From a virus, in the IMG/VR virus record IMGVR_UViG_3300050015_000878, positions 20,924 to 84,923 of that record: DNA of 64,000 nucleotides; one strand, written 5' to 3'. Below are positions 1-64,000 of the stretch, one piece after another. The stretch's first letter is position 1. The number at the start of each line of letters is the position of its first letter. A program made the translations under genes and the position numbers. The notes below the pieces were generated by a model. It made no database searches, had not been told where the DNA came from, and saw nothing but the letters and a program-made list of their open reading frames with translations.

Positions 1-221
1 CATGACAACATCAGTCCATTAACACATCCAATTTTATGTTGGGGTGTTTCCATGTAATATTTAATACTTAGGTTATTTTCTTGACTAAAAAACTCATCAT
101 TTTTATAACTATTACACGCAATAAACTCTTGTGCGTCAGGAAAAAAACTTCTTTCAATATTTATTGTTTCCTTTAACGTTTTAAATCTATTATAAACATT
201 ATGTGCAAAAACTATTTTCAT
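1..221 (-). CDS. Partial ORF, glycan-cluster protein of unknown function
   Basis: Reading from an ATG at 221 to the left edge gives 73 residues with no stop, starting MKIVFAHNVYNRFKTLKE, so the gene continues outside the window. It lies 9 nt behind the GT-D-like gene and is the last visible member of a minus-strand operon of glycosyltransferases. The N-terminal beta strand followed by NVYNRFKT resembles the start of glycosyltransferase-type folds, but no catalytic motif is visible in this fragment. That it acts on sugars is inferred from its neighbours only. Confidence 0.6.
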   Translation of the reverse strand, partial: MKIVFAHNVYNRFKTLKETINIERSFFPDAQEFIACNSYKNDEFFSQENNLSIKYYMETPQHKIGCVNGLMLS

Positions 222-230
222 CTTACTAAT

Positions 231-959
231 TTACCATATACAAACTTTATTTAATGTGTCAGCACCACGCAAATACCCTCTTGTTGGACCAAGACTCATC
301 ATTGAATCTAATGTCGAACCTGCGTCCAGATAAGTGTTGTTGGGGGAAGACTTAAAACATTCCATGATTAGAATGTTCGAAAACGGACCTGCACAGAAGA
401 GAAACAAATGATTTTCAATTTTTTTCTCTTCGATATATTTTTTCATCTTACCAACCAACTCAAAATCTTGCATCCACGCATTAGTACCAACGTAAAACGT
501 CTGTACTATTTTACCTGCAAAGGGCAAGTGATTAATAACTGCCTTGTTGTTTACTACCATAACAACATTATAATTGTTAAACTCAGGAATTATTGTTTTC
601 ACATAGTTGGGATAGTTTGCATTGACAAATATATTACCCCATGTCAGATGCTCATCGTCCTGTCCTGTTAGTGCTTTTAATTTTTCGTGTTTCTCGTTAC
701 CAACACAACATCTACATGCAATTCCAACATAATAATTGTCTGCCTTGTATTGTGCAGATTCAAGTAATTTTTCCCTGAAGTATCCGTGGTCTGGTTGATT
801 TGGGTCATAAATAAACTCACCGTTTAATTTTTGCCTTAAGTCAATGAATTCGTTGAAAAGAATAATCATTTCACCGTCATTGTTTCTTGAAACAGCAAAA
901 GGTATGTGATTTTTTATCTTTTCTTGAAACTTTATAAAATCTCCACCAAATGTTTTCAT
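231..959 (-). CDS. GT-D-type (DUF1792-like) glycosyltransferase
   Basis: The 242-residue protein has the hallmark of the GT-D glycosyltransferase fold near its N-terminus: FAVSRNNDGEMIIL, matching the F-x-R-x-x-DGE segment that holds the sugar-nucleotide/metal site. A C-terminal LFLFCAGPFSNILIMECF followed by YLDAGSTLDSM matches the conserved Gly-rich and D-x-G-S region of that family. Known GT-D enzymes extend protein-linked glycans. Here the acceptor is unknown. It is separated by 1 nt from the GT upstream and belongs to the operon running down from 4952. I rely on motif recognition, not on a search; an unrelated Rossmann-like protein is the main alternative. Confidence 0.7.
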   Translation of the reverse strand: MKTFGGDFIKFQEKIKNHIPFAVSRNNDGEMIILFNEFIDLRQKLNGEFIYDPNQPDHGYFREKLLESAQYKADNYYVGIACRCCVGNEKHEKLKALTGQDDEHLTWGNIFVNANYPNYVKTIIPEFNNYNVVMVVNNKAVINHLPFAGKIVQTFYVGTNAWMQDFELVGKMKKYIEEKKIENHLFLFCAGPFSNILIMECFKSSPNNTYLDAGSTLDSMMSLGPTRGYLRGADTLNKVCIW

Positions 960-960
960 A

Positions 961-1695
961 TCATTTAATATTATTTACAGTTTTCCAACCATTATTTATA
1001 CAATGTACACAAATCTCACCACGTAAATCCAGGTGATTTCCAATTCTCCATGAAGCATTTGCATCACTGCCAACCTCATTACCTGTTCGAAAATCCGAAC
1101 TCCAGAGATTCTGATTATTATCTGGATGTGGTGGAACAAATGTATTAATGTTGCCGTACTTTTGTGCTAAGTAAGAAAATGTAATATCTTCACCATTATC
1201 CCAAGAATATGGCTTTTCATACCACATATATTTTGCCCATTCTTGTCTAAAAAACCAAGCATGTCCAACTAAATCAACACGTTCAACTTTATTGGAGTGT
1301 CCACCATTCCAACCGAACTTATGATGAGGATAATACCCTTTACAGTCAACAATTACACCACTACCACCAAGTATACCGTTGCTTTCAGGTTTTTCAATTG
1401 TTTCTACACAATTTTTAAACCAGTCCTTCTGTGGAAGTATATCATCATCAAACATTGCAACGAACTTTGTTTTAAGCATTGGTAGTATGGAAAATCTACC
1501 CCAAAATTTAGTGTTCCAGTTACATGCATATGTTCGTATATCTTTATCAACAGGAAAATATTGTGCAACATCTGTTTTATTGTACCAAACATGAATGTTT
1601 TCGCTTTTAATTTCAACTGACTGTGCCTTTACTGCTTGAATTTGTCTTTCGAGCATATAGGGTCTTTTATATACATTTAATACAACACTAATCAT
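961..1695 (-). CDS. GT2-like (GT-A fold) glycosyltransferase
   Basis: A 244-residue protein starting MISVVLNVYKRPYMLERQ, the usual first strand and helix of family-2 GT-A glycosyltransferases. The metal-binding DxD is visible as FVAMFDDDILPQKDW near residue 85-95. Later GGSGVIVDCKGYY and the Trp-rich segment around YSWDNGEDITFSYL fit the acceptor half, with the E-D pair of an ED-D-like motif. Its start overlaps the end of the upstream glycosyltransferase by 4 nt, so the two are translationally coupled. Donor and acceptor cannot be read from the sequence. Confidence 0.82.
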   Translation of the reverse strand: MISVVLNVYKRPYMLERQIQAVKAQSVEIKSENIHVWYNKTDVAQYFPVDKDIRTYACNWNTKFWGRFSILPMLKTKFVAMFDDDILPQKDWFKNCVETIEKPESNGILGGSGVIVDCKGYYPHHKFGWNGGHSNKVERVDLVGHAWFFRQEWAKYMWYEKPYSWDNGEDITFSYLAQKYGNINTFVPPHPDNNQNLWSSDFRTGNEVGSDANASWRIGNHLDLRGEICVHCINNGWKTVNNIK

Positions 1696-2669
1696 AATTT
1701 TTCAATATATTTTTGAGTATAAACACCGCCACCCCTTCTTGAGTCTGCATGAAGTTGTGAATCATCATTGCCGTCATGATAAACCATAGAATATTGTGTT
1801 CTGAAAATCCAACAACTCATTTCTTTAATTGCATCGTTTATTTGATTCCACGCACGCACAGGTGTTCCTGGTTTACTCACCGCAACAGCATCAACGGGTT
1901 TCATCTTATATTCCATGTGTTTAATAACAGCATCGTCTATTAGTGCAATTCCATCCACAAAATCTTTTCTCTGCCACCATTGTTCGTGCTCAGTTATTTT
2001 TTTAAATGACCATAAATGTGGTGCAATTGCCATAATTCTGCCATTTTCTGCCTTTTTACTAAAAAACATATCCACAACCGCATCCAAGAATCCTTTAGAA
2101 AGTATAAAATCGTCATCCATCTGTAAAACAACATGACAAGTAATATTCTTTAAAAATTCCCACATCTGATTATAACAATACCAGTGCAACACCTTTCCGT
2201 TGGGGGTTTTATTTTCAATGTATGTAAGATTTGAAAACTCATTTATTAAACTACCATATCTCGTATCAGTTGAACCGTCATTGAGAAGTATTATTTTTAT
2301 TGTATATTTTGTTGGTTGCTCGTGAAATTGTTGTATTAATCTCCGAACCTTTTCATATCTATTGTGTGACGGTATGCAAATAACTACGTCATAATCAACA
2401 AATGCTTTTTTTTCATATATTCTAAAGCCACTTGCGCCATTTTCAGCACGTAAAGCAGTACGTTCAGAATTATTTAATCGACTCACATCAATATATGTGT
2501 TCTGTTTATCTTGTAAATAGACATCAGCACGTTTTCTATTTCTAATTTCATCCAAATCATCCATTGCTTTATTTCCTCTTTTATCGAGAAATAATAATTT
2601 CTGATTTCGTAATTCGATTTTCTTCTCGATTAACCTCTTTCTCGAAATTTTTTGCCTTTTCATTACCAA
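1692..2669 (-). CDS. GT2-family glycosyltransferase
   Basis: The 325-residue protein begins with about 85 residues of basic, charged sequence and then a GT-A domain: VVICIPSHNRYEKVRRLI (strand 1 and helix), ILLNDGSTD (nucleotide-binding loop) and VVLQMDDDFILSKGFLD (DxD metal site near residue 190). Length is normal for the family apart from the lysine-rich N-terminal extension, whose role is unclear. It overlaps its neighbours by 7 nt (upstream) and 4 nt (downstream) in the minus-strand operon. A role in making a surface or virion glycan is inferred from context. Confidence 0.85.
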   Translation of the reverse strand: MVMKRQKISRKRLIEKKIELRNQKLLFLDKRGNKAMDDLDEIRNRKRADVYLQDKQNTYIDVSRLNNSERTALRAENGASGFRIYEKKAFVDYDVVICIPSHNRYEKVRRLIQQFHEQPTKYTIKIILLNDGSTDTRYGSLINEFSNLTYIENKTPNGKVLHWYCYNQMWEFLKNITCHVVLQMDDDFILSKGFLDAVVDMFFSKKAENGRIMAIAPHLWSFKKITEHEQWWQRKDFVDGIALIDDAVIKHMEYKMKPVDAVAVSKPGTPVRAWNQINDAIKEMSCWIFRTQYSMVYHDGNDDSQLHADSRRGGGVYTQKYIEKL

Positions 2670-4273
2670 CTTTCAGCTATAACTTCCTCATATAGTGTAA
2701 ATACTTTATTGGCAGAAAAGTCCGAGTGATATTTTTCCAAGTCCTGTGGAACTTCCTGTAATTCCTTATTTTGAATGTTTCCTTGGTCATCCACAACATA
2801 TATCCAACCTGGTTTTCCACATAAAAATCCCTCAATGGTTGTTCTGCCTTTAAAAATTCCTGCAGTATAGTCACACTTCTTAATGTATTCTTCGACATTC
2901 TGCTTAACCCCAAGATATTTCACATGGTCGCCAACGAGAATATTAGCATACCCGCCATTATCCGCACCGATTATCTGTAATAATTGACCATTCGTTCTGG
3001 TCATTTCAACTAAGTCGAGTAAAATGTTTTTTCTTAAATGGTCAAGTGTACCAATAAACAGTACAATCTCTTTGGGATTCTTAACAGGCGTATAGTTTGT
3101 ATTAAACCTCTTAGTATCGAATGGATTGTCAATTGTGACAATCTTATCAGCCTCAATACCGTAAGACCTAATATAATCGGTGATGCTATCACGAATACTT
3201 ATGTATCTCGCAATTCTTGGATTGATAATTGGTTCTTCGAAGGTAGGTATGACTTCGCTTCTGACATGCATAACTGCAGGAGTATTCGGGTATAAGCCTA
3301 ACATAAGTTCCCCGATAGGTTTGTGGTTAATGTGAATGATATCGAATTCCTGCTCATTTTTAATAAAATGAAATTTACCGTCTTGGTCCAGTACATAATT
3401 GGGTAAATTTATGTAACTGCAAACTCTTACACCATTTGCAAGTGCTTTCTTGTGTAATGGTTCGCCAACAACTTGAGAAATTATAGTAACATCACAACCC
3501 TGTTTAACAAGTTCCTTTGAAAGTTCGTAATTTGACATTTCAGAACCCGTGTAGTTTTTAAAGAACTGACAGCAGAGCAGTACTTTTAATCTACCCTCAG
3601 AAACATGACGAATAGGTAAATTATATTCACTGGCGAACTTTATCCTATTTCTGTCCCAATCTGGATTAGTTTGACCCATTGACTTGTGTAATACTCTTAT
3701 TGAGGCGGTTACACCAATATTAACATCTTTCAGATAGTTATCTACACAAAATGGTAAGTCATAAAAGTGAAATAAACCATAATTCTCGTTGAAATTTTTA
3801 ACTATTTGGTCGGGGTCAACACCCATGAATAAACCATCAATAATTATAACTGGTTTTACTCCGTTGAATTGTGGTGAATACTCACTTACCCATGTACTCA
3901 TGCCGTTTGTGTGTTCAACAATACCATACATTTTGCTTCTGTCTTCCCACCACATGCCAGATGCCGGGAGAAATGTTGTCCCCGCAAGTCCAATAATTGC
4001 GTAGTCGGTATGATTAAATTGGTTTAACAATACTTTTCCCCAGTTTTTTGTCTTATATACCATGTCGTTATGACAAAAAACAAACACACAATCTTTTTCT
4101 GCGTGGGTTTTTAGTGCATCGTTATAAATCTGTGGCAAACCAAACTGTCCAAAGTTCGGATAACAAATGGTTTTATGTTGAACTCCAATAGTCTCTTTTA
4201 TGTGTGATATGAATTTATTATTTTCTTCCTCAGACAAATGTGAGGAAAACACTACGACAATATTATTTTTCAT
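2663..4273 (-). CDS. Two-domain glycosyltransferase (GT-A plus GT-B)
   Basis: The 536-residue protein seems to be a fusion. Residues 1-215 resemble the StrF-like GT-A domain: IVVVFSSHLSEEE at the start, YNDALKTHAEKDCVFVFCHND, AIIGLAGTTF and VIIIDGLFMGV. Residues 230-536 form a GT-B, GT4-like domain: KVLLCCQFFKNYTGSE at the N-lobe, VDNPFD-like linker at IVTIDNPFDTKRF, then IVLFIGTLDHLRKN and a donor-site segment GIFKGRTTIEGFLCGKPG, close to the E-x7-E region. Two sugar transfers by one polypeptide are therefore possible. It overlaps the KilA-N gene by 11 nt and the next GT by 7 nt. Confidence 0.82.
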   Translation of the reverse strand: MKNNIVVVFSSHLSEEENNKFISHIKETIGVQHKTICYPNFGQFGLPQIYNDALKTHAEKDCVFVFCHNDMVYKTKNWGKVLLNQFNHTDYAIIGLAGTTFLPASGMWWEDRSKMYGIVEHTNGMSTWVSEYSPQFNGVKPVIIIDGLFMGVDPDQIVKNFNENYGLFHFYDLPFCVDNYLKDVNIGVTASIRVLHKSMGQTNPDWDRNRIKFASEYNLPIRHVSEGRLKVLLCCQFFKNYTGSEMSNYELSKELVKQGCDVTIISQVVGEPLHKKALANGVRVCSYINLPNYVLDQDGKFHFIKNEQEFDIIHINHKPIGELMLGLYPNTPAVMHVRSEVIPTFEEPIINPRIARYISIRDSITDYIRSYGIEADKIVTIDNPFDTKRFNTNYTPVKNPKEIVLFIGTLDHLRKNILLDLVEMTRTNGQLLQIIGADNGGYANILVGDHVKYLGVKQNVEEYIKKCDYTAGIFKGRTTIEGFLCGKPGWIYVVDDQGNIQNKELQEVPQDLEKYHSDFSANKVFTLYEEVIAESW

Positions 4274-4952
4274 TTAGCTTATATATTTCTACCTGTGCTT
4301 CCAATAATGCTTTTGTTTTTTCCATAGAATAGTCTCTATTAAAACATCCAATTAAAATGCTTTGTAAATTTTTTCTTAATTTTAATTCTGATTCGCTTGC
4401 ATGTTGCCAAGGATTAGCTGGAAAAGTTTTTCCAAACACTAATATCTGAATTGTTCTTGCTTTATCCTTATAATCTTCCATTGTGGCTTCTTTATCAAAA
4501 CGTCTCATGTAATACATATTTACCGCATTACACAATTCGCCATACAAATCAGAAGTTTCTTTACGTAATTCAATGAGGCTATCATAAACAAATTTTATTA
4601 CATGATACTCAAATTTAGGATTAAGCCACATTGAGAATTTAATGAAAAGATATGGATGCATCCATATCTCATCTGGCTTTCTTCCCATAAGAGTGTTTCC
4701 ACCCTTTTTAATCGTAAATGCCTGATTTTGAGCCAAGTCACTATTCTGACTTGGGATATTTTCTTCTTTAAAAAGGACCTCAATGAAATCCTCTGTCTGT
4801 TTTAAACCCAAAAAATTTGCAATTTTTTTTGTGTCGTTATTAGACCTGTTCCATTGTTGAATTAAATAACTTGCATTGAACATTTCGTCTTTTGTACGCT
4901 GATTAACTAAATAATCACCCATTTGACGAACCATTATCACACTACTTTTCAT
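4263..4952 (-). CDS. KilA-N domain protein
   Basis: The 229-residue protein carries a KilA-N domain over residues 5-130: VRQMGDYLVNQRTKDEMFNA, SYLIQQWNR, then the signature IWMHPYLFIKFSMWLNPKFE and YHVIKFVYDSLIELR. KilA-N is a DNA-binding domain of phages and large DNA viruses. The helical C-terminus (about 130-229) is not recognised. It is first in the glycosyltransferase operon and directly follows a host-type promoter, so it is likely made early and could regulate the operon or host genes; that role is inference. Its stop overlaps the next gene by 11 nt. Confidence 0.82.
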   Translation of the reverse strand: MKSSVIMVRQMGDYLVNQRTKDEMFNASYLIQQWNRSNNDTKKIANFLGLKQTEDFIEVLFKEENIPSQNSDLAQNQAFTIKKGGNTLMGRKPDEIWMHPYLFIKFSMWLNPKFEYHVIKFVYDSLIELRKETSDLYGELCNAVNMYYMRRFDKEATMEDYKDKARTIQILVFGKTFPANPWQHASESELKLRKNLQSILIGCFNRDYSMEKTKALLEAQVEIYKLNEK

Positions 4953-4978
4953 TTATTTCTATTTACGATTTAATTTTC

Positions 4979-5010
4979 GCAAATATAAACAATAAAAAAG
5001 TCAATGTCAA
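4979..5010 (-). promoter_or_regulatory. Host-type (Bacteroidota) promoter for the glycosyltransferase operon
   Basis: On the minus strand TTG (5008-5010) is followed after 20 nt by TATATTTGC (4979-4987), matching the Bacteroidota form TTG-N19/20-TAnnTTTG. The box lies 26 nt before the ATG of the KilA-N gene. No late-type motif is present here. Confidence 0.7.
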
Positions 5011-5018
5011 GGTATTTT

Positions 5019-5300
5019 TTAAACTTCGATAAATATTCCGTTTTTCAGCCACCCATGATAGGTACACTTCAGTCCTTCATCGGTTATCGAGTTACAAACT
5101 ATTGACGGATGTAAGGTTTTGGTGTCTTGGTCATAAATGTGAGGACCAGTAGAAGTTTTACCGCATTTGGGACAGCAAATGATTAGTCCACGTGAGATTA
5201 ATTTACCGTCTTTATCGTTTCTGACGTAAACAATACATTCACCACGGACTAATTCATCCGGATATGCGTCTTGTTTTATTACTGCCAGTAATTCTGCCAT
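5019..5300 (-). CDS. Small metal-binding-like protein, DUF6527-type
   Basis: A 93-residue protein with a Cys pair in IICCPKCGKTSTGPHIYD, then KTLHPSIVCN, and a C-terminal C-T-Y-H-G-W-x-x-x-G-I-F segment. The order CPxCG, L-x-PSI, C-x-x-H-x-W-hydrophobic-x-x-G resembles the DUF6527 family of small phage and bacterial proteins and suggests one zinc site of Cys and His residues. It is last in the baseplate operon read from 8937 (2 nt after the gp53-like gene), so it is probably expressed late. Function unknown. Confidence 0.65.
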   Translation of the reverse strand: MAELLAVIKQDAYPDELVRGECIVYVRNDKDGKLISRGLIICCPKCGKTSTGPHIYDQDTKTLHPSIVCNSITDEGLKCTYHGWLKNGIFIEV

Positions 5301-5302
5301 GT

Positions 5303-5614
5303 TTATTGTGAACGAAATGCAGTCAACGCAGCTTCATAGTCTGCTTTTACCTTTGCAAGCGGGAATGGAATACGAATTAATGCGCCATCAGGTATGTCAA
5401 ATTCATTCATATAGCCGTTTGCGTATAAAATCAAAAAGTCATAGAATGGATTACCATAATATTTATTTGCTATTTTATCCAACCTACTAAATTCAGTATT
5501 CCAATTTTCAAATTTATCACTCTGATTAACTGGCAACTGAACAAAAGGCATCATATCGGTAGTACCGTTACTATTAACGAGTATTGCGTATCTATTATAA
5601 TCTCTCTGTGCCAT
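5303..5614 (-). CDS. Baseplate wedge protein, T4 gp53/LysM-like
   Basis: A 103-residue protein. The segment RLDKIANKYYGNPFYDFLIL, followed by IPDGALIRIPFPL, has the pattern of the LysM-like module of T4 gp53 and of tail X proteins: a start 'LD-x-IA-x-x-YYG', an aromatic helix and a closing 'I-P-x-G-x-x-I-x-I-P' strand. In T4, gp53 joins neighbouring baseplate wedges. It sits 2 nt downstream of the large tail protein at 5617-8937, in keeping with a baseplate role. It is shorter than T4 gp53 (196 residues), so only the LysM part is clearly shared. Confidence 0.65.
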   Translation of the reverse strand: MAQRDYNRYAILVNSNGTTDMMPFVQLPVNQSDKFENWNTEFSRLDKIANKYYGNPFYDFLILYANGYMNEFDIPDGALIRIPFPLAKVKADYEAALTAFRSQ

Positions 5615-5616
5615 AA

Positions 5617-8600
5617 TTATTGTTGTTTAGGTGGAAATTTTTTAATATATGCTGCATTTAATATGTCTGATTCTGCTTTTAATATGCCATTCATATATGT
5701 TTGTTGGTTTTCTGCTTCTTTCCAAGGTCTGTTGTATAATCCCTCTGATGTAAAGTTTGAATTAGCATAATAGTTAAATGTAATAGCATTCTGTAAAGCA
5801 TCAATTGGTCCTTTGAGTGACTGACCACCAATAACTTTCATTTGTAACGTTACTTTTGCTATCATTGGTTGCATACCAAAACCTTCGGGGTTCATATCCC
5901 AAGTAGTTTCAGCATAGTCAATGCTCAGGTTTTCAATAATAACCTTAGTAAAGAAAAAGTCACCAACTCTCAATATACATACAGGTTGTCTACCAAAAAC
6001 TGAATTCTTTGCTCTTGGAATTCCAGCTTCATCAACAACATCATAACGTTTTGCAGCTCCCTGTCTCATACATTGCTGTAAGAAGGTCAATCTCTTATGA
6101 AAATCTTCTGGTGTTTGAGTATGAAAAACAGGATTATAATAATTGCTTTCAACAGACTGAAAACCTTTCTGCATTGCAGCATCCTCTTTACGAACACTCA
6201 TAACACACTGACTCGCATTATTACTGTTCTGTGACTTAACAAGCGGTTGATTACTTGCACGTAATCCCGCAACAATTACTGTATCGGGATAAGAAAGCGG
6301 TGGAATCTTCTTGGGTGGTGCTTCTCTCGTTCTCCTAAATTCAATTGTAGCATAACGCTCTTGTGTGGTTGCGGGAAGTTCAAGTTTAGCCTCAATTTCC
6401 TTTTGGGTTTTACCTGATGAGTTTGCAGGATTAGCACCTGTTGCACCCACACTATCTATGCTAATTTGTATACTGCTAATATCTTCGCCAGGAAATATGG
6501 CTTCAAGTCTACCTAATACAATTTGTCTTGCTGCCTGTGCTCTTCTTCTGCCAAGCATATAATTATAGCCAGATTTACTGTCATTTAATTTAGAAGCTGC
6601 TCCGACTATTTTAATACCAAACATTCTTCTATTACCGACAGGCTTAAACAATTCGTTGAGTTTTTTATCTAAAGCACTTTTAACACCAACATAATTATAT
6701 TGTGAAAATCCGGGTGGTAATAAATTCTTATCAAGTACTGGTGGGTCTGTTTTGGTCATACCTGTAACAAAGAATATGTCTTGATTAAACCCCGAACTAA
6801 TAACTTTTTTTTGTTGTCTACTACCCGGCATAATTTGATATTCATAATCCAAATACATAGTATCAACTATCTGAGAACTTTCACTTGCATCTTTAGGTAA
6901 GTCATTAGGAAATACCATTGTTACTGGTTCGGGTATTGTAACTTCAGGTTCAGGAGTATCAACAGGACCAGTAATTTGCTCTATATGGTCGTCATTGACT
7001 CTTTGTTTTTGAGCAGGATTTTCTAATATTGGAGCAGGACTATATGGGTCACCACCAAATGCGAAAAATTCTGCAATTGCACGATGTTTATCAGTACCTT
7101 TATATGTGGCATTTTTCAACTGTTGTGGATAGTCAATAAGCATGGTAAAGTTCAAAGTAGCTGACCTTTCACTGTGCATGTAGTTATACATTGGTTCGTT
7201 TCTGCCAACCATAACAGTCTTGTCAAAGTTTGATTGCGTACTTTCGTTTATTTCGAGATTATATGGTGGAAACCACATAAGTCTGCCATTAAACTGTCCA
7301 ACTTCACAAATAGGTATCTGTGAACCATACTCATCGTCAATAATACCAACACTGTCTTTACTAATAACTCTAACTGCAAGGTTTTCAATTGAAAACATTA
7401 AATTACGATTATTTGGTTGGTCCGAACTGCTTTCGTGCGGTGGTAAGGTAGGGTGAATTCTTGGCATTACTCTGTCATAAATTACTGAGTTCTCGTTGCC
7501 ACCATAAACATAGTTACCTTCGAATCTGATTGCTTTGGCAAATCTATCGTATTGGTCAAGCATAGAATGCTGTCGCACACCTGTAAGACCTGCAGTTTCC
7601 GCATTCATTGCATAATCACTGTCATTAGCCACCCACAAACCAGAGCCGTTAAAACCAACAATGTTTTTATTTTTATTTTGAAATGCTTTTCTTGTAATGT
7701 CAACGACTGCACCATCACTGGCATTAAGTAAGTTACGTGTATATTCAAGCAATCCCGAATATGCACGAAAACTAACATTTCTTTGATTTGTTGGATTTAC
7801 CTGTTCGTCTGCATGATTTGAAGTACCTAATAATTTATTAATATTATCACTTGCATTAGGTGATATTCCATTCATACCCCAAACAAGTTTATTACTTACT
7901 GCATCATCACCAAATTCGTCTGAAGTATTAATCCATTCATTTGCGGTTTCACTTAATTTAAAACCGTTTACTTCTTTAAATCTGATGTTTGCAACACCAA
8001 AGTTTTTTTCTACAAAGTCTGCAGTAGGAGCATACTCTTGAGTATTATTTGAATCTAATTCCAAAGTATTTAATGCAAACGAAGTTGCCGTATTTGCCTG
8101 ACTAATACTATCATCACTTGGCAAAATATTGCTATATGGATTGGTTTTAAAATAGTTAAAGTAACTTCTATAATGACTAAGCGGAGCATTAACTAAATCA
8201 CTTCTTAATAATAATTGAGTGTCTGCAAATCCCTTACCACTATATTGAAGTAATGCCTTATCGTCCAATATGCTCTGACCAAAATACTCTGAACTTGCAA
8301 ATCCTTGTTTATAAACGTTATTATTTAAAGCTGAATATAAAAATGAAAGTTGTCCCGTACCACTATTTTTAATATAATCGGCTTCGGTAGAATTCGGAGT
8401 AAAAGGATAATCAACAGCAGGAAAATAATATACTACAGCATTAAGAAAACTTTGAAAGTTTGATATTGCTGGTTTTTTTGTAATTCTTACGTCTAACCTC
8501 TTGGTAAATAGGTGAGTATTCTTAGCACCGTCAAATAAGTTTGAAACCTTTATAACAGGAAAATTCTGTTGTGCAATATGTGAACCTGCGTTCATTGCAA

Positions 8601-8937
8601 ACTGTTTACCTAACATAGCCAAGCCTATTTTAGTCAAAGGACTTGCTTCTGCAGGATTTAACAGTCTACCATAAACGGTATTCTTGAGATTATATGACTT
8701 GAATGGTGCGATAATACTTGCAATACCATTGACAGCATTAATAATATTTTGTGCTTGATTCTTTTCAGTAACAGGATAAAGATTGTTTGGGGTATAGAGA
8801 TTCCTTGTCTGCAAGTCATTTCTTAGACTATCAGTATTAAGTAAAAGTCTTGAAGGAGTGATACCTGCATTCTGCGAAGCATTACCAGTATTATTAGTAC
8901 CTCTTACGAGTGTTGGGGGTGTATTGCTACCTGCCAT
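5617..8937 (-). CDS. Large baseplate/tail protein with embedded OmpA-like domain
   Basis: 1106 residues, first gene behind a late motif (8951-8959). Most of the chain is not recognisable. Around residues 765-880 there is an OmpA-C-like peptidoglycan-binding module: FGIKIVGAASKLNDSKSGYN, then LGRRRAQAARQIVLGRLEAI (the N-x-x-L-x-x-x-R-A pattern) and a closing strand YATIEFRRTREA. A Pro/Glu-rich linker precedes it near residues 650-690. The C-terminal part (VIIENLSIDYAETTWDMNPE, then KVTLQMKVIGGQS) resembles beta domains of tail or hub proteins. Neighbours (gp53-like, tape measure, gp26-like) make a baseplate location likely. The OmpA-like module suggests contact with the cell wall during infection; this is inference. 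Confidence 0.65.
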   Translation of the reverse strand: MAGSNTPPTLVRGTNNTGNASQNAGITPSRLLLNTDSLRNDLQTRNLYTPNNLYPVTEKNQAQNIINAVNGIASIIAPFKSYNLKNTVYGRLLNPAEASPLTKIGLAMLGKQFAMNAGSHIAQQNFPVIKVSNLFDGAKNTHLFTKRLDVRITKKPAISNFQSFLNAVVYYFPAVDYPFTPNSTEADYIKNSGTGQLSFLYSALNNNVYKQGFASSEYFGQSILDDKALLQYSGKGFADTQLLLRSDLVNAPLSHYRSYFNYFKTNPYSNILPSDDSISQANTATSFALNTLELDSNNTQEYAPTADFVEKNFGVANIRFKEVNGFKLSETANEWINTSDEFGDDAVSNKLVWGMNGISPNASDNINKLLGTSNHADEQVNPTNQRNVSFRAYSGLLEYTRNLLNASDGAVVDITRKAFQNKNKNIVGFNGSGLWVANDSDYAMNAETAGLTGVRQHSMLDQYDRFAKAIRFEGNYVYGGNENSVIYDRVMPRIHPTLPPHESSSDQPNNRNLMFSIENLAVRVISKDSVGIIDDEYGSQIPICEVGQFNGRLMWFPPYNLEINESTQSNFDKTVMVGRNEPMYNYMHSERSATLNFTMLIDYPQQLKNATYKGTDKHRAIAEFFAFGGDPYSPAPILENPAQKQRVNDDHIEQITGPVDTPEPEVTIPEPVTMVFPNDLPKDASESSQIVDTMYLDYEYQIMPGSRQQKKVISSGFNQDIFFVTGMTKTDPPVLDKNLLPPGFSQYNYVGVKSALDKKLNELFKPVGNRRMFGIKIVGAASKLNDSKSGYNYMLGRRRAQAARQIVLGRLEAIFPGEDISSIQISIDSVGATGANPANSSGKTQKEIEAKLELPATTQERYATIEFRRTREAPPKKIPPLSYPDTVIVAGLRASNQPLVKSQNSNNASQCVMSVRKEDAAMQKGFQSVESNYYNPVFHTQTPEDFHKRLTFLQQCMRQGAAKRYDVVDEAGIPRAKNSVFGRQPVCILRVGDFFFTKVIIENLSIDYAETTWDMNPEGFGMQPMIAKVTLQMKVIGGQSLKGPIDALQNAITFNYYANSNFTSEGLYNRPWKEAENQQTYMNGILKAESDILNAAYIKKFPPKQQ

Positions 8938-8950
8938 TTATTCTTTTTTA

Positions 8951-8959
8951 AATAAATAC
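8951..8959 (-). promoter_or_regulatory. Putative late promoter motif for 5617-8937
   Basis: Minus-strand GTATTTATT, 13 nt before the ATG at 8937. One of 22 directional copies in the window. Confidence 0.65.
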
Positions 8960-9299
8960 TTGCAATTTAATTTATTTGAATTATCTTTACATTGCCAAAT
9001 TCTATACAAACCTGGCGCACGGGTCGAACCTTATATCTATCGTAAAATTATTGGGTTGAAATGTTAAAACATAAATTACAAGGCGATTTAATTTGTTTCT
9101 TTTGTCAAAAAGAAATAAATATAGTATCCCGAATTTACCACAGGTTTTTTGAAAGTCTGAAAGAATTTCGAACAAATCTTTGTAATTTCGTGTTTGATTC
9201 GGAGAAGCGAACAAGCGTTTGAGTTTTCACGAAAAACGTGGCGAAGTTACAACTTTTTTTCGAGATTATTACTATGTTTTTAAAAATATTTGAAAAATT
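8960..9299. other. Intergenic stretch, no gene recognised
   Basis: About 340 nt between the divergent tail gene (minus) and the HTH-HNH gene (plus). It contains a short hairpin CACG-AAAAA-CGTG near 9218-9230 and a tRNA-like T-loop string that does not fold into a tRNA. A 70-codon minus-strand frame (9002-9214) shows no family resemblance. Perhaps it came in with the endonuclease gene. Confidence 0.5.
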
Positions 9300-9890
9300 A
9301 TGAAATTAAACACAAAAAAATTTGCAGGACTATGTGGAGTTAGTACAAGTACTATTAGATGTTGGTCAAGAAAAAACAAATTAAATTTTATATGTACTAA
9401 AGGTGGTCAAAGAAGATATGATGAATCTGAAGTTATAATATTTTTAAATAAAAGTAAAAGAAATTCTATTAATATAATTGAAGATTTAAAAAAATATGAA
9501 ACATCATCACCAGAATATATGAAAGCATGGTGAAATAATAATCGTGAAAAATGTCGTGAATATACAAAAAATAGAAATCATAAAAATCTTCAGTTATCTG
9601 CAATTAAATGGATGAGAAATTTTTTATATAGAACAGAACAACAAGGATTTAAAAAAACTAAATTAAATACTATTACTGAATTTGGTTATACTCCAGAGCA
9701 ATTAATAAAAAGAATTGAATGTCAGTTTCAAGATGGTATGTCATGGAGTAATAGAAAAGAATGGCATATTGACCACAGAAAACCAATTTCTATGTTTATT
9801 GAAGGTACAAGTCCAAGAATAATTAATATGTTATGTAATTTAAAACCTGTATGGGCAAAAGATAATCTATCTAAAGGTTTTAAGTTTTAA
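9300..9890 (+). pseudogene. MerR-like HTH + HNH endonuclease gene with in-frame TGA
   Basis: One reading frame of 196 codons is interrupted by TGA at 9531-9533. The first half (77 codons) is a MerR/Xis-like winged HTH: MKLNTKKFAGLCGVSTSTIR, GGQRRYDESEV. The second half holds the HNH site: EWHIDHRKPISMF, then IINMLCNLKPVWAKDNLSKG. The TGA lies in KAW-stop-NNNREKCREY, where related HNH proteins commonly have an aromatic residue, so TGG to TGA is the simplest explanation. If translation restarts at ATG 9612, a 92-residue HNH protein could still be made. It is convergent with the tape-measure gene, overlapping by 4 nt, and is probably a selfish insertion among the tail genes. Confidence 0.75.
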
Positions 9891-12427
9891 CCCTTACCCT
9901 TATAACCTCTTTTTGACTCATAGCTGTCATTTCTGATGTAAGCACCTGTCTGAGTGGCTTCATGAAACTTATAGCCGTCAATATTCATAGTAATATTTGA
10001 AACTACTGCAACTTGTTTGTCACTGAATTCAACTTTTAATGGATTTTTAAGTAAATTTGTTAATTCTGAAAGTCCGCTACCGCCCTTGAAGTTTGCTTTT
10101 GAGATTCTTTCAACTGCATCGGCAACTGCCATAAAGTCTTCACGACTTCCAGACATAACTGCCTTTATGTTTGCAAATGCTTCACCAACTTTTGAAACTT
10201 TATTTGCTGTAAGAGCAATAATACCTAAAGTACTACCAAGTACTGCTAAACCAACCCAACCACCTACACCTGCGATAGCCAAAGCTGCACCGATTTCTGC
10301 AATACCAAGTCCGACTTCCATCATGTCTTTACCTGCACCTTTACTATTTTTTACAAGGTCACCTAAACCAAATCCTAATACTCCAATACCCGCTGCAGCC
10401 AAACCAATGCCTGCACCAATTAATGCAACACCTGCACCGAAAGCAATAAGTGGACCTGCTGATGCACCAGCTGCTGTACTAAATGCTAAAATGCCAACGG
10501 CAGCCAAAGAAGTTACACCAATTGAAATACCTAATGTTAATACAATATCTCTTAAAACTTTTGCTTGTTTATCGTCAAGTTTACTCATGGAATTTGCAAG
10601 TAAACTAATACCTGCGGCAGCAGTTCCAATACCTGCACCTATACCTAATGCAGCAGCCCCAACACCTGCACCTGCGCCAGCAAGCATTTTTCCTTTTCCT
10701 GCCATTGCAGCACCTTGACCAATACCTTCACGTTGTTTACCTAAACTACTAAGACCACCACCACCTTTACTTTTACCCATGCCCATACCACCACTAACCC
10801 ATTTTTCTATAGTGTGATTTAGACCTGCAGTAACTGCTTTCCATGCAACGGCTGCGGTAATTAAGCCAGCACCAGTTATCCACGGACCAACTGATTTAAA
10901 TAAAGCAGTAAGTGGTTCTAAAACATTTGCCCTTGTCCAAGTTAAAACAGTATTAACAGTTTCAAGTATGGGTAATAAACCCGATTTTATTTCAAGTAAA
11001 GTATTTTTAAGTGCATCTTCGAAGGTCTGTGAATCTATTGCACGGTCTTCCAAGGACTTACTTTCTTTCATAAATGAATTTGCCTGTTCTTTAGTAAGTG
11101 TTGAAATATCGTGCATATGACCTGCAAGTTTAACTTCATACCCCATAGTATTCTTATTAAAGATTGCAGCACCCTTAACTAATTCCTTTTCTCTATCAGA
11201 TAATCCCAGACCAGCTAAGTCTTGATTCATTTTATCTAAGTCCAGTCGTCTTTTAGTAGTTTCAAAGATTTCTTCTTTAGAAATAATACCCAATGACTCT
11301 GCAACACTTGCAAGACGCTGTTTATCAGCAGGACTAATAAACTTTTCAAATGTACCGTCTGCTTGTTTTCTGAAAGTAGCAATGCCCTTAGTCATTTCAG
11401 AGATTTTTTCCATGACTTTTTCAGGTTCATTACGCATCTGATAAAACATCTGCATTGGGTCTACCTTTGCAAATTCTCCACCCATAACCTGCAAGTTTGC
11501 AGTTAATTCGATTACCTTTTCAAGACTATCACCCATGTCAGCAACTTTAAGTGCTGAGTCCATGCTGACTTTCATCTTTTCAGAGTTCATAGCCATTTCA
11601 GCCATTGCTTTTGAACCTCTCTGGAAAGTATATGTATTTAATTTTTTAAAATTATCATTTAAATTCTTAAGTACTTTAATTGTATTAACACCCATACGTT
11701 CTGAAGTATCAACAATACCTTGTACATAATTCATGGTGTTTTTAGCGTCAAAACCCATTAATTCAAATTGTGCACCGAGTTTGGTTGCCTGTTCAACACC
11801 AAGTCCAGTACCTTTACCAATTTTCATAATATCATCAACCATTTCAGAAGATAATGCACGTGCACGTCCTGTTTCATCAGCATAACCTGTCATGATAGTG
11901 CCAACATCTTCAAGACTTCCACCTAATTTAGCAGCAAATCCTGCAGATTGTTCAAAGGTTTGACGGAGTTCAGCAGCTTTAGCACCCGACATACCAAGAT
12001 TTAAAACAGTAGTTTTAATAATCTTGTCTTGGTCCATTAAAAACTTAATACCTGCACCAATTTGCTTATTGGTTTCACTAATAGTATTAACAAGATTTTT
12101 TCTACAATTTTGCTGTTTTTCTAATTGAGCATTAACTTCTTTTTCATTTTTAATTTGCTCCTTTTGTAAATCAACAAGTTTTTTTAGTGCGGCTTTCTGT
12201 GGGTCACTTAATTTATTTTGATTGGCTAATAAGTCATTAATCATACGCTGTCTCTCAGCGATTTTCTCTGATTCTTTCGCTCTGGCAGTCTCCATATCCC
12301 CAATACTCTTATACCACTTAGCTTCTTCGCTTAATGCGTCTTGGATAGCCTTGTGGTTTTCAAGTTCGTCTCTCAACTGATTTTGAATCTGCCTTCTTGA
12401 TGGACCTGCTGCTGGTGTTGTAGCCAT
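9887..12427 (-). CDS. Tail tape measure protein
   Basis: 846 residues. The first 130 are charged and predicted coiled coil (ELENHKAIQDALSEEAKWYK, repeated Glu/Lys/Gln). The middle contains helical repeats (KVADMGDSLEKVIELTANLQ). Residues about 560-740 are strongly Ala/Gly-rich and hydrophobic (GAGAGVGAAALGIGAGIGT), with several potential membrane-spanning segments. That composition and size, next to baseplate hub genes, is typical of tape measure proteins, which set tail length and are ejected ahead of the DNA. It has its own late motif at 12447-12455. Confidence 0.82.
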   Translation of the reverse strand: MATTPAAGPSRRQIQNQLRDELENHKAIQDALSEEAKWYKSIGDMETARAKESEKIAERQRMINDLLANQNKLSDPQKAALKKLVDLQKEQIKNEKEVNAQLEKQQNCRKNLVNTISETNKQIGAGIKFLMDQDKIIKTTVLNLGMSGAKAAELRQTFEQSAGFAAKLGGSLEDVGTIMTGYADETGRARALSSEMVDDIMKIGKGTGLGVEQATKLGAQFELMGFDAKNTMNYVQGIVDTSERMGVNTIKVLKNLNDNFKKLNTYTFQRGSKAMAEMAMNSEKMKVSMDSALKVADMGDSLEKVIELTANLQVMGGEFAKVDPMQMFYQMRNEPEKVMEKISEMTKGIATFRKQADGTFEKFISPADKQRLASVAESLGIISKEEIFETTKRRLDLDKMNQDLAGLGLSDREKELVKGAAIFNKNTMGYEVKLAGHMHDISTLTKEQANSFMKESKSLEDRAIDSQTFEDALKNTLLEIKSGLLPILETVNTVLTWTRANVLEPLTALFKSVGPWITGAGLITAAVAWKAVTAGLNHTIEKWVSGGMGMGKSKGGGGLSSLGKQREGIGQGAAMAGKGKMLAGAGAGVGAAALGIGAGIGTAAAGISLLANSMSKLDDKQAKVLRDIVLTLGISIGVTSLAAVGILAFSTAAGASAGPLIAFGAGVALIGAGIGLAAAGIGVLGFGLGDLVKNSKGAGKDMMEVGLGIAEIGAALAIAGVGGWVGLAVLGSTLGIIALTANKVSKVGEAFANIKAVMSGSREDFMAVADAVERISKANFKGGSGLSELTNLLKNPLKVEFSDKQVAVVSNITMNIDGYKFHEATQTGAYIRNDSYESKRGYKGKG

Positions 12428-12446
12428 TTGTAATAGTTATTATAGA

Positions 12447-12455
12447 TATAAATAC
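12447..12455 (-). promoter_or_regulatory. Putative late promoter motif for the tape measure gene
   Basis: Minus-strand GTATTTATA, 19 nt before the ATG at 12427 and just after a terminator-like hairpin. Confidence 0.7.
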
Positions 12456-12458
12456 AAA

Positions 12459-12485
12459 AGACCGAGATTTTTATCGTCCCGGTCT
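12459..12485 (-). terminator. Terminator-like hairpin after the gp26-like operon
   Basis: On the minus strand AGACCG and CGGTCT pair around an inner GAT/ATC pair and are followed by TTTTGT. The 5' arm overlaps the last codons of the 59-residue gene. Confidence 0.5.
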
Positions 12486-12650
12486 AAAATTGTTTTTACT
12501 TCGTGCTTGCTCTTGAAGTTTTTCTATTTCTTCATTCTCTCTTTGTAGTAAAAATAAGAAGTGTCGTCTTCTGTAGATTGGCAAGTGTTCGATATAATCT
12601 GCTTGGAACTTAGCGTGCTTGGTCAAGACGTATATCTCTTCATCGACCAT
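12471..12650 (-). CDS. Small baseplate/tail-assembly protein (59 aa)
   Basis: A 59-residue ORF from ATG 12650 to TAA 12471: it starts MVDEEIYVLTKHAKF, contains LPIYRRRHFLFLLQRENEE and ends in a basic tail. It lies 17 nt behind the gp26-like gene and in front of the tape measure gene. Many contractile-tail clusters have a similarly small protein with an aromatic 'x-x-RRRxFL' helix at this position (T4 gp51-type or a small tail chaperone). The match is positional and by pattern only. Confidence 0.65.
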   Translation of the reverse strand: MVDEEIYVLTKHAKFQADYIEHLPIYRRRHFLFLLQRENEEIEKLQEQARSKNNFRPGR

Positions 12651-12667
12651 TTTTTTATATTCGCCCG

Positions 12668-13582
12668 TTAAGTTGAGGGGAAAAAAAAATCTATGCCCAC
12701 AGTTAGGTTAGCATGAAATTTATATCCGTCTTTAGCCATGAACTCGTAATCCATATCAACATCAGGACTGACATCCATAATTTTTCTACGAATTGTAAAA
12801 GCATCCAAAGCAGGCATTGCATCAACAAACTTGTCAATATATGACCTGTCGGTTTTCTCGTTGATAGCAACAATATGTGATTTTAATTTCATTGTGTTGA
12901 AGTCTGAAAACTCTTGATTATAAGTTTCTTGTAATGCCTGTGCTTTCTTAAATAATTGATTTTCATCACCCGAACTAATAAGTCTGAATGTTACAGTCTT
13001 CTTACGCATAGGAATTTCAACAGTGAAATGACCATACTGGTCAGGTTCTTGCTTAACTATCTTATACTTAAGTTTAGTTAAATCAATGGTATCTTTAAAA
13101 GGTATACCACTTCGTGGGTCAGTAACTTGTACGGTATAATCTGGACCATAACTTGAAGTCCTTAAGAACAATATAACCGCATTTCTGTCGCCTGCAAGAA
13201 GTTCTTCGGGAAGAATACCTGGAGTTTTAATCTTTCTACGGAGTAAAACATCCAATACAGTACCATTTTCTATTAAAGAAGGTGTAGTAAGTAAGTCTTC
13301 GTCTTTTGAAGTCATGTATTCAACATTAACTTCGGCAATACGACTTTGATAAAACTGACCTTTTGACGGAAGTTTAATGGCTTCATAAGAAGTCATCAAG
13401 TCTGGGTCGGTCTCTTTCGACATGGTTTTTTCAAAGTCCTGTGGATTAAAAACAGGCATTTTAGGTATTCCTGCACCAACTACTGGTGGCTGACCCTTTT
13501 CCTGACCTACAGTCGCTTCTTTATATTTTTTAATGGTTTCAGAGATATTCTGCTTTTTTGGTTTGTCGTTAATTTCTTCCAT
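12668..13582 (-). CDS. Baseplate hub protein, T4 gp26-like
   Basis: 304 residues. After a disordered 70-residue N-terminus the sequence follows the T4 gp26-type hub family: IKLPSKGQFYQSRIAEVNVE, MTSKDEDLLTTPSLIENGTV, LLAGDRNAVILFLRTSSYGP (the conserved D-R-x-x-hydrophobic-x-x-R-x-x-S-Y-G segment) and a middle beta region. T4 gp26 has about 208 residues, so this one is longer at both ends. It leads the operon that also carries the 59-residue protein, behind a late motif at 13616-13624. Confidence 0.78.
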   Translation of the reverse strand: MEEINDKPKKQNISETIKKYKEATVGQEKGQPPVVGAGIPKMPVFNPQDFEKTMSKETDPDLMTSYEAIKLPSKGQFYQSRIAEVNVEYMTSKDEDLLTTPSLIENGTVLDVLLRRKIKTPGILPEELLAGDRNAVILFLRTSSYGPDYTVQVTDPRSGIPFKDTIDLTKLKYKIVKQEPDQYGHFTVEIPMRKKTVTFRLISSGDENQLFKKAQALQETYNQEFSDFNTMKLKSHIVAINEKTDRSYIDKFVDAMPALDAFTIRRKIMDVSPDVDMDYEFMAKDGYKFHANLTVGIDFFFPST

Positions 13583-13615
13583 AATTATAAAATTTTATAT
13601 TTTATTATTGTTTTC

Positions 13616-13624
13616 AATAAATAC
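13616..13624 (-). promoter_or_regulatory. Putative late promoter motif for the gp26-like operon
   Basis: Minus-strand GTATTTATT, 33 nt before the ATG at 13582. Confidence 0.6.
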
Positions 13625-13720
13625 GTAGAAAAAAATTTTCGACATAAATTCAAGATTTTTTATTAAGACTCGTATAAGTGGGTATTGAAGTAAAACATTA
13701 GATAATTTAACATAAATTTT

Positions 13721-14584
13721 ATGAGTAGAGATAGATATAAAGAAGAAAAAGACTTTCAGGAACTAACTTCGGTTTCAGTAAATAGTGGTGAACAAATATC
13801 CCAAATAAAAGCAGAAATAAGTAAATTACTGCCACCGGACATTAAAATCATCGCAAAAAATGAAAGTCAAAAAAAACTTATAAATTCTATAAAAAATAAT
13901 GAGATAACGATTTGTGCAGGTCGGGCAGGAACTGGTAAAACCTTTGTTGCAATGGCAATAGCACTTGGATTACTGAGAAAACCGTCAAATAGATTTAAAA
14001 AAATCTACTTGGTCAAATCAGTTACCACGTTAAAGGGTGAGGAACTTGGATTTCTTAAAGGCGATTTAAAAGAAAAAATTGACCCGTTTATGTGGAGTTT
14101 CTACATTAATATGGAAAAGCTAATACTTGAATCTTCGATGAAGTCCCTTCTTGAAAAGGATATTATCAGACCATTCCCGCTTGCATACATGCGTGGTGCC
14201 AGCTTGGATGATTGTATAATCATTGCAGATGAAATGCAGAACGTCAACATTGACAACTCTTTAACACTTATGACTCGTATTGGTAGTAACTCAAAGTTAA
14301 TATTACTTGGGGACATGAACCAAATCGACATGAAGAACAAGCACGAGAGTTCATTAGAGGCTATTTTAGACATGTTTACTGACACACAGAACATCGGAAC
14401 TATAATGATGTCAGGTGAGGATGAGAATGTCAGAAACCCTCTTATTGTTGTAATAGAAGCAAAATATCTCGCATATCAGAAACTGCCGAAGAAGAAAAAG
14501 GTAACAATGGTCAATTCTACAACTCTTATGGTTGAAAACCGATATGTTGACGCAAATAAAATAACAGTAGGAAGTAGTGAATAA
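13721..14584 (+). CDS. phoH: PhoH-like ATPase
   Basis: 287 residues with Walker A GRAGTGKT at about 67-74 and Walker B CIIIADEMQNVN near residue 162-173, then LLGDMNQIDMKN; this is the PhoH family layout (RecA-like core, related to SF1 helicases). PhoH proteins are common in T4-like phages; their exact biochemical role is unsettled. It starts the plus-strand block leading to the late sigma factor. Neither the late motif nor a clear host-type box is visible in the 137 nt in front of it. Confidence 0.88.
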   Translation: MSRDRYKEEKDFQELTSVSVNSGEQISQIKAEISKLLPPDIKIIAKNESQKKLINSIKNNEITICAGRAGTGKTFVAMAIALGLLRKPSNRFKKIYLVKSVTTLKGEELGFLKGDLKEKIDPFMWSFYINMEKLILESSMKSLLEKDIIRPFPLAYMRGASLDDCIIIADEMQNVNIDNSLTLMTRIGSNSKLILLGDMNQIDMKNKHESSLEAILDMFTDTQNIGTIMMSGEDENVRNPLIVVIEAKYLAYQKLPKKKKVTMVNSTTLMVENRYVDANKITVGSSE

Positions 14585-14585
14585 T

Positions 14586-14867
14586 ATGGACACAAAAATA
14601 TTAGTAATATACATTGGTGTTGCTGGAATTCGTAGTGAAGATATTCCAGAGTACGTACAGAAAGTATCGAGCAAAATAACACCACAAACTTTTGAGGGTG
14701 AAATAATTTTATTACCCACACAATCATACGATACAAAGGTCGTATGCATCAACCCTGAGTATATAACCGAACCAGAATTGGTCGAGCGACACAGGACTAT
14801 GATGAAAGAATTACAGGAAGCACTCCAGAATCAATTGGAGCAATTAAAAACAAAAAGCAATGAGTAA
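14586..14867 (+). CDS. Hypothetical protein (93 aa)
   Basis: Starts at ATG 14586 (MDTKILVIYIGVAG), 1 nt after the phoH stop, and overlaps the next gene by 8 nt. The N-terminal half is beta-rich with a small-residue turn (YIGVAGIRSEDIPEYVQ); the C-terminal half is a charged helix (ELVERHRTMMKELQEALQNQ). No family recognised. Tight spacing indicates co-translation with phoH and the HAD-like gene. Confidence 0.75.
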   Translation: MDTKILVIYIGVAGIRSEDIPEYVQKVSSKITPQTFEGEIILLPTQSYDTKVVCINPEYITEPELVERHRTMMKELQEALQNQLEQLKTKSNE

Positions 14868-15603
14868 AAAACTTAAAATCGGAATTGACATTAATGAAGT
14901 ACTGAGGGCAAGATGGCTTCAGTTTGACAGGTTTTACGACCAGGAATTTGGTACTGAGGATAGTGAAACAAAATATGAGTTTGACCTATTTGGTAAATAT
15001 CCTTGGAAAGATACCGTTGAGGTAGAAAAGGAATTAAAAGAACCTGACGATATGCCTGCAGATATCAACCCAATTGATTATCAACTGGATAAAGACGGTG
15101 AAGCACCTGCTGACATTTTCTTATTTAAAGCACCTGTGGAGAAACATCTTACCGTAAAGGAAGTTTATAATCGTTTCATGTATGAAGATTTTCTATTTGA
15201 AATCTTCGCAAGTGCACCAATGATGTACAAGGACATGGATGTGCACGTAAACAGATTTCAAGAAAAATATCGTGACACGGTTGATTTTACAATTGTTTCA
15301 AAAGAAAATCGTTTCAGCATACCATCGACATTGTTCTTTCTCAGTAAAATTCGCAGTAGATTTACTGAGTTTCGCTTTGTTGAAACCAACGAAGAAATGT
15401 TTGAAGGTCTTGATATTCTTATCACTGCAGACCCTGAACTTCTCGATGGCGTTGTTCCAAGCAAAAGCGTAGTAAAACTATTAAGACCATATAACGAAAA
15501 ATGTTTTAGTGGCGAAATTACTCCGGTATTTCAAATCAATGACTTGATTGACAACGAAGAATTTGAAAAATTAATTGACTATATAAAACCAGTAACAGAA
15601 TGA
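14860..15603 (+). CDS. HAD-like fold protein, possible phosphatase/nucleotidase
   Basis: 247 residues. The start MSKKLKIGIDINEVLRARW resembles HAD motif I: a hydrophobic strand ending in D10, with N12 in place of the second Asp. A later strand ending DILITADPELL with a downstream Lys (PSKSVVKLL) resembles motifs III and IV. TIVSKENRF could be the motif II region. The Asn substitution makes activity uncertain. It overlaps the following glycosyltransferase gene by ATGA, and the gene before by 8 nt. A link to sugar-phosphate metabolism for the adjacent glycosyltransferases is conjecture. Confidence 0.55.
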   Translation: MSKKLKIGIDINEVLRARWLQFDRFYDQEFGTEDSETKYEFDLFGKYPWKDTVEVEKELKEPDDMPADINPIDYQLDKDGEAPADIFLFKAPVEKHLTVKEVYNRFMYEDFLFEIFASAPMMYKDMDVHVNRFQEKYRDTVDFTIVSKENRFSIPSTLFFLSKIRSRFTEFRFVETNEEMFEGLDILITADPELLDGVVPSKSVVKLLRPYNEKCFSGEITPVFQINDLIDNEEFEKLIDYIKPVTE

Positions 15604-16814
15604 GCACAGACGTATTAAATGTAGAAGCACAAAAAGCCGAAACAGAAAAAATCGAAAAGATTAAAACATCTTTAAATAACATCGTGACCAAGAAATCAAA
15701 ATTCTTGTTTTGCGTATCTGAATCTCAAAGTCCCGCAGCAAGTGTGTATGAAATTTATTTTCATGCAACAGTTGTAAAAAACATGGGATACGAAGTCCTT
15801 ATCTTAGTTGAAAAGGGCGATTACGTTATTCCTACTTGGATTGAAAAGGAACTCACAGCATTTAAACACGTATCAATGGCTGACCCAAAATTAGCAGTTG
15901 GACCTGAAGATGTAATGATAATTCCTGAAGTATATTCCAACGTAATGGAACAGACCAAAAACTTACCTTGCGTAAGAGTTGGATTATTGCAGTCAGTTGA
16001 CTACATGGTTAACTCTTTAATTCCCGGCACAGACTGGAAATCATTTAACATTAACGATATTGTCACAACTTCAGAAACATTGAAAGAGTGGGTTGAAACT
16101 TTCTACGGTAAGAATAAATTCAACATTAAAACTTACAACATTGGTATTCCCGATTACTTCGAAAGAACAGAAGTTCCACAGAAACCAATAATTTCTGTTG
16201 TAGGTAGGAATGCCAATGAAATCTCAAAGTTTGTTAAATTGTTTTTCAGCAGGTTTCCGCAGTACAGTTGGGTTACTTTTGACCCGATGCTTACAAAATC
16301 AAAACCACCACAGCAAATGCGTAGGGTTGACTTTGCAAAAAGACTTCAAGGTAACTTCGCAGCCGTTTGGATTGACAGGATTGCCAGCTTTGGTACATTT
16401 CCACTTGAGTGTATGAAATCCGGTACAATTCCTATTTGTTTGAAACCCGATATTACACCTGAATATATTCTCGAAAGAGATACTGTAAGCGGTAACACCG
16501 TTGTAAAAATTGCCGATGGTGCAGGAATTTGGACTGATAATTATTATGACCTTCCGGTTATAACAGGTGAAGTTCTTGTTAAGTTCCTTGACGATGCAAT
16601 TTCTCCCGACCTATATACTTCAATGGAAAAAATTGCAAGTAAATACAGCCAGGAAAATGCAGAACTGCAGCTTGCAGAAATCTATCAAGGATTTCTTAAC
16701 ACAAGAATTGCATTATTCCAAAGTGCTTTAGGACTTCCAGAAGTACCTGCAAACGGTCCTGTTCAAGAAGAACACGCTCCAGAAGCACCAAAAAATAACT
16801 TAAGAATTGTATAA
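15600..16814 (+). CDS. GT-B-like glycosyltransferase
   Basis: 404 residues with a two-domain GT-B look. The N-lobe reads KFLFCVSESQSPAASVYEIY, NMGYEVLILVEKGDYV and DIVTTSETLKEWVETFYG; the linker is IGIPDYFERTE; the C-lobe begins PIISVVGRNANEISKFVKLF and has WIDRIASFGTFPLECMKSGT as the donor-site segment, with the E-C-M-K-S-G-T pattern of GT4-type enzymes. ATGA overlap with the HAD-like gene. Target unknown. Confidence 0.72.
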   Translation: MSTDVLNVEAQKAETEKIEKIKTSLNNIVTKKSKFLFCVSESQSPAASVYEIYFHATVVKNMGYEVLILVEKGDYVIPTWIEKELTAFKHVSMADPKLAVGPEDVMIIPEVYSNVMEQTKNLPCVRVGLLQSVDYMVNSLIPGTDWKSFNINDIVTTSETLKEWVETFYGKNKFNIKTYNIGIPDYFERTEVPQKPIISVVGRNANEISKFVKLFFSRFPQYSWVTFDPMLTKSKPPQQMRRVDFAKRLQGNFAAVWIDRIASFGTFPLECMKSGTIPICLKPDITPEYILERDTVSGNTVVKIADGAGIWTDNYYDLPVITGEVLVKFLDDAISPDLYTSMEKIASKYSQENAELQLAEIYQGFLNTRIALFQSALGLPEVPANGPVQEEHAPEAPKNNLRIV

Positions 16815-16823
16815 TTTATAAAC

Positions 16824-17654
16824 ATGAATACAACAGTAATAATTCCAATACATGAGTATAACGATAAGATTTCAAGTCTTTTAGACCACGCAATTGAATC
16901 GGTACTTAAACAAGAAAAACTAACAGAGCAACCACAAATTCTTGTGGTATATGCTTCTGCAATAGAAGAAGGTATAATCGCCTTTCAACAGAGTCTGTTG
17001 AGAAAGTACCAGAATGCTCTTGACATTCTTTTTATTAAGAATGACGGTAAAACCGATTATCAGTCACAAGTTAATCTTGGAGTAGAGTCGGTAACTACCG
17101 CATATTTCTCGGTACTTGAATTTGATGACGAATATGGTACTACCTATTTCAGCATTGCAAACAAATACATTAAAGCATATCCGGAAATTGACGTATTTCT
17201 TACCATGATGATTGAGGTCAACGAACAGAATATGGGTATTAAGTTAACCAATGAAACCGTATGGGCACAACAGTTTGTAGGTGAGAACGGTGAAATGGGT
17301 TACTTGAACCTTAACGCATTGAAACAGTACACAGACTTTAAAATGAGTGGTGCTATTATTAAAAAGTCAGAATTTGTCAACGTAGGTAAGTTTAAATCAA
17401 ACATTAAGTTAACCTTCATGTATGAATTCTTACTCAGAGCATTAAACAATGCCTGCAAAGTCTTCAGTATTCCAAAAATCGGCTACAAACACCTTGCAAC
17501 ACGTGAAGACAGTATGTTTGATGTTTACCAGAAGAACATGCCTGCAGACGAAAGAAAATTTTGGTTTGATACTGCAACTAAAGAAGCAAACTTTGTCAAT
17601 GACAGAACTATTGACATGTCAAGAATGCTGAAGATAGTTGTAGATGAAAAATAA
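16824..17654 (+). CDS. GT2-like glycosyltransferase
   Basis: 276 residues: MNTTVIIPIHEYNDKISSLL as first strand and helix, LFIKNDGKTDYQSQVNLGVE as nucleotide loop, and FSVLEFDDEYGTTYF as a D-D metal site near residue 105. This is a GT-A fold of the GT2 type, with a variant DxD. It lies 9 nt after the GT-B gene and 23 nt before the sigma factor gene. The pair could modify virion proteins or DNA; the sequence does not tell which. Confidence 0.72.
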   Translation: MNTTVIIPIHEYNDKISSLLDHAIESVLKQEKLTEQPQILVVYASAIEEGIIAFQQSLLRKYQNALDILFIKNDGKTDYQSQVNLGVESVTTAYFSVLEFDDEYGTTYFSIANKYIKAYPEIDVFLTMMIEVNEQNMGIKLTNETVWAQQFVGENGEMGYLNLNALKQYTDFKMSGAIIKKSEFVNVGKFKSNIKLTFMYEFLLRALNNACKVFSIPKIGYKHLATREDSMFDVYQKNMPADERKFWFDTATKEANFVNDRTIDMSRMLKIVVDEK

Positions 17655-17677
17655 TCGTATACTGAATTCTACCGTGA

Positions 17678-18433
17678 ATGAAAGAGAAAGAGTTAGAATG
17701 TGCTCCGTATTTTGCAGAAAGGGAAGAGAAAGCAGTACTCGATTATATTAATTCAAATTCCGCACAGGAAAAGAATAAAATATACAACGAAATCCTGCTC
17801 GAACCCTTCCGCAAGATGATTCAATCCATACTTCGTAGGTATCCGATTCATATCGGAAACTACGATATGGAAGAAGTCGAATCTAATGCTTTGACACACC
17901 TTATAGAACATATGGTGAAGTTTAATCCCGACAAGATTACCAAGTCCGGAGTGAAAACCAAAGCATTTAGTTATTGCCAGACGATTATCAGAAACTACTA
18001 CAAAGACCACAGTAAAAAAAGTTACACTGAGAAAAAAATCAACTTGAGTTTTGACGACTATGTTGATGAGATTAATGAAAATATCGAATACACCTATGAA
18101 ATGGAAGTCGATACACACAATCAACTCGATAAACTTATTAAAACTGTGATAGATAAAATAGAGGATAAAATCAATAATGACCCTCTAATGAAGAAGAATG
18201 AGGTAATTGTCGGTGATGCTATCGCCAACGTATTAAAAAATTGGCAGGTGTTATTTCAAGAAGACACTCCAGATGGCAAATACAATAAGAGAGTAACAAA
18301 TAAGTTTGCAAAAAACAAAATATTACTTTTTTTAAAAGAGCAAACTGGTCTGTCAACCAAAGAGATAAGAATTGCAATTAAACCTTTCAAGGATATTTAC
18401 TTCCTGGAAAAAATTGACTATCTCGATGACTAA
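17678..18433 (+). CDS. Late-transcription sigma factor, T4 gp55-like
   Basis: 251 residues. Residues 35-115 fit sigma-70 region 2 as found in T4 gp55: LEPFRKMIQSILRRYP, then DMEEVESNALTHLIEHMVKF, KTKAFSYCQTIIRNYYKDHS. No region 4 is evident, as in gp55. T4 gp55 (185 residues) directs the host polymerase to TATAAATA late promoters. The protein here is longer, with an acidic middle (YVDEINENIEYTYEMEVDT). Its gene directly precedes the first strong copy of the conserved motif at 18451-18459, which I take to be its target. Sigma identity is by pattern. Confidence 0.72.
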   Translation: MKEKELECAPYFAEREEKAVLDYINSNSAQEKNKIYNEILLEPFRKMIQSILRRYPIHIGNYDMEEVESNALTHLIEHMVKFNPDKITKSGVKTKAFSYCQTIIRNYYKDHSKKSYTEKKINLSFDDYVDEINENIEYTYEMEVDTHNQLDKLIKTVIDKIEDKINNDPLMKKNEVIVGDAIANVLKNWQVLFQEDTPDGKYNKRVTNKFAKNKILLFLKEQTGLSTKEIRIAIKPFKDIYFLEKIDYLDD

Positions 18434-18450
18434 CATAAATTAAAAAACCT

Positions 18451-18459
18451 GTATTTATA
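18451..18459 (+). promoter_or_regulatory. Putative late promoter motif for the 18479-22339 operon
   Basis: GTATTTATA, 19 nt before the ATG at 18479. It is the only copy ahead of seven overlapping or closely spaced genes. Confidence 0.72.
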
Positions 18460-18478
18460 TGTACTAAAACTATAAACG

Positions 18479-18868
18479 ATGGCAAGACCTGTTAGAAGAA
18501 AATTGGCATTTGACGAAGAAAGCGTGAATAAGCTACTTCAAGAAATCTATGATGATAGTCACAATTTAAAAGCTAAGATTACCCGCTTATTTAATAAGTG
18601 GGAAATCAAGGTGAAAGAAAGTGGCGAAGTTGCCGCAATTGGCGACCAGATAATTAAACTTATTTTGGCTGAAGCTAAAAATCAAGACCAGAAAATCATG
18701 ATATTAAAATATCTGAAGGAAGTGGTGTTTGATAACAAGGTAGGTGGACCGAACAACAGACCTGAACCTGAAAGGGAAGGTGAAATGACTACAGCAAGAA
18801 GAAATGAACTTCTTAAGATGGTGGAAGACGGTATTGAGAGAAAAGATAAAGAAAGACAGCAAAACTAA
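18479..18868 (+). CDS. Hypothetical protein (129 aa), late
   Basis: A highly charged, probably all-helical protein (LAFDEESVNKLLQEIYDDSH; TTARRNELLKMVEDGIERKD) with a Pro-rich hinge (GGPNNRPEPEREGE). It is first in a late operon of baseplate and tube proteins; its TAA shares a base with the next ATG (TAATG). A small-terminase or assembly role is possible by size and charge but nothing in the sequence proves it. Confidence 0.7.
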   Translation: MARPVRRKLAFDEESVNKLLQEIYDDSHNLKAKITRLFNKWEIKVKESGEVAAIGDQIIKLILAEAKNQDQKIMILKYLKEVVFDNKVGGPNNRPEPEREGEMTTARRNELLKMVEDGIERKDKERQQN

Positions 18869-20187
18869 TGGGATTACTCGACCAAAAAAAGGATATTTTT
18901 ACTACTATTGGTGCATATACTTCTATGTCGCAGTCTGGAAGTATGCCCGATACAACCAATATTTTTCCGTCAATTAATAACAAAAAAGACATTGTACCGC
19001 TATTGCTTGATGTTATGAAAGTCGTGGTTGGTACGGATGCCCTACAACAATTGACTGGTCAACTTTTTACAAAATTTATTACTAAGGTTGAACCTACATT
19101 AAAAGCTGCAGTTAAAAACCAAACTGTTCAGCCAAATAGCGGAACAGTAATTCCCGATGGTTTTAAAAATAACGGCTATACCATTAAAGTAAGGGATGTT
19201 GACCCATATAGTTTATTGAAAATCAATCCTACAAGTACTTCGGGAAGTATGCTTTACGATACTTCTAAACCAAATTTTAATAAACTTGCATATCAAGCAA
19301 TACAAAATGCTGGTACTGACACGATTTTTGGTAGTATAATTATAAACTACAGTCAATCAACAGATACTTTTAATTTTAAACCAAACTTAGCAGTTACGGG
19401 TGCAAATCCAAAAATAGGTGATTTTCTCGGTGGGTTTGTTGATGACATGGAGATTATAAATAAAAAAACTTTCACTACCGATGTAATGAATAGCATTTAT
19501 GGAACGATTTCACATGCTCAGAAAAAAACAGTCGAACAAATTGCCGCAGAACTTGAAATAAATAAACTTATTGAACAATTAATAAACGACAACGATAGTT
19601 TTGTAATTTCACCCGAAGACTATGAAGCAATTCTCAGACAGGCACAAGAATTTGCCAATGGTGTTGTTTTTTACGACATGGGTTGCGGTGTTATGGGTGC
19701 AAGTCTGCCGTTAAGCGGATTATCTGCACTAATCGGCAGTATCAGTGGCTCAACCGACCCGTTTTTTGTTGGTAATGCAGTAAATGCTACAATTGACGCA
19801 AGTACAAAAAATACTCCCGAAATGGCAACTGCCAATAAACAGACAGTCAAAGACGGATTTTTTCAAAGACTCATAAAATTAATAACACAATCACTTGCAC
19901 AGGCGGTAACAACTGCCCCGCAGATTAGAACACTACAGGGAATTATAAGTGGATTTCAAAATAATGGTGTGGTGCAACTCGGTAATCCAAAAGATGACTT
20001 GAAAAAATTTAAGGTGTATTTAAATTGTGTGATTAAAGCTGCAATGGCAATGATAAATAAATTTATCTTTGACTTGGTAGTTACACTTTTAAATAAGTTG
20101 TTAGTTCCGGTAATAAAAGCAATAATTAGAGAAAAAATAAATCAATATATAAAAATTTTACAAAGTTTAATACCAGTAAAGACATGA
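18868..20187 (+). CDS. Virion/baseplate protein of unknown type (439 aa)
   Basis: Starts MGLLDQKKDIFTTIGAYTSM. The chain alternates polar beta-like stretches (NNGYTIKVRDVDPYSLLKIN) with Ala/Gly segments (FYDMGCGVMGASLPLSGLSA), and ends with a strongly hydrophobic, possibly membrane-interacting or helical-bundle tail (FIFDLVVTLLNKLLVPVIKA). Its place between a late promoter and tube/hub genes points to a baseplate component. No family recognised. ATGA overlap with the next gene. Confidence 0.65.
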   Translation: MGLLDQKKDIFTTIGAYTSMSQSGSMPDTTNIFPSINNKKDIVPLLLDVMKVVVGTDALQQLTGQLFTKFITKVEPTLKAAVKNQTVQPNSGTVIPDGFKNNGYTIKVRDVDPYSLLKINPTSTSGSMLYDTSKPNFNKLAYQAIQNAGTDTIFGSIIINYSQSTDTFNFKPNLAVTGANPKIGDFLGGFVDDMEIINKKTFTTDVMNSIYGTISHAQKKTVEQIAAELEINKLIEQLINDNDSFVISPEDYEAILRQAQEFANGVVFYDMGCGVMGASLPLSGLSALIGSISGSTDPFFVGNAVNATIDASTKNTPEMATANKQTVKDGFFQRLIKLITQSLAQAVTTAPQIRTLQGIISGFQNNGVVQLGNPKDDLKKFKVYLNCVIKAAMAMINKFIFDLVVTLLNKLLVPVIKAIIREKINQYIKILQSLIPVKT

Positions 20188-20432
20188 TAGTAGACCAGAA
20201 ATTAAACAAACAGTTTGTGGGTGTATATCTTATCGATGGCGATATAGAAGGCACACAACTCGCAACAACAGTTAAGCCTAATTGGTTCAGGATACTGATG
20301 ACCAATTGGTTTTTAGGTTGGAAATGGATGAGTATTCCAGTTTTAAAAACAAAACAAGAGCAACTTAAAAGAATGAAAGCAATTGCTACCGACATCGCAA
20401 ATGGTGTTGAGGAAGCAAATAAAGCAAAGTAA
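20184..20432 (+). CDS. Hypothetical small virion-operon protein (82 aa)
   Basis: Begins MIVDQKLNKQFVGVYLIDGD and contains a Trp-rich segment (NWFRILMTNWFLGWKWMSIP) followed by a basic helix. ATGA overlap with the previous gene. Not recognised; probably a small tail or baseplate component by context. Confidence 0.65.
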   Translation: MIVDQKLNKQFVGVYLIDGDIEGTQLATTVKPNWFRILMTNWFLGWKWMSIPVLKTKQEQLKRMKAIATDIANGVEEANKAK

Positions 20433-20433
20433 T

Positions 20434-20841
20434 ATGCCAATTAATTTCAACAGCGTAGAGTCAATAATCGGTGGTTTCGACAAGATATTGAAACTTACCT
20501 CTATTGGTGGTCCACCAAAAGTTCCACCGCCTTTGATATTGGTAGGTGTTCCCCAACGTCCGGGATTATCACCGACTAAAATTGCTTCACGCATTATTTC
20601 AAGAAAGTCAGAAGCGGGACTACCTGTTGGTGCATTACCTTCAGGTGGTGTCAGTCCAGATGAACTTATGGAAAGAATTAGGGTTGAAGAAATTATAAAC
20701 GCATTACAGCAAGAAGCTATTATTACTATTGTCATTCCACCAGGAATTACATTAAGTGCGTCAGGTATTGGACCTACAGGACCTGTTTCTGTATTTGGTT
20801 CAACCATTTATTATGCTAAAGGTTATGGAGTAATACAGTAA
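20434..20841 (+). CDS. Hypothetical baseplate-operon protein (135 aa)
   Basis: The start is taken at ATG 20434 (MPINFNSVESIIGG), 1 nt after the previous stop, instead of an upstream in-frame start that would overlap it by 50 nt. The protein has a Gly/Pro-rich first half (SIGGPPKVPPPLILVGVPQR), a short acidic helix, and a Gly-rich hydrophobic end (PPGITLSASGIGPTGPVSVF). No family match visible. It lies before the tube-like gene in the same late operon. Confidence 0.65.
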   Translation: MPINFNSVESIIGGFDKILKLTSIGGPPKVPPPLILVGVPQRPGLSPTKIASRIISRKSEAGLPVGALPSGGVSPDELMERIRVEEIINALQQEAIITIVIPPGITLSASGIGPTGPVSVFGSTIYYAKGYGVIQ

Positions 20842-20845
20842 AATT

Positions 20846-21241
20846 ATGGTGGAACATTTTAAATCACCGATGGCTTATGAGCCATTTCGCCCAAATCGTT
20901 GGATACTAAGTTTTCCAGACGACTTTAATTTACCAGAATATTGTGTCAATAAGGTTTCAAAGTTGAAACATTATAGTGAGGGTAAGGGTAGTTGGAGAAA
21001 ACTTACAATTACACTATACGATATAATGGGTGTAACCGTTACGAAAAATTTGCTTGATAATCTCAATCATGCACCAATAAGGGTTACATTAAAAAAATTA
21101 GACCCCACGGGTGTATCTGTTGAAACCATTGAAATTTTTTCTAAGACGGTTGATATAAATTTTGGTGAGTTTGATTATGCTTCTGATGGCATAAGTAAGA
21201 TTAAGGTAATATTAAAACCAACAAAAGTACAGGTATCATAA
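20846..21241 (+). CDS. Tail-tube-fold baseplate protein (gp19/gp54-like)
   Basis: 131 residues. The second half aligns by eye with the tail tube protein at 23926-24417: KLTITLYDIMG vs MDITFLDPIG, then LKKLDPTGVSVE vs LKALDPTGIEVE, and TVDINFGEFDYASD vs MITSIDFGDNSYDED, ending in IKVILKPTK vs ITLSIQPWR. In T4, gp54 and gp48 share the tube fold and start tube assembly on the baseplate. The position in a hub/baseplate operon fits that role. Paralogy is seen directly; the exact T4 counterpart is inferred. Confidence 0.72.
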   Translation: MVEHFKSPMAYEPFRPNRWILSFPDDFNLPEYCVNKVSKLKHYSEGKGSWRKLTITLYDIMGVTVTKNLLDNLNHAPIRVTLKKLDPTGVSVETIEIFSKTVDINFGEFDYASDGISKIKVILKPTKVQVS

Positions 21242-21483
21242 TGGAAAATTTAAGCGGATATACCCCAACACAGTTACTGAAGATGATAAATGATTGCAAA
21301 GCAAAGCATGAAACATTAAAACAGGAAATCATTGGTTTCGTTGACGAAGTTGAAACAATAGAAATGAAAATCAATGCAAGAATTGATGTTCTTGGTAAAT
21401 GGGAAAAAGAATATGTTGAATTAATCGAAGAATTAAGTAATAGAGAAAATGGCATACGACAAACCGATATTACAAACGAGTAA
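21241..21483 (+). CDS. Hypothetical coiled-coil protein (80 aa)
   Basis: MENLSGYTPTQLLKMINDCK followed by a long charged helix with heptad-like spacing (KHETLKQEIIGFVDEVETIE, then KWEKEYVELIEELSNREN). Its ATG shares one base with the preceding stop (TAATG) and its end overlaps the gp5-like gene by 35 nt. Possibly a small assembly chaperone; function not recognised. Confidence 0.65.
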   Translation: MENLSGYTPTQLLKMINDCKAKHETLKQEIIGFVDEVETIEMKINARIDVLGKWEKEYVELIEELSNRENGIRQTDITNE

Positions 21484-22339
21484 TCCATATAAACAAGAGG
21501 GCATGCAGATTTCTGTAACCCGCACGATTTATTATGGTGAAGTGGTTGACATTGCCGACCCTACTGAGGGTGGTAGAATTAAGGTAAAAATTCCAGACTT
21601 GGATAATAAAACAACCAATGCTGATTTACCTTGGTGTTATCCTATGATGCCTAAATTCGTACACATATATCCTAAAGTAGGTGAAATGGTAAGAATTTAT
21701 CTCGAAGACGTAAAATATCCACAAAGAAGTCGTTATTGGATGGGTAGTATTATCTCACAGATGCAAAAAGTCGAATTTGACTCGATTTATACCGCACTTT
21801 CAACAACAAATATGGCATTGACCGCACCAGACCCTGCACCTTCAACATATCCGGATGCGGTTGGTGTATATCCACTACAGGAAGACATTGCAATCGTTGG
21901 TAGAGTTAATACCGATGTAATATTAAAAGTAAATGAAGTTCAAATCAGAGCAGGTAAACACGAAGACGGTAATCCTCTTAAACTCAACGTAAGAAATCCC
22001 GCAACAATTGACATGAACTTCGAGCCGAAGACAAACGAAACAAACTATTATAGTAACACAGTTATCATGTCGGATAAAATTGCAATAATTTCTCACGATG
22101 GTAAACCACAGTTCAAAGCTGCAAGAATTACTCCCGAAGACCGTGTAAAGATTTTCGAAAACGGTCATCCTATGGCGAGAGCAGATGTTTTAGTTGAGGC
22201 ACTGAATGTTATGAGAAATGCAATTATTCAACACATTCATGGCTATTCAAATCTTCCTGCGGATAAAACTGCTATAATTCATAGCTTAGAGAATATTAAT
22301 TTTGACGCAATTTTACAAAAAAACATTGTCATAAATTAA
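21449..22339 (+). CDS. Baseplate hub/spike protein with gp5-like OB domain
   Basis: 296 residues. Residues 20-115 fit the OB-fold of T4 gp5 and VgrG spikes: TIYYGEVVDIADPTEGGRIK, VKIPDLDNKTTNADLPWCYP, VGEMVRIYLEDVKYPQRSRY, WMGSII. No lysozyme domain and no long beta-helix repeats follow; instead a beta domain (residues 150-230) and a helical end. The lytic activity may be supplied by the separate enzyme at 57160-58881. The upstream ATG at 21449 overlaps the previous gene; an internal ATG at 21503 is an alternative start. Confidence 0.72.
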   Translation: MAYDKPILQTSNPYKQEGMQISVTRTIYYGEVVDIADPTEGGRIKVKIPDLDNKTTNADLPWCYPMMPKFVHIYPKVGEMVRIYLEDVKYPQRSRYWMGSIISQMQKVEFDSIYTALSTTNMALTAPDPAPSTYPDAVGVYPLQEDIAIVGRVNTDVILKVNEVQIRAGKHEDGNPLKLNVRNPATIDMNFEPKTNETNYYSNTVIMSDKIAIISHDGKPQFKAARITPEDRVKIFENGHPMARADVLVEALNVMRNAIIQHIHGYSNLPADKTAIIHSLENINFDAILQKNIVIN

Positions 22340-22355
22340 TTTTATTGTACATTTG
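22326..22355 (+). promoter_or_regulatory. Host-type promoter before the PD-(D/E)XK nuclease
   Basis: TTG (22326-22328), 19-nt spacer, TACATTTG (22348-22355), followed 6 nt later by ATG 22362. If used, the transcript would be nearly leaderless. Confidence 0.5.
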
Positions 22356-22361
22356 TCCTGT

Positions 22362-23147
22362 ATGGATTTTACAATACCTACCGAACTATTTACTGCATTT
22401 AATGATATTACGTTTTTTGACGTACCTCATAAATATTACATTGACAATAAAGAACTAATATCGGTAACCACATTAATTCACAAGTATCAAGAGGAATTTC
22501 AAGAAGATTTCTGGGCAGAAATTAAGGGTTGTCAACATGATTTGACTCCAAATCAAGTTAAACGTGCATGGAGATTTATTAATAAGAAAGGTACTATTAA
22601 GGGTTCTGCAATACACGACTATGCTGAAAATATGTTTCAGAATAAGGAGTTTGACTATCCTCTACATACAATTCTGACCGAATTTGGCTTTGACCCTGTT
22701 TGGAACGAATACCAAACAACCAAAAAACACGTTGAGGCATTTTATAAGGCAGTTCAAGGTAAATTAATTCCTATCCGTACTGAATTTGTTGTTTATGACA
22801 GAGAATCCCTTATTGGTGGTATGCTCGACATGTTGTTTTATAATGTCAAAGCACGGGAATTTCAGATTTGGGACTGGAAGACTAACAAGAAATTCATTCG
22901 AGAAGAAAAATCCAGGCATTTACTCAATGAACTTTGTATGATTGAGGATTGTGACTTGGAAGTTTATAGTTTGCAATTAGAACTCTACAAATACATCATA
23001 GAGAAGAATACAGGCATGAAACTCGGTAAGTCTTACATAGTATGGTTTTCTCATAATAACCCAACCTACGAGATAATAGAGACCAAAAACCGCAAATATG
23101 ACATCGGTGTTATAGTCAACAACAGAATTGCTGAACTTGCAGCTTAA
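22362..23147 (+). CDS. PD-(D/E)XK nuclease, Cas4/RecB-like
   Basis: About 261 residues from ATG 22362 (MDFTIPTELFTAFN). Features of the PD-(D/E)XK superfamily: HKYYIDNKELISVTTLIHKY at the N-terminus, KGSAIHDYAENMF (the helix-1 Glu/His region), then FVVYDRESLIGGMLDMLFYN giving the D of the motif and FQIWDWKTNKKF giving D-W-K-T (the D-x-K equivalent), and LQLELYKYIIEK (the Q-x-x-x-Y motif). Such enzymes act as phage exonucleases in recombination or host DNA degradation. It follows a late operon but seems to have its own host-type promoter. Confidence 0.82.
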   Translation: MDFTIPTELFTAFNDITFFDVPHKYYIDNKELISVTTLIHKYQEEFQEDFWAEIKGCQHDLTPNQVKRAWRFINKKGTIKGSAIHDYAENMFQNKEFDYPLHTILTEFGFDPVWNEYQTTKKHVEAFYKAVQGKLIPIRTEFVVYDRESLIGGMLDMLFYNVKAREFQIWDWKTNKKFIREEKSRHLLNELCMIEDCDLEVYSLQLELYKYIIEKNTGMKLGKSYIVWFSHNNPTYEIIETKNRKYDIGVIVNNRIAELAA

Positions 23148-23172
23148 TTCTGGCTCAGTACATTTACTGTTG

Positions 23173-23200
23173 TGGCTCACATATTAGCTATTGTGAGCCA
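23173..23200. other. Perfect 9-bp hairpin between nuclease and GIY-YIG genes
   Basis: TGGCTCACA (23173-23181) and TGTGAGCCA (23192-23200) pair around a 10-nt loop. An upstream copy of CTGGCTCA near 23150 and a pair TTAGCTA/TAGCTAA near 23185 and 23213 allow alternative folds. No T-run follows on either strand, so it is not a standard terminator. Confidence 0.6.
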
Positions 23201-23222
23201 GAAACCCGTTAGTAGCTAACAT

Positions 23223-23852
23223 TTAGGCTACGTGTGACCAAGTTTTTCTTGTGATTATTTTATTAATTGCACCATAACTCACATTAAACATATTTCCAAT
23301 TTTTTCTTGTGTTAACTTACCTTCGGCATATATCCTACGAATTTCAATGACTTCTAACAGATTTAATTTTAAATTAGTTTGTCTGTGTGTTGGAATACCC
23401 ATTTTAGCTGATGATATTTTATCTTTTGTTTTAAGCGAAGTGGTCATGCCATATCTGGGATGCTTATTACCCGTTCTACCATACATTGGATTTTTTTCAC
23501 CTAATTTTTTAAATGAAAGTTTTTGTTTTGTCTTTTCACTATGTTTTCTATCTAAAAACGTATGCTCTGGGTCGTTGACATTATAACCAAAGCTATTATC
23601 GAAAGAATTATGTGCCAATATAAAACTTAGTTCATGTGATAATAAATCATCTATTCTACATTCTAACAATATTGTAAACTCAAATGATTCTGCCCCGTAC
23701 TTATTCCACGATGACTGTAAATGTAAATTATGGTGTTTATTATGATTTAAGTGCCACTTATGGTCACGCCATCGTTTTTCAATAGTGGTAGTACTACCAA
23801 TATATACTTTATTATTGATTTTATTTAATATTTTATATATTCCCGTTTTCAT
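23223..23852 (-). CDS. GIY-YIG homing-type endonuclease
   Basis: From ATG 23852 (MKTGIYKILNKINNKVYIGS), 209 residues. The GIY-YIG catalytic module is at the very N-terminus: GIY, then VYIGS, then W-R-D-H and the conserved N-K-Y-G-x-x-x-F-E-F-x-x-L-E. NUMOD3-like repeats follow (HSEKTKQKLSFKKLGEKNPM; SLKTKDKISSAKMG) and a C-terminal HTH (EVIEIRRIYAEGKLTQEKIG). This is the SegA/I-TevI-like architecture. A GTG start at 23867 is possible but lies within a terminator hairpin, so I prefer the ATG. No intron is associated; it is a free-standing gene after the tail tube gene. Confidence 0.88.
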   Translation of the reverse strand: MKTGIYKILNKINNKVYIGSTTTIEKRWRDHKWHLNHNKHHNLHLQSSWNKYGAESFEFTILLECRIDDLLSHELSFILAHNSFDNSFGYNVNDPEHTFLDRKHSEKTKQKLSFKKLGEKNPMYGRTGNKHPRYGMTTSLKTKDKISSAKMGIPTHRQTNLKLNLLEVIEIRRIYAEGKLTQEKIGNMFNVSYGAINKIITRKTWSHVA

Positions 23853-23859
23853 ATAAAAG

Positions 23860-23892
23860 AAAACCACAAATATACTAAATATTTGTGGTTTT
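23860..23892 (-). terminator. Terminator of the tail tube gene
   Basis: A perfect 14-bp stem (23860-23873 with 23879-23892) and 5-nt loop. On the minus strand it is followed by a T-rich tract (TTTTCTTTTAT). It lies 34 nt past the tube stop codon. Confidence 0.75.
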
Positions 23893-23925
23893 ACAATACT
23901 TTTTAGTTTATGTATAACTACTTGA

Positions 23926-24417
23926 TTACAAGTTGAGTATACATCTCCAGGGCTGGATTGAAAGTGTAATGTTGGTCAAAGTATCTTCATCGTAACTGTT
24001 GTCGCCAAAGTCGATTGATGTTATCATACATTGTTCCAAGAACCATTTTTCTACCTCAATACCTGTTGGGTCGAGTGCTTTTAATAGAATGTTCTTCTTA
24101 TAACCTGCTGCGTAACCCATACGTCCTGTAAGAGATTCAGCGTGTAATCTAACCCATTCCATGAGTTGCTGTGATGTTGATGGACCAATTGGGTCAAGGA
24201 ATGTGATATCCATTGATTCCCAGTTATAACGTCCCGCAACATAGTTACGCTCATTCATGAAGTTAATTTCTACTGAATTGATTTTCATTGAAGGTCTTTT
24301 GAATTTTTGTACTTTCCAAACTTCAATGCCTAATTCATCTGCGAACTCCGCAAAGAATCTATTTACTCTTTTCGGTTCATATTCGAAAGGGATGCCCCTA
24401 ATCATTTCTCCTGCCAT
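23926..24417 (-). CDS. Tail tube protein, T4 gp19-like
   Basis: 163 residues, the same size as T4 gp19 (163). Typical features: PKRVNRFFAEFADELGIEVW, a middle WESMDITFLDPIGPSTSQQL, then LLKALDPTGIEVEKWFLEQC and SIDFGDNSYDEDTLTNITLS. It is next to the sheath gene, as usual, and has its own late motif and terminator, in keeping with very high expression of a tube subunit. Confidence 0.88.
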   Translation of the reverse strand: MAGEMIRGIPFEYEPKRVNRFFAEFADELGIEVWKVQKFKRPSMKINSVEINFMNERNYVAGRYNWESMDITFLDPIGPSTSQQLMEWVRLHAESLTGRMGYAAGYKKNILLKALDPTGIEVEKWFLEQCMITSIDFGDNSYDEDTLTNITLSIQPWRCILNL

Positions 24418-24454
24418 GTTTTTATCTGTTTAATTAAATAATGCTTATTTTTCT

Positions 24455-24463
24455 AATAAATAC
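24455..24463 (-). promoter_or_regulatory. Putative late promoter motif for the tail tube gene
   Basis: Minus-strand GTATTTATT, 37 nt before the ATG at 24417. Confidence 0.65.
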
Positions 24464-24483
24464 TTACGTATTTGAAAATAAAA

Positions 24484-24999
24484 TTACAATAGCGGCATTA
24501 TTCCGGTCTTATGAAATATGTTGATTTCACATGCAGTCATCTGTTCTAATGTTTTTTTCTTTGGTGCTTCAGTTACCATGAGGGGAATATATGGTTCTTC
24601 TGCAGGAAGTGTCAAATCACATGTACAGTCTTTGTCGCATTTTTCATCGCATTTTTCGTCATCCTTACATTCGCAATTTGGGTCTGCACATGCACATTTT
24701 GGTTCTTCGGGAAGTGTGTCAATTACTGCATCACCGTTTCCTGGTCCGAAATGATATTCGTCTTGAAATTCAAATTTAACTTCTTTTGGAGTCATTTCTT
24801 CCTCAAGCAATTTTGAAATTTCTGCTTCCGCATCAACATTATGATAATTTTCAAGATTTTCAGTGATTTTTTCCGGTGTTTCACCGACTTCATTGATGAA
24901 ATGTTCACGTGCTTCTTCGTCTGTTATTATTTTTACTTCTTCTACAGGTGTGTTAAGTATTGGCTTAACATATTCCTTTTTATTATTTCTTGTACTCAT
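24484..24999 (-). CDS. Acidic protein with dense Cys cluster
   Basis: 171 residues, very acidic. Around residues 100-127 ten cysteines fall within less than 30 residues: CACADPNCECKDDEKC and CDEKCDKDCTC, mostly C-x-C and C-x-x-x-C pairs with Asp/Glu/Lys between, a metallothionein-like composition. The rest is helical and charged (NVDAEAEISKLLEEE). It has its own late motif and lies between tube and sheath genes. A virion component or assembly factor that binds metal is possible; no family recognised. Confidence 0.72.
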   Translation of the reverse strand: MSTRNNKKEYVKPILNTPVEEVKIITDEEAREHFINEVGETPEKITENLENYHNVDAEAEISKLLEEEMTPKEVKFEFQDEYHFGPGNGDAVIDTLPEEPKCACADPNCECKDDEKCDEKCDKDCTCDLTLPAEEPYIPLMVTEAPKKKTLEQMTACEINIFHKTGIMPLL

Positions 25000-25027
25000 T
25001 TTATAAAAAATTATAATATTATTTTCT

Positions 25028-25036
25028 CATAAATAC
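25028..25036 (-). promoter_or_regulatory. Putative late promoter motif for the Cys-cluster gene
   Basis: Minus-strand GTATTTATG, 28 nt before the ATG at 24999. Confidence 0.65.
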
Positions 25037-25050
25037 TATATAAAAAAGAA

Positions 25051-25072
25051 AAGACCCACGGAAGTGGGTCTT
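25051..25072 (-). terminator. Terminator of the tail sheath gene
   Basis: A 9-bp stem AAGACCCAC/GTGGGTCTT with a GGAA loop, followed on the minus strand by TTCTTTTTT. It begins 22 nt past the sheath stop. Confidence 0.85.
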
Positions 25073-25093
25073 TGTCAATATGAAAGTCATCAA

Positions 25094-27985
25094 TTATGCA
25101 CCAACGTCAGCAAAGGATGCTCCGGTAGGAGTAATTGTAAATGTGATTCCGATATATTCAACTGCACGTGTTGGTTTGATGAAGATTTCGCCAAATAACT
25201 CGTTTCTGTCGATTGTTTCTGGAGTGTTAATAATGTCGTCCATTTTAATTCTGAAGTCATATAAACCTCTTTCTCTCTTAACTGTATCGAGTACAGGAGT
25301 TGCTTTTGACAAGAACTGGTCGATAGTAGTTTGGTCGTTCTGTTCGAATACCAATCTGATTGCGATGTTTGTAATAAGAACTTTAAGTTGAAGAAGTAAT
25401 CTACGAACATTGATTCTATCAAGAGCACTTGCTTTAACCTGTAAGGTCTTCTGACCAAAGATTGCTGTACCTGCATCTGCAAAGTCAGCCATTGGATTGA
25501 TTCTACCTGTGTAAAGAATATCACGTGCTTCCAGTGATAATTTATACATAGATTTTCTTGCATTTGTAACACCACGGTTCAAACCAGCAGGTGCGAACCA
25601 AGGGAATGCTGTATTGTCAGTATAAGCCATTGCTTTTACTACTTCACCTGTAGGTGGAATATAAACGTTGACGTTATTCTGAGTATCCCTCATTTGAATC
25701 CAAGGGAAGTATGTACATGAGTAGTTGCTGTCAATACCTGATGTATCAAGTAAATCAACAATACCCTGTGCTGCAAGTACGTCCTGTTTTTCACTACCTG
25801 TTGTTTTAGGTATTTCAATGTCAGGAGTATCAATTACATAAAGTGTGTCAGTTCTTTGAGTAGTCAACATGTTGATTGTATCGAGAACTAATACGTTTTG
25901 GTCTGACCAGTTGATACCTGGAGTTGCAAATACGTTAATTGTTACCTGTTCTGGGTTTGAGAATGTATTTATTGCAGTTTCCCATGCTTGGAAGTCATTT
26001 GTTGCTGGAACTAATGGCTGAACACCATCATAAATTCCACCTTGACGATAAAAGTCACCGTATGAACGACTGTTTCTGTTAACATCCCAACCATCGAAAC
26101 CACCTGCAGGTGCAAGAGTGAATTTTCTTGAAGCCAATAAGTAATAAGGATTTAATGGGTCAACAACATCTGCGATACTTTCAAACGAACCTGCACCAAC
26201 CTCAAAACTACCAATTAATTCAGCACCATCCATATATGTTGCACCAGTTGCGTTAATATCCATGTGGAAACCTTTAGTTTTTGTGTATCCAATTGGATTT
26301 GCATTTACATTATTGTAGCCGTCAAAGTTAAAGAAGTTCTGGTTGATACCATCACCAACAACACCCGGAGCATCATAACCACTTGCTGACATACCTAAGT
26401 ATACTCTTGCAACTCTTTCGTTTGACTCATAATGAGTTTTGTAGAATACCTTTGGTGTTATACCTGCATAGTTAGTAGGAACACTTCCTGTGGTAGTTGC
26501 ACTTAATGCATAATCATTAAACCACAAACCTTCGAAACCTGCAGGGAATGAATCCTGATGTTCTTCTGAATCCATTTCAACCATGATGTATTTGCTCTGA
26601 AGGTCATATTCGCCATCAGTTGTACCGATACGCTGTGCAATATATGCATTAGTACCTTTTATTAATGTACATCTTGTGTATGTTTCCAAAACATTGGGAG
26701 CTGCGTCAGTATCGTAGAAAGCACGTACAAGTACGTCAAATTCCATTGTAATTGGATTGATATTTCCAATACTGATTTTTATTTCTTGGTTAGCTGCGTC
26801 ACCGTCAGAGATACTTATGAATTTAAATAATCTTGCAACATTATTACCTTTAAGTTGTGACACAACCCAAGGAGTTTCTGGAGTTTTGAATTGTGTTTTA
26901 TAGTCTCCAAATAAAGTGGTGTTTGTTCTAATCATATCGGTGTGAATACCATATGCATATGATTGAACGCCACTTATTCCGTATTTTGTTAATCCACTTA
27001 AAACTGGGTCTGTAATTAAAACAGAAGTACCGTCTGCATCAAGTTTTTTAATTAATTGAGGATAGGTTGCTTGACACCAAATTTTAGTTTTTTTGTCTTT
27101 AGGAAGGTTTCCTATTACGTTTGGTAAGAAACTTGAAGCATCTGGATTTAATGAAGCCGTATAAGATTCTGTACCACCACTATAGTTATTAGGTGCTGGA
27201 ACTGCAGGTACTTTAAGTCCTCTATTTGTTGCTTTCAAAGTAAATTGTCCAAACAAATCACCACTACCAATTAATGTGGTATTAGTCGAAGCTGAAATTG
27301 TAAGACCAGTACAATCAAATACAGTTGTTGATGGCAAGTTTACGTTATCTTGAACATAACCTCTGCTTCTTATAACTGCAAGCACCATACCTTCATATGC
27401 TGAATATGAAGTACCGCTTAAAACAGTTGTTATTTGACGAACAGTACCACCTGTAAGGTTTACTGTTGTTGCTGTGAAAGAATATGATGTTCCAAGGAAT
27501 GAAGTTGGACCTGTTTTAGTAAAACCTGAGAATGATGTTCCTGTTTGACCACTACTATATATTGTAACACCCAAATAGGTATTGCCTGCATATGTTTTAG
27601 TCACAGCACTGCTCGTTGAAACAACACCCATTGTGTGAGGGTCAACACCCGCACTTAAGGTAATGTTCCACGCATTTCCTGCATCATATCCGCTTAAACC
27701 CAATACTCTTGTAACCCACATTTGGTTTGATTCATCCAAATATGCATTAGCTGTATAAGGTAATTGATATTGAAGTTGTCCGTTACTTGGAAACCTTTTA
27801 ACGCTCTGAGGACCAAATCTATTTGCAAATTCAGTCTGGTCTTGAACATATACTGGTTCGAAAGCAGGACCTTTTGTTGTTTCGCCAACAACACCTAATG
27901 TTGTTATACCTACGTTACGTGTAACGAATGTTAAGTCACGTTCTCTAAATTTTATACCCGGAGAGGTAAATACGAATTCTGCCAT
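25094..27985 (-). CDS. Tail sheath protein, T4 gp18-like
   Basis: 963 residues, longer than T4 gp18 (659). The start MAEFVFTSPGIKFRERDLTF is the classic sheath N-terminus (S-P-G-x-x-x-x-E-x-D). The C-terminal domain is also clear: FPWFAPAGLNRGVTNARKSM, IFGQKTLQVKASALDRINVR, RRLLLQLKVLITNIAIRLVF, and a closing EYIGITFTITPTGASF. The extra length lies in the middle (residues 100-550), rich in Thr/Ser/Gly beta sequence, likely surface domains on the sheath. Transcribed alone between a late motif and a strong terminator. Confidence 0.92.
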   Translation of the reverse strand: MAEFVFTSPGIKFRERDLTFVTRNVGITTLGVVGETTKGPAFEPVYVQDQTEFANRFGPQSVKRFPSNGQLQYQLPYTANAYLDESNQMWVTRVLGLSGYDAGNAWNITLSAGVDPHTMGVVSTSSAVTKTYAGNTYLGVTIYSSGQTGTSFSGFTKTGPTSFLGTSYSFTATTVNLTGGTVRQITTVLSGTSYSAYEGMVLAVIRSRGYVQDNVNLPSTTVFDCTGLTISASTNTTLIGSGDLFGQFTLKATNRGLKVPAVPAPNNYSGGTESYTASLNPDASSFLPNVIGNLPKDKKTKIWCQATYPQLIKKLDADGTSVLITDPVLSGLTKYGISGVQSYAYGIHTDMIRTNTTLFGDYKTQFKTPETPWVVSQLKGNNVARLFKFISISDGDAANQEIKISIGNINPITMEFDVLVRAFYDTDAAPNVLETYTRCTLIKGTNAYIAQRIGTTDGEYDLQSKYIMVEMDSEEHQDSFPAGFEGLWFNDYALSATTTGSVPTNYAGITPKVFYKTHYESNERVARVYLGMSASGYDAPGVVGDGINQNFFNFDGYNNVNANPIGYTKTKGFHMDINATGATYMDGAELIGSFEVGAGSFESIADVVDPLNPYYLLASRKFTLAPAGGFDGWDVNRNSRSYGDFYRQGGIYDGVQPLVPATNDFQAWETAINTFSNPEQVTINVFATPGINWSDQNVLVLDTINMLTTQRTDTLYVIDTPDIEIPKTTGSEKQDVLAAQGIVDLLDTSGIDSNYSCTYFPWIQMRDTQNNVNVYIPPTGEVVKAMAYTDNTAFPWFAPAGLNRGVTNARKSMYKLSLEARDILYTGRINPMADFADAGTAIFGQKTLQVKASALDRINVRRLLLQLKVLITNIAIRLVFEQNDQTTIDQFLSKATPVLDTVKRERGLYDFRIKMDDIINTPETIDRNELFGEIFIKPTRAVEYIGITFTITPTGASFADVGA

Positions 27986-28045
27986 GTTTATAGTTATTAA
28001 TAGTTTCTATTATTATTTCTGTAATTAAACGTTTTGTCGTTTTCA

Positions 28046-28054
28046 AATAAATAC
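28046..28054 (-). promoter_or_regulatory. Putative late promoter motif for the sheath gene
   Basis: Minus-strand GTATTTATT, 60 nt before the ATG at 27985, the longest spacing among the copies. Confidence 0.55.
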
Positions 28055-28175
28055 TAAAAATTTATTGAAAAGGTAATTTACCATAATTTATATCACAGGG
28101 GTATTGGTACTGATAAACACAGATTTGGGGAAATTCGGGATTTTTCGCCAGGAATTTCGGATTTTTCTGGATTTT

Positions 28176-28205
28176 TTGCATGAAATTTTCAGAAATTTCA
28201 TGCAA
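28176..28205 (+). terminator. Terminator-like hairpin upstream of 28281
   Basis: A perfect 13-bp stem (28176-28188 with 28193-28205) with loop TCAG and a T8 run after it on the plus strand. No plus-strand gene precedes it nearby, so it may insulate the next transcription unit. The surrounding 28110-28240 shows imperfect repeats of GGATTTTTC-type sequence. Confidence 0.65.
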
Positions 28206-28251
28206 TTTTTTTTCAGTTTTTTTTAAAGATTTTTCAGAAAATATCGTATAA

Positions 28252-28260
28252 GTATTTATG
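28252..28260 (+). promoter_or_regulatory. Putative late promoter motif for 28281-30455
   Basis: GTATTTATG, 20 nt before the ATG at 28281. This position decides the start codon against the GTG at 28260. Confidence 0.65.
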
Positions 28261-28280
28261 TGAAACACAAATTAGTTACT

Positions 28281-30455
28281 ATGAACAAATCACAACGCAT
28301 TTATTTAAACACTGGAACTACTCAAAACGATAAATATATCCAGTTTCAACTCGAACAAGACGTGGATACTATTGAGTTCATGACAATGAACATCTATACC
28401 AAAGACGCATACCAAGACTTTAACTCAGACTACGGTGTATTGGTGGGTAGAGTCATAGCAAATGGTGGAATTGGTATTCCTAATGCAAAAATAAGCATAT
28501 TCATACCTTTGACTGATGCAGATGCCGACATTGGAGATATTGCAAGTATCTATCCATATAAAACCCCAAGGGATAAGAACAGTGAGGGTAAAAGGTATAA
28601 CTTACTTCCAAGAGTCTCAGAGTTTGAACCAAGTACTGGCGTTTTTAAACCAAAACAACCTTTCGGCAGTTTTCCAATTAAACCTGAAATAGTAACAAAT
28701 CAAGCATTTTTGGATGTTTATAAAAAGTATTATAAATATACGGCACTAACTAATAATGCGGGTGACTATATGATATTTGGTGTACCAATTGGCGTACAGA
28801 CGGTTCATTTAAGTGTAGATATTACTGACATTGGTAAATTTTCGATGACTCCTGCTGCTATGGTAACTAACTTAGGTTACTCACCGAACTTCTTTACAGA
28901 CAATAATACGAGAATTAAGCCTTCGGAAGACTTAACCGACTTACCGAATATTGAAACCCAAGAAATTACCGTTGATATTGTACCTTTCTGGGGTGATACA
29001 ACAAACTTTACAATAGGAATTACACGTCAAGACTTCAGAATTCGTTCTGTACTCACAAATACTTTTACAATCTTTGGGTCGGTGTTTACCGATGCATATA
29101 AGTCAATGTGGGGACGTGGTATATCCGGTACTGATAGTACGTGGGCATTATATCAAATGGGAGTAGATAATGGTTTAACAGTTAGACAAAATATTGGTGC
29201 TGCACAAAAAGCTGCGGGAACTGTAACGGAGAAAATATATTATTATCCAGTAAATATCAGTGATACACAAATTGCCACTGGAAAATTTGTGGACCAAATG
29301 CTATTATTAGACACAACACAATATTCTGTATATAAAAGGGGTGGTGACTTTGCGGCTATTGTTAGTTGTAATAGAAGAAAAATTATTACAGATGATTTTG
29401 GTAATGAAGTGGTGGTTGCAGATAATGCACCAGACGGTATATTTACAAGATTCAGTGGATTTATGACACTTGAAATTTCTCCCGATACCATTCCTTTGGA
29501 TTGGGAATCAATCGGTCATCACGTAGAAATGAAACCAATAAGACAAATAATCAAAATTCCACAATATGCAGATGCAGGAAAAACATTTGTTAATCCTAAC
29601 ACTTATCATGATTGTTGTAATAGTAGTTTTCATGGTAATGATACAGATATTGCACAAAATAATGCATGGAGAGCCGAACATTATAGTTTTAGTGGTGGTG
29701 GACTTTATAGCGTAAGCAGATTTCATGGAATTGTTGCTAATGGTCTTGATAGGGAAAGTAGTTGTCCATATGGATTTATTGCTGGTGATACCATAAACGT
29801 TGCATGTATTGCTTGGTCTCAAAATGCAGGGGTAATTCAAACAAATAATTATGATTCGGGTAATAATGATGATGTTGAATTTCCAACAAATTCTATTATG
29901 ACTGGTTGCGCTGCTATTAGTGGTTTGACATGTGCGACTGTTTTTGGTGCTAACTGGATGAATTTATCGATATATCTGCCACAAACGGGATGGGTTTATA
30001 ATAATTATGCTTATATACATTGTTGGAGAGTCAATTCTCAATTTACTTTTGCTGACCGAAATAAATATAATAATAGTTATTATCAATTACCCAACAAACA
30101 ATTAATTGCGGGAAAATATACTGACACATGTAGTTTTACACGTTCAGACTTAAACTGGAGTGATTTTATTCCTATGACAAAATGTGATGTGGTTAAGATG
30201 AACGAAACTGGAACCAAAGGATTTAAGACATTTAATGATGGTAAGACTATTACTACTATAAGTGGTAATTACCCATTACAGGGCACGTATCGTAATGGAA
30301 CATATAAACCTTCGTGTAATCCCACACCTGCCCCATTCTGTGGGGGTAAATGTAATGGTGTTTCCACATGTGCGTCAGATGGTAAAACATATTTCTTCAA
30401 GGGAATTGATACCTCAGACTGTGTTGCCTTTATTACTTGTTTAGGAATTATATAA
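28281..30455 (+). CDS. Large tail/baseplate appendage protein with carboxypeptidase-regulatory-like domain
   Basis: 725 residues from ATG 28281 (MNKSQRIYLNTGTTQ). After about 50 residues, VLVGRVIANGGIGIPNAKIS and, 100 residues later, TALTNNAGDYMIFGVPIGVQ match the strand pattern of a carboxypeptidase-regulatory (Ig-like) domain, here split by an insertion. The rest is beta-rich and aromatic, and the C-terminus is Cys-rich (NPTPAPFCGGKCNGVSTCAS). Its late expression and place after the sheath suggest a fibre or baseplate peripheral protein. Function unknown. Confidence 0.68.
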   Translation: MNKSQRIYLNTGTTQNDKYIQFQLEQDVDTIEFMTMNIYTKDAYQDFNSDYGVLVGRVIANGGIGIPNAKISIFIPLTDADADIGDIASIYPYKTPRDKNSEGKRYNLLPRVSEFEPSTGVFKPKQPFGSFPIKPEIVTNQAFLDVYKKYYKYTALTNNAGDYMIFGVPIGVQTVHLSVDITDIGKFSMTPAAMVTNLGYSPNFFTDNNTRIKPSEDLTDLPNIETQEITVDIVPFWGDTTNFTIGITRQDFRIRSVLTNTFTIFGSVFTDAYKSMWGRGISGTDSTWALYQMGVDNGLTVRQNIGAAQKAAGTVTEKIYYYPVNISDTQIATGKFVDQMLLLDTTQYSVYKRGGDFAAIVSCNRRKIITDDFGNEVVVADNAPDGIFTRFSGFMTLEISPDTIPLDWESIGHHVEMKPIRQIIKIPQYADAGKTFVNPNTYHDCCNSSFHGNDTDIAQNNAWRAEHYSFSGGGLYSVSRFHGIVANGLDRESSCPYGFIAGDTINVACIAWSQNAGVIQTNNYDSGNNDDVEFPTNSIMTGCAAISGLTCATVFGANWMNLSIYLPQTGWVYNNYAYIHCWRVNSQFTFADRNKYNNSYYQLPNKQLIAGKYTDTCSFTRSDLNWSDFIPMTKCDVVKMNETGTKGFKTFNDGKTITTISGNYPLQGTYRNGTYKPSCNPTPAPFCGGKCNGVSTCASDGKTYFFKGIDTSDCVAFITCLGII

Positions 30456-30460
30456 AATGA

Positions 30461-30485
30461 AAAACCCCCGAAATTCGGGGGTTTT
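30461..30485. terminator. Bidirectional terminator between convergent genes
   Basis: AAAACCCCCGAA and TTCGGGGGTTTT pair around a minimal loop; A- and T-tracts on either side serve both strands. It lies between the stops of 28281-30455 (+) and 30488-31234 (-). Confidence 0.9.
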
Positions 30486-30487
30486 TA

Positions 30488-31234
30488 TTATTTGTTAAAA
30501 GTGTAAACTGCGCTTGAAGACGGAGTGTGCAGAACAACCTTAGAACTCAAAAGTGATAGTTTAAGTTCTGTTTTTCCAGAATTAAGTGATTTTATTTTAA
30601 ACACAAGTTCATCGGATTGATTTCCTTTACAATGAATGGTATTATCGGTTGTGTTAATGGTAACATCATAATCATAACCATTAACATCAGCAGGAACGGC
30701 ACAAAGGTCTTTGATATTTAATATGTCTGGATTTAAAGTAAATTTAAGATTCAGCGCACCATAATTAATGCCATCATTTTTCAATGTAACAAAATCGGCA
30801 GATGTATTTCCGTATTTTTTTGTTGGTGTAGTTTCCAAAGAAATAAATCTCCAAGTACCGAGCAACATATTTACTGTTATGGGATTTACTTTTACAGTTA
30901 CACTATTTGATGTGGCAGGACTACCAATTGCATCCGATGCATTTGATGTAAGTACACATGTTACCGCATCGTTATTATTGGGAGTGTAAGTATATGTGGG
31001 ACTATTTGTTCCAGCATTTACACCATTAACTTTCCACTGATATTGTGGTGATGTTCCACCAAATGTCGGAGTGGCTGTAAATGTAACAGAAATACCTGGG
31101 TCAACAGGATTTGTCAACGTTGCAATTGATACTTTTACATAATTAATGTCTTCATTAGCGGGTTTTTCACAACTGGTACTCATAATTACCATTGCAAACA
31201 TCAGAGTCATAAAATAAATAGCTTTTTTCATCAT
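30488..31234 (-). CDS. Bacteroidota-type lipoprotein with Ig-like and lipocalin-like domains
   Basis: 248 residues. The N-terminus MMKKAIYFMTLMFAMVIMST followed by S-C-E-K is a lipoprotein signal with Cys22 as lipidation site. Residues 38-118 form an Ig/PKD-like domain (SVTFTATPTFGGTSPQYQWK; TNSPTYTYTPNNNDAVTCVL) very typical of Bacteroidota surface proteins. Residues 120-248 start LLGTWRFISLETTPTKKY and look lipocalin-like. No late motif stands upstream, unlike almost all neighbours. It is best seen as a cargo gene of host origin placed on the cell surface during infection, for example for superinfection exclusion; this is inference. Confidence 0.82.
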   Translation of the reverse strand: MMKKAIYFMTLMFAMVIMSTSCEKPANEDINYVKVSIATLTNPVDPGISVTFTATPTFGGTSPQYQWKVNGVNAGTNSPTYTYTPNNNDAVTCVLTSNASDAIGSPATSNSVTVKVNPITVNMLLGTWRFISLETTPTKKYGNTSADFVTLKNDGINYGALNLKFTLNPDILNIKDLCAVPADVNGYDYDVTINTTDNTIHCKGNQSDELVFKIKSLNSGKTELKLSLLSSKVVLHTPSSSAVYTFNK

Positions 31235-31349
31235 ACAAGTTTTTAGTTAAACAATAAAAAATTAAAATTAAGTTAAACAACAACTGATTATACGTATTTG
31301 CTCAGAAAATGTTACAAAAAAGTGCAACTATTTTAAAAAAAATTTCTGG

Positions 31350-31358
31350 GTATTTATA
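31350..31358 (+). promoter_or_regulatory. Putative late promoter motif for 31363-33344
   Basis: GTATTTATA, only 4 nt before the ATG at 31363. A promoter box at this place would give a leaderless message. Confidence 0.6.
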
Positions 31359-31362
31359 GAAT

Positions 31363-32514
31363 ATGAGCGAAAACATTCAAATATTACTCGGCAGTTGCCA
31401 AAATATCCACTCTGTCAATACGGATAATTTTCAGAAGATAGAATTGGAAAACAAACCTGCACAGATTAACGAATATGACATAAAGAATGCTTTAAGTGCA
31501 ACCGAGATTTTCGATGCGGAGCGAGAAGCAAATCAAAACTACAGAATTTATGGCAGAATTGAGTATTTGTCATTGTTGAATGGTCTTAAATTGGATTACA
31601 CTAAATTACAGGACTTTTTTATTCCACAAACACTAAACAGTAAGAACATTTTTAGTTCGTTTAAGTTTTACTTGCTTAAGCCAGGAACAGGATATACTCA
31701 AATTGCTGGAAGTACTGTTGAATACATAAGATATTTCGATGTGATTGCAACTCCAGATGATTTCGAACTTTATAACGCTGGCTTTACCAATAATGTTTAT
31801 GGAGAACAAGTATATGCGTTTAACTTCAACAAGGACTTTGATGTTTTACCATACGTAGATAACTTCGGATTTCCACTAATGGAATTGTTTCTATATGCGG
31901 TGTATCAACCCGCAAGAAACGGAAGTTTTCAACTTGAAACAATGTTTAGTACTTCTTTTGGTACAACTGGCGTTTCAACAAAAGTACCATTTACACCCAC
32001 AACACTTAATACTGGCAATAGAATATATGGTGACCTAATAGAATATTCAAAATCAGATTTTCTACAAGTGCCTTCAACTCAGCACCCAAATGAGCAGCTA
32101 ATGTATATTAATACACCATATGACGCAGGTACGCTTCAATGGGTATACAATTCGTTAATTCCATTCAGACTAAGATATTTTTATGACAATCTTAATGCGG
32201 CAAATACAGGAAGTACTTCATATGAGCAATCTTCAACAATACCATACTATGCAACTTCGCTTGGTCAGGGTAATTATGTTTGGAGAGATATTATACTACA
32301 GGGAAATATTGACCCACTAACAGGATTAGGTGTTGATTATCCGTTTGTTAATAAAAGGAGATATTTGTTTTCACCTGTTATTCTCGATGTATCTCCAAAT
32401 TTAAATGACCCATTTACTCTCGGTGTATTCACTGAGATTAAGTTCGGTACACCTACAATAATGAACACCAAACCAATTAGCGATTTAAAAAATATTGGAA
32501 AGCCATGTCTATAA
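31363..32514 (+). CDS. Virion protein of unknown type (383 aa)
   Basis: MSENIQILLGSCQNIHSVNT, then a beta-rich chain with many aromatic residues (FDVLPYVDNFGFPLMELFLY; DIILQGNIDPLTGLGVDYPF). The next gene overlaps by 10 nt and looks similar in composition, so both probably belong to one structure such as a tail fibre or baseplate arm. No family recognised. Late by its promoter motif. Confidence 0.68.
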   Translation: MSENIQILLGSCQNIHSVNTDNFQKIELENKPAQINEYDIKNALSATEIFDAEREANQNYRIYGRIEYLSLLNGLKLDYTKLQDFFIPQTLNSKNIFSSFKFYLLKPGTGYTQIAGSTVEYIRYFDVIATPDDFELYNAGFTNNVYGEQVYAFNFNKDFDVLPYVDNFGFPLMELFLYAVYQPARNGSFQLETMFSTSFGTTGVSTKVPFTPTTLNTGNRIYGDLIEYSKSDFLQVPSTQHPNEQLMYINTPYDAGTLQWVYNSLIPFRLRYFYDNLNAANTGSTSYEQSSTIPYYATSLGQGNYVWRDIILQGNIDPLTGLGVDYPFVNKRRYLFSPVILDVSPNLNDPFTLGVFTEIKFGTPTIMNTKPISDLKNIGKPCL

Positions 32515-33344
32515 TTAAAGAAACAATAAAATATCTTGGAGTTGATATGAATCTGAAAATTAATTTGGGTTCAACAGATGGCTTTTTGGGTTTACAACAG
32601 GAAATAGACAATCTTACACAGGTTGTTGGTGTTGATTTAGTCAATCCACCTGTAGATGGCGAAGAGCGTAGACTTAAATATTTGCCAAGTATTACACCGT
32701 TGTCATTGTCATTCAGATTCTACGACATACCTTCAAGCGGGTGGGGCGCAAGTTTCCAAAATGTGGGTTTTAGTTTAGATGATATTCATGGCTTAAGTTC
32801 AAACATGCTGAATAGTTTTTTCATTATGGATTACTATGACAGTGTTGATACGACAACACAGAATAAAATATTTACAACATATTTAACAAAATTAATTTTA
32901 TACGATGCTTATGGTAATAAAGTCTACACCCCGACATATACAATTGGTGGGACAATACCAAATCAGTTCTACTATCAATACATACCGCTTTGGTACTTGA
33001 ATTCATTTACTGGAAATACTATTACAGGTTACACTAAATTTAGTTTTTATAATGCAATCAACGGTAAAATTGTGTCGTTTTATAATTACGACAATGGCAA
33101 TCCTTTGCCGGGAAACTATGTTAATCCGGAGAAAATGTATTTTAAGACTGAAATTAATCGTACAAACAAGACATGGAGAATAATAACGACATCATTCCCC
33201 AATGCATTTGCAAATGAATTGTGGGATGCACCTGCTTATAAGGATAAAGTTGATAAGACTGTTCAGAACTTCAACAATGAAGCACAGGATTATCCTTCGG
33301 GTAATACGTTTAATTATGTAAATGGAACTTACAATACTATTTAA
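32505..33344 (+). CDS. Virion protein of unknown type (279 aa)
   Basis: Starts MSIIKETIKYLGVDMNLKIN and is beta-rich with aromatic and Asn/Gly-rich turns (NQFYYQYIPLWYLNSFTGNT; YNYDNGNPLPGNYVNPEKMY). It overlaps the previous gene by 10 nt and is convergent with the minus-strand gene at 33337, overlapping by 8 nt. Probably a partner of the preceding protein in the virion. Confidence 0.66.
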   Translation: MSIIKETIKYLGVDMNLKINLGSTDGFLGLQQEIDNLTQVVGVDLVNPPVDGEERRLKYLPSITPLSLSFRFYDIPSSGWGASFQNVGFSLDDIHGLSSNMLNSFFIMDYYDSVDTTTQNKIFTTYLTKLILYDAYGNKVYTPTYTIGGTIPNQFYYQYIPLWYLNSFTGNTITGYTKFSFYNAINGKIVSFYNYDNGNPLPGNYVNPEKMYFKTEINRTNKTWRIITTSFPNAFANELWDAPAYKDKVDKTVQNFNNEAQDYPSGNTFNYVNGTYNTI

Positions 33345-34101
33345 CAACAATACCAATTTGTGGTTTTCTCATAGTCTTAACAATGTCAAAGTCTTTTTCG
33401 TCTTGGATGAAACCTTGGACTTTCAAAGCATATTTAGCTACGAAAAATCTATCACCGTCAATATTCTCAATAGGATTGGCTTCTGCGAAACCTTCGAATA
33501 ATAGTGGCATTGGTGCACCTTTAATCCACACGTATTCTTGACGTGATTTGAAATTTCTCAGAATTTGCTCATCGTATTGGTTAACGTCTACACGGTATTT
33601 TGTAAAAAGAGTTGCCTCAAAGGTCAAATCGACATTTGTAGGTTCAGGCATCTTAAACATTAATGAGATTATTTCGCCTGCATCCATGATAGGCACGTTC
33701 ATGTATCTGAATTTACGTGGTTGTGGAATACTGTATTTAGTACCAAGTCTTGTGCCGGGTTGTTTATCAATACGTCTGACTGTAATGTAGGGAGTTGGAA
33801 CGTTTTTGTCATTATCTACGAATTTCCAAGTCTTAGAAAATTCACCCCAACGGTCATTGTCGAGATAAAAGGTCGGAACTATCTGACCATCGATTGCAAT
33901 TTTCATACCGTCAGTATTCACATAGTGAAACAAAGCTGCGTCAATATCTTCAAGTAAAATAGTTCTTGGTAGATATTTAGTCTTTTTGTCGGTATTGACC
34001 ATCAGTTCCTCAATCCTGTCGAAGCCGTACTTAAGATATTCACATCCAGGCTTTGGTGGATTTATGTCAATGGTGTATTTTATTTTCTTTGGTAATGACA
34101 T
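33337..34101 (-). CDS. Virion protein, possible neck/tail completion protein
   Basis: 254 residues, a single late transcription unit. The first half is rich in charged turns (ILLEDIDAALFHYVNTDGMK); the second has PTNVDLTFEATLFTKYRVDV followed by NQYDEQILRNFKSRQEYVWI and a final beta segment, a pattern seen in tail-terminator and completion proteins that sit at the tube/neck junction. T4 gp14 and gp15 are of similar size (256 and 272), but I cannot align them with confidence. Confidence 0.6.
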   Translation of the reverse strand: MSLPKKIKYTIDINPPKPGCEYLKYGFDRIEELMVNTDKKTKYLPRTILLEDIDAALFHYVNTDGMKIAIDGQIVPTFYLDNDRWGEFSKTWKFVDNDKNVPTPYITVRRIDKQPGTRLGTKYSIPQPRKFRYMNVPIMDAGEIISLMFKMPEPTNVDLTFEATLFTKYRVDVNQYDEQILRNFKSRQEYVWIKGAPMPLLFEGFAEANPIENIDGDRFFVAKYALKVQGFIQDEKDFDIVKTMRKPQIGIVVK

Positions 34102-34117
34102 TTAATTACAGTTTTTA

Positions 34118-34126
34118 TATAAATAC
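34118..34126 (-). promoter_or_regulatory. Putative late promoter motif for 33337-34101
   Basis: Minus-strand GTATTTATA, 16 nt before the ATG at 34101 and 2 nt from the -33 element of the divergent host-type promoter. Confidence 0.7.
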
Positions 34127-34128
34127 TC

Positions 34129-34159
34129 TTGCCTTTTAATTAGATTAATACTATATTTG
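34129..34159 (+). promoter_or_regulatory. Host-type promoter of the nucleotide-metabolism operon
   Basis: TTG (34129-34131), 20-nt spacer, TATATTTG (34152-34159) followed by CC, matching TTG-N20-TAnnTTTG; ATG is 19 nt downstream at 34179. Confidence 0.75.
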
Positions 34160-34178
34160 CCTTCTTAAATCACAGCAG

Positions 34179-34526
34179 ATGTTAATTGAACGCAAAGAAA
34201 TACTCAATGAGGACAAGAGTACCGGATATATAGAAGCAGTTTTTAATTCGGACAATGTACTCAAAACTACCTACTTTCCTCAAGCACAAAGACTTTACAT
34301 TGCATTTAGCAGAGGACACACATATTCTTACGGCAATGTTTCACGTGAAATGTATAATGAATTTGAAGCTGCGGACTCCCAAGGCAAGTACTTTCACGCA
34401 AAAATAAATAATAAGACAAAATTCCCGACACGCAAAGAATTTACTCTGTACCCAAGTGAAGTACAGGGTTTAAAGGAAACTGTTAAAAACAAAATGTCGG
34501 AATTAAAAGAAGACGAAGATGAATAG
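34179..34526 (+). CDS. KTSC domain protein
   Basis: 115 residues with a KTSC-like domain over about residues 14-75: YIEAVFNSDNVLKTTYFPQA, RLYIAFSRGHTYSYGNVSRE, then MYNEFEAADSQGKYFHAKIN, matching the family pattern (L-x-V-x-F-x-x-G-x-x-Y-x-Y, then S-x-G-x-x-F). KTSC is a small domain, named after the KTSC tail of some lysyl-tRNA synthetases, of unclear function. It is first behind the host-type promoter and overlaps the next gene by 8 nt. Confidence 0.8.
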   Translation: MLIERKEILNEDKSTGYIEAVFNSDNVLKTTYFPQAQRLYIAFSRGHTYSYGNVSREMYNEFEAADSQGKYFHAKINNKTKFPTRKEFTLYPSEVQGLKETVKNKMSELKEDEDE

Positions 34527-34824
34527 TATCGAAGAACGAGACAATCTTATTCAGTTAATGCAAGAAGCGTTGAAATTCTATGCAGACCCAACCAATTATA
34601 TTGGTCCAATGGGAACTATTGCACCGATTTATTCTGATGATTATGGCTCACAAGCACGTTTTGCTTTAGAAAAGGTTAAACAATTAAATGAGCAAAATCA
34701 GAAAATTCAAGACGATTACGACAAACTTATATTGGAAGCAGAAGAACTCGAATCTACAGGTGAAACAAGTCCTTTGGACCTAATTAACATATTTATACAA
34801 ACCCGTGATGATAAAAACGTTTAA
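34519..34824 (+). CDS. Hypothetical phage protein (101 aa)
   Basis: MNSIEERDNLIQLMQEALKF followed by YADPTNYI, and YSDDYGSQARFALEKVKQLN: the A-L-x-x-Y-A-D ... D-x-G-x-x-A-R-x-A-L pattern is common in small phage proteins of unknown function. A coiled-coil tail follows. It overlaps both its neighbours and is probably early. Confidence 0.72.
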   Translation: MNSIEERDNLIQLMQEALKFYADPTNYIGPMGTIAPIYSDDYGSQARFALEKVKQLNEQNQKIQDDYDKLILEAEELESTGETSPLDLINIFIQTRDDKNV

Positions 34825-35044
34825 AGAATATCAGCAAGAAGCAAATTTTCTCAAAATATCTTTGGATAGGTTTCTTGAGAAATATCCCGACTTGCCTGCA
34901 GACGTAATTCTTTTAATGAGAGTTACTTACGATGGTTTAGGACTTGGTGAAGCAGGTGAAGTACAGGGTAAAATCAAAAAGATTATTCGGGATGATGGTG
35001 GAAAAATAACACCTGAACATATTGAAGCAATTAAGGGTACGTGA
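34808..35044 (+). CDS. mazG: MazG-like nucleotide pyrophosphohydrolase, N-terminal part (split gene)
   Basis: Starts at ATG 34808 (MIKTFKEYQQEANFLKI). The chain follows the MazG family through YDGLGLGEAGEVQGKIKKII (the E-x-x-E metal-binding region) and then breaks off after EAIKG: two codons later ACG-TGA ends the frame. The missing continuation ELSDILWYISSICDTLG is present, in frame, 1.5 kb downstream at 36534. MazG enzymes hydrolyse (d)NTPs to (d)NMPs plus pyrophosphate. The break coincides with the end of the TnpB element. Confidence 0.85.
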   Translation: MIKTFKEYQQEANFLKISLDRFLEKYPDLPADVILLMRVTYDGLGLGEAGEVQGKIKKIIRDDGGKITPEHIEAIKGT

Positions 35045-35047
35045 ACA

Positions 35048-35072
35048 GTTCGGTTAAATCTACAAAAATCTA
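35048..35072 (+). repeat. Left end inverted repeat of the TnpB element
   Basis: 25 nt beginning GTTC and containing AAATCTACAAAAA. It is the reverse complement, at 19 of 25 positions, of 36506-36530. Confidence 0.75.
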
Positions 35073-35180
35073 TTAAAACCTATGAAAATCTATGGACGAA
35101 ATAATTTTAATAAAAACTGATATTTTTAATTAATATATACTATTTATAAAAGAGTATTAAAATTACCCAATTAAATTAAA

Positions 35181-36518
35181 ATGTTGAAAGCAATTAAAAT
35201 TAGACTTTATCCGAACAAAACTCAAAGTAGTTATATAAATCGTCTATGTGGTTCATATAGAAAGGTATTTAATATGTGTTTGGAAAAAAAGATAAGTGCT
35301 TATAACAATGACAAGACAAGTCTGGGATTAAAGGAATTAGGAAATTATTTTCATCAGGACTTAATTAAAAAAGAAGAATTTTTATATCTCAATGAGCACA
35401 ACACCAAAGTATTAAAACAAACAATCATAAATTTACTTGATAGTTATAAAAGATTTTTTGTAAATGGTAATGGTTTCCCCAAATATAAATCAAAACATGA
35501 TAACAATCAGTCAGCGAGATTTCCGCTGGAAGCAATATCAAAATTAAATAGTTATTCTGATAACAAGATAACATTAGGCAGACCATTAAAAAATATTAGT
35601 TTTGAATGTTCTAACAGAGATAAAAATTATTTAACAAATCACAAAGATAAAATCAAGTCAGCAACCATAAGTAGAACAAAATCCGATAAATACTTTTTAT
35701 CTGTTCTTATTGATAATATAATTGAAAAACAAATACCAGAACCAACTAATGATATTTTAGGTATTGATATTGGTATAAAAGATTTTATGGTTTGTTCTGA
35801 TGGTCAAGTGTTTAATAACTTGAAACTTAAACGTAATAATGAAAAAACATTAATTAAATTACAAAGACAATTAAGTAAAAAACAATTAGTTGGGACTGGT
35901 GAATATCGGTTAAATAAATATGGTAATAAGGTTGAAATAAATAAACCTTCAAACAATAGATATAAAGCAAGAGTAAGACTTGTAAAATTTCAAGAAAAAT
36001 TAAATAATATAAAAATAAATTACATACATAACATTACAACTCAATTAGTTCGTGAGAACCAAACGATAGTTATTGAGAATTTAAATGTTAAAGGTATGTT
36101 AAAAAACCATTGTTTGGCAAAATCAATTCAAGATTTAAGTATCAACGAGGCATTCAGACAGTTAAAATACAAATCTGAATGGTATGGAAGAGATTTGATT
36201 ATAATAGACAGATGGTTTCCTTCGAGTAAATTATGTAATGTTTGTGGTTATAAGTATAAGAATTTATCATTAAAAGAAAGACATTGGACTTGTCCAGACT
36301 GTGGGACACAACATGATAGAGATTATAATGCGGCAACAAATATTATGAAAGAAGGAAAGAGATTGATAGGGACACGTTATCCCGAATTTACGCTTGTGGA
36401 CTATCCAACTATGGATGACAGACTCAGTAATGAGGTACTAAAAAGTAGTGATAGGTTGAGACAAGAAGAAAAAAGTACAAATAGTGAACGAAGTGAACTT
36501 CGTACTAAGTTTTTGTAG
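35181..36518 (+). CDS. tnpB: TnpB RNA-guided nuclease (OrfB), intact
   Basis: 445 residues. The N-terminal HTH starts MLKAIKIRLYPNKTQSSYIN. The RuvC-type sites are all visible: ILGIDIGIKDFMVCSDG (first Asp), QTIVIENLNVKGML (Glu) and CGTQHDRDYNAATNIM (last Asp). The zinc finger is LCNVCGYKYK with WTCPDCGTQHD. A basic C-terminal tail ends near a hairpin (CGAAG-TGAA-CTTCG, about 36489-36502) in the region where the omega RNA scaffold would lie. All catalytic residues are present, so the nuclease should be active. Its only visible mobility partner is itself. Confidence 0.93.
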   Translation: MLKAIKIRLYPNKTQSSYINRLCGSYRKVFNMCLEKKISAYNNDKTSLGLKELGNYFHQDLIKKEEFLYLNEHNTKVLKQTIINLLDSYKRFFVNGNGFPKYKSKHDNNQSARFPLEAISKLNSYSDNKITLGRPLKNISFECSNRDKNYLTNHKDKIKSATISRTKSDKYFLSVLIDNIIEKQIPEPTNDILGIDIGIKDFMVCSDGQVFNNLKLKRNNEKTLIKLQRQLSKKQLVGTGEYRLNKYGNKVEINKPSNNRYKARVRLVKFQEKLNNIKINYIHNITTQLVRENQTIVIENLNVKGMLKNHCLAKSIQDLSINEAFRQLKYKSEWYGRDLIIIDRWFPSSKLCNVCGYKYKNLSLKERHWTCPDCGTQHDRDYNAATNIMKEGKRLIGTRYPEFTLVDYPTMDDRLSNEVLKSSDRLRQEEKSTNSERSELRTKFL

Positions 36519-36530
36519 ATTTTTTTGAAC
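36506..36530 (-). repeat. Right end inverted repeat of the TnpB element
   Basis: 25 nt ending in GAAC, overlapping the tnpB stop codon. Its core TTTTTGTAGATTT pairs with the left-end core, so the two ends of a transcript could anneal. Confidence 0.75.
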
Positions 36531-36533
36531 GGT

Positions 36534-36677
36534 GAATTATCTGATATATTATGGTATATCTCATCAATATGTGATACACTTGGATTAAAAATGGAAGATG
36601 TTGCCACATATAATATCGAAAAATTAAAGTCCCGTAGAGATAGGGGAGTATTACATGGCAGTGGTGATAATCGTTAA
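36534..36677 (+). CDS. mazG: MazG-like pyrophosphohydrolase, C-terminal part (split gene)
   Basis: 47 codons and TAA in the frame that continues the N-terminal part: ELSDILWYISSICDTLGLKM, the conserved E-x-x-D-x-x-x-Y helix of MazG, then KLKSRRDRGVLHGSGDNR, the typical family ending (R-x-x-R-G-x-x-x-G-x-G-D-N-R). No start codon of its own is evident. The sequence is undamaged, which means either a recent insertion or removal of the element from the mRNA. Confidence 0.85.
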   Translation, partial: ELSDILWYISSICDTLGLKMEDVATYNIEKLKSRRDRGVLHGSGDNR

Positions 36678-36718
36678 AAAAATATTATTGTGTTTATTGA
36701 TTATTTCAATAACACCAA

Positions 36719-36727
36719 GTATTTATT
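36719..36727 (+). promoter_or_regulatory. Putative late promoter motif for the HNH gene
   Basis: GTATTTATT, 14 nt before ATG 36742. It lies within an otherwise early operon. Confidence 0.6.
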
Positions 36728-36741
36728 GTAAAAATAATACT

Positions 36742-37371
36742 ATGGTTGAAAAGGTATGTTTAAATTGTGGTGGTCAATATAAAGTAATTGACAGTCGAAA
36801 AGATAAGGCAAAATTTTGTTCAAAAGAATGTGCCAATATACAATTAAATGGTGAAAAAAATACTGTATGTACTGAATGTGGTGAATCGTTTCATTTAAAG
36901 GAATCGTCAAAGAGAAGATATAAGAGAACACAAGGTTATTTTTGCTCGACAAAATGTGTTGCAGATTTTAGAAAGAAAGCATATATAGGTATCAATAATC
37001 CTAATTTTAGAAATGCTGAAACAAGTAATGGCTATTTGCTTGAGCAATTACCTAAATTCGGAAGAATTAAATTACATCATAAAGTAGTGTTTGAGTATTT
37101 AAACATCAATGAAATACCACACAATTATTGTATTCACCATAGAGATTGTCAAATTAATAACAACGACAAAGAAAATTTGGCACTATTAACAGGAAGCGAC
37201 CATAGATGGTTACATAAAAATTTTGGCAATGCAACTTTATGGGCATACGTAAATAACAGAATATCTCTGAAAGAATTGTGTAGTTGGTGTAAAAATCCCG
37301 AAAAGGCTATGAAATTGTTACCATTTAACATTATAACACAAAAAGAATTAATTATATATGAAAACAGTTAA
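36742..37371 (+). CDS. HNH endonuclease with N-terminal zinc fingers
   Basis: 209 residues from ATG 36742 (MVEKVCLNCGGQYKVID). Two Cys4-type fingers open the chain: CLNCGG with FCSKEC, and CTECGESF with FCSTKC. The HNH site is IKLHHKVVFEYLNINEIPHN, then YCIHHRDCQINNNDKENLAL. The longer frame from 36655 is rejected because its first 29 residues overlap the end of mazG and the late-type motif. Its last 14 nt overlap the start of dut, which suggests insertion exactly in front of dut. Probably a free-standing homing endonuclease. Confidence 0.85.
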   Translation: MVEKVCLNCGGQYKVIDSRKDKAKFCSKECANIQLNGEKNTVCTECGESFHLKESSKRRYKRTQGYFCSTKCVADFRKKAYIGINNPNFRNAETSNGYLLEQLPKFGRIKLHHKVVFEYLNINEIPHNYCIHHRDCQINNNDKENLALLTGSDHRWLHKNFGNATLWAYVNNRISLKELCSWCKNPEKAMKLLPFNIITQKELIIYENS

Positions 37372-37783
37372 AATAAAATTACTACATCCCGATGCACAAA
37401 TACCACGAAAAATTATTAATAGTGATGCATGTTATGATGTTGTTGCAACAAGTAAACGAGATTTGGGTGATGGTAGAATTCATTATGGACTTGGATTCGC
37501 ATTAGAAATACCGGAAAATACACAATTGGATTTACGACCAAGAAGTTCAGTACATAAAACCGGACTTATATTAAGCAATTGTATTGGAACTGGTGATGAA
37601 GAATATCGTGGAGAATTTCAGGCGGTTTTTTATCACATAATATCAACACTACCACCGTATGAAATTGGCGACAGAATATTACAAATACAATTAAGAACAA
37701 GGGAAGATGTTGAATTTGAATTAACAGACGAATTATCTAACACCCAAAGAAATAGTGGGGGTTTCGGAAGTACGGGAAAATAA
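37358..37783 (+). CDS. dut: dUTP diphosphatase
   Basis: 141 residues with all five trimeric dUTPase motifs: DACYDVVA (1), PRSSVHK (2), IGTGDEEYRGEF (3), GDRILQIQL (4) and RNSGGFGSTGK (5). Motif 3 normally reads G-x-I-D-x-x-Y-x-G, and here G-T-G-D-E-E-Y-R-G keeps the Asp and Tyr. It lowers dUTP and feeds dUMP to the thymidylate synthase encoded downstream. It overlaps the HNH gene by 14 nt. Confidence 0.93.
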   Translation: MKTVKIKLLHPDAQIPRKIINSDACYDVVATSKRDLGDGRIHYGLGFALEIPENTQLDLRPRSSVHKTGLILSNCIGTGDEEYRGEFQAVFYHIISTLPPYEIGDRILQIQLRTREDVEFELTDELSNTQRNSGGFGSTGK

Positions 37784-37807
37784 CTTTATTAAATACAGGC
37801 AAATAAT

Positions 37808-37996
37808 ATGGAAGAAAGAATTTTAGAAGAAGTAGACCCAAAAGAAGTTTTGGATGAACAAGGACCAAACGTATTTCTTTATTATAGAGATACTAAATCG
37901 GTATTCATAACATCAGGTGAAGCATGGTATATGAGAATATGGCTATTGCTATCAAACCCATTCCGTTACTTATTTACGGGACGTGTGAGATATTAA
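37808..37996 (+). CDS. Hypothetical small protein (62 aa)
   Basis: Acidic start (MEERILEEVDPKEVLDEQGP), then an aromatic, partly hydrophobic end (AWYMRIWLLLSNPFRYLFTG). It may be membrane-associated through the C-terminal half. It stands between dut and thyA in the nucleotide operon, preceded by a short AATAACTTTATTAAA-type leader that recurs before the next two genes. Confidence 0.65.
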   Translation: MEERILEEVDPKEVLDEQGPNVFLYYRDTKSVFITSGEAWYMRIWLLLSNPFRYLFTGRVRY

Positions 37997-38022
37997 AATA
38001 ATTTTATTAAAAACAAACAATT

Positions 38023-38268
38023 ATGTTTACAAAAGAAGATTTCAAAAACGATTCGGGTCTTGAATTCAAAGACCTATCCGATGAACTAATGCGTGTTTAT
38101 GTATTTCCCGACATGAAAATAAGAATAAATGAACCTCTCCTGTTGAATGTTTCAACAAGCGGTGGTCATAGAATTTTTGACTCAGAAGGCAATTCAAATT
38201 ATATTCCTTCGGATTGGAGACGACTTTATTGGGTCGTAAAAGAGGGCAAGTCTCACTTCGCTTTCTAA
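38023..38268 (+). CDS. Hypothetical small protein (81 aa)
   Basis: MFTKEDFKNDSGLEFKDLSD, then a beta-like middle (RVYVFPDMKIRINEPLLLNV) and SNYIPSDWRRLYWVVKEGKS. Short globular protein, family not recognised. Same operon; separated from its neighbours by 26-29 nt leaders containing AATAATTTTATT. Confidence 0.68.
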   Translation: MFTKEDFKNDSGLEFKDLSDELMRVYVFPDMKIRINEPLLLNVSTSGGHRIFDSEGNSNYIPSDWRRLYWVVKEGKSHFAF

Positions 38269-38297
38269 AAATAATTTTATTTAAAATAATCTCGATA

Positions 38298-38504
38298 ATG
38301 AAGGGTACAACTGGAATCAGATTAAGAAGAGAAAGTGCTAAAAGACTACTTGAGGCACAACTATTACGTGGCACTAAGCCAGAAAAAATCAACAAGAAGA
38401 CTACCGCTAAGATGATACCGCTAACTCCTGCGGACATCACCCGCATCAATAAAGAAATTGCTGCGTTAAATAATCCGAAAAACAAAAAGACCGTAAGTGC
38501 TTAA
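38298..38504 (+). CDS. Hypothetical basic protein (68 aa)
   Basis: The start at ATG 38298 (MKGTTGIRLRRESAKRLLEA) avoids a 55-nt overlap with the preceding gene and follows the recurring leader. Strongly basic and helical, with a Thr/Pro-rich middle (KMIPLTPADITRINKEIAAL). It could bind nucleic acid. Its TAA shares a base with the thyA ATG (TAATG). Confidence 0.68.
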   Translation: MKGTTGIRLRRESAKRLLEAQLLRGTKPEKINKKTTAKMIPLTPADITRINKEIAALNNPKNKKTVSA

Positions 38505-39583
38505 TGGAAAGTTATTTAGACTTACTTCAAAACATCATTGATAATGGTGTTGAGAAAGAAAGTGGTAGAGCAAACATGCCGAATACCATAGGTATTTCAC
38601 ATGGAGTGATTAAAATGGACCTTCAAGAAGGTTTTCCACTACTTACCACAAAGAAAATGTACTGGAAGGGCATCGTACATGAACTTCTTTGGTTTCTCCG
38701 TGGAGAAACAAACATAAAATATCTCGTTGATAACAACGTGAATATCTGGAACGGTGACGCATACCGTTGGTATTTAAAATGGTGGGATGAAAAGGGTAAA
38801 ACATTGGGTGGACTTTGTAAACTCGAAACAATTGAAGAATTTGTTGAACAAGTTAAGCAGGATTCAAATTGTTCATATACTTGGATTGATGTTCCATCAA
38901 CAGGTCAAGGTGTAAAAGAATATACTATTGGTGACTTGGGTAAAGTCTATGGCTACCAATGGAGAAATCAGAATGGTGTTGACCAAATAAAGGAAGTTCT
39001 TGATGGTTTAAAGTCAAACCCATACAGTCGCTACCATGTAATTGATGCTTGGAATAAAGCAGACTTCAAGGAAATGGCATTACCACCATGCCACCTAATG
39101 TATCAGTTTATTGTCAGACCACTGAGTTTAAAAGAAAGAATTGATTATCATTTTAATGTACTGAAAGGCGAATTCTATCTGACACCTGACGATAATGAAG
39201 AATTAGCATATCTCGATGCGGCAGGCGTTCCGAAGTTCTACTTGGACCTTAACATGTATCAGAGAAGCTGTGATACGCTATTAGGTGTACCATTTAACAT
39301 TGCTTCGATGTCGTTACTGCTTAAATTATTCGCAACGGTAAACAATATGCTTGATGGCGTGGCTACTTGGATTGGCGGTGATACACATTTATATGTGAAT
39401 CATATCGAACTTGCCAAAGAACAAATATCAAGAGTTCCTTATGACCTGCCACAACTATTCATTAGAAAAGAATTAAGTTGCCTTGACGATATTCTTGCAT
39501 TGACCATTGAAGACTTTGAATTGGTTGGCTATAAAAGTCATCCTGCAATTAAAGCAGAATTGTTCACTGGCTTAAAAAAGTAA
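38504..39583 (+). CDS. thyA: Thymidylate synthase (ThyA type)
   Basis: 359 residues. Family signatures: GFPLLTTKKMYWKGIVHELL, WFLRGETNIKYL, YGYQWRN, the catalytic LPPCHLMYQF (Cys near residue 196), YQRSCDTLLGVPFNIASMSL and THLYVNHIELAKEQ. It methylates dUMP to dTMP with methylene-tetrahydrofolate. It is about 95 residues longer than the E. coli enzyme, through an insertion of about 60 residues before YGYQW (residues 88-145) and one of about 30 after the active-site strand (residues 208-240). Together with dut and mazG it forms a dNTP-supply module. Confidence 0.95.
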   Translation: MESYLDLLQNIIDNGVEKESGRANMPNTIGISHGVIKMDLQEGFPLLTTKKMYWKGIVHELLWFLRGETNIKYLVDNNVNIWNGDAYRWYLKWWDEKGKTLGGLCKLETIEEFVEQVKQDSNCSYTWIDVPSTGQGVKEYTIGDLGKVYGYQWRNQNGVDQIKEVLDGLKSNPYSRYHVIDAWNKADFKEMALPPCHLMYQFIVRPLSLKERIDYHFNVLKGEFYLTPDDNEELAYLDAAGVPKFYLDLNMYQRSCDTLLGVPFNIASMSLLLKLFATVNNMLDGVATWIGGDTHLYVNHIELAKEQISRVPYDLPQLFIRKELSCLDDILALTIEDFELVGYKSHPAIKAELFTGLKK

Positions 39584-39587
39584 ACAA

Positions 39588-39878
39588 ATGGGTGACAAAA
39601 ACTTCAAGCAAATCGGCAAATTTCAGTTTTCGGTAGAAGTGCCTGTAGATTCTGATTTGGCACTTGCTATCAGACTTGCTACTGAAAGACGTGATAAAAA
39701 ACTTGAAGATTTTGTTGAGTTTATAAAATTGGGTGCAAACAGGGATGACAAGGATAAGATTCTTGAAAATCTTGACGGTATACTCAAAATGAACGAGAGC
39801 ATTAAGCTAATGGAAGATGCAGCTATTGCCGTGAGAATGTATAAACTTGAAGAACAGAAAAATAAAAGTGTTGAATGA
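39588..39878 (+). CDS. Hypothetical protein (96 aa)
   Basis: Starts 4 nt after thyA. MGDKNFKQIGKFQFSVEVPV leads into helices rich in charged residues (LAIRLATERRDKKLEDFVEF; KMNESIKLMEDAAIAVRMYK). ATGA overlap with the next gene. No recognisable family. Confidence 0.68.
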   Translation: MGDKNFKQIGKFQFSVEVPVDSDLALAIRLATERRDKKLEDFVEFIKLGANRDDKDKILENLDGILKMNESIKLMEDAAIAVRMYKLEEQKNKSVE

Positions 39879-40129
39879 TAATATTATACATAATAGTCAC
39901 ATTATTAACAGTTGCAGTATTACTACTTGCAGGTGCACTTTATTTCTTTGCGAGAAAGAGTCAGTACATTTCTGATAAGGAAAAAGAGTTTATTGTCTTC
40001 GTCATAGATATATTTGAGCAATACGGTGACGACTTAGGTGTTCAAACTAAAGCAGAACATAAGAGACTCTGTGAAGAACTCGAAAAGATTAAAACAAAGT
40101 ATTTTACAATAAAAAAAGAGGACAAATAG
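39875..40129 (+). CDS. Small membrane protein (84 aa)
   Basis: One N-terminal transmembrane helix (LYIIVTLLTVAVLLLAGALY) with the C-terminal 55 residues charged and helical, most likely cytoplasmic. Last gene of the operon; a terminator hairpin begins inside its final codons. An N-terminally anchored spanin-like or inhibitor role is possible but unsupported by sequence. Confidence 0.7.
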   Translation: MIILYIIVTLLTVAVLLLAGALYFFARKSQYISDKEKEFIVFVIDIFEQYGDDLGVQTKAEHKRLCEELEKIKTKYFTIKKEDK

Positions 40130-40140
40130 TCCTCTTTTTT
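40112..40140 (+). terminator. Terminator of the nucleotide-metabolism operon
   Basis: AAAAAAGAGGAC/GTCCTCTTTTTT, a 12-bp stem with 5-nt loop and U-tract. The A/T arms make it usable on both strands; the minus-strand gene at 40160 converges on it. Confidence 0.88.
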
Positions 40141-40159
40141 ATTTCCGGTTTTTAAAGAC

Positions 40160-40342
40160 TTACCATTTCTCCATGAGAATTGATAATGCATCTAATGCTG
40201 CAAGTTGTGCTACAACGCTTGCGTCACTATTAGTTACTAAAGTCACACCTGGAGTACTGTTAAAACCACTACCTGCTAAACCTGCGCCAATTCTTGCCCA
40301 TAGTCTGTAGGTATTTTGTGTTAAAGGTGATGTTGCTGTCAT
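40160..40342 (-). CDS. Small virion protein sharing a module with 40412-40846
   Basis: 60 residues, MTATSPLTQNTYRLWARIGA, then VTLVTNSDASVVAQLAALDA. The Y-x-LWA-x-IG ... GVT ... QLA-x-L-x-A pattern also forms the C-terminus of the adjacent fibronectin-like protein, so this is a real gene and probably a related virion module without the extra domain. It has its own late motif at 40375-40383. Confidence 0.72.
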   Translation of the reverse strand: MTATSPLTQNTYRLWARIGAGLAGSGFNSTPGVTLVTNSDASVVAQLAALDALSILMEKW

Positions 40343-40374
40343 TTCGTTTTAGTTTTTAAATAATATTATTTACA

Positions 40375-40383
40375 TATAAATAC
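40375..40383 (-). promoter_or_regulatory. Putative late promoter motif for 40160-40342
   Basis: Minus-strand GTATTTATA, 32 nt before the ATG at 40342. Confidence 0.65.
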
Positions 40384-40411
40384 TCAAAATTTCCCTAAAA
40401 TCGAGATATAA

Positions 40412-40846
40412 TTAGGGTTGTTCATGAATAACTGCTTCTGCAGCCAAGTATGCCAATTGTCTTGCTATACTTTCATCTGTAGGTGTAACGCCAGGTATAT
40501 AACCGATTTTTGCCCATAAATCGTAATCTTCGGTTGACAAATCTACTGCCAAACCTGCGGTAAAGCTAACTTGATTACCATATGTGGTTACACCACCTGT
40601 GGTTGCATATGCTCTGACATAATATGTGTTATTTGCAAGCAATCCAGTTAATGAACTTACAAAAGGTGCTAAAGAAGTACCATTGGTTGTTTTACTGTTT
40701 GCTATGGTTGGGTTCGGTGAAGTATTCCATACTACACCCTTTGCTGTAAGAGTCACACCTGTGACTGTTGAAGTGACTGTACCACCACCAGTTGCGGTTG
40801 CTGTGGTTATCGAACTTATTGCGGAAGTAGTAACTATAAGTGCCAT
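40412..40846 (-). CDS. Virion decoration-like protein with Bacteroidota fibronectin-type domain
   Basis: 144 residues. Residues 5-98 are a fibronectin-III-like domain of the type common in Bacteroidota surface proteins: TATATGGGTVTSTVTGVTLT, AKGVVWNTSPNPTIANSKTT, SSLTGLLANNTYYVRAYATT, ending YGNQVSFTAG. Residues 105-144 carry the module shared with the 60-residue neighbour (YDLWAKIGYIPGVTPTDESI, then ARQLAYLAAEAVI). A plausible reading is a virion-binding tail module with a displayed Ig-like domain, similar in idea to T4 Hoc. Late expression is indicated by the motif at 40879. Confidence 0.75.
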   Translation of the reverse strand: MALIVTTSAISSITTATATGGGTVTSTVTGVTLTAKGVVWNTSPNPTIANSKTTNGTSLAPFVSSLTGLLANNTYYVRAYATTGGVTTYGNQVSFTAGLAVDLSTEDYDLWAKIGYIPGVTPTDESIARQLAYLAAEAVIHEQP

Positions 40847-40878
40847 AATTTTTTCTATATTTAGTTTAAGTTATTTTA

Positions 40879-40887
40879 TATAAATAC
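40879..40887 (-). promoter_or_regulatory. Putative late promoter motif for 40412-40846
   Basis: Minus-strand GTATTTATA, 32 nt before the ATG at 40846; the same spacing as for the neighbouring gene. Confidence 0.68.
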
Positions 40888-40903
40888 TTTGAAATATCTG
40901 GAT

Positions 40904-41461
40904 TTACTTAAAATCGCCTTTAGTTTCATTGAGAAAAGGTACAACGTCCTCTTTTACAGGGACTCCAGTTACCAATTTCCAGTATGTTTTAAACCCACCG
41001 ATTGTTTTTTTAGTTTCATCGGTAACATTATTGGCAGTTTCAACTTCATAAAATCTGCGTTTTTCGCCACTCATGTTGTATTCGATGAAATCGCCACGGT
41101 TGATTTCTACTTGTAGTTCTTCCAGTTCTTTCAAATAAACACCAAAGCGTAGATTTCCCGTATCATCCCTTGTAATGCCACCTTGACCTGCACCATAATA
41201 ATCCTGCTTGCCGTCTTCAACATCAACCATAACAGATATTTTAACTGGTGCCAAGAATTTCTTATCTTTGGTTTTTGCTTGACCATATAAGGCATGAACC
41301 TGTGTCTGATTAATGTTAACTCTGTGAAGTATAATAAATTGTGGGTTATCTGCTTTCAGATAATTTCTACCGTACATTATATCCAAATCAAAAGAATTCT
41401 GGGTCATAAACATCCCATATCTGTCATTCTCAAGGTCAAGTAATTGCTTTTTCTTTTTCAT
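40904..41461 (-). CDS. Neck/head-completion protein, possibly gp14-like
   Basis: 185 residues: a basic start (MKKKKQLLDLENDRYGMFMT), a middle beta domain (FLAPVKISVMVDVEDGKQDY; GNLRFGVYLKELEELQVEIN) and RGDFIEYNMSGEKRRFYEVE. The 'R-G-D-F-I-E-Y ... R-F-Y-E-V' element is usual in small head-tail connector proteins. It is co-transcribed with the gp13-like gene (3-nt gap), the place of gp14 in T4. The T4 equivalence is positional. Confidence 0.6.
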   Translation of the reverse strand: MKKKKQLLDLENDRYGMFMTQNSFDLDIMYGRNYLKADNPQFIILHRVNINQTQVHALYGQAKTKDKKFLAPVKISVMVDVEDGKQDYYGAGQGGITRDDTGNLRFGVYLKELEELQVEINRGDFIEYNMSGEKRRFYEVETANNVTDETKKTIGGFKTYWKLVTGVPVKEDVVPFLNETKGDFK

Positions 41462-41464
41462 TGG

Positions 41465-42583
41465 TTAAATAGCTATAATTGGGAACATTGGTGGTTGATA
41501 TCCACGTTCTCTGTTGACATTCTCTGCAATATCTGCACGAATCTTAGTCATGTTTTCCTGGCTTAAGTATGCCAATTGTTCCATTATAATTTTTTCTGTT
41601 GCTTCTTTTAGTTCTTTACCTTCGTCAAGTAAATGTCTGTAGTCCATAGTTAACTGCTTGTCAGTTACACCAAGTTCACCACTGTAGAAACCTCTCATAC
41701 CACCGATAACAATTTTCACTTTAGCCAACAATAGATTTCTTATTTGCTGATGTGCAACGTCATTCATCTTTGACCACTCAAGTATTTTGGCAGGTGGGTC
41801 TGAAGGTAATTTAATAACATCGTTATTTTCCTCCAAACATTTATCTCTGTCGGCAGGATTCGTATCGTAATACCAATACCAAACTTTCCTACCTGCATAG
41901 TGTGTTCCCCACTGACCAGCAATTTCATGACGGTCACCGGGAACTGGGTATAAATGCAAAATCTTTTCGCCTGATGCCAAACCTGTAATACGATAGGTTA
42001 ATATTGACTGTAAAACTCTTTGCTTCATTCTACGGTCCTGTGCAGCAAGTAATGTTGAAAAGGTCGGTTGTACATATGATGCAGGACGACCTAAATATGA
42101 CCATCCAACCATGCCGGGTGACCAAGCATTCATTGCGAATGGGTCAGCAAGTCCACCGTCAATTTCTGGTGGTGTTTCCCAAAGCACTTCATTAACTTCT
42201 CTACCCGCAGGTATGATATAGTGCTGAGTATGTCCCGAAGTTACAATAAAATCACGTTTTAGTTCCCATCCTTCTGCTGCAGGAGCATTAGTACCCAAAC
42301 CTACTTGTTTAGAATAGGCATAGGTAAAACTCTCCATGTAATGGTTTGATTTATTGGTATATGCTGAGAGAAAGTCGCCTGTCTCTTTATCCATACCTTC
42401 CAATGAAATCCACTGCTGTTGAATTAACCAGCCATTTACAAGTGCGGAATAGTCCTCAACGACCATTTCAAGAAACGAAATCATCTGTTCGTCATCAAGT
42501 TCAAATGGTCTTTTTGGGTGACCCATTTCGTGTTTTATCTTAAGAAATAAATTATTTCTATCAACTGTTGTTATTAATCCCAT
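41465..42583 (-). CDS. Neck protein, T4 gp13-like
   Basis: 372 residues against 309 in T4 gp13. The N-terminal helices include FELDDEQMISFLEMVVEDYS and AYTNKSNHYMESFTYAYSKQ; a central beta region carries WELKRDFIVTSGHTQHYIIP; the C-terminal helical region reads AKILEWSKMNDVAHQQIRNL, LLLAKVKIVIGGMRGFYSGE. This helix-beta-helix organisation and the linked gp14-like gene fit the head-closing neck protein. Assignment is by layout, without an alignment. Confidence 0.68.
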   Translation of the reverse strand: MGLITTVDRNNLFLKIKHEMGHPKRPFELDDEQMISFLEMVVEDYSALVNGWLIQQQWISLEGMDKETGDFLSAYTNKSNHYMESFTYAYSKQVGLGTNAPAAEGWELKRDFIVTSGHTQHYIIPAGREVNEVLWETPPEIDGGLADPFAMNAWSPGMVGWSYLGRPASYVQPTFSTLLAAQDRRMKQRVLQSILTYRITGLASGEKILHLYPVPGDRHEIAGQWGTHYAGRKVWYWYYDTNPADRDKCLEENNDVIKLPSDPPAKILEWSKMNDVAHQQIRNLLLAKVKIVIGGMRGFYSGELGVTDKQLTMDYRHLLDEGKELKEATEKIIMEQLAYLSQENMTKIRADIAENVNRERGYQPPMFPIIAI

Positions 42584-42610
42584 AATTACATATATTTGTG
42601 GTCTGTTTCA

Positions 42611-42619
42611 CATAAATAC
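42611..42619 (-). promoter_or_regulatory. Putative late promoter motif for the neck operon
   Basis: Minus-strand GTATTTATG, 27 nt before the ATG at 42583, located 15 nt from the ATG of the divergent gene at 42635. Confidence 0.65.
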
Positions 42620-42634
42620 TTTAATAGAACTATT

Positions 42635-43099
42635 ATGCCTACAATTGAGTACGAAATTAAATTAAATGATGAGGGTAGACCTTGTATTGATTTACCTAAA
42701 GATTATGAGCATAGACCAGAAGACAAATTTTTCTGGATTGAAATGGCAAGATATTTCTTGCAAGTCACTCGTGGGCACATGATTGCACCACCATACGACC
42801 AAAATACAATGAACATGATGGATGTCACAATTCCATTGCTCGGACAAATCGGTGATGAAATGGCGAGAATTGTATACCACAACATGATTGCGGCAGGTGA
42901 GGCAAACAAACTCATTGGTATGGATTGGGATATGTCAGTTCAGACAATTGCAGAGCGTGACGCAATACCTGACGTGGGAATTGTATACAATAACAGACTA
43001 TATTTAAGAAAAGAAGGACTGAAAGTCTTTGTTCTTGAAGGTGGTGCGATATACGAATTAAATGGTGGTACAACAAACGAAAATTGGACAGAAATATGA
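42635..43099 (+). CDS. Hypothetical protein (154 aa)
   Basis: Start at ATG 42635 (MPTIEYEIKLNDEGRPCIDL), as the longer frame from 42596 would cover the divergent promoter. Helical middle (FFWIEMARYFLQVTRGHMIA; IGDEMARIVYHNMIAAGEAN) and a short beta C-terminus (VGIVYNNRLYLRKEGLKVFV). No family recognised. ATGA overlap with the next gene. No promoter motif seen upstream on the plus strand. Confidence 0.68.
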   Translation: MPTIEYEIKLNDEGRPCIDLPKDYEHRPEDKFFWIEMARYFLQVTRGHMIAPPYDQNTMNMMDVTIPLLGQIGDEMARIVYHNMIAAGEANKLIGMDWDMSVQTIAERDAIPDVGIVYNNRLYLRKEGLKVFVLEGGAIYELNGGTTNENWTEI

Positions 43100-43341
43100 T
43101 ACAAACATTAAAGTTTTCAATTGAAGTCGAAGTCGGAATTCCTGACCATGAATATGGTATGAAAATCAGAAATAGGTTTATTAAAGCATTAATTGCCGAT
43201 ACTCCCGAAAGAATATCTTTCGAAGAATTGGAGAAAATACTTTGTCTTACTGGTTTACAATATTATATTCAAAGTGTAGACTTTGCGCAAAAAAGTCCAA
43301 ATGACGATGAGTCAATAACTAAATTTGTAATCAGAGGATGA
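43096..43341 (+). CDS. Hypothetical protein (81 aa)
   Basis: Starts at the ATG within ATGA at 43096 (MIQTLKFSIEVEVGIPDHEY). Helix-forming middle (ISFEELEKILCLTGLQYYIQ) and an ATGA overlap with the helicase gene at its end. Coupled translation suggests linkage to the helicase. Function not recognised. Confidence 0.68.
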   Translation: MIQTLKFSIEVEVGIPDHEYGMKIRNRFIKALIADTPERISFEELEKILCLTGLQYYIQSVDFAQKSPNDDESITKFVIRG

Positions 43342-44822
43342 GTTTTAAACCTACCGATGAACAGGAAAGGATATTTCTTTTCATAAAGAAACGTCCTGAG
43401 AACGTATTAATTAAGGCATTTGCTGGTTGTGGTAAAACTTCAACCGTTGTCGAAGCAGTTAAATTACTGCCACCCGATAAGTCTATTACCTTCTTGGCTT
43501 TCAACAAGCATATCCAAGAGGAACTGAAAACAAAGTTGCCGGAGCATGTAAGATGCTATACTACCTATGGTTTGGGAACTTCCGCAATTAAGAGGAAGTA
43601 TGGTGACAAAATAACTTTCGATGAGTTCAAGGCAGATAAAATCATATTGAAAAAATCGAAAAATTGGGGATTGGAAGATGAGTTTAAAAGCCAGGAAAAA
43701 CTTGACTATTATCTTAACTCAATTAAAAAACTTGCGAACCTCTGCAGACTTACTTTAACAGTTAAGCCGGAATACATTCCGTATATAGCTGACCGATACG
43801 AAATAAATAATCTGAGCAAACCTCAAGATATCAAGAGGGTATTGAAAGTACTCGATGAAATGTCAACCAATAGGGAAACCTTTGATTTTACGGACATGGT
43901 TTACTTACCTGCAATAGATAATGGTATCTGGATGTTCCCGCAGGATTACGTATTTGTAGACGAAATCCAAGACGTTAATCGTTGTCAGATTCGTATGATT
44001 GAGAAAGTCTTAAAACGTGACAGAAAAACAGGCAAACTTTTGGGTAGGTTAATTTGTGTTGGTGACTTTTATCAAGGTATCTATGGTTTTAATGCAGCCG
44101 ATGAGAAGTCTTTCGAATGGTTCGAAAAGTTTCCGAACACCAAAACTCTACCACTTTCATATTCCTTCCGTTGTGCTAAGAATATTATTACCGAAGCAAA
44201 CCGACTTGTTCCGGAAATTAAGGCACTTCCCGAAGCACCCGATGGTATTGTCCGGGAAGGACATGTGCTTGAAGAAGCAGAAAGCGGTGACTTTGTACTC
44301 TGCAGGACCACAATGCCGTTAGTTAAATTATTCTTTGAGTTCTTGGTTCAACACAAAAAAGCAATTGTTAAAGGTTCTGATATTGGTGTACATCTTAAGG
44401 AGTTAATCGGCACAATTAAAACACTTAGCGAATTAAAAACTTTCTGGGAACAGGAACTTGATAATTTTAAAGCCGACTTGAAAAGCAAAGGTGTGCTGAA
44501 TCCCGAAGAACACTCAGGGTTTGTTGCACTTGCCGACAAGGTTTTGACATTAGTATTTCTTGCCAAACTTTCAACAGATATTCCCGACTTAAAATCAAAG
44601 ATTGAAACCATATTTACCGACAAAATACAGGGTATTTGTCTTAGCACTGTGCATAAAGCTAAAGGATTAGAGGCGAACCGAGTATTTATAGTACGTCCGG
44701 ACCTATTACCAATGAAAGCCGTAAAGGGTTGGCAACAGATTCAAGAGACAAATTTGGAGTATGTGGCAATAACAAGAGCAAAAACCGAACTTATATATGA
44801 CAATGAATGGTCTGATGAATAG
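43338..44822 (+). CDS. SF1 UvrD/Rep-like DNA helicase
   Basis: 494 residues with the superfamily 1A motifs in order: Q-like FKPTDEQERIF; Walker A AFAGCGKTS (27-35); Ia TFLAFNKHIQEEL; Walker B YVFVDEIQDVNRCQ (about 205-218); III VGDFYQGIYGFNAADEKSF; IV LPLSYSFRCAKNIITEA; V GICLSTVHKAKGLEANRVFI; VI EYVAITRAKTELIY. It unwinds DNA with ATP, probably in replication or recombination. It overlaps both its neighbours, forming a short plus-strand operon separate from the thyA operon. Confidence 0.92.
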   Translation: MSFKPTDEQERIFLFIKKRPENVLIKAFAGCGKTSTVVEAVKLLPPDKSITFLAFNKHIQEELKTKLPEHVRCYTTYGLGTSAIKRKYGDKITFDEFKADKIILKKSKNWGLEDEFKSQEKLDYYLNSIKKLANLCRLTLTVKPEYIPYIADRYEINNLSKPQDIKRVLKVLDEMSTNRETFDFTDMVYLPAIDNGIWMFPQDYVFVDEIQDVNRCQIRMIEKVLKRDRKTGKLLGRLICVGDFYQGIYGFNAADEKSFEWFEKFPNTKTLPLSYSFRCAKNIITEANRLVPEIKALPEAPDGIVREGHVLEEAESGDFVLCRTTMPLVKLFFEFLVQHKKAIVKGSDIGVHLKELIGTIKTLSELKTFWEQELDNFKADLKSKGVLNPEEHSGFVALADKVLTLVFLAKLSTDIPDLKSKIETIFTDKIQGICLSTVHKAKGLEANRVFIVRPDLLPMKAVKGWQQIQETNLEYVAITRAKTELIYDNEWSDE

Positions 44823-45036
44823 AAAACACGTCAAAATCACAGTCAACTTACCAAAAGGTTGTGATGACGTAATTGGCACAGCCGTCAAAGACGGTGAAGA
44901 TGTCGTAGGTAAAGTCATTGAATATGACAAAGAAACTGGTAAGGCAACAATGAAATTAAAAGCTGCAACATGGAAAAAAATTGCAGGTAACACAGGATTA
45001 CCAAAAAATTTATACAGCGAACAAAAGAAGAATTAG
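44815..45036 (+). CDS. Hypothetical protein (73 aa)
   Basis: I choose ATG 44815 (MNRKHVKITVNLPKGC), overlapping the helicase stop by 8 nt; ATG 44797 is an alternative. A small beta protein (GKVIEYDKETGKATMKLKAA) with a basic end, possibly an SH3- or OB-like fold. Function unknown. Confidence 0.65.
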   Translation: MNRKHVKITVNLPKGCDDVIGTAVKDGEDVVGKVIEYDKETGKATMKLKAATWKKIAGNTGLPKNLYSEQKKN

Positions 45037-45037
45037 T

Positions 45038-45403
45038 ATGTTACATGAAATGGAATGGCAAGTAAAAATTGAGGGACAATCAAAGCAAAGGATTTTGGTT
45101 ACCTTCGACCCACAGGGAGAATTAATAATTTTCAAAGGTCAGTACTCGATTAAAAACAATTGGGTTGACTTTAGCACAGACACTTATCCAATGGACATTA
45201 CGTTGGAAGGTATACAGGCAAAAATAATTAAGGTGTATAATCAGATGAATGACAGACTTAAAGTCTATGATGACCTTAATAAAAGTTTCGCCTTGATTAA
45301 AAATGTGGAAATACGAAACGGAGAATTGGCAGGTACTATAGTAGTTACCGACAATTCCATTTATGGAAGTCCCGTAGAAGACAGGGGAAGAGATAACGTT
45401 TAG
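45038..45403 (+). CDS. Hypothetical protein (121 aa)
   Basis: Start at ATG 45038 (MLHEMEWQVKIEGQSKQRIL), 1 nt after the previous stop. A beta-rich N-terminus (RILVTFDPQGELIIFKGQYS) and a helical C-terminus, ending with VVTDNSIYGSPVEDRGRDNV. It converges on, and overlaps by 4 nt, the minus-strand membrane protein gene. No terminator hairpin is visible here. Not recognised. Confidence 0.68.
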   Translation: MLHEMEWQVKIEGQSKQRILVTFDPQGELIIFKGQYSIKNNWVDFSTDTYPMDITLEGIQAKIIKVYNQMNDRLKVYDDLNKSFALIKNVEIRNGELAGTIVVTDNSIYGSPVEDRGRDNV

Positions 45404-45789
45404 TGTCCACCTGCATTTGATGCAGTGTTTTGACCATTTATGTTGGTATTTAATGAAGTACCACCGTTCCTATTATTACTGCTACTAAACTGACCACCAC
45501 TATTATTTACAGGTGGAGTAGTTGCTCTTTCTCTAACAAGTGCTTCGACAGTACCGTTTAATGTACCAATGGATGTATTGATTTTAATGAGTTCTTGTGA
45601 AGTTGCCGCATTTTGGTCATTTTGTGCTTTAAACATTTCACTATAGTGTGATTCTGTGGCATTAACTTTAGGTACTACAACAAGTTGATAGAACCCATAG
45701 AATAACCCCAATAATGCAAATATTAACGCAAAAAAACTTTTTACAGTAAAAACAATTTGCGTACTTCCGCTAATTTGATTGAGTCCCAT
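45400..45789 (-). CDS. Single-pass membrane protein with low-complexity tail (129 aa)
   Basis: Start at ATG 45789 (MGLNQISGSTQIVFTVKSFF). One transmembrane helix (ALIFALLGLFYGFYQLVVVP), a helical stretch with Asn/Gln/Ala, and a Gly/Ser/Asn-rich end. A longer frame from 45900 overlaps the exported-protein gene by 70 nt and is less likely. Together with the exported protein upstream it resembles a late pair acting at the envelope (holin- or spanin-like), which I cannot prove. Confidence 0.62.
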   Translation of the reverse strand: MGLNQISGSTQIVFTVKSFFALIFALLGLFYGFYQLVVVPKVNATESHYSEMFKAQNDQNAATSQELIKINTSIGTLNGTVEALVRERATTPPVNNSGGQFSSSNNRNGGTSLNTNINGQNTASNAGGH

Positions 45790-45829
45790 CAGTTTAAATT
45801 TCTTATTTCCTAATTTATTTTTTAACCAC

Positions 45830-46288
45830 TTATTTATCTCTGTAATACAGAGAACTTTTCCAAGTGATTTTAATATTAATTGTATCCAAGTCACTATCAT
45901 ATCTGTATACTACTGTTGGCGTTGTTCCAATTATTACTGCAAATCCGTTTGGTGATTGTTCACGTGTAATTTCCAAACTATCTATAAATATTTTTGCACC
46001 GCTTATCCAAGTTTTAACCGCTTGACCATTGTACTTTGAATTGCTTTGTAACACCAATTCATATCTGTATTTGGGTAAGACATTAACCTGTTTCTGAATA
46101 GTAGTCTGATTTATAGACATTACATTCAGTTGTTTTGTAACATATGATGAAATACTTATTTTATTTGCTTGTGATGTTTCTCTATCCCAAGTTCCTAAAT
46201 CTTCTACCTTACTTTTTTTGACATAATCTTGTGCATTTAATGCAATAAATCCAAACAATAGTACGGCAATAATTAAAATTTTTTTCAT
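45830..46288 (-). CDS. Exported protein with Sec signal peptide (152 aa)
   Basis: MKKILIIAVLLFGFIALNAQ is a typical Bacteroidota Sec signal, cleaved after NA-Q-like sequence; no Cys lipobox. The mature part is beta-rich (YRYELVLQSNSKYNGQAVKT; FAVIIGTTPTVVYRYDSDLD). Expected in the periplasm or outside. It is transcribed from a late motif (46306-46314), directly after the capsid gene terminator. Role unknown; lysis or envelope remodelling late in infection are options. Confidence 0.72.
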   Translation of the reverse strand: MKKILIIAVLLFGFIALNAQDYVKKSKVEDLGTWDRETSQANKISISSYVTKQLNVMSINQTTIQKQVNVLPKYRYELVLQSNSKYNGQAVKTWISGAKIFIDSLEITREQSPNGFAVIIGTTPTVVYRYDSDLDTINIKITWKSSLYYRDK

Positions 46289-46305
46289 TATATAAACATT
46301 ACGAC

Positions 46306-46314
46306 TATAAATAC
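46306..46314 (-). promoter_or_regulatory. Putative late promoter motif for 45400-46288
   Basis: Minus-strand GTATTTATA, 17 nt before the ATG at 46288. Confidence 0.7.
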
Positions 46315-46327
46315 TTTTATAAAAAGA

Positions 46328-46353
46328 AAAAGGGTGTCAATTGACACCCTTTT
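46328..46353 (-). terminator. Terminator of the capsid gene
   Basis: Perfect palindrome AAAAGGGTGTCAA/TTGACACCCTTTT, 21 nt after the capsid stop, with T-rich sequence after it on the minus strand. Confidence 0.88.
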
Positions 46354-46373
46354 CTATATTGGTTGTTTTAAGA

Positions 46374-48047
46374 TTACCTTAAGTCACCGATTCCGAAGGT
46401 TGTTAAACCATCGCAGTAGATTCTACCGTAGTAACGGTTAAGTACCATTTTCTTTGCATAACGAGTCATGATACCACGGATTGGTGTGAAATCAAATGGG
46501 TTATACATTACAGGGGTTAACTGCATTGGTACGTAAGGAGCGTAGATGTAACCTGTTTCCAAGATACTTGTTCCTTTATGTCCGATAAGCACTGTGTTAG
46601 CAGGTGAATAAGGGTCACGATATACAAGATAACGTCCGCTAAGTGTACCGATTTTCTCAATACCCATGTTGTACTTGTCCTGTTCTGGAGAAGCGTTAGA
46701 TACATGGAAATATTCAAGGTCATCGAATACTGCAGATACCTCAGGAGATACTACAATCCATGATGCGCCACCACGAAGGGTTGCTTTGTGAATCTGTGCA
46801 GAAATCTGGTTAATTTTCGTAACCAAAGTCTGGTTCCAGTCCTTCTGTGTACCCATGTAAGCAGTTGTCTGTCTACGGATACCGTTGTAGTCCCATCTTG
46901 ATGTCCAAGCAGCACCACGTCTCAAATCACGAAGGATTTCACGGTCAATTTCAGCAGCCATTTGCTCAGAAAGCAATGCTGTTAATTCAGCTTCAGCGTC
47001 AATGTTTTGGAAAGCACTAACGTCCTGTGCAAGTTCTGGAGTCCACTGTGCACGCATTTTTCTTGTCTCAACTGATACAGTTACCTGGTCAAGTTGGAAA
47101 GTTACTTCAGCCATACGGCTATCTTCTTCCATATCAGAGTAAACTCTGTATTCGAATGAGAAAGCAGGTGTGCCTGTTGATGCGCTTAATGCCTGGTAAC
47201 CATCAGTTCCAGCGTAGGTTAAGTCAACAAGTAAGGTCATGTTACCAAGTTTGTCAACCATTGCCTGTCCGTATTTCTGAACTTTTACGTTGAAAGGAAT
47301 AGATGTACCTGCAAGAAGACTTTCACTTACGAAAGGAGCAGGAGCAGTAAAGTTAGCACTTGATTTGATTTTCAAACCAGCTAAGAAAGATTCAGTGTCC
47401 ATTGGAACGCCCGTAGGTCCAACTAACTTACCTTCGAAGGTTGTACTGAAACCACCAACTACTACTGTAAGATATTTTGTTCCAGGTGCGTAAGGGAATG
47501 GAAGTGAAGTAGCACCAGTTACAACGGTGATTTCACCTTTGCTTCTGTCAAATAATGATGCACCTTCTTCAGCGTATTCAGTTGCATAGAAAGCATCGTA
47601 TAATGAACGGCTTTCGAACTGAGTTCTTGCTGATAATACTGTGGTTGCTGCGTTAGCATATGCACCATCAGGTGAAGTGTTAGCGAACTGAGCTGCGTTA
47701 ACTTGAACTCTCTCAGATGCTTTAGGGTTGATGTAGTACAATTTACCGATAGGTAAGTTAAGTGCTTGTACAGACACGATGTCGTTTGCTAAAAGTTTAG
47801 CGAACACTCTACGGATAACCGGGAATGCAACGGTTTCAAACTGACCACTGTTATATGATTCAGTTGACTCGTTAATCATGTGTGATAACTGGTTTTCGAA
47901 AAGCTGTGCGCAGTTCTCTTTTACGTTACCTTCAAGACCTTCAAGAAGTCCGATTTTTTCCCAACGATTCGTTGTTATTTCTCTTTGTTCACGGAGTTGT
48001 TTCAAACCAATGTTGCCAACTTCCGCACTTTCTAATAAAAATCCCAT
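46374..48047 (-). CDS. Major capsid protein, T4 gp23-like
   Basis: 557 residues (T4 gp23: 521). Recognisable parts: NRWEKIGLLEGLEGNVKENC, AQLFENQLSHMINESTE near the N-terminus (gp23 delta region and cleavage zone), FPVIRRVFAKLLANDIVSVQ, and at the end LTPVMYNPFDFTPIRGIMTR with YAKKMVLNRYYGRIYCDGLT. The order scaffold, capsid and the nearby protease is that of T4. No separate promoter is visible in the 20-nt gap to the scaffold gene, so it is read from 49710 and stops at a strong terminator. Confidence 0.93.
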   Translation of the reverse strand: MGFLLESAEVGNIGLKQLREQREITTNRWEKIGLLEGLEGNVKENCAQLFENQLSHMINESTESYNSGQFETVAFPVIRRVFAKLLANDIVSVQALNLPIGKLYYINPKASERVQVNAAQFANTSPDGAYANAATTVLSARTQFESRSLYDAFYATEYAEEGASLFDRSKGEITVVTGATSLPFPYAPGTKYLTVVVGGFSTTFEGKLVGPTGVPMDTESFLAGLKIKSSANFTAPAPFVSESLLAGTSIPFNVKVQKYGQAMVDKLGNMTLLVDLTYAGTDGYQALSASTGTPAFSFEYRVYSDMEEDSRMAEVTFQLDQVTVSVETRKMRAQWTPELAQDVSAFQNIDAEAELTALLSEQMAAEIDREILRDLRRGAAWTSRWDYNGIRRQTTAYMGTQKDWNQTLVTKINQISAQIHKATLRGGASWIVVSPEVSAVFDDLEYFHVSNASPEQDKYNMGIEKIGTLSGRYLVYRDPYSPANTVLIGHKGTSILETGYIYAPYVPMQLTPVMYNPFDFTPIRGIMTRYAKKMVLNRYYGRIYCDGLTTFGIGDLR

Positions 48048-48067
48048 TTTGTATGATTTTTTTTATG

Positions 48068-49675
48068 TTATTGAATTATTTTTTTGTCTCTTCTTTCGAC
48101 ATACTCAATCAGTTTTTTCATTTTATTGATGTGTTTGTCGTCTTTGTAAGCGGTTACCTCATCAAGTTGTTGCTTAGAAGAAGGCTGTATAGAGACACTT
48201 GCCTTTGCTTCTACGCTCTCAGTTAGAGTTTTCTTACCTTCCTTCATTTCTGTAAGGAAGTTTTTGTACACCTTCTGTGATGAAGCGATACTATCAACCT
48301 TTTTAAATTCGTTGATAATCTTTATTTTATCATCTTGTGTCAAGGCGAGTTCTTCGTTAACCAACAGATTGTTGACGTGAGCCAAGTTGGTGTTGAATAC
48401 TGCCATTTCTTTCAATTGATTGCGATACTTGTCAAGTGCAATTTTGTAATTTTCAAGTAATTTGGTAACACTCTGTTTGTACTCCTTAGTTTCATTCAAC
48501 TTTTTAGTGAGAATTTTGTTCTCTTTGATTAAACCACCTAATTTCTTAGCTGATTCATCCTGTTGACGGAATCTTCCGTGAGTTCCTTCGTGGTCACCTA
48601 ATTTACCGGGTGTGATTGTACCTGCAGAATAAGAAATTTGCATAGTTTCATCAACTGGTGCTTCTGAACCTGCTGAACCCAATACGTCTTGTACGTCTTG
48701 GTCGGTAATAGTTGGCTCTTCGTCAATCATTGGCTGAGTAGGTCCACCCGGATGAATGCGGTTTGCACCTTGTCCACCGTTGTTTTTTTGTTCGCCTAAT
48801 TCGTCAATCATTGGGTGAGTAGGTCCACCAGCGTTGACTTGGTTTGCACCTTGTCCACCGTTGTTTTTCTGCTCTCCAAGACCACCGAGATTATTAATCA
48901 TTTCATCAAGTTGTTCTCTCATTTTTACAAGTTGGTCCACCGGACTGCCTGTAGTTGTTGCAGCTTGTACTCCGTTTAATTCCTCACCAAGTCCCTGCAT
49001 CTGAGAAATTTCTTCCTCGATTTGTTCCATTGTGAGAACGTCATCGTTTCCACCTGCATTACCCAAAGCATTGTCCACACTCTGTGTATCAAGTTCTGTT
49101 ATGTCGAATTCTTCTGTTAAATTTGGCATTGGTTTACCTGAAGTTGGTCCTTTGATTTTTTCTTTAAAAGCAACACCCTTTTCGAGTTCACCTTTACCCT
49201 GATTTGGAGTTTTAGCTTCCACATCAGCTACGAAATCTTTTTCACGTTCTTCTTCAAGCATGTCCTTTCCTTTAGCTTTCGCTTTTTCTTTGAAAGGTTC
49301 ACCCTTACCAACAGTATCAGTGATTTTTACATCTTCTGCTACTTTCTGAATTCCTTTTGGTTTTTCACCGAAAGGCTTGCTGCTACCAGCTTCTTCTTTT
49401 ACGACCTTTTTGGTCTCTTTTTCTTGATTCTTCATATCAGATTCTTTGTTTGATTCAGTTTCATCTGATTCCTCAGATTCTTTGTCATTATCCAATATTT
49501 TATAGGACTCTTTTACTGACTTTTTATTTTTAGTTATTTCTTCTTTTAATAAGTTGTTAAATTCCTTTGGGAATTCTTCTGCCAATCTTTTTTTAGCATT
49601 AGCATCTGCAGCTTCTTGGATTGAGTTATAATCCACTAAGGCTTCTTTGAGAATAGATTTGCTTTCGTTTGCCAT
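48068..49675 (-). CDS. Prohead scaffold-like protein (gp22 position)
   Basis: The start is ATG 49675 (MANESKSILKEALVDYNSIQ); the 19 codons further upstream run through the promoter motif. 535 residues, extremely rich in Lys/Glu/Asn, with coiled-coil segments at 25-75 and 410-520 (IKENKILTKKLNETKEYKQS). A 27-residue tandem repeat lies in the middle. The gene stands between protease and capsid genes as T4 gene 22 does, and composition fits a scaffold core degraded by the protease; it is about twice the length of T4 gp22 (269). Confidence 0.75.
   Translation of the reverse strand: MANESKSILKEALVDYNSIQEAADANAKKRLAEEFPKEFNNLLKEEITKNKKSVKESYKILDNDKESEESDETESNKESDMKNQEKETKKVVKEEAGSSKPFGEKPKGIQKVAEDVKITDTVGKGEPFKEKAKAKGKDMLEEEREKDFVADVEAKTPNQGKGELEKGVAFKEKIKGPTSGKPMPNLTEEFDITELDTQSVDNALGNAGGNDDVLTMEQIEEEISQMQGLGEELNGVQAATTTGSPVDQLVKMREQLDEMINNLGGLGEQKNNGGQGANQVNAGGPTHPMIDELGEQKNNGGQGANRIHPGGPTQPMIDEEPTITDQDVQDVLGSAGSEAPVDETMQISYSAGTITPGKLGDHEGTHGRFRQQDESAKKLGGLIKENKILTKKLNETKEYKQSVTKLLENYKIALDKYRNQLKEMAVFNTNLAHVNNLLVNEELALTQDDKIKIINEFKKVDSIASSQKVYKNFLTEMKEGKKTLTESVEAKASVSIQPSSKQQLDEVTAYKDDKHINKMKKLIEYVERRDKKIIQ
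48721..48880 (-). repeat. Tandem repeat within the scaffold gene
   Basis: Two copies of an 81-nt unit, encoding 27 residues each: LGEQKNNGGQGANQVNAGGP... and LGEQKNNGGQGANRIHPGGP..., both closing with PMIDE. DNA copies differ at scattered positions. Confidence 0.85.
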
Positions 49676-49709
49676 ATCTTTATTGTCGTGACTAATACTA
49701 TAATTTTTA

Positions 49710-49718
49710 TATAAATAC
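49710..49718 (-). promoter_or_regulatory. Putative late promoter motif for scaffold and capsid genes
   Basis: Minus-strand GTATTTATA, 34 nt before the ATG at 49675; the only visible promoter for the capsid gene. Confidence 0.7.
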
Positions 49719-49810
49719 GTAATTTTTATCAAAAAGTATTATTTTTAATGATTTCGCCTTTAATTTTCTTGCTTATCAGAAAAATTATACTATATTATGC
49801 GCCCAAATAT

Positions 49811-51730
49811 TTATAATAAAAATTTGTCTATTGCCGTAATTATCTTATCGTCACCTTCTTTAAGATAAATACCATTTTTATTTACGTAGGTTTCTCCAAA
49901 GCTAAGTTCGCCATTTTTGCCAGGGAATAGAAATGCTCCGGGAGTACTTGGTGTTGCAACTAAGTCAAAACCAATTAATTCGAAGTCATTTTGTACAAGG
50001 TTCTCACCATGTAATTCCTTAAGCGTTCCGACACCACGGCTGGAAATACCTAATCTGATTTTATTTTGTAAGTAGAGAATTACCTTATCGCCAACAACTG
50101 AAACCACACCATACTTAATAAAGCCGGGTGATACAATTATTTTTAATTCTCCGAATAAAACATTTTCTTGCTGACCTTTACCCCACCACATTTTTGTAAT
50201 CATGTGTGAGATATTCTGAAGTGATATTATGCTTGAATTACCTGTCCAATGTGATTTGCCGTTTACTTTAACTAAAAAGTTGCCATTTTTAACTCTAACG
50301 CAAGCAATGTCACCATCAAAATCAATCTCATTAACACTAATACATCTTTTATCTAAATAAATGTTTTTTCTTTTTGATATATTTAAATTATATTGTAAAT
50401 GAGAGTTTTCTTCTTTAATCAACCTTCTTTCATTAACATCTTCGTTCATATGTTCAATTGTTCCATCGGATAAAACAATCTCTTTTTTTATTATTACACA
50501 ATCTATTAAATATCTGTCTTTAGGTTGATATGTAGTAATATTACCGTTTCCACCAATTTTAATCAGCACTTCGTGTAAATCATTAATTAATTGTTTTGAT
50601 ATTGAAAAAACCGATTCTTTATTCGACCAATTTTTATGCTTTGACTTAACCGATTTACCATCGCCAATTTGAAACCAATCAAAAAATATTTTCAATAAAT
50701 TTGATGATGCCTGTTTTAATTCAACAGGAATATATTTATTATATGAATATCCTAATGGATATAAATAATTATATAATCTTGCGTCTGCTATATGATATTG
50801 ACATTTTCCATTATCATGTTCATCAACCCAATATTTAAAAGGTAATTTATTTAATAATTCTACAATAATTTTCTTTTTTTCCGTATTTTTTTGTGTTATA
50901 ACAACATCATATCCTTTCAATTTATATTGATTGGACTTTGTACCGCCACAATGCCCTTCAGCCAAATAAATACCTATAAATGCAAACCAATCCTCAGACT
51001 TAATATTGATTGGTCGTGTATATTTTTCAATTAAATCATGTTTTGTATTAAAACTAAGAATATTTGTGTCAACGCCATTTAATGTGAAATATTCATTATA
51101 TTGACCAACCCATTCACCTGTTTTTAATAATTTATATTTACCTGATGAGAAAATATTGTTTTTATTATTAAAAATATCTTCAGCAAAAAAATAATTTCTA
51201 TCACCTTTCGAGTTTTCAAGTAAAAATCTGTGATTACCAGTCACAGTTAAATCAATATTTTGACCAAAAAATTTATACATCTTACCCTTATAATCCAAAT
51301 AGATTTTTTTATCAATTTTTTGAATTTCAATTTGATTTGTTTCGGTATTTAATGTTAATATTTCTTCATCTTCTGAAATGTCCTTGAACCATTTCCAACC
51401 ATTTTTAGTACAAATCATTGATTCAGAAGCATTTACGCAGTCTGGGTGGTCGGCTTCGGAAACCGCACTATTAGTATCAACTAACTTTTGATACTCCATA
51501 ACTTGTGGTAGAAGAACCTCTTTAGGATAAATCCTACCGTTCTTATTTTTAACACCCCACTTCTGTAAAATACAGTTTATTAAAACTGGCTCATTTGGCT
51601 TAAGCACAAATGCTTCGTTAACGTATTTGGGATTTAAATCAGAGTCTAAATAACCAGCATCGTGCTCGATTAAAATTCCAAAACCCACATCACCAGCTTC
51701 CAGTATCCTGCTTAATTGTTTCTTTAGCAT
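49811..51730 (-). CDS. Prohead protease (T4 gp21-like) interrupted by an intein
   Basis: 639 residues from ATG 51730 (MLKKQLSRILEAGDVG), chosen because the motif at 51745 lies in the upstream extension. Exteins: residues 1-97 and 499-639, together 238 residues, near T4 gp21 (212). The N-extein ends AVSEADHPD, which has the catalytic His of the S77/U9-like protease fold. The C-extein restarts SSIISLQNISHMITKMWW and contains IRLGISSRGVGTLKEL, with the catalytic Ser, and FELIGFDLVATPSTPGA. The protease cleaves capsid and core proteins during maturation. Splicing is needed to bring His and Ser into one domain. Confidence 0.92.
   Translation of the reverse strand: MLKKQLSRILEAGDVGFGILIEHDAGYLDSDLNPKYVNEAFVLKPNEPVLINCILQKWGVKNKNGRIYPKEVLLPQVMEYQKLVDTNSAVSEADHPDCVNASESMICTKNGWKWFKDISEDEEILTLNTETNQIEIQKIDKKIYLDYKGKMYKFFGQNIDLTVTGNHRFLLENSKGDRNYFFAEDIFNNKNNIFSSGKYKLLKTGEWVGQYNEYFTLNGVDTNILSFNTKHDLIEKYTRPINIKSEDWFAFIGIYLAEGHCGGTKSNQYKLKGYDVVITQKNTEKKKIIVELLNKLPFKYWVDEHDNGKCQYHIADARLYNYLYPLGYSYNKYIPVELKQASSNLLKIFFDWFQIGDGKSVKSKHKNWSNKESVFSISKQLINDLHEVLIKIGGNGNITTYQPKDRYLIDCVIIKKEIVLSDGTIEHMNEDVNERRLIKEENSHLQYNLNISKRKNIYLDKRCISVNEIDFDGDIACVRVKNGNFLVKVNGKSHWTGNSSIISLQNISHMITKMWWGKGQQENVLFGELKIIVSPGFIKYGVVSVVGDKVILYLQNKIRLGISSRGVGTLKELHGENLVQNDFELIGFDLVATPSTPGAFLFPGKNGELSFGETYVNKNGIYLKEGDDKIITAIDKFLL
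50237..51439 (-). mobile_element. Intein with LAGLIDADG endonuclease, in the prohead protease
   Basis: 401 codons. Block A begins with Cys1: CVNASESMICTKNGWKWFKD, then block B GQNIDLTVTGNHRFLL with T-x-x-H. The endonuclease motifs are FIGIYLAEG and IFFDWFQIGDG, both with the acidic residue. Block F is DGDIACVRVKNGNFLVKVNG and block G is SHWTGN followed by extein Ser. The residue before the terminal Asn is Gly in place of the usual His; a His lies four residues earlier. All splicing residues otherwise present. Confidence 0.92.
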
Positions 51731-51744
51731 AACAAATTCTTTAC

Positions 51745-51753
51745 TATAAATAG
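51745..51753 (-). promoter_or_regulatory. Putative late promoter motif (variant) for the protease gene
   Basis: Minus-strand CTATTTATA, 14 nt before the ATG at 51730; first base differs from the usual G. Confidence 0.58.
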
Positions 51754-51762
51754 TTTGCAATA

Positions 51763-51915
51763 TTAATTTAACTCAACACTAACCTTTTGTTGAGGTTCTT
51801 TTACCGTTTTAACATCCTCAACATTAATATTTTCAATAAAAATGCGAGTCTCTGTCTCGATTAAAATTTTTTTAAGAGTTGCGTTAACCTCTTTTAGTTT
51901 TTCTAATTTGGTCAT
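51763..51915 (-). CDS. Hypothetical small protein (50 aa)
   Basis: From ATG 51915 (MTKLEKLKEVNATLKKILIE) to TAA 51763; basic/acidic helix then NINVEDVKTVKEPQQK. It begins 9 nt after the membrane protein gene and has no promoter of its own. In T4 the small core proteins gp67 and gp68 lie between portal and protease; this may be a comparable small core component, but only position supports that. Confidence 0.6.
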   Translation of the reverse strand: MTKLEKLKEVNATLKKILIETETRIFIENINVEDVKTVKEPQQKVSVELN

Positions 51916-51924
51916 TGGATTGAA

Positions 51925-52341
51925 TTATGATTCTGGAGTTATTTTTTCAACCTTTTCACGAATTTCGTCTAACTTCAATAAGATTTTTTCACTCTCAACT
52001 CTTCCAATTTTTTCGTTTAAATCCAATAACATAGATACACCATTTAATACATGTAGGGTTTCTTTTTCACTTTCCATCCACTGACGACCTCTTTCTTCCT
52101 CTTTTTTAAGCATTTCCACTCTGATTCTTTCGAGTGTATCCGAATGGTCCTTTCTGATTGCATCAACTTTTGCAGTATGTTGCTGTTGCATGAGTTTCAT
52201 TTCAGCAGTTTTCTTTTTTAGTGACCTCATTGCAATGATGATGGATATCGTGTATGTGACGACTGAAACACCAATCATCGCAATTATAATATATTGATGC
52301 AAAAGTGTGGCATCTGTTCCGGCTATTTGCATTAAAATCAT
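51925..52341 (-). CDS. Small membrane protein with coiled coil (138 aa)
   Basis: N-terminal transmembrane helix (HQYIIIAMIGVSVVTYTISI) followed by a long charged coiled coil (KKKTAEMKLMQQQHTAKVDA; ERIRVEMLKKEEERGRQWME). First gene of a late unit with the 50-residue protein. Membrane anchoring of a prohead assembly site or a lysis role are both conceivable; no family recognised. Confidence 0.7.
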   Translation of the reverse strand: MILMQIAGTDATLLHQYIIIAMIGVSVVTYTISIIIAMRSLKKKTAEMKLMQQQHTAKVDAIRKDHSDTLERIRVEMLKKEEERGRQWMESEKETLHVLNGVSMLLDLNEKIGRVESEKILLKLDEIREKVEKITPES

Positions 52342-52355
52342 AGTTTTTGTTTTAT

Positions 52356-52364
52356 AATAAATAG
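52356..52364 (-). promoter_or_regulatory. Putative late promoter motif (variant) for 51763-52341
   Basis: Minus-strand CTATTTATT, 14 nt before the ATG at 52341. Confidence 0.52.
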
Positions 52365-52413
52365 TCTTGAAACTCTGATAAGATTTTATTATCTTTATAT
52401 TTTTTCAATTTCT

Positions 52414-52422
52414 GTATTTATA
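52414..52422 (+). promoter_or_regulatory. Putative late promoter motif for 52437-58881
   Basis: GTATTTATA, 14 nt before the ATG at 52437. It forms a divergent pair with the motif at 52356. Confidence 0.72.
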
Positions 52423-52436
52423 GTAAAATCAGAATA

Positions 52437-55400
52437 ATGGCAGTAACAAACTCAAATAACTTAGTAACATCACACGGCAATGTTTTATTGATTGACCCTA
52501 ACATGGTTAACGTCAATCCGAACATGATAAATAGCATACCGCAATACCAAAATATGTACATCTTTGCGGAGTTGACGGCTAAAAGGAAAATGAGAACTGT
52601 GTTGGAAACATCTGCAAAAGGAACAACAACAATTCAAGATAATGGCATGGCAGGCAATGATTTTATTGTAAACTTCATAGGCAATAATCAAGACTCAACT
52701 GATGCCAACCCAAACTATTTAAAATTTACCACAAACTGGTATGATGGCAGTACTGGAAATAAAACACAGTTTGAGGGTTTTGGTATTAGCAGTATTAAGG
52801 TAGTAATCAACTCATCATATATTCCGCAGGTAAACATTGAATTTATTGACTTAAGAGGCTTGGCATTCTTCAACCAAACCAATTCACCATATAGAATATT
52901 GTTCGATTTTCCACCGCCAATCTTTGAATTAAAACTCAAAGGATATTATGGTATGCCTTTATTATATAAGTTGCACCTTGTTAAATATACCTCAGAATTC
53001 AAGTCAGAAACAGGCAACTACGTTATAAGTGCTCAGTTTGTTGCATTGACATATGCGCCATTAACTGACGTATTGTTTAGATACGTGATAAACTTTCCGC
53101 TAATCAGCAGTGGCTCAGTTTCAATAACTCCAAGTGCAGAGGTTAAACCAAAAAATACGTATGAACTTATACTTAAGTTGAAAAATCTTTATACACAATT
53201 CAATGAAAAGAAAAATACTGATGTAGATACACAGGTTTACAACAACATTCTGTCACAATTAAATGCGATTGACGCAGCTTTGGGAATATTAAACGGATAT
53301 GCAGTAAATCCGGGATTAATGAAAATCGGCAAACCCGTTTTACTTGTCAGAAACATGTCGTATGCCACCGATGGTGGTCAAGAATTAACTGTATTGAATA
53401 GTCTCAGCGAATATGATGGTTATCTTAAGGCACTTCCAAACGATGGTACTGCAGATAACATATTTCAGAGATTGTATATTGTTTATCTGATTAGTAATGC
53501 CATGACAATTCCAAATGAAGAATTGCCGGGAAATCCAAATGCCGATACAAACTTCAGAAGAACAACGGCAAACAATGCATTGTCTAAATACAGACAGGAC
53601 GAACTCATAAACAGAACCAATCAGACATTAGGTAAAGTCATCAATGAAAATGACATACCAACGCCAAATTCAAACGGTTTCACAAGTAATCAAAACATAG
53701 CACCTACCGACCCAACAATAACTAATTTATATTCGGGTTTGGATGTGACGAGTTTTTATGTTAAGCTATATAAGCAAAGAACTGATTTAGGAAAACAAAA
53801 GGTTGAGGCAATGTCGGTCATGAACGAGAAAATCAATAACATGGTTATTGAAAGTCTTGGCATGAAGCCTACCATATATAATATCTTTCAGTTAATCTTG
53901 AATGATGTCGATACTTTCTTTAAAGAATTAAGGACTACATCAGATGCAGCAGAAAGACACCATAAAACATATTTCGATAAGATTGTCAATGGTGCTGGAT
54001 ATTCAGATACTGGTAAGGGTGTTTCAAAACAAATATTTGCGTTTCCTCTTGTAATTAAAGACGAACCTGTTTGTAACAGCATGAAACAATCAAGAACTGC
54101 ACCAACAGATTTAAACAAGGCATTATATCCAAACGAATTTCCCGAATTAGTACTTGTGAGAAATTTTATCGAAACATTTATCAAACAGCAAATAATCACA
54201 GAACTTCTTAACATGAAGGCAGAACAAAACGCTGACGGTACATATAAGTGGATTCCTATATCTCCTGTCGATTCTAAACTTGCAACAATTAATTTGGACA
54301 CACCGTATTATGGCGTAGATACTTCAGGTGGTGGTGCAGGTCCACAACCAATTAACTTGTCAACAGACCCACGTTTGGCACAGGTATTTAGAATTTTGGT
54401 AAACAGATTCTATATTTTAAGTCAGAGTTCGTTTCCTTATGATTTTTATAACATTAAACAAGGTCAAACTCAGCTACTTAAAATGTTCAGCCAATCAGAA
54501 TCAATCAACTTGGCTTCGTCAATAACAAACAAAGACTATGCTGCTCTACTATCTAATGCAGCCCAAGAATATGGTACTAAGGGTAGAATTCAAGGATTTT
54601 ATGATTACCTGAGTGGTAACACTAAAGACATATATTCATTTACTCCGACAGAAAAACCAAGTCTGAGAATATCAAATGGTGACTTAGTTTATGTGGATAA
54701 GAAAAATTCACAATATAAGGGTTTCGCCATGTATAATGATAGTGTGGTAACACAGGATAACACGGGTGGTGGCAATAATCCAATATCTAATTACCAGAAA
54801 AGTATAAATTTGGGGTGGTGGGAAAAATTTAAAAATTTCGGTAATCCTTTACAGAGTTTTTATAAGTTTACAGAAGAAAATGTGTTTTATATTAAGGACG
54901 GTAGTGTTGACGGTAGTGACAATTATGGTGGTATTAGTACTAAATCACGTTTTATTGCGAAGACAGTTGATGCGTATGTTGCTAAAGTCAAAGATGACTA
55001 TAAACAGTATCAGCTAATACTTCGTAATGTCGGTGATTTAGGAACAAACATTGGAAAAATCTACAATAGAATTGAGGTTGTTGACATGTTAAAAGCACAA
55101 GGTAATGCAGCTTTCAACGATAATAAAATTCAAGCACCCATTGAAATTGGTTCAGAAAAATTAAATGCTTTTGGTGAGATTGTTGATGTGTGGGTTGACC
55201 AACTATCTCGATATGATACTGAAATTTATAGCACAATCATAGACGGATTTGGCGATACTGTAAATCCAGACTTTAAACCAAGACTAAGTGCATTAATGCT
55301 GGCATCTAACTTCGGATATACTCTGAGTCCATTTAATATATATCCACACGGTTTAAATAAATATGTCTTTAATACTCCTGCTGTGGTGGAAATTCCATCA

Positions 55401-57158
55401 TATATGCCATATTATGTTGGCGCATTATGCGACATAGAAGCACCATATCAACAAGAAATTTATGACTTCTTTGTAAGTGGCTCTGGTAAAAATCTTGATA
55501 GTTCTGCAGCATTTATATTTGCGGATATTACTGATACGAAAAATTTATTATCTGAAAAAGACAAAGCAGAATTTAAGGTACAGTTTAGCTTCTTCTTTGG
55601 AAATAATGGCGAAATAAGTACACCTTTTGCAAGAATAAGTACACCTTTTGCAAGAATAATACAACAATTGAAAATGTTGTATGATAAAGCACAACAAGCG
55701 GTTATTGACATTCCTGCGGATAAGAAAGGAAAAATAATTCAATTAAAAAGAGAAGCATATCTGAAAGGGTTAAATGCAAGCGATGGTACTTTCTTTAAGA
55801 CAATATTACAACCATTAATTGTTAATTCAACAACCTCTGCTAAAAGTAATATGGTTAATTTCAGTCAGATAACTTTCTCAAGAAATCTAACATATGATGT
55901 TGGTTATCAATCTCTCGCAACAACAAATGCTACAGATAAAAAGAACACTAACGACAATTTCTTCAAGGGATTATTTCAACAATTGGCAACTGATATTCAA
56001 ACACAACAAACTAAAATTGCCAACAAAGAAGAGGAAAATAAAAAATTAAGTGGTGATGATGACATTATCAATCAAACATATTATTCACTAAAAAATATAA
56101 ACGATAAGTGGCTCACAAACCCTGCAGAAATGAATATTTCTCAAGGATATCCGTTTAATACGGCAAAAGCACCTCGTCTGATTGACTCGTTTGTGTTCGT
56201 GGACAGAGCAATGAATCCAATTGGAAACACAATTATAAACCCTGAGATATTAATTGAGTTGATGAACGACCCCAACGTATCAGTGTTTAGTGTTATATCA
56301 CAATTATTGTCTGCGAATGGCTTTGAGTTTTTCCCGCTACAGAATTTTATGAGTTTTCAGAATGATGAGTGGAAAAATTCTTTTATGATAACCACAGATA
56401 TAACAATAACACCATCACCTGCATTCGTATGTATGTATATTGGTGGTTCATCGAGTTATCCTACGGGCATTGGCGCAATGGGTCAATATGTTGACGATGG
56501 CATTGTTGACATTAGCGTTCCAGGCGTAAAAGACTTTTCAACGCCACAAGAAGGTTGTGACTTAGTTCCTACTGATGATGCACAGGAAGAAAACAATAGA
56601 AAAAACAAAAATTTTAAATATAGGGAAGTTCGTGCATTCAGAGTTAGATTTGGTGAGCAAAATCAGTCTATGTTTAAAGACATAAAAATCGACTCAAAGG
56701 AACATCCGGAAACCAATGAAAGTATTCAGATATTGTCGAGATTGGCTGGTGACAACAAACTACATGCACCACCGCCAAAGGGACAGAACTTATATAACTT
56801 ATATGAGAACAGGTCGTATAAAGCAACAGTAATCGGTTTGGGTAATATGATGTTGCAACCAACACAATATTTCCAATTGGAAAATATACCGCTTTATAAT
56901 GGAGCATATATTCTATTGAGTGTTGAACATAATGTTGAGCCAAACAAAATGACAACTACTTTTAGCGGTACAAAAATATTAAAATACCCAGTTCCAAGAA
57001 CATTACAGTCATCAGCAATTGTTGGATTTGACGGTGGAAACTCTGATTTGACTAATCCCGCTGCATCTTCTGCAGAAGAAGTAACTATTGGCGTTGGTAC
57101 TGCAGGTAATCCAACACAGTCACAATATAATTCAATGTATAGTTTTAAAATTCAATAA
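52437..57158 (+). CDS. Giant baseplate hub protein with gp27-like C-terminal domain
   Basis: 1573 residues. The N-terminus (about 90-250) has a beta domain: ISSIKVVINSSYIPQVNIEF, PPPIFELKLKGYYGMPLLYK, typical of hub domains. The middle 1000 residues, rich in Asn/Thr/Tyr, are unrecognised. The C-terminus carries FRVRFGEQNQSMFKDIKIDS and, near residues 1465-1520, GNMMLQPTQYFQLENIPLYN followed by GAYILLSVEHNVEPN, the gp27/gp44 hub pattern. A 7-residue tandem duplication lies near residue 1060. The gene is followed, 1 nt later, by the lysin gene, as expected for a hub with its enzyme. Confidence 0.7.
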   Translation: MAVTNSNNLVTSHGNVLLIDPNMVNVNPNMINSIPQYQNMYIFAELTAKRKMRTVLETSAKGTTTIQDNGMAGNDFIVNFIGNNQDSTDANPNYLKFTTNWYDGSTGNKTQFEGFGISSIKVVINSSYIPQVNIEFIDLRGLAFFNQTNSPYRILFDFPPPIFELKLKGYYGMPLLYKLHLVKYTSEFKSETGNYVISAQFVALTYAPLTDVLFRYVINFPLISSGSVSITPSAEVKPKNTYELILKLKNLYTQFNEKKNTDVDTQVYNNILSQLNAIDAALGILNGYAVNPGLMKIGKPVLLVRNMSYATDGGQELTVLNSLSEYDGYLKALPNDGTADNIFQRLYIVYLISNAMTIPNEELPGNPNADTNFRRTTANNALSKYRQDELINRTNQTLGKVINENDIPTPNSNGFTSNQNIAPTDPTITNLYSGLDVTSFYVKLYKQRTDLGKQKVEAMSVMNEKINNMVIESLGMKPTIYNIFQLILNDVDTFFKELRTTSDAAERHHKTYFDKIVNGAGYSDTGKGVSKQIFAFPLVIKDEPVCNSMKQSRTAPTDLNKALYPNEFPELVLVRNFIETFIKQQIITELLNMKAEQNADGTYKWIPISPVDSKLATINLDTPYYGVDTSGGGAGPQPINLSTDPRLAQVFRILVNRFYILSQSSFPYDFYNIKQGQTQLLKMFSQSESINLASSITNKDYAALLSNAAQEYGTKGRIQGFYDYLSGNTKDIYSFTPTEKPSLRISNGDLVYVDKKNSQYKGFAMYNDSVVTQDNTGGGNNPISNYQKSINLGWWEKFKNFGNPLQSFYKFTEENVFYIKDGSVDGSDNYGGISTKSRFIAKTVDAYVAKVKDDYKQYQLILRNVGDLGTNIGKIYNRIEVVDMLKAQGNAAFNDNKIQAPIEIGSEKLNAFGEIVDVWVDQLSRYDTEIYSTIIDGFGDTVNPDFKPRLSALMLASNFGYTLSPFNIYPHGLNKYVFNTPAVVEIPSYMPYYVGALCDIEAPYQQEIYDFFVSGSGKNLDSSAAFIFADITDTKNLLSEKDKAEFKVQFSFFFGNNGEISTPFARISTPFARIIQQLKMLYDKAQQAVIDIPADKKGKIIQLKREAYLKGLNASDGTFFKTILQPLIVNSTTSAKSNMVNFSQITFSRNLTYDVGYQSLATTNATDKKNTNDNFFKGLFQQLATDIQTQQTKIANKEEENKKLSGDDDIINQTYYSLKNINDKWLTNPAEMNISQGYPFNTAKAPRLIDSFVFVDRAMNPIGNTIINPEILIELMNDPNVSVFSVISQLLSANGFEFFPLQNFMSFQNDEWKNSFMITTDITITPSPAFVCMYIGGSSSYPTGIGAMGQYVDDGIVDISVPGVKDFSTPQEGCDLVPTDDAQEENNRKNKNFKYREVRAFRVRFGEQNQSMFKDIKIDSKEHPETNESIQILSRLAGDNKLHAPPPKGQNLYNLYENRSYKATVIGLGNMMLQPTQYFQLENIPLYNGAYILLSVEHNVEPNKMTTTFSGTKILKYPVPRTLQSSAIVGFDGGNSDLTNPAASSAEEVTIGVGTAGNPTQSQYNSMYSFKIQ
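55613..55654 (+). repeat. Exact 21-bp tandem duplication in the hub gene
   Basis: Two identical adjacent 21-nt units (55613-55633, 55634-55654) encode I-S-T-P-F-A-R twice. The identity at DNA level suggests a recent slip or duplication that keeps the frame. Confidence 0.92.
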
Positions 57159-57159
57159 T

Positions 57160-58881
57160 ATGGCATTTACAAAAATAACGACAGACGGTGAAGCATTTAT
57201 TACAGAAGTTTGTAAGATAGGTGGTAATTCTTTACTTTCGGGTAAAAATAAATATCCTATGCCCTATACAAGTCCACCTTTGGATAAAGTATGGACATGG
57301 ACATGCAATATCATGTATGGCGGTGCTCAAGTAACGGCAGGTGAACCGTTGTCAAAAGCATTAATCGCTTGGTTTAATAAGTATGGTGAAATGTATCAGA
57401 TGGATGCAAACGTACTTGCAGCTCAAGCATATATAGAATCTAAGTATAAAATGTGGGACTTTCCGGGTGGTCAAAGTAATGCATCTGGTGTAAACCAGTT
57501 TGTCATGCTCACTACTTTCGATATTATTGTTGAAAATCGTGGAAATTCAATAACAATGTTGCCGGGTGAAATTGCGGAAATAATAAATGGTCTTACGAAT
57601 CCATATAGTAAAGATTCTTATGATGTTACAACCAAAGCATATCAGATTCCCTATGCGAATCACCCAATCTTGCATCAGAACATAATAAACAATCCCGAAA
57701 TTATGATAAAGGCACAAGCAAGATACATGAAAAACATTGCCGATAAAAGTAATTCGTTGGCAAGTACCGCATTATTTTGCTACAGTAGAGGTTTGTTCAT
57801 GAGGCACACATATTCTAAATCAATAACATTCTGTGATAATAGTCATAAGGCTAACCCCGATTATAAAACAGAAGGACTTAATTATGTACTGAGAATTTTC
57901 GGTGTTCTTGGTGATAAAGATAATGCTCTTGAACCGGGATATAAAATACGTGGACATTATTTTGGATATGACATTAAAATGGGTGAAAACGACAATAAAA
58001 ATTTAAAGTTAGTTCCAAACAATTGGAGTCCATACGATGCAAACGTAGATGAATCCGCAGAATTTAATTTACAGGGAGATTTTACCGAAAATAAAGCAGA
58101 CAGAGATTTGACAGTAGAAGCATTGTCAGAATATCCAAAATATAAATTTATTTATTTTCCACAAAGCGATTATCATAGAGAGAAGACTAAGAAATTACAA
58201 CTTGTACTTCATCACACAGCAAGTGGCGAAGGGTCGGGCAATGATATTTTATGGTGGGAACAACAGGTACAAAAAACTGGTGATAAAGTTTCAGTATCCT
58301 TTATCGTTACAAGAGACGGTACAATACTTCAATTATTTTCAACAAATTATTGGGCATCTCACTTAGGCATAACAGAAAAATTATTACTTGAATATGGAAC
58401 GTCTGGCATTGGTAATGAACTACTCAACAGCCAGTCAATTGGTATTGAAATAGATAGTTGGGGCGGTTTAGTCAACTCTGGTGAAAATTGGTATCCACCA
58501 ATAAATGGTAGTAGCACTGTTGCTAATACCGAAGCTAAACCAGTACCTGTGGCAAAAGTAATAACATATAATTCTCCGGATTATCCTAAAGGTTATCATG
58601 GCTTTTATGGCTTTGAGAAATATACACCAGACCAAATTAGTGCATTAAGAACACTTATAGCTGCAATTAAATTAGGAAATCCAGACATTAAATTAGGATA
58701 CGTGAACGATATTTATTCCGGAGTAGATATGTGGGGAAAAGATGCTGTTCCGGGTGTTTGGACCGCAGAAAAAGCTGCATATGCTGAGAAACCCGGAATT
58801 TGGACACATGTAAGTTATGTGCCGGATAAATCGGATTGTCAACCACAACCAGAACTAATTAGTTTACTGAAATCATTATAA
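57160..58881 (+). CDS. Two-domain peptidoglycan hydrolase (SLT-like + amidase_2)
   Basis: 573 residues from ATG 57160, 1 nt after the hub stop. Residues 65-205 look like a lytic transglycosylase: WFNKYGEMYQMDANVLAAQA, YIESKYKMW (candidate catalytic Glu), FPGGQSNASGVNQFVML, and IMIKAQARYMKNIADKSNSL. Residues 345-573 are an N-acetylmuramoyl-L-alanine amidase_2 domain: LVLHHTASGEGSGND with the first zinc His, SVSFIVTRDGTILQLF, IGIEIDSWGGL, and THVSYVPDKSDCQP with the second His, Lys and the Cys zinc ligand. Co-expression with the hub suggests a tail-associated lysin for entry; an endolysin role is also possible. Confidence 0.88.
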   Translation: MAFTKITTDGEAFITEVCKIGGNSLLSGKNKYPMPYTSPPLDKVWTWTCNIMYGGAQVTAGEPLSKALIAWFNKYGEMYQMDANVLAAQAYIESKYKMWDFPGGQSNASGVNQFVMLTTFDIIVENRGNSITMLPGEIAEIINGLTNPYSKDSYDVTTKAYQIPYANHPILHQNIINNPEIMIKAQARYMKNIADKSNSLASTALFCYSRGLFMRHTYSKSITFCDNSHKANPDYKTEGLNYVLRIFGVLGDKDNALEPGYKIRGHYFGYDIKMGENDNKNLKLVPNNWSPYDANVDESAEFNLQGDFTENKADRDLTVEALSEYPKYKFIYFPQSDYHREKTKKLQLVLHHTASGEGSGNDILWWEQQVQKTGDKVSVSFIVTRDGTILQLFSTNYWASHLGITEKLLLEYGTSGIGNELLNSQSIGIEIDSWGGLVNSGENWYPPINGSSTVANTEAKPVPVAKVITYNSPDYPKGYHGFYGFEKYTPDQISALRTLIAAIKLGNPDIKLGYVNDIYSGVDMWGKDAVPGVWTAEKAAYAEKPGIWTHVSYVPDKSDCQPQPELISLLKSL

Positions 58882-58885
58882 ATAA

Positions 58886-58909
58886 AAAAGGCATCTTACG
58901 ATGCCTTTT
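58886..58909. terminator. Bidirectional terminator between lysin and core-like gene
   Basis: AAAAGGCATC/GATGCCTTTT with TTAC loop; A/T tracts on both sides. It lies between convergent stops at 58881 and 58915. Confidence 0.9.
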
Positions 58910-58914
58910 CTGTT

Positions 58915-59718
58915 TTAAAGTAACTCTTTTTTAAATTCGTGCAAGCTAATAATGTCATCGTTAATTGTTTTGGCATTATGTTTCATTTCTTTTATCTTAC
59001 GAATTGCATTAGCTATTTTATTGTTTTTATCGTCACCCTCATTTTTACTTACTCCTTCTAAAATCGTCAGACAGTCTGTTTTGTATGTTTCAAGTAGTTC
59101 CTGTTTTTCTTTTCCATTCGACTTTATAAGTTTCTTTAATAGGTTTTTATCGCTTTCGTTAAGACTGTCGTATTTTTCGTTAAACTTGTTGATTGCTATT
59201 TCAATAACATCTTCACTAACACTTTCGATATTCTCTGTTATTGTTTGTGTCTTAGGTGTTTTAACATGACCAAGAACAATCTCAAAAGACTCATGAACTG
59301 CATCAACATCAACCTTATCATAGTCATTAAGGGATTCTGTAATTAAAGTATCTATCGCTTCGTATAGTTGAATTTTTTCTGGGTTTAACAATGCATTCTC
59401 AGAGGTTAACTCAACGCCATTATCAAGAAATTCGTTTAATTTCTTGCGTTCAGCATCGATTTCTGCAATCGTATAGACTTCAAACAACTTAATGTTATTG
59501 TCGATATAACGTGTGGCAATTAACTCATTCTCAATGGTTTTATTTTCAAGGTTATCGAAAACTTTAAACTCTAACTGTAAAATAGGCGAACTTTTAACCA
59601 CATCGAAAAAGTCGGTAGTTAGTTTCTTAGATTCTTCTATCAACGTATTGTTGAAATACGAATCTTTTAACTTTTTAGAAATTACTAAATTGGCTATTCC
59701 TATGTTAGCGTTTTTCAT
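58915..59718 (-). CDS. Helical protein next to portal, possible prohead core protein
   Basis: 267 residues, nearly all helical and charged: MKNANIGIANLVISKKLKDS, NIKLFEVYTIAEIDAERKKL, VIEIAINKFNEKYDSLNESD and a Lys-rich end. Situated beside the portal gene with its own late motif, where T4 carries small core genes 67 and 68. Its Lys/Glu-rich composition fits a core protein that is later proteolysed; a chaperone is the alternative. Confidence 0.62.
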   Translation of the reverse strand: MKNANIGIANLVISKKLKDSYFNNTLIEESKKLTTDFFDVVKSSPILQLEFKVFDNLENKTIENELIATRYIDNNIKLFEVYTIAEIDAERKKLNEFLDNGVELTSENALLNPEKIQLYEAIDTLITESLNDYDKVDVDAVHESFEIVLGHVKTPKTQTITENIESVSEDVIEIAINKFNEKYDSLNESDKNLLKKLIKSNGKEKQELLETYKTDCLTILEGVSKNEGDDKNNKIANAIRKIKEMKHNAKTINDDIISLHEFKKELL

Positions 59719-59738
59719 AATTATTTTGGTCGATTTAA

Positions 59739-59747
59739 TATAAATAC
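59739..59747 (-). promoter_or_regulatory. Putative late promoter motif for 58915-59718
   Basis: Minus-strand GTATTTATA, 20 nt before the ATG at 59718. Confidence 0.7.
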
Positions 59748-59787
59748 TCTAATTTACTCTAAATGATTATTTTTATCTGCACTTAAA

Positions 59788-61824
59788 TTATTTTCGTACA
59801 TCAAGATTCTCAATGTCGTCAATTTCAACATCTTCAACCTCAACGATTTTTTGTTGTGAGTTAAAATTTTCACCCTCTTTTAAAAGATTGTCGATTTCAC
59901 TTGCCATGTTCAACGCACGACTGTTTAACTCATTATTTTTAATCTCATTTTCGTGTATGACCTTTTTATGTTTGGCTTCCTTCTTACGTTCTGGTTCTTG
60001 GGTAGTACCAAAGACCAGTCTTTCAACCTTGGCATTATAACTATCTTCGGTTAAAATATTTCTACCTTTAACACTTTCTTGTGCTTCAATTGGTGGAAGG
60101 TCTGCGGGAGATTGGTTTGGTAAACCTGGAATTGGTGCAGGACCGCCCGGAGCACCTGCGCCACCTGCTGGTGGCATTTCACCCGGACCACCTGCTGGTG
60201 GAGCACCCGGAGCACCGCCTGCTGGTGGCATACCTTCAGTACCGCCCGTTGGAGCACCAAGAGCAGCTTGCTCTGGTTCACCATATCTCTTATCGATATC
60301 TGCAAATAATCCAGTCTTCTTAATAAGTGTTGGAGCATCCTGAAGTTCTTGCATGATAGCTTTTTCCATCTTCTGTTGTTTCAAATCTTCAACGATTTCT
60401 CTATCACTCATGTTGAATAACAGACGTTTAGCTGTTGTGTGTGACATAGCAGCAATACCCGATTCTGCACGTGTTAATTCAGTATATGTTTGTGCCTTAT
60501 CACGCATCAATTCAGACTTAAGTAATTCTTGCTGAGTTGAAGGATTGGTAAGGGTTAATGTGAAATCTTTTAAATCATCGCCAGTATAACCCAACAGGTA
60601 CAAATGGACCATCGCCATTTTATTGAGTTCCTGTATAATTGCCTGCTGAATACGATTTACTTTTTTAGAAAATCTAATATCGTATTGTGCCATGTTTTTA
60701 CCTGCACCTGCAGCATCTTGAAAACTCAAGAAAGGCTTTGGAACACCAAGTCCAACGAACAGATTATCACGAAGATATTCAATGTCGTGAATAGCATCAA
60801 GGTTTGTAGCACCTGGCAAAGTATCAATACCTGTCTGGGTATTTGCATTTCTTACAGGAAGGAAATAATCTTCGTCATTACCAAGTATGTTGAAACGATA
60901 GTCAATCTGACCGTCATTCGGAGCAACCTGTGCAGTTTTCTTAAACTTAGTGGCTACCTTATAGATATAATTTTCAATATCGTCTTCGTCAATGTTGCCT
61001 ACGTCAATTTTGAAAACTTTCTTCTCACCCGCACGAATAATACGATAGGTAAGCATAGCGTCTTCTGCCATAACCAACTGACGGAAAACTCTTCTGACCT
61101 TATTAAGTATAGATGAACCATATGGTAAATATTTGTCATCACCGAGAAGTCTGAAATGGGCAATTTCAAATGTGTTGAATTCATCACCTGTCATACGTTC
61201 TTTGAATTTTACCAAAGGCTTGCCGTTTTGTATTCTCTCGAAACGTTCAATCTCATAGTTAACAAGTTGTTTTACATGAGTAATACCCTTTTTACGTTCA
61301 CCGTAAAGTAATACGAAGTTATCACCGTATTTAACAAGGTTTCTTGTCCAAAATGGCAGGTTAACGTTCACGTTAACAATATCATAAAAGAATTCTTCAA
61401 GTAGATATTTTACACGTTCTTTGTTTGAATATATGTTTAACATCTTACCATTTAAGCCAATAGTTGTTGCTTCTTCCATGAAAAGGTCCAAAGCACTACT
61501 GATGATTGGGTAATATTCCATACCCTCATAGTCGATGTACGCAGGTAGTCTGGCAGCTTCATACTGTAATGCCTTCTGAAAACCTCTGTCGGTTGTACGG
61601 AAGAACTTACTCTGAAGTTCTCTTTTCTGCTCTAACTCCAAACCCTTCTGATGAATTTCTTCGGGAGAATTACCTTTGATAATTATCTTGGTTTCTCTTG
61701 GCGGTGGTGCACTTATTGATGTTGGTAAGGCAGGTGTTTGTTCTTGAAAGCCAAATCCATCCAAGTTCAACATCTGATTTAGTGCCTGATATACTGTTAA
61801 CTTATTTTGTTTATTGTCTGCCAT
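59788..61824 (-). CDS. Portal protein, T4 gp20-like
   Basis: 678 residues (T4 gp20: 524). Typical segments: YIDYEGMEYYPIISSALDLF, MEEATTIGLNGKMLNIYSNK, LPFWTRNLVKYGDNFVLLYG, IAHFRLLGDDKYLPYGSSIL, RRVFRQLVMAEDAMLTYRII and LPGATNLDAIHDIEYLRDNL. It forms the dodecameric vertex through which DNA is packaged. The extra length is a C-terminal tail with a Gly/Pro/Ala-rich repeat (about residues 520-575: MPPAGGAPGAPPAGGPGE) and a Lys/Glu-rich end, both unusual for portals. Confidence 0.92.
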   Translation of the reverse strand: MADNKQNKLTVYQALNQMLNLDGFGFQEQTPALPTSISAPPPRETKIIIKGNSPEEIHQKGLELEQKRELQSKFFRTTDRGFQKALQYEAARLPAYIDYEGMEYYPIISSALDLFMEEATTIGLNGKMLNIYSNKERVKYLLEEFFYDIVNVNVNLPFWTRNLVKYGDNFVLLYGERKKGITHVKQLVNYEIERFERIQNGKPLVKFKERMTGDEFNTFEIAHFRLLGDDKYLPYGSSILNKVRRVFRQLVMAEDAMLTYRIIRAGEKKVFKIDVGNIDEDDIENYIYKVATKFKKTAQVAPNDGQIDYRFNILGNDEDYFLPVRNANTQTGIDTLPGATNLDAIHDIEYLRDNLFVGLGVPKPFLSFQDAAGAGKNMAQYDIRFSKKVNRIQQAIIQELNKMAMVHLYLLGYTGDDLKDFTLTLTNPSTQQELLKSELMRDKAQTYTELTRAESGIAAMSHTTAKRLLFNMSDREIVEDLKQQKMEKAIMQELQDAPTLIKKTGLFADIDKRYGEPEQAALGAPTGGTEGMPPAGGAPGAPPAGGPGEMPPAGGAGAPGGPAPIPGLPNQSPADLPPIEAQESVKGRNILTEDSYNAKVERLVFGTTQEPERKKEAKHKKVIHENEIKNNELNSRALNMASEIDNLLKEGENFNSQQKIVEVEDVEIDDIENLDVRK
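60161..60228 (-). repeat. Palindromic GC-rich repeats in the portal gene tail
   Basis: Three copies of CC(A/G)CCTGCTGGTGG at 60161-60174, 60188-60201 and 60215-60228, each self-complementary with a short loop, encoding the P-P-A-G-G repeat. They stand out in AT-rich surroundings. Confidence 0.85.
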
Positions 61825-61846
61825 TTTATAATTTTTTATAGTTTTT

Positions 61847-61855
61847 TATAAATAC
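61847..61855 (-). promoter_or_regulatory. Putative late promoter motif for the portal gene
   Basis: Minus-strand GTATTTATA, 22 nt before the ATG at 61824. Confidence 0.7.
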
Positions 61856-61895
61856 TGTGAATTTTCGCAAAAGTTCACTTATCTATAAATACATT

Positions 61896-63968
61896 CTATC
61901 TTTTGTTTTTATCTTTAAGTCCATCAAATAACCAAGCATTTGCCATATATGGGTTTAGTGGAGAACTGCTGTTTGGGGAAATCATTGGTCTGTTCTTAAA
62001 TTTATTAGTTTGTGTATTACCACTATTCATACGTTTTTCCATTTCTTGAAAGTCATTCACAGTAAGTATGGCATTAATCATTTTCTCAGTAATGCCCTTA
62101 CTTTGTTTATATCTTGCCATGTCATAATTCAAAACATACAAGGCAATTGACAATCCCATGATAGAATCATCGTGGAATGAGCGTTTATGGTCAGCAACAC
62201 GGTTTCCCGGCACTGTGACGAAGGTTTTTAATTCGTTGAGTAATCTGATTGAGCGAATAATAACATCCTTTAAATGTACTGCCCTTTGCATTTCAAGTAA
62301 TACTGATGAACGAGTATTTCCAATAAAAAATCCCGGAATCAAGTCTACGTTAACAACAGTTCCGTCTGACATAGTTTTCTGACCTTTCTTTATGTAACCC
62401 TGTAACCTGTCTCTCGAAGGTTTATGCGTAACTTCGGCATAGTGAACGTTCTCATATCCAAACTCAAGTAGTTTTTCAACGGTCTGTACACCATAACCAC
62501 CCGTTATGTCTATAACAGCATATGCATTGTTATATTTCCTACCATATTGATATGCTACTTCGGAAAGTACTTGAGGTACAATTTTACCCATGTATTCGGC
62601 AACTTGGTCGAGTTCATGTCTACGGATTTTAACCTTCTTGGTTTTATCACCCTTTGTAACAATCTTTTCCTCAATAATTTCTCTGATTTTCAAAATGTTT
62701 ATTGTTGAACTATCTTCCCCGTGTCCGGGAGAAGCGTCAATTCCCATGATATAGGTTTCGCCAGGTTGTGGGTCTTCCCAAATCCACATGTTTAAGTCCA
62801 TGTATTCCTGACGTAAAGGTACTTTTACCTCATGTTCTTGTATACGTAGAAGGTATTCTTCTGCAACAAAGTTATCACCAGACCCTAAGAATGAACACAA
62901 AAGTTCCTGTGCAATCTTACGCATGTCACCGTTGGCATCCCTAACCTGTTCTTCGAACCACGGAGAACTTGCTTCCCAAAGGTCTTCTGCCATTTGAATA
63001 CGTTTCTTATTGTCCCAATTTTCATCTGGTAAACGTATTTCGTTTTCTTTACCTTTGTTTTTAATCCAAACTAAGTCCTTATTATATCGTGGGTCATTGT
63101 ACCACCAAAGTTCAACTGCTTTGAAGTTGTTTTCTTCTCTACGAGCACCGTCAAATGTTTTGTAGAATACTGCGTCAAGACCAGAAGGTGTTGATACCAT
63201 GATTGCTGCACCACCAGTCTGAAGTGTTGGTTTAGCTGAAGTCCAGAACTTATCTCCCTTTTCTGTCCATGCAGTTTCGTCCCAGAATAACAACGTTGGT
63301 GTCATACCACGAAGACCTTTAGAACTGAAAGCACCTAACTTTGAATTGTTGTCGTATATTTTTAACTTCTGAGTATCCTTGAGATTCTTTTCGTCTTCTC
63401 TACCCGTTTTAGGTCTGAGCCACTTAGGACAACCTTCAATGAATAAAACTACGTCACTCATGATTTCATCACGTGCAGTTTCAAGTTTGTCGGCTACGAT
63501 AGCAACCTGACGGTTTTGGTTGAACATTACATACCAAGCAATGTATGCGCAAGTGGTTGTTGAAATACCTGCCTGACGATACTTGTTAGCGATAACGAAA
63601 CGATTTTCCAAATATGTTCTGATAAGGTCCTTCTGAAAGTCGAATAATTTAAATGGTACAATAAGACCTGCCTTACCTTGTGTCTGGTCAAAGATTGTCA
63701 GATATGTTTCGATAAAATATATTGGATTTGTTGCGCAACGAACAAATTCGAATTCTTGTTCTGGAACTGTTAGTTCACTTGCCTTTTTTGCAATACCTTC
63801 TTTCGTAACAATAATAGGTTCAATACTACCTTTCTTACGAAGTTCTTCGGCTAATTTTCTTGTGGATTCTTTTTCTCTTTCTCTTTGAATATCGTAGGGA
63901 ACTACGGGTATGTGTTCCGGAGCATTATCGTCTTCGAGTTTTAGGTTTACATCTATATTTAGACTCAT
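61896..63968 (-). CDS. terL: Terminase large subunit, T4 gp17-like
   Basis: 690 residues (T4 gp17: 610). ATPase domain: IVPFKLFDFQKDLIRTYLEN, the deviant Walker A NKYRQAGISTTT near residue 131, Walker B TPTLLFWDETAW near residue 231, and IMVSTPSGLDAVFYKTFDGA as the coupling motif. Nuclease domain: IMGIDASPGHGEDSSTINIL (first Asp near 410), AYAVIDITGGYG (second) and DHKRSFHDDSIMGLSIALYV (third). It cuts and pumps DNA into proheads at the portal. A late motif precedes it; the gene ends 71 nt before the portal promoter region. Confidence 0.95.
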   Translation of the reverse strand: MSLNIDVNLKLEDDNAPEHIPVVPYDIQREREKESTRKLAEELRKKGSIEPIIVTKEGIAKKASELTVPEQEFEFVRCATNPIYFIETYLTIFDQTQGKAGLIVPFKLFDFQKDLIRTYLENRFVIANKYRQAGISTTTCAYIAWYVMFNQNRQVAIVADKLETARDEIMSDVVLFIEGCPKWLRPKTGREDEKNLKDTQKLKIYDNNSKLGAFSSKGLRGMTPTLLFWDETAWTEKGDKFWTSAKPTLQTGGAAIMVSTPSGLDAVFYKTFDGARREENNFKAVELWWYNDPRYNKDLVWIKNKGKENEIRLPDENWDNKKRIQMAEDLWEASSPWFEEQVRDANGDMRKIAQELLCSFLGSGDNFVAEEYLLRIQEHEVKVPLRQEYMDLNMWIWEDPQPGETYIMGIDASPGHGEDSSTINILKIREIIEEKIVTKGDKTKKVKIRRHELDQVAEYMGKIVPQVLSEVAYQYGRKYNNAYAVIDITGGYGVQTVEKLLEFGYENVHYAEVTHKPSRDRLQGYIKKGQKTMSDGTVVNVDLIPGFFIGNTRSSVLLEMQRAVHLKDVIIRSIRLLNELKTFVTVPGNRVADHKRSFHDDSIMGLSIALYVLNYDMARYKQSKGITEKMINAILTVNDFQEMEKRMNSGNTQTNKFKNRPMISPNSSSPLNPYMANAWLFDGLKDKNKR

Positions 63969-63986
63969 TGTATTATAAATATTTAC

Positions 63987-63995
63987 AATAAATAC
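63987..63995 (-). promoter_or_regulatory. Putative late promoter motif for the terminase gene
   Basis: Minus-strand GTATTTATT, 18 nt before the ATG at 63968. A second weaker box (AATATTTATAA) lies closer, near 63973-63982. Confidence 0.65.
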
Positions 63996-64000
63996 TAACA

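What the first reader, a model, noticed from the sequence alone, without database searches (positions are those of the whole stretch)
34808..36677. TnpB element sits precisely inside mazG and leaves both halves undamaged
Seen: removing 35039-36533 fuses EAIKG to ELSDILWY in frame, recreating a complete MazG of about 124 residues; neither half has a frameshift or stop other than the one in the element. The insertion is in the conserved metal-binding helix region, the kind of site that introns and inteins favour. TnpB keeps all RuvC residues and no TnpA is present. Either it is a recent insertion that kills mazG, or the element is removed at RNA level (IStron-like) and TnpB works as its homing nuclease. 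The second would be a notable phage system.
Basis: partly seen in the sequence, partly recalled or inferred. Interest (0 to 1): 0.78.

Follow-up and report, generated by a model that had tools for sequence, protein, structure and literature searches.

The report
Jumping gene interrupting a phage gene
A small mobile element carrying a predicted RNA-guided DNA cutter has jumped cleanly into a nucleotide-cleaning gene of a very large bacterial virus and most likely breaks that gene; nothing found here suggests that it is spliced out again, so this is a well-preserved example of a known kind of element.

Summary
A 1,495-nt tnpB-only element (35038-36532) splits mazG of a jumbo phage; removal restores an intact 124-residue MazG. 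The empty site is real: 78 of the 79 best related viral loci carry mazG unbroken across it; the closest (93% aa) has the same junction codons apart from one synonymous base. The ends follow the IS607 rule: GG at both junctions, GGG on the left, T after the right-end GG in 22 of 22 ends recognised among 45 copies, imperfect inverted repeats. Sister elements carry an IS607-type serine-recombinase tnpA, and the 299-kb sister genome holds a cognate tnpA elsewhere. The 3' end of tnpB encodes a covarying RNA scaffold (97.2% of cells paired, 12 of 19 pairs with changes on both sides), fitting a guide RNA whose guide is downstream mazG. No intron was found at E<=10, while the same search finds T4's nrdB intron; only 157 nt lie outside tnpB, against 482 nt for the smallest IStron surveyed; sister elements also sit antisense in genes. 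Best reading: a recent, gene-disrupting IS607-type insertion whose TnpB targets the empty mazG site at DNA level.

The parts
34808..35044 (+). mazG 5' part (codons 1-77), then one Thr codon and a stop (TGA 35042-35044) from the element; 78 aa from ATG 34808 or 79 aa from GTG 34805
   Evidence: (PHROG MazG-like, E 7.7e-8)
35035..35037 (+). GGG at the left junction: GG crossover core plus probable TnpB target-adjacent motif (inferred)
   Evidence: GGG in 14 of the 15 left ends printed (not in L007, GACGG); GGG motif of IS607 ISXfa1 TnpB in PMC10711439 (passages)
35038..36532 (+). the whole IS607-type, tnpB-only element (1,495 nt; equivalent to 35039-36533 because GGT is shared by both junctions)
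   Evidence: empty sites
35045..35075 (+). left arm of imperfect AT-rich inverted repeat (31 nt, 74% complementary to 36503-36533), overlapping 10-bp subrepeats 35056-35094
35137..35149 (+). promoter-like ATACTATTTATAA upstream of tnpB, similar in several sister elements (function inferred)
35181..36518 (+). tnpB, 445 aa, RuvC D196/E299/D381 and zinc ribbon present
36364..36533 (+). predicted guide-RNA (omega/reRNA) scaffold, encoded in the 3' end of tnpB up to the right end; includes the T at 36533
   Evidence: 4 helices, 97.2% of 360 cells paired, 12 of 19 pairs with changes on both sides, 19 sequences
36503..36533 (+). right arm of the terminal inverted repeat, ending AACGG|T
36534..36553 (+). 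predicted guide segment, i.e. the start of the downstream part of mazG (inferred)
   Evidence: sequence; guide position by analogy with PMC10711439 (passages)
36534..36677 (+). mazG 3' part (codons 78-124 and stop)
   Evidence: (Pfam MazG 24.1 bits)
36742..37371 (+). neighbour, not part of the element: free-standing HNH endonuclease gene downstream of mazG (ORF listed from 36655, overlapping the mazG stop; 36742 is a later ATG and my choice of start)
   Evidence: HNH_3 21.1 bits, below its cut-off; PHROG HNH, E 6.6e-13

Best explanation
It is an IS607-type, non-autonomous transposable element that has kept only tnpB, inserted at a GGG site in mazG of a jumbo phage. Shown by sequence: boundaries, empty sites in relatives, IS607-type ends, conserved TnpB residues, a covarying RNA scaffold up to the right end, a cognate tnpA in the sister genome. 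Inferred: a serine recombinase TnpA acting in trans put it there; the insertion breaks MazG (a stop follows 77 MazG residues, the two conserved acidic stretches are separated); TnpB with its guide RNA, whose guide is read from the downstream mazG half, cuts phage genomes that still have the uninterrupted site next to a GGG-like motif, so that repair copies the element back or in. It is a DNA-level retention or homing element, not an intron.
For: Precise junction and empty sites. GG core; GGG in 14 of 15 left ends printed; T after the right GG in 22 of 22 recognised ends, 23 of 45 examined copies having no end recognised by that filter, as described for IS607 (PMC10711439 and PMC4227781, passages read). 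Five of five tested genes upstream of sister tnpB genes are MerR-HTH plus Resolvase proteins. In the 299-kb sister genome a tnpA (L300:1398-1985) is 59% identical to that of sister element L056. RNA scaffold covariation with shuffled and slid controls. A second copy in the same genome interrupts hsp20 in the same clean way.
Against: No expression, cleavage or mobility data. The closest empty sites (L204, L205, L207) read AAAGGT, not AAGGGT, so if GGG is strictly needed they may be poor targets. The orphan tnpA ends differently from its relatives at the C terminus, so its activity is uncertain. About half of the related copies have no recognised ACGG end. One of the five covariation measures, further pair types, is no better than shuffles (19 against 19.4), and the window's RNA alone folds only modestly better than shuffles (z -1.55).
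Confidence: 0.85

Rival explanations
1. IStron-like element: a group I (or II) ribozyme in the element splices it from the mazG mRNA, restoring MazG, with TnpB as the mobility nuclease.
For: Sits inside a conserved gene in sense orientation; halves intact, no raised rate; insertion rule AGGG...CGG is the same as for IS607-type 'group B' IStrons (PMC4227781, passages); 6 of 8 copies with an assignable interrupted ORF are sense.
Against: No intron match at E<=10 although the control intron is found; 157 nt of non-coding DNA against an IStron size range of 482 to 2582 nt; antisense copies in L007 and L047 and, by right flank, L010; the covarying RNA at the 3' end is explained as a guide-RNA scaffold.
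Confidence: 0.03
2. The element is a decayed or immobile relic and mazG is simply a pseudogene.
For: No tnpA at the locus or in the own record; tnpB-only.
Against: tnpB open with its conserved residues; RNA scaffold pairs kept; mazG halves not decayed: dN 0.039, dS 1.03 against the closest relative, no excess of own amino-acid changes (3, against 5 in L205 and 0 in L204).
Confidence: 0.1
3. MazG works as a split protein made from two fragments.
For: Both fragments remain open.
Against: By eye the C-terminal piece has no good start (TTG 36525 lies inside the element's right end, ATG 36594 is inside the domain); the split falls inside the domain. No precedent was looked for.
Confidence: 0.02

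Closest known systems
IS607-family insertion sequences (e.g. ISXfa1; PMC10711439, passages read)
   Same: GG crossover core, GGG target motif, fixed right-flanking nucleotide, TnpB with a right-end RNA scaffold; sister elements here carry the IS607-type serine recombinase
   Different: This copy lacks tnpA; in the scans run, its close relatives lie in viral contigs
Group B (IS607-type) IStrons and the tnpB-only ISBth15 (PMC4227781, passages read)
   Same: Inserted after AGGG, ends in CGG, AT-rich inverted repeats, tnpA missing, sits inside a gene
   Different: No group I intron found; 157 nt of non-coding DNA against IStron sizes of 482 to 2582 nt; sister elements occur antisense in genes. ISBth15, listed there as an IS, is the better match
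TnpB gene drive of IS200/IS605-type elements on plasmids (PMC11870625, passages read)
   Same: Guide taken from the insertion flank, so that empty copies of the same site are cut
   Different: Shown for plasmids; here the carrier is a jumbo phage and no activity was measured
Free-standing and intron homing endonucleases of phages (HNH, GIY-YIG; general knowledge)
   Same: Spread by cutting uninvaded alleles of conserved phage genes
   Different: RNA-programmed instead of protein-read target; disrupts the gene instead of sitting beside it or being spliced

Membership tests
IS607 family | GG dinucleotide at both junctions, no other target duplication | tested here: met
IS607 family | Fixed nucleotide after the right end | tested here: met
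   T in 22 of 22 ends recognised by a filter that does not require it; 23 of 45 copies not recognised; L067, L068 and L069 are one insertion
IS607 family | Serine-recombinase TnpA with MerR-type HTH in the element | tested here: not met
   Absent from this copy and from its 85-kb record; present in 5 of 5 tested sister-element genes and in the 299-kb sister genome. Hence filed as a tnpB-only, non-autonomous IS607-type element, a described state (ISBth15, PMC4227781), not as a complete IS607 element
IS607 family | AT-rich imperfect terminal inverted repeats | tested here: met
   (31-nt arms, 74%)
TnpB RNA-guided nuclease system | RuvC D-E-D and zinc ribbon | tested here: met
TnpB RNA-guided nuclease system | Structured guide RNA at the right end | tested here: met
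   Structure supported by covariation in 19 copies; that it is made and bound is not testable here
TnpB RNA-guided nuclease system | Guide-directed cleavage of the empty site | not testable with these tools
   needs a cleavage or interference assay
IStron | Group I intron (IA2) at the 5' end | tested here: not met
   size argument and PMC4227781
IStron | Splices from the host mRNA | not testable with these tools
   needs RT-PCR; sister antisense insertions argue against it for the family

The most novel reading that the evidence does not exclude
A clade of IS607-type TnpB elements that appears centred on phages works in jumbo phages as RNA-programmed homing or gene-drive elements: each new insertion into a conserved phage gene (mazG, hsp20, a DNA methyltransferase, a Band_7 gene) at once programs the nuclease against the uninterrupted allele of that gene in co-infecting phages, so the element can be kept even where it breaks the gene.
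Probability: 0.4. Interest if true: 0.6.

Novelty: new member of a known kind. Interest (0 to 1): 0.33.

Why it matters
It is a clean, apparently recent IS607-type tnpB insertion with sequenced empty alleles in relatives. One of them (L204) bears the same IMG/VR dataset number (3300050015) as L002, a record that matches this phage's second genome in the stretches seen. That makes phage-to-phage homing by TnpB directly testable: the guide, the target and natural target variants are in hand. It also warns against reading a restorable frame as a sign of splicing.

Tried and rejected
Intron reading: Rfam with curated thresholds on the whole window and at E<=10 on 34700-36900 gave no intron. The curated threshold also misses the T4 nrdB intron, so, and the absence of introns in the eight sister loci, mean little; the E-value mode finds the T4 intron.

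Orientation test for splicing: 14 joined insertions were looked at (window; L008 and L007; 11). Six are sense inside an ORF (window, L008, L004, L056, L059, L067), two antisense (L007, L047), and six I could not assign (L006, L062, L064, L065, L074, L080). Of these six, L064 has a long sense frame and L062 a long antisense frame open across the join, which I judged by eye not to be the genes. L010 (right flank only) is antisense. Only four interrupted genes have a Pfam family across the junction: MazG, HSP20 and MethyltransfD12 (sense) and Band_7 (antisense); four joined proteins (L004, L056, L047, L067) and the L010 flank have none. Six against two is no significant bias. Most left ends were found with a pattern that requires GGG, so GGG conservation is partly built in; five copies and L007 were read by eye.

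Selection test: dN/dS of the halves is low, but dS to the closest relative is about 1, so most divergence predates the insertion and the test cannot tell recent insertion from continuing function.

RNA alignment: of 24 right ends considered, L034 had no right end; L031 (partial) and L007, L047, L077 (by eye without the first hairpin motif) were left out; 19 were used. The dropped ones would lower the paired percentage if forced in.

No structure prediction was run. The main paper on IStron against guide RNA conflict (PMC11758368) is not held and is known to me only as a reference-list entry and from recall.

Full report
What is there. At 34808-36677 a mazG gene is split by 1,495 nt that carry tnpB (35181-36518, 445 aa) and little else: 143 nt before and 14 nt after the ORF. 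Joining the flanks restores a 124-aa MazG in frame and raises the Pfam MazG score from 24.1 bits (C-terminal half; no Pfam match for the N-terminal half) to 34.6 bits across the junction. The upstream half as it stands ends with Thr-stop supplied by the element, before the second of two conserved acidic stretches (GEAGE ... GELSD; that these bind the metal in MazG enzymes is recalled, not tested).

The empty site. A scan of viral contigs with the joined MazG found 101 relatives and kept 79 distinct loci; in 78 one match runs unbroken over the site and only this virus's own second record is interrupted. The closest, L204 (93% aa), L205 (89%; the same contig as L014), L206 (82%) and L207 (77%), read AAA GGT GAA where this phage has AAG GGT GAA, so the boundaries are right to within the shared GGT. 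The same insertion without a mismatch is in the 299,144-nt record IMGVR_UViG_3300050014_000823, which matches the window at 99.9% over 12.4 kb with one 13-nt gap elsewhere.

What kind of element. Sister copies give one rule: the left flank ends in GGG (14 of 15 ends printed, partly chosen by a GGG pattern), followed by T (C in L067) and an AACAGTTC..AAATCT-like stretch; the right end is a T-rich tract, ACGG, then T (22 of 22 ends recognised without requiring T; 23 of 45 copies not recognised). This is the IS607 pattern: recombination between GG dinucleotides, a GGG motif for the TnpB of ISXfa1, and a fixed right-flanking nucleotide that belongs to the RNA scaffold (PMC10711439, passages read); and insertion after AGGG, TGGG or GAGG, ending in CGG, with AT-rich inverted repeats for IS607-type elements (PMC4227781, passages read). 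Five of five tested ORFs upstream of sister tnpB genes are MerR-HTH plus Resolvase proteins. The sister genome carries a lone tnpA of this kind near 115 kb (59% identical to that of L056; its last residues differ), next to a second tnpA-tnpB pair whose TnpA is 37% identical to that of L056. Five TnpB matches lie in that genome: the mazG copy, one in an hsp20 gene that is restored in the same way, and three more. So the mazG copy is best seen as a tnpB-only element moved in trans.

The guide RNA. The last 130-170 nt before the right end were aligned in 19 copies. RNAalifold, not told any structure, finds four helices; counting gives 97.2% of 360 cells paired, 12 of 19 pairs with changes on both sides, 62 such cells against 18.3 in shuffles (0 of 500 as high), and collapse when the partners are slid by one column (36.5 and 39.0% paired); the number of further pair types is not above shuffles. 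In several copies the tnpB frame stops before part of this stretch while the sequence goes on (L066, L072, L074), so the constraint is at least partly on RNA. The sequence after GG-T would be the guide: the mazG 3' half. Over 20 nt after GG, L205 differs from it by one base and L204 by two, but both have AAAGG instead of AAGGG in front.

Why not an intron. Rfam at E<=10 finds no intron in the element, and the identical search finds the ORF-bearing T4 nrdB intron (E 6.9e-7). The element has 157 nt outside tnpB; the surveyed IStron sizes run from 482 to 2582 nt, the most reduced copies lacking both ORFs (PMC4227781, passages). Copies of the same family lie antisense in a Band_7 gene (L007), in another ORF (L047) and, by the right flank, in a third (L010). 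Sense copies are six of the eight assignable among 14 joined insertions, no meaningful bias. What remains for splicing is only that the halves are intact, which a recent insertion explains as well: window against L204 dN 0.039, dS 1.03; L204 against L205 dN 0.055, dS 1.18; three own amino-acid changes in this lineage against five in L205 and none in L204.

How it most likely works. Shown: anatomy, empty sites, IS607-type ends, conserved TnpB residues and RNA structure. Inferred: trans-mobilisation by TnpA, loss of MazG activity, and TnpB-guided cutting of uninterrupted mazG so that repair keeps or spreads the element, as reported from experiments for TnpB elements on plasmids (PMC11870625, passages read). 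No second MazG was found in the 299-kb record (the record may be incomplete).

Literature. None of the titles listed by the paper searches names this element; I make no claim that such phage elements are undescribed.

Noticed in passing
36742-37371; L014 5243-6000; L204 3460-4119; L015 5994-6010: The gap after mazG looks like a hotspot: this phage has one kind of free-standing HNH gene there, L014 and L204 have another HNH-like ORF (by eye; its family not searched), and L015 has nothing between mazG and the next gene.
   Followed up: partly
L300 (G001:113500-121500), right end near L300:5828: A clearly different TnpB (377 aa) in the same phage genome shares a right-end sequence GATTTATTTTAACGGT with sister element L004, as if ends or guide-RNA tails were exchanged between TnpB lineages.
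   Followed up: partly
L032 around 7107-7124: A reading frame resembling GIY-YIG proteins (by eye) runs into the last ~80 nt of a tnpB element's right end, a possible chimera of a homing endonuclease gene and an IS607 right end.
   Followed up: no
L035 around 2438-2455: Remnant of an element: a few tnpB codons joined directly to the right end inside phage sequence.
   Followed up: no
window, 26 places (e.g. 31350, 36719, 44682): GTATTTAT occurs 26 times against 6.0 expected (0 of 100 shuffles as high); possibly a phage promoter motif, and the elements carry a similar motif before tnpB. Its position relative to genes was not tested.
   Followed up: partly
39701-39713: The sister record lacks 13 nt here, inside the small ORF 39588-39878: the only difference over 12.4 kb.
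   Followed up: partly
L009, L051, L075, L078, L083, L094: A subgroup of related tnpB copies has no recognised ACGG end but a shared (A/G)C(A/C/G)GAACTAT-like sequence downstream of tnpB, perhaps another end type.
   Followed up: no
L056, L066, L081, L050 upstream of tnpA: tnpA-bearing sister elements seem to carry a further small ORF (about 70 aa) before tnpA, of unknown function (read by eye).
   Followed up: no
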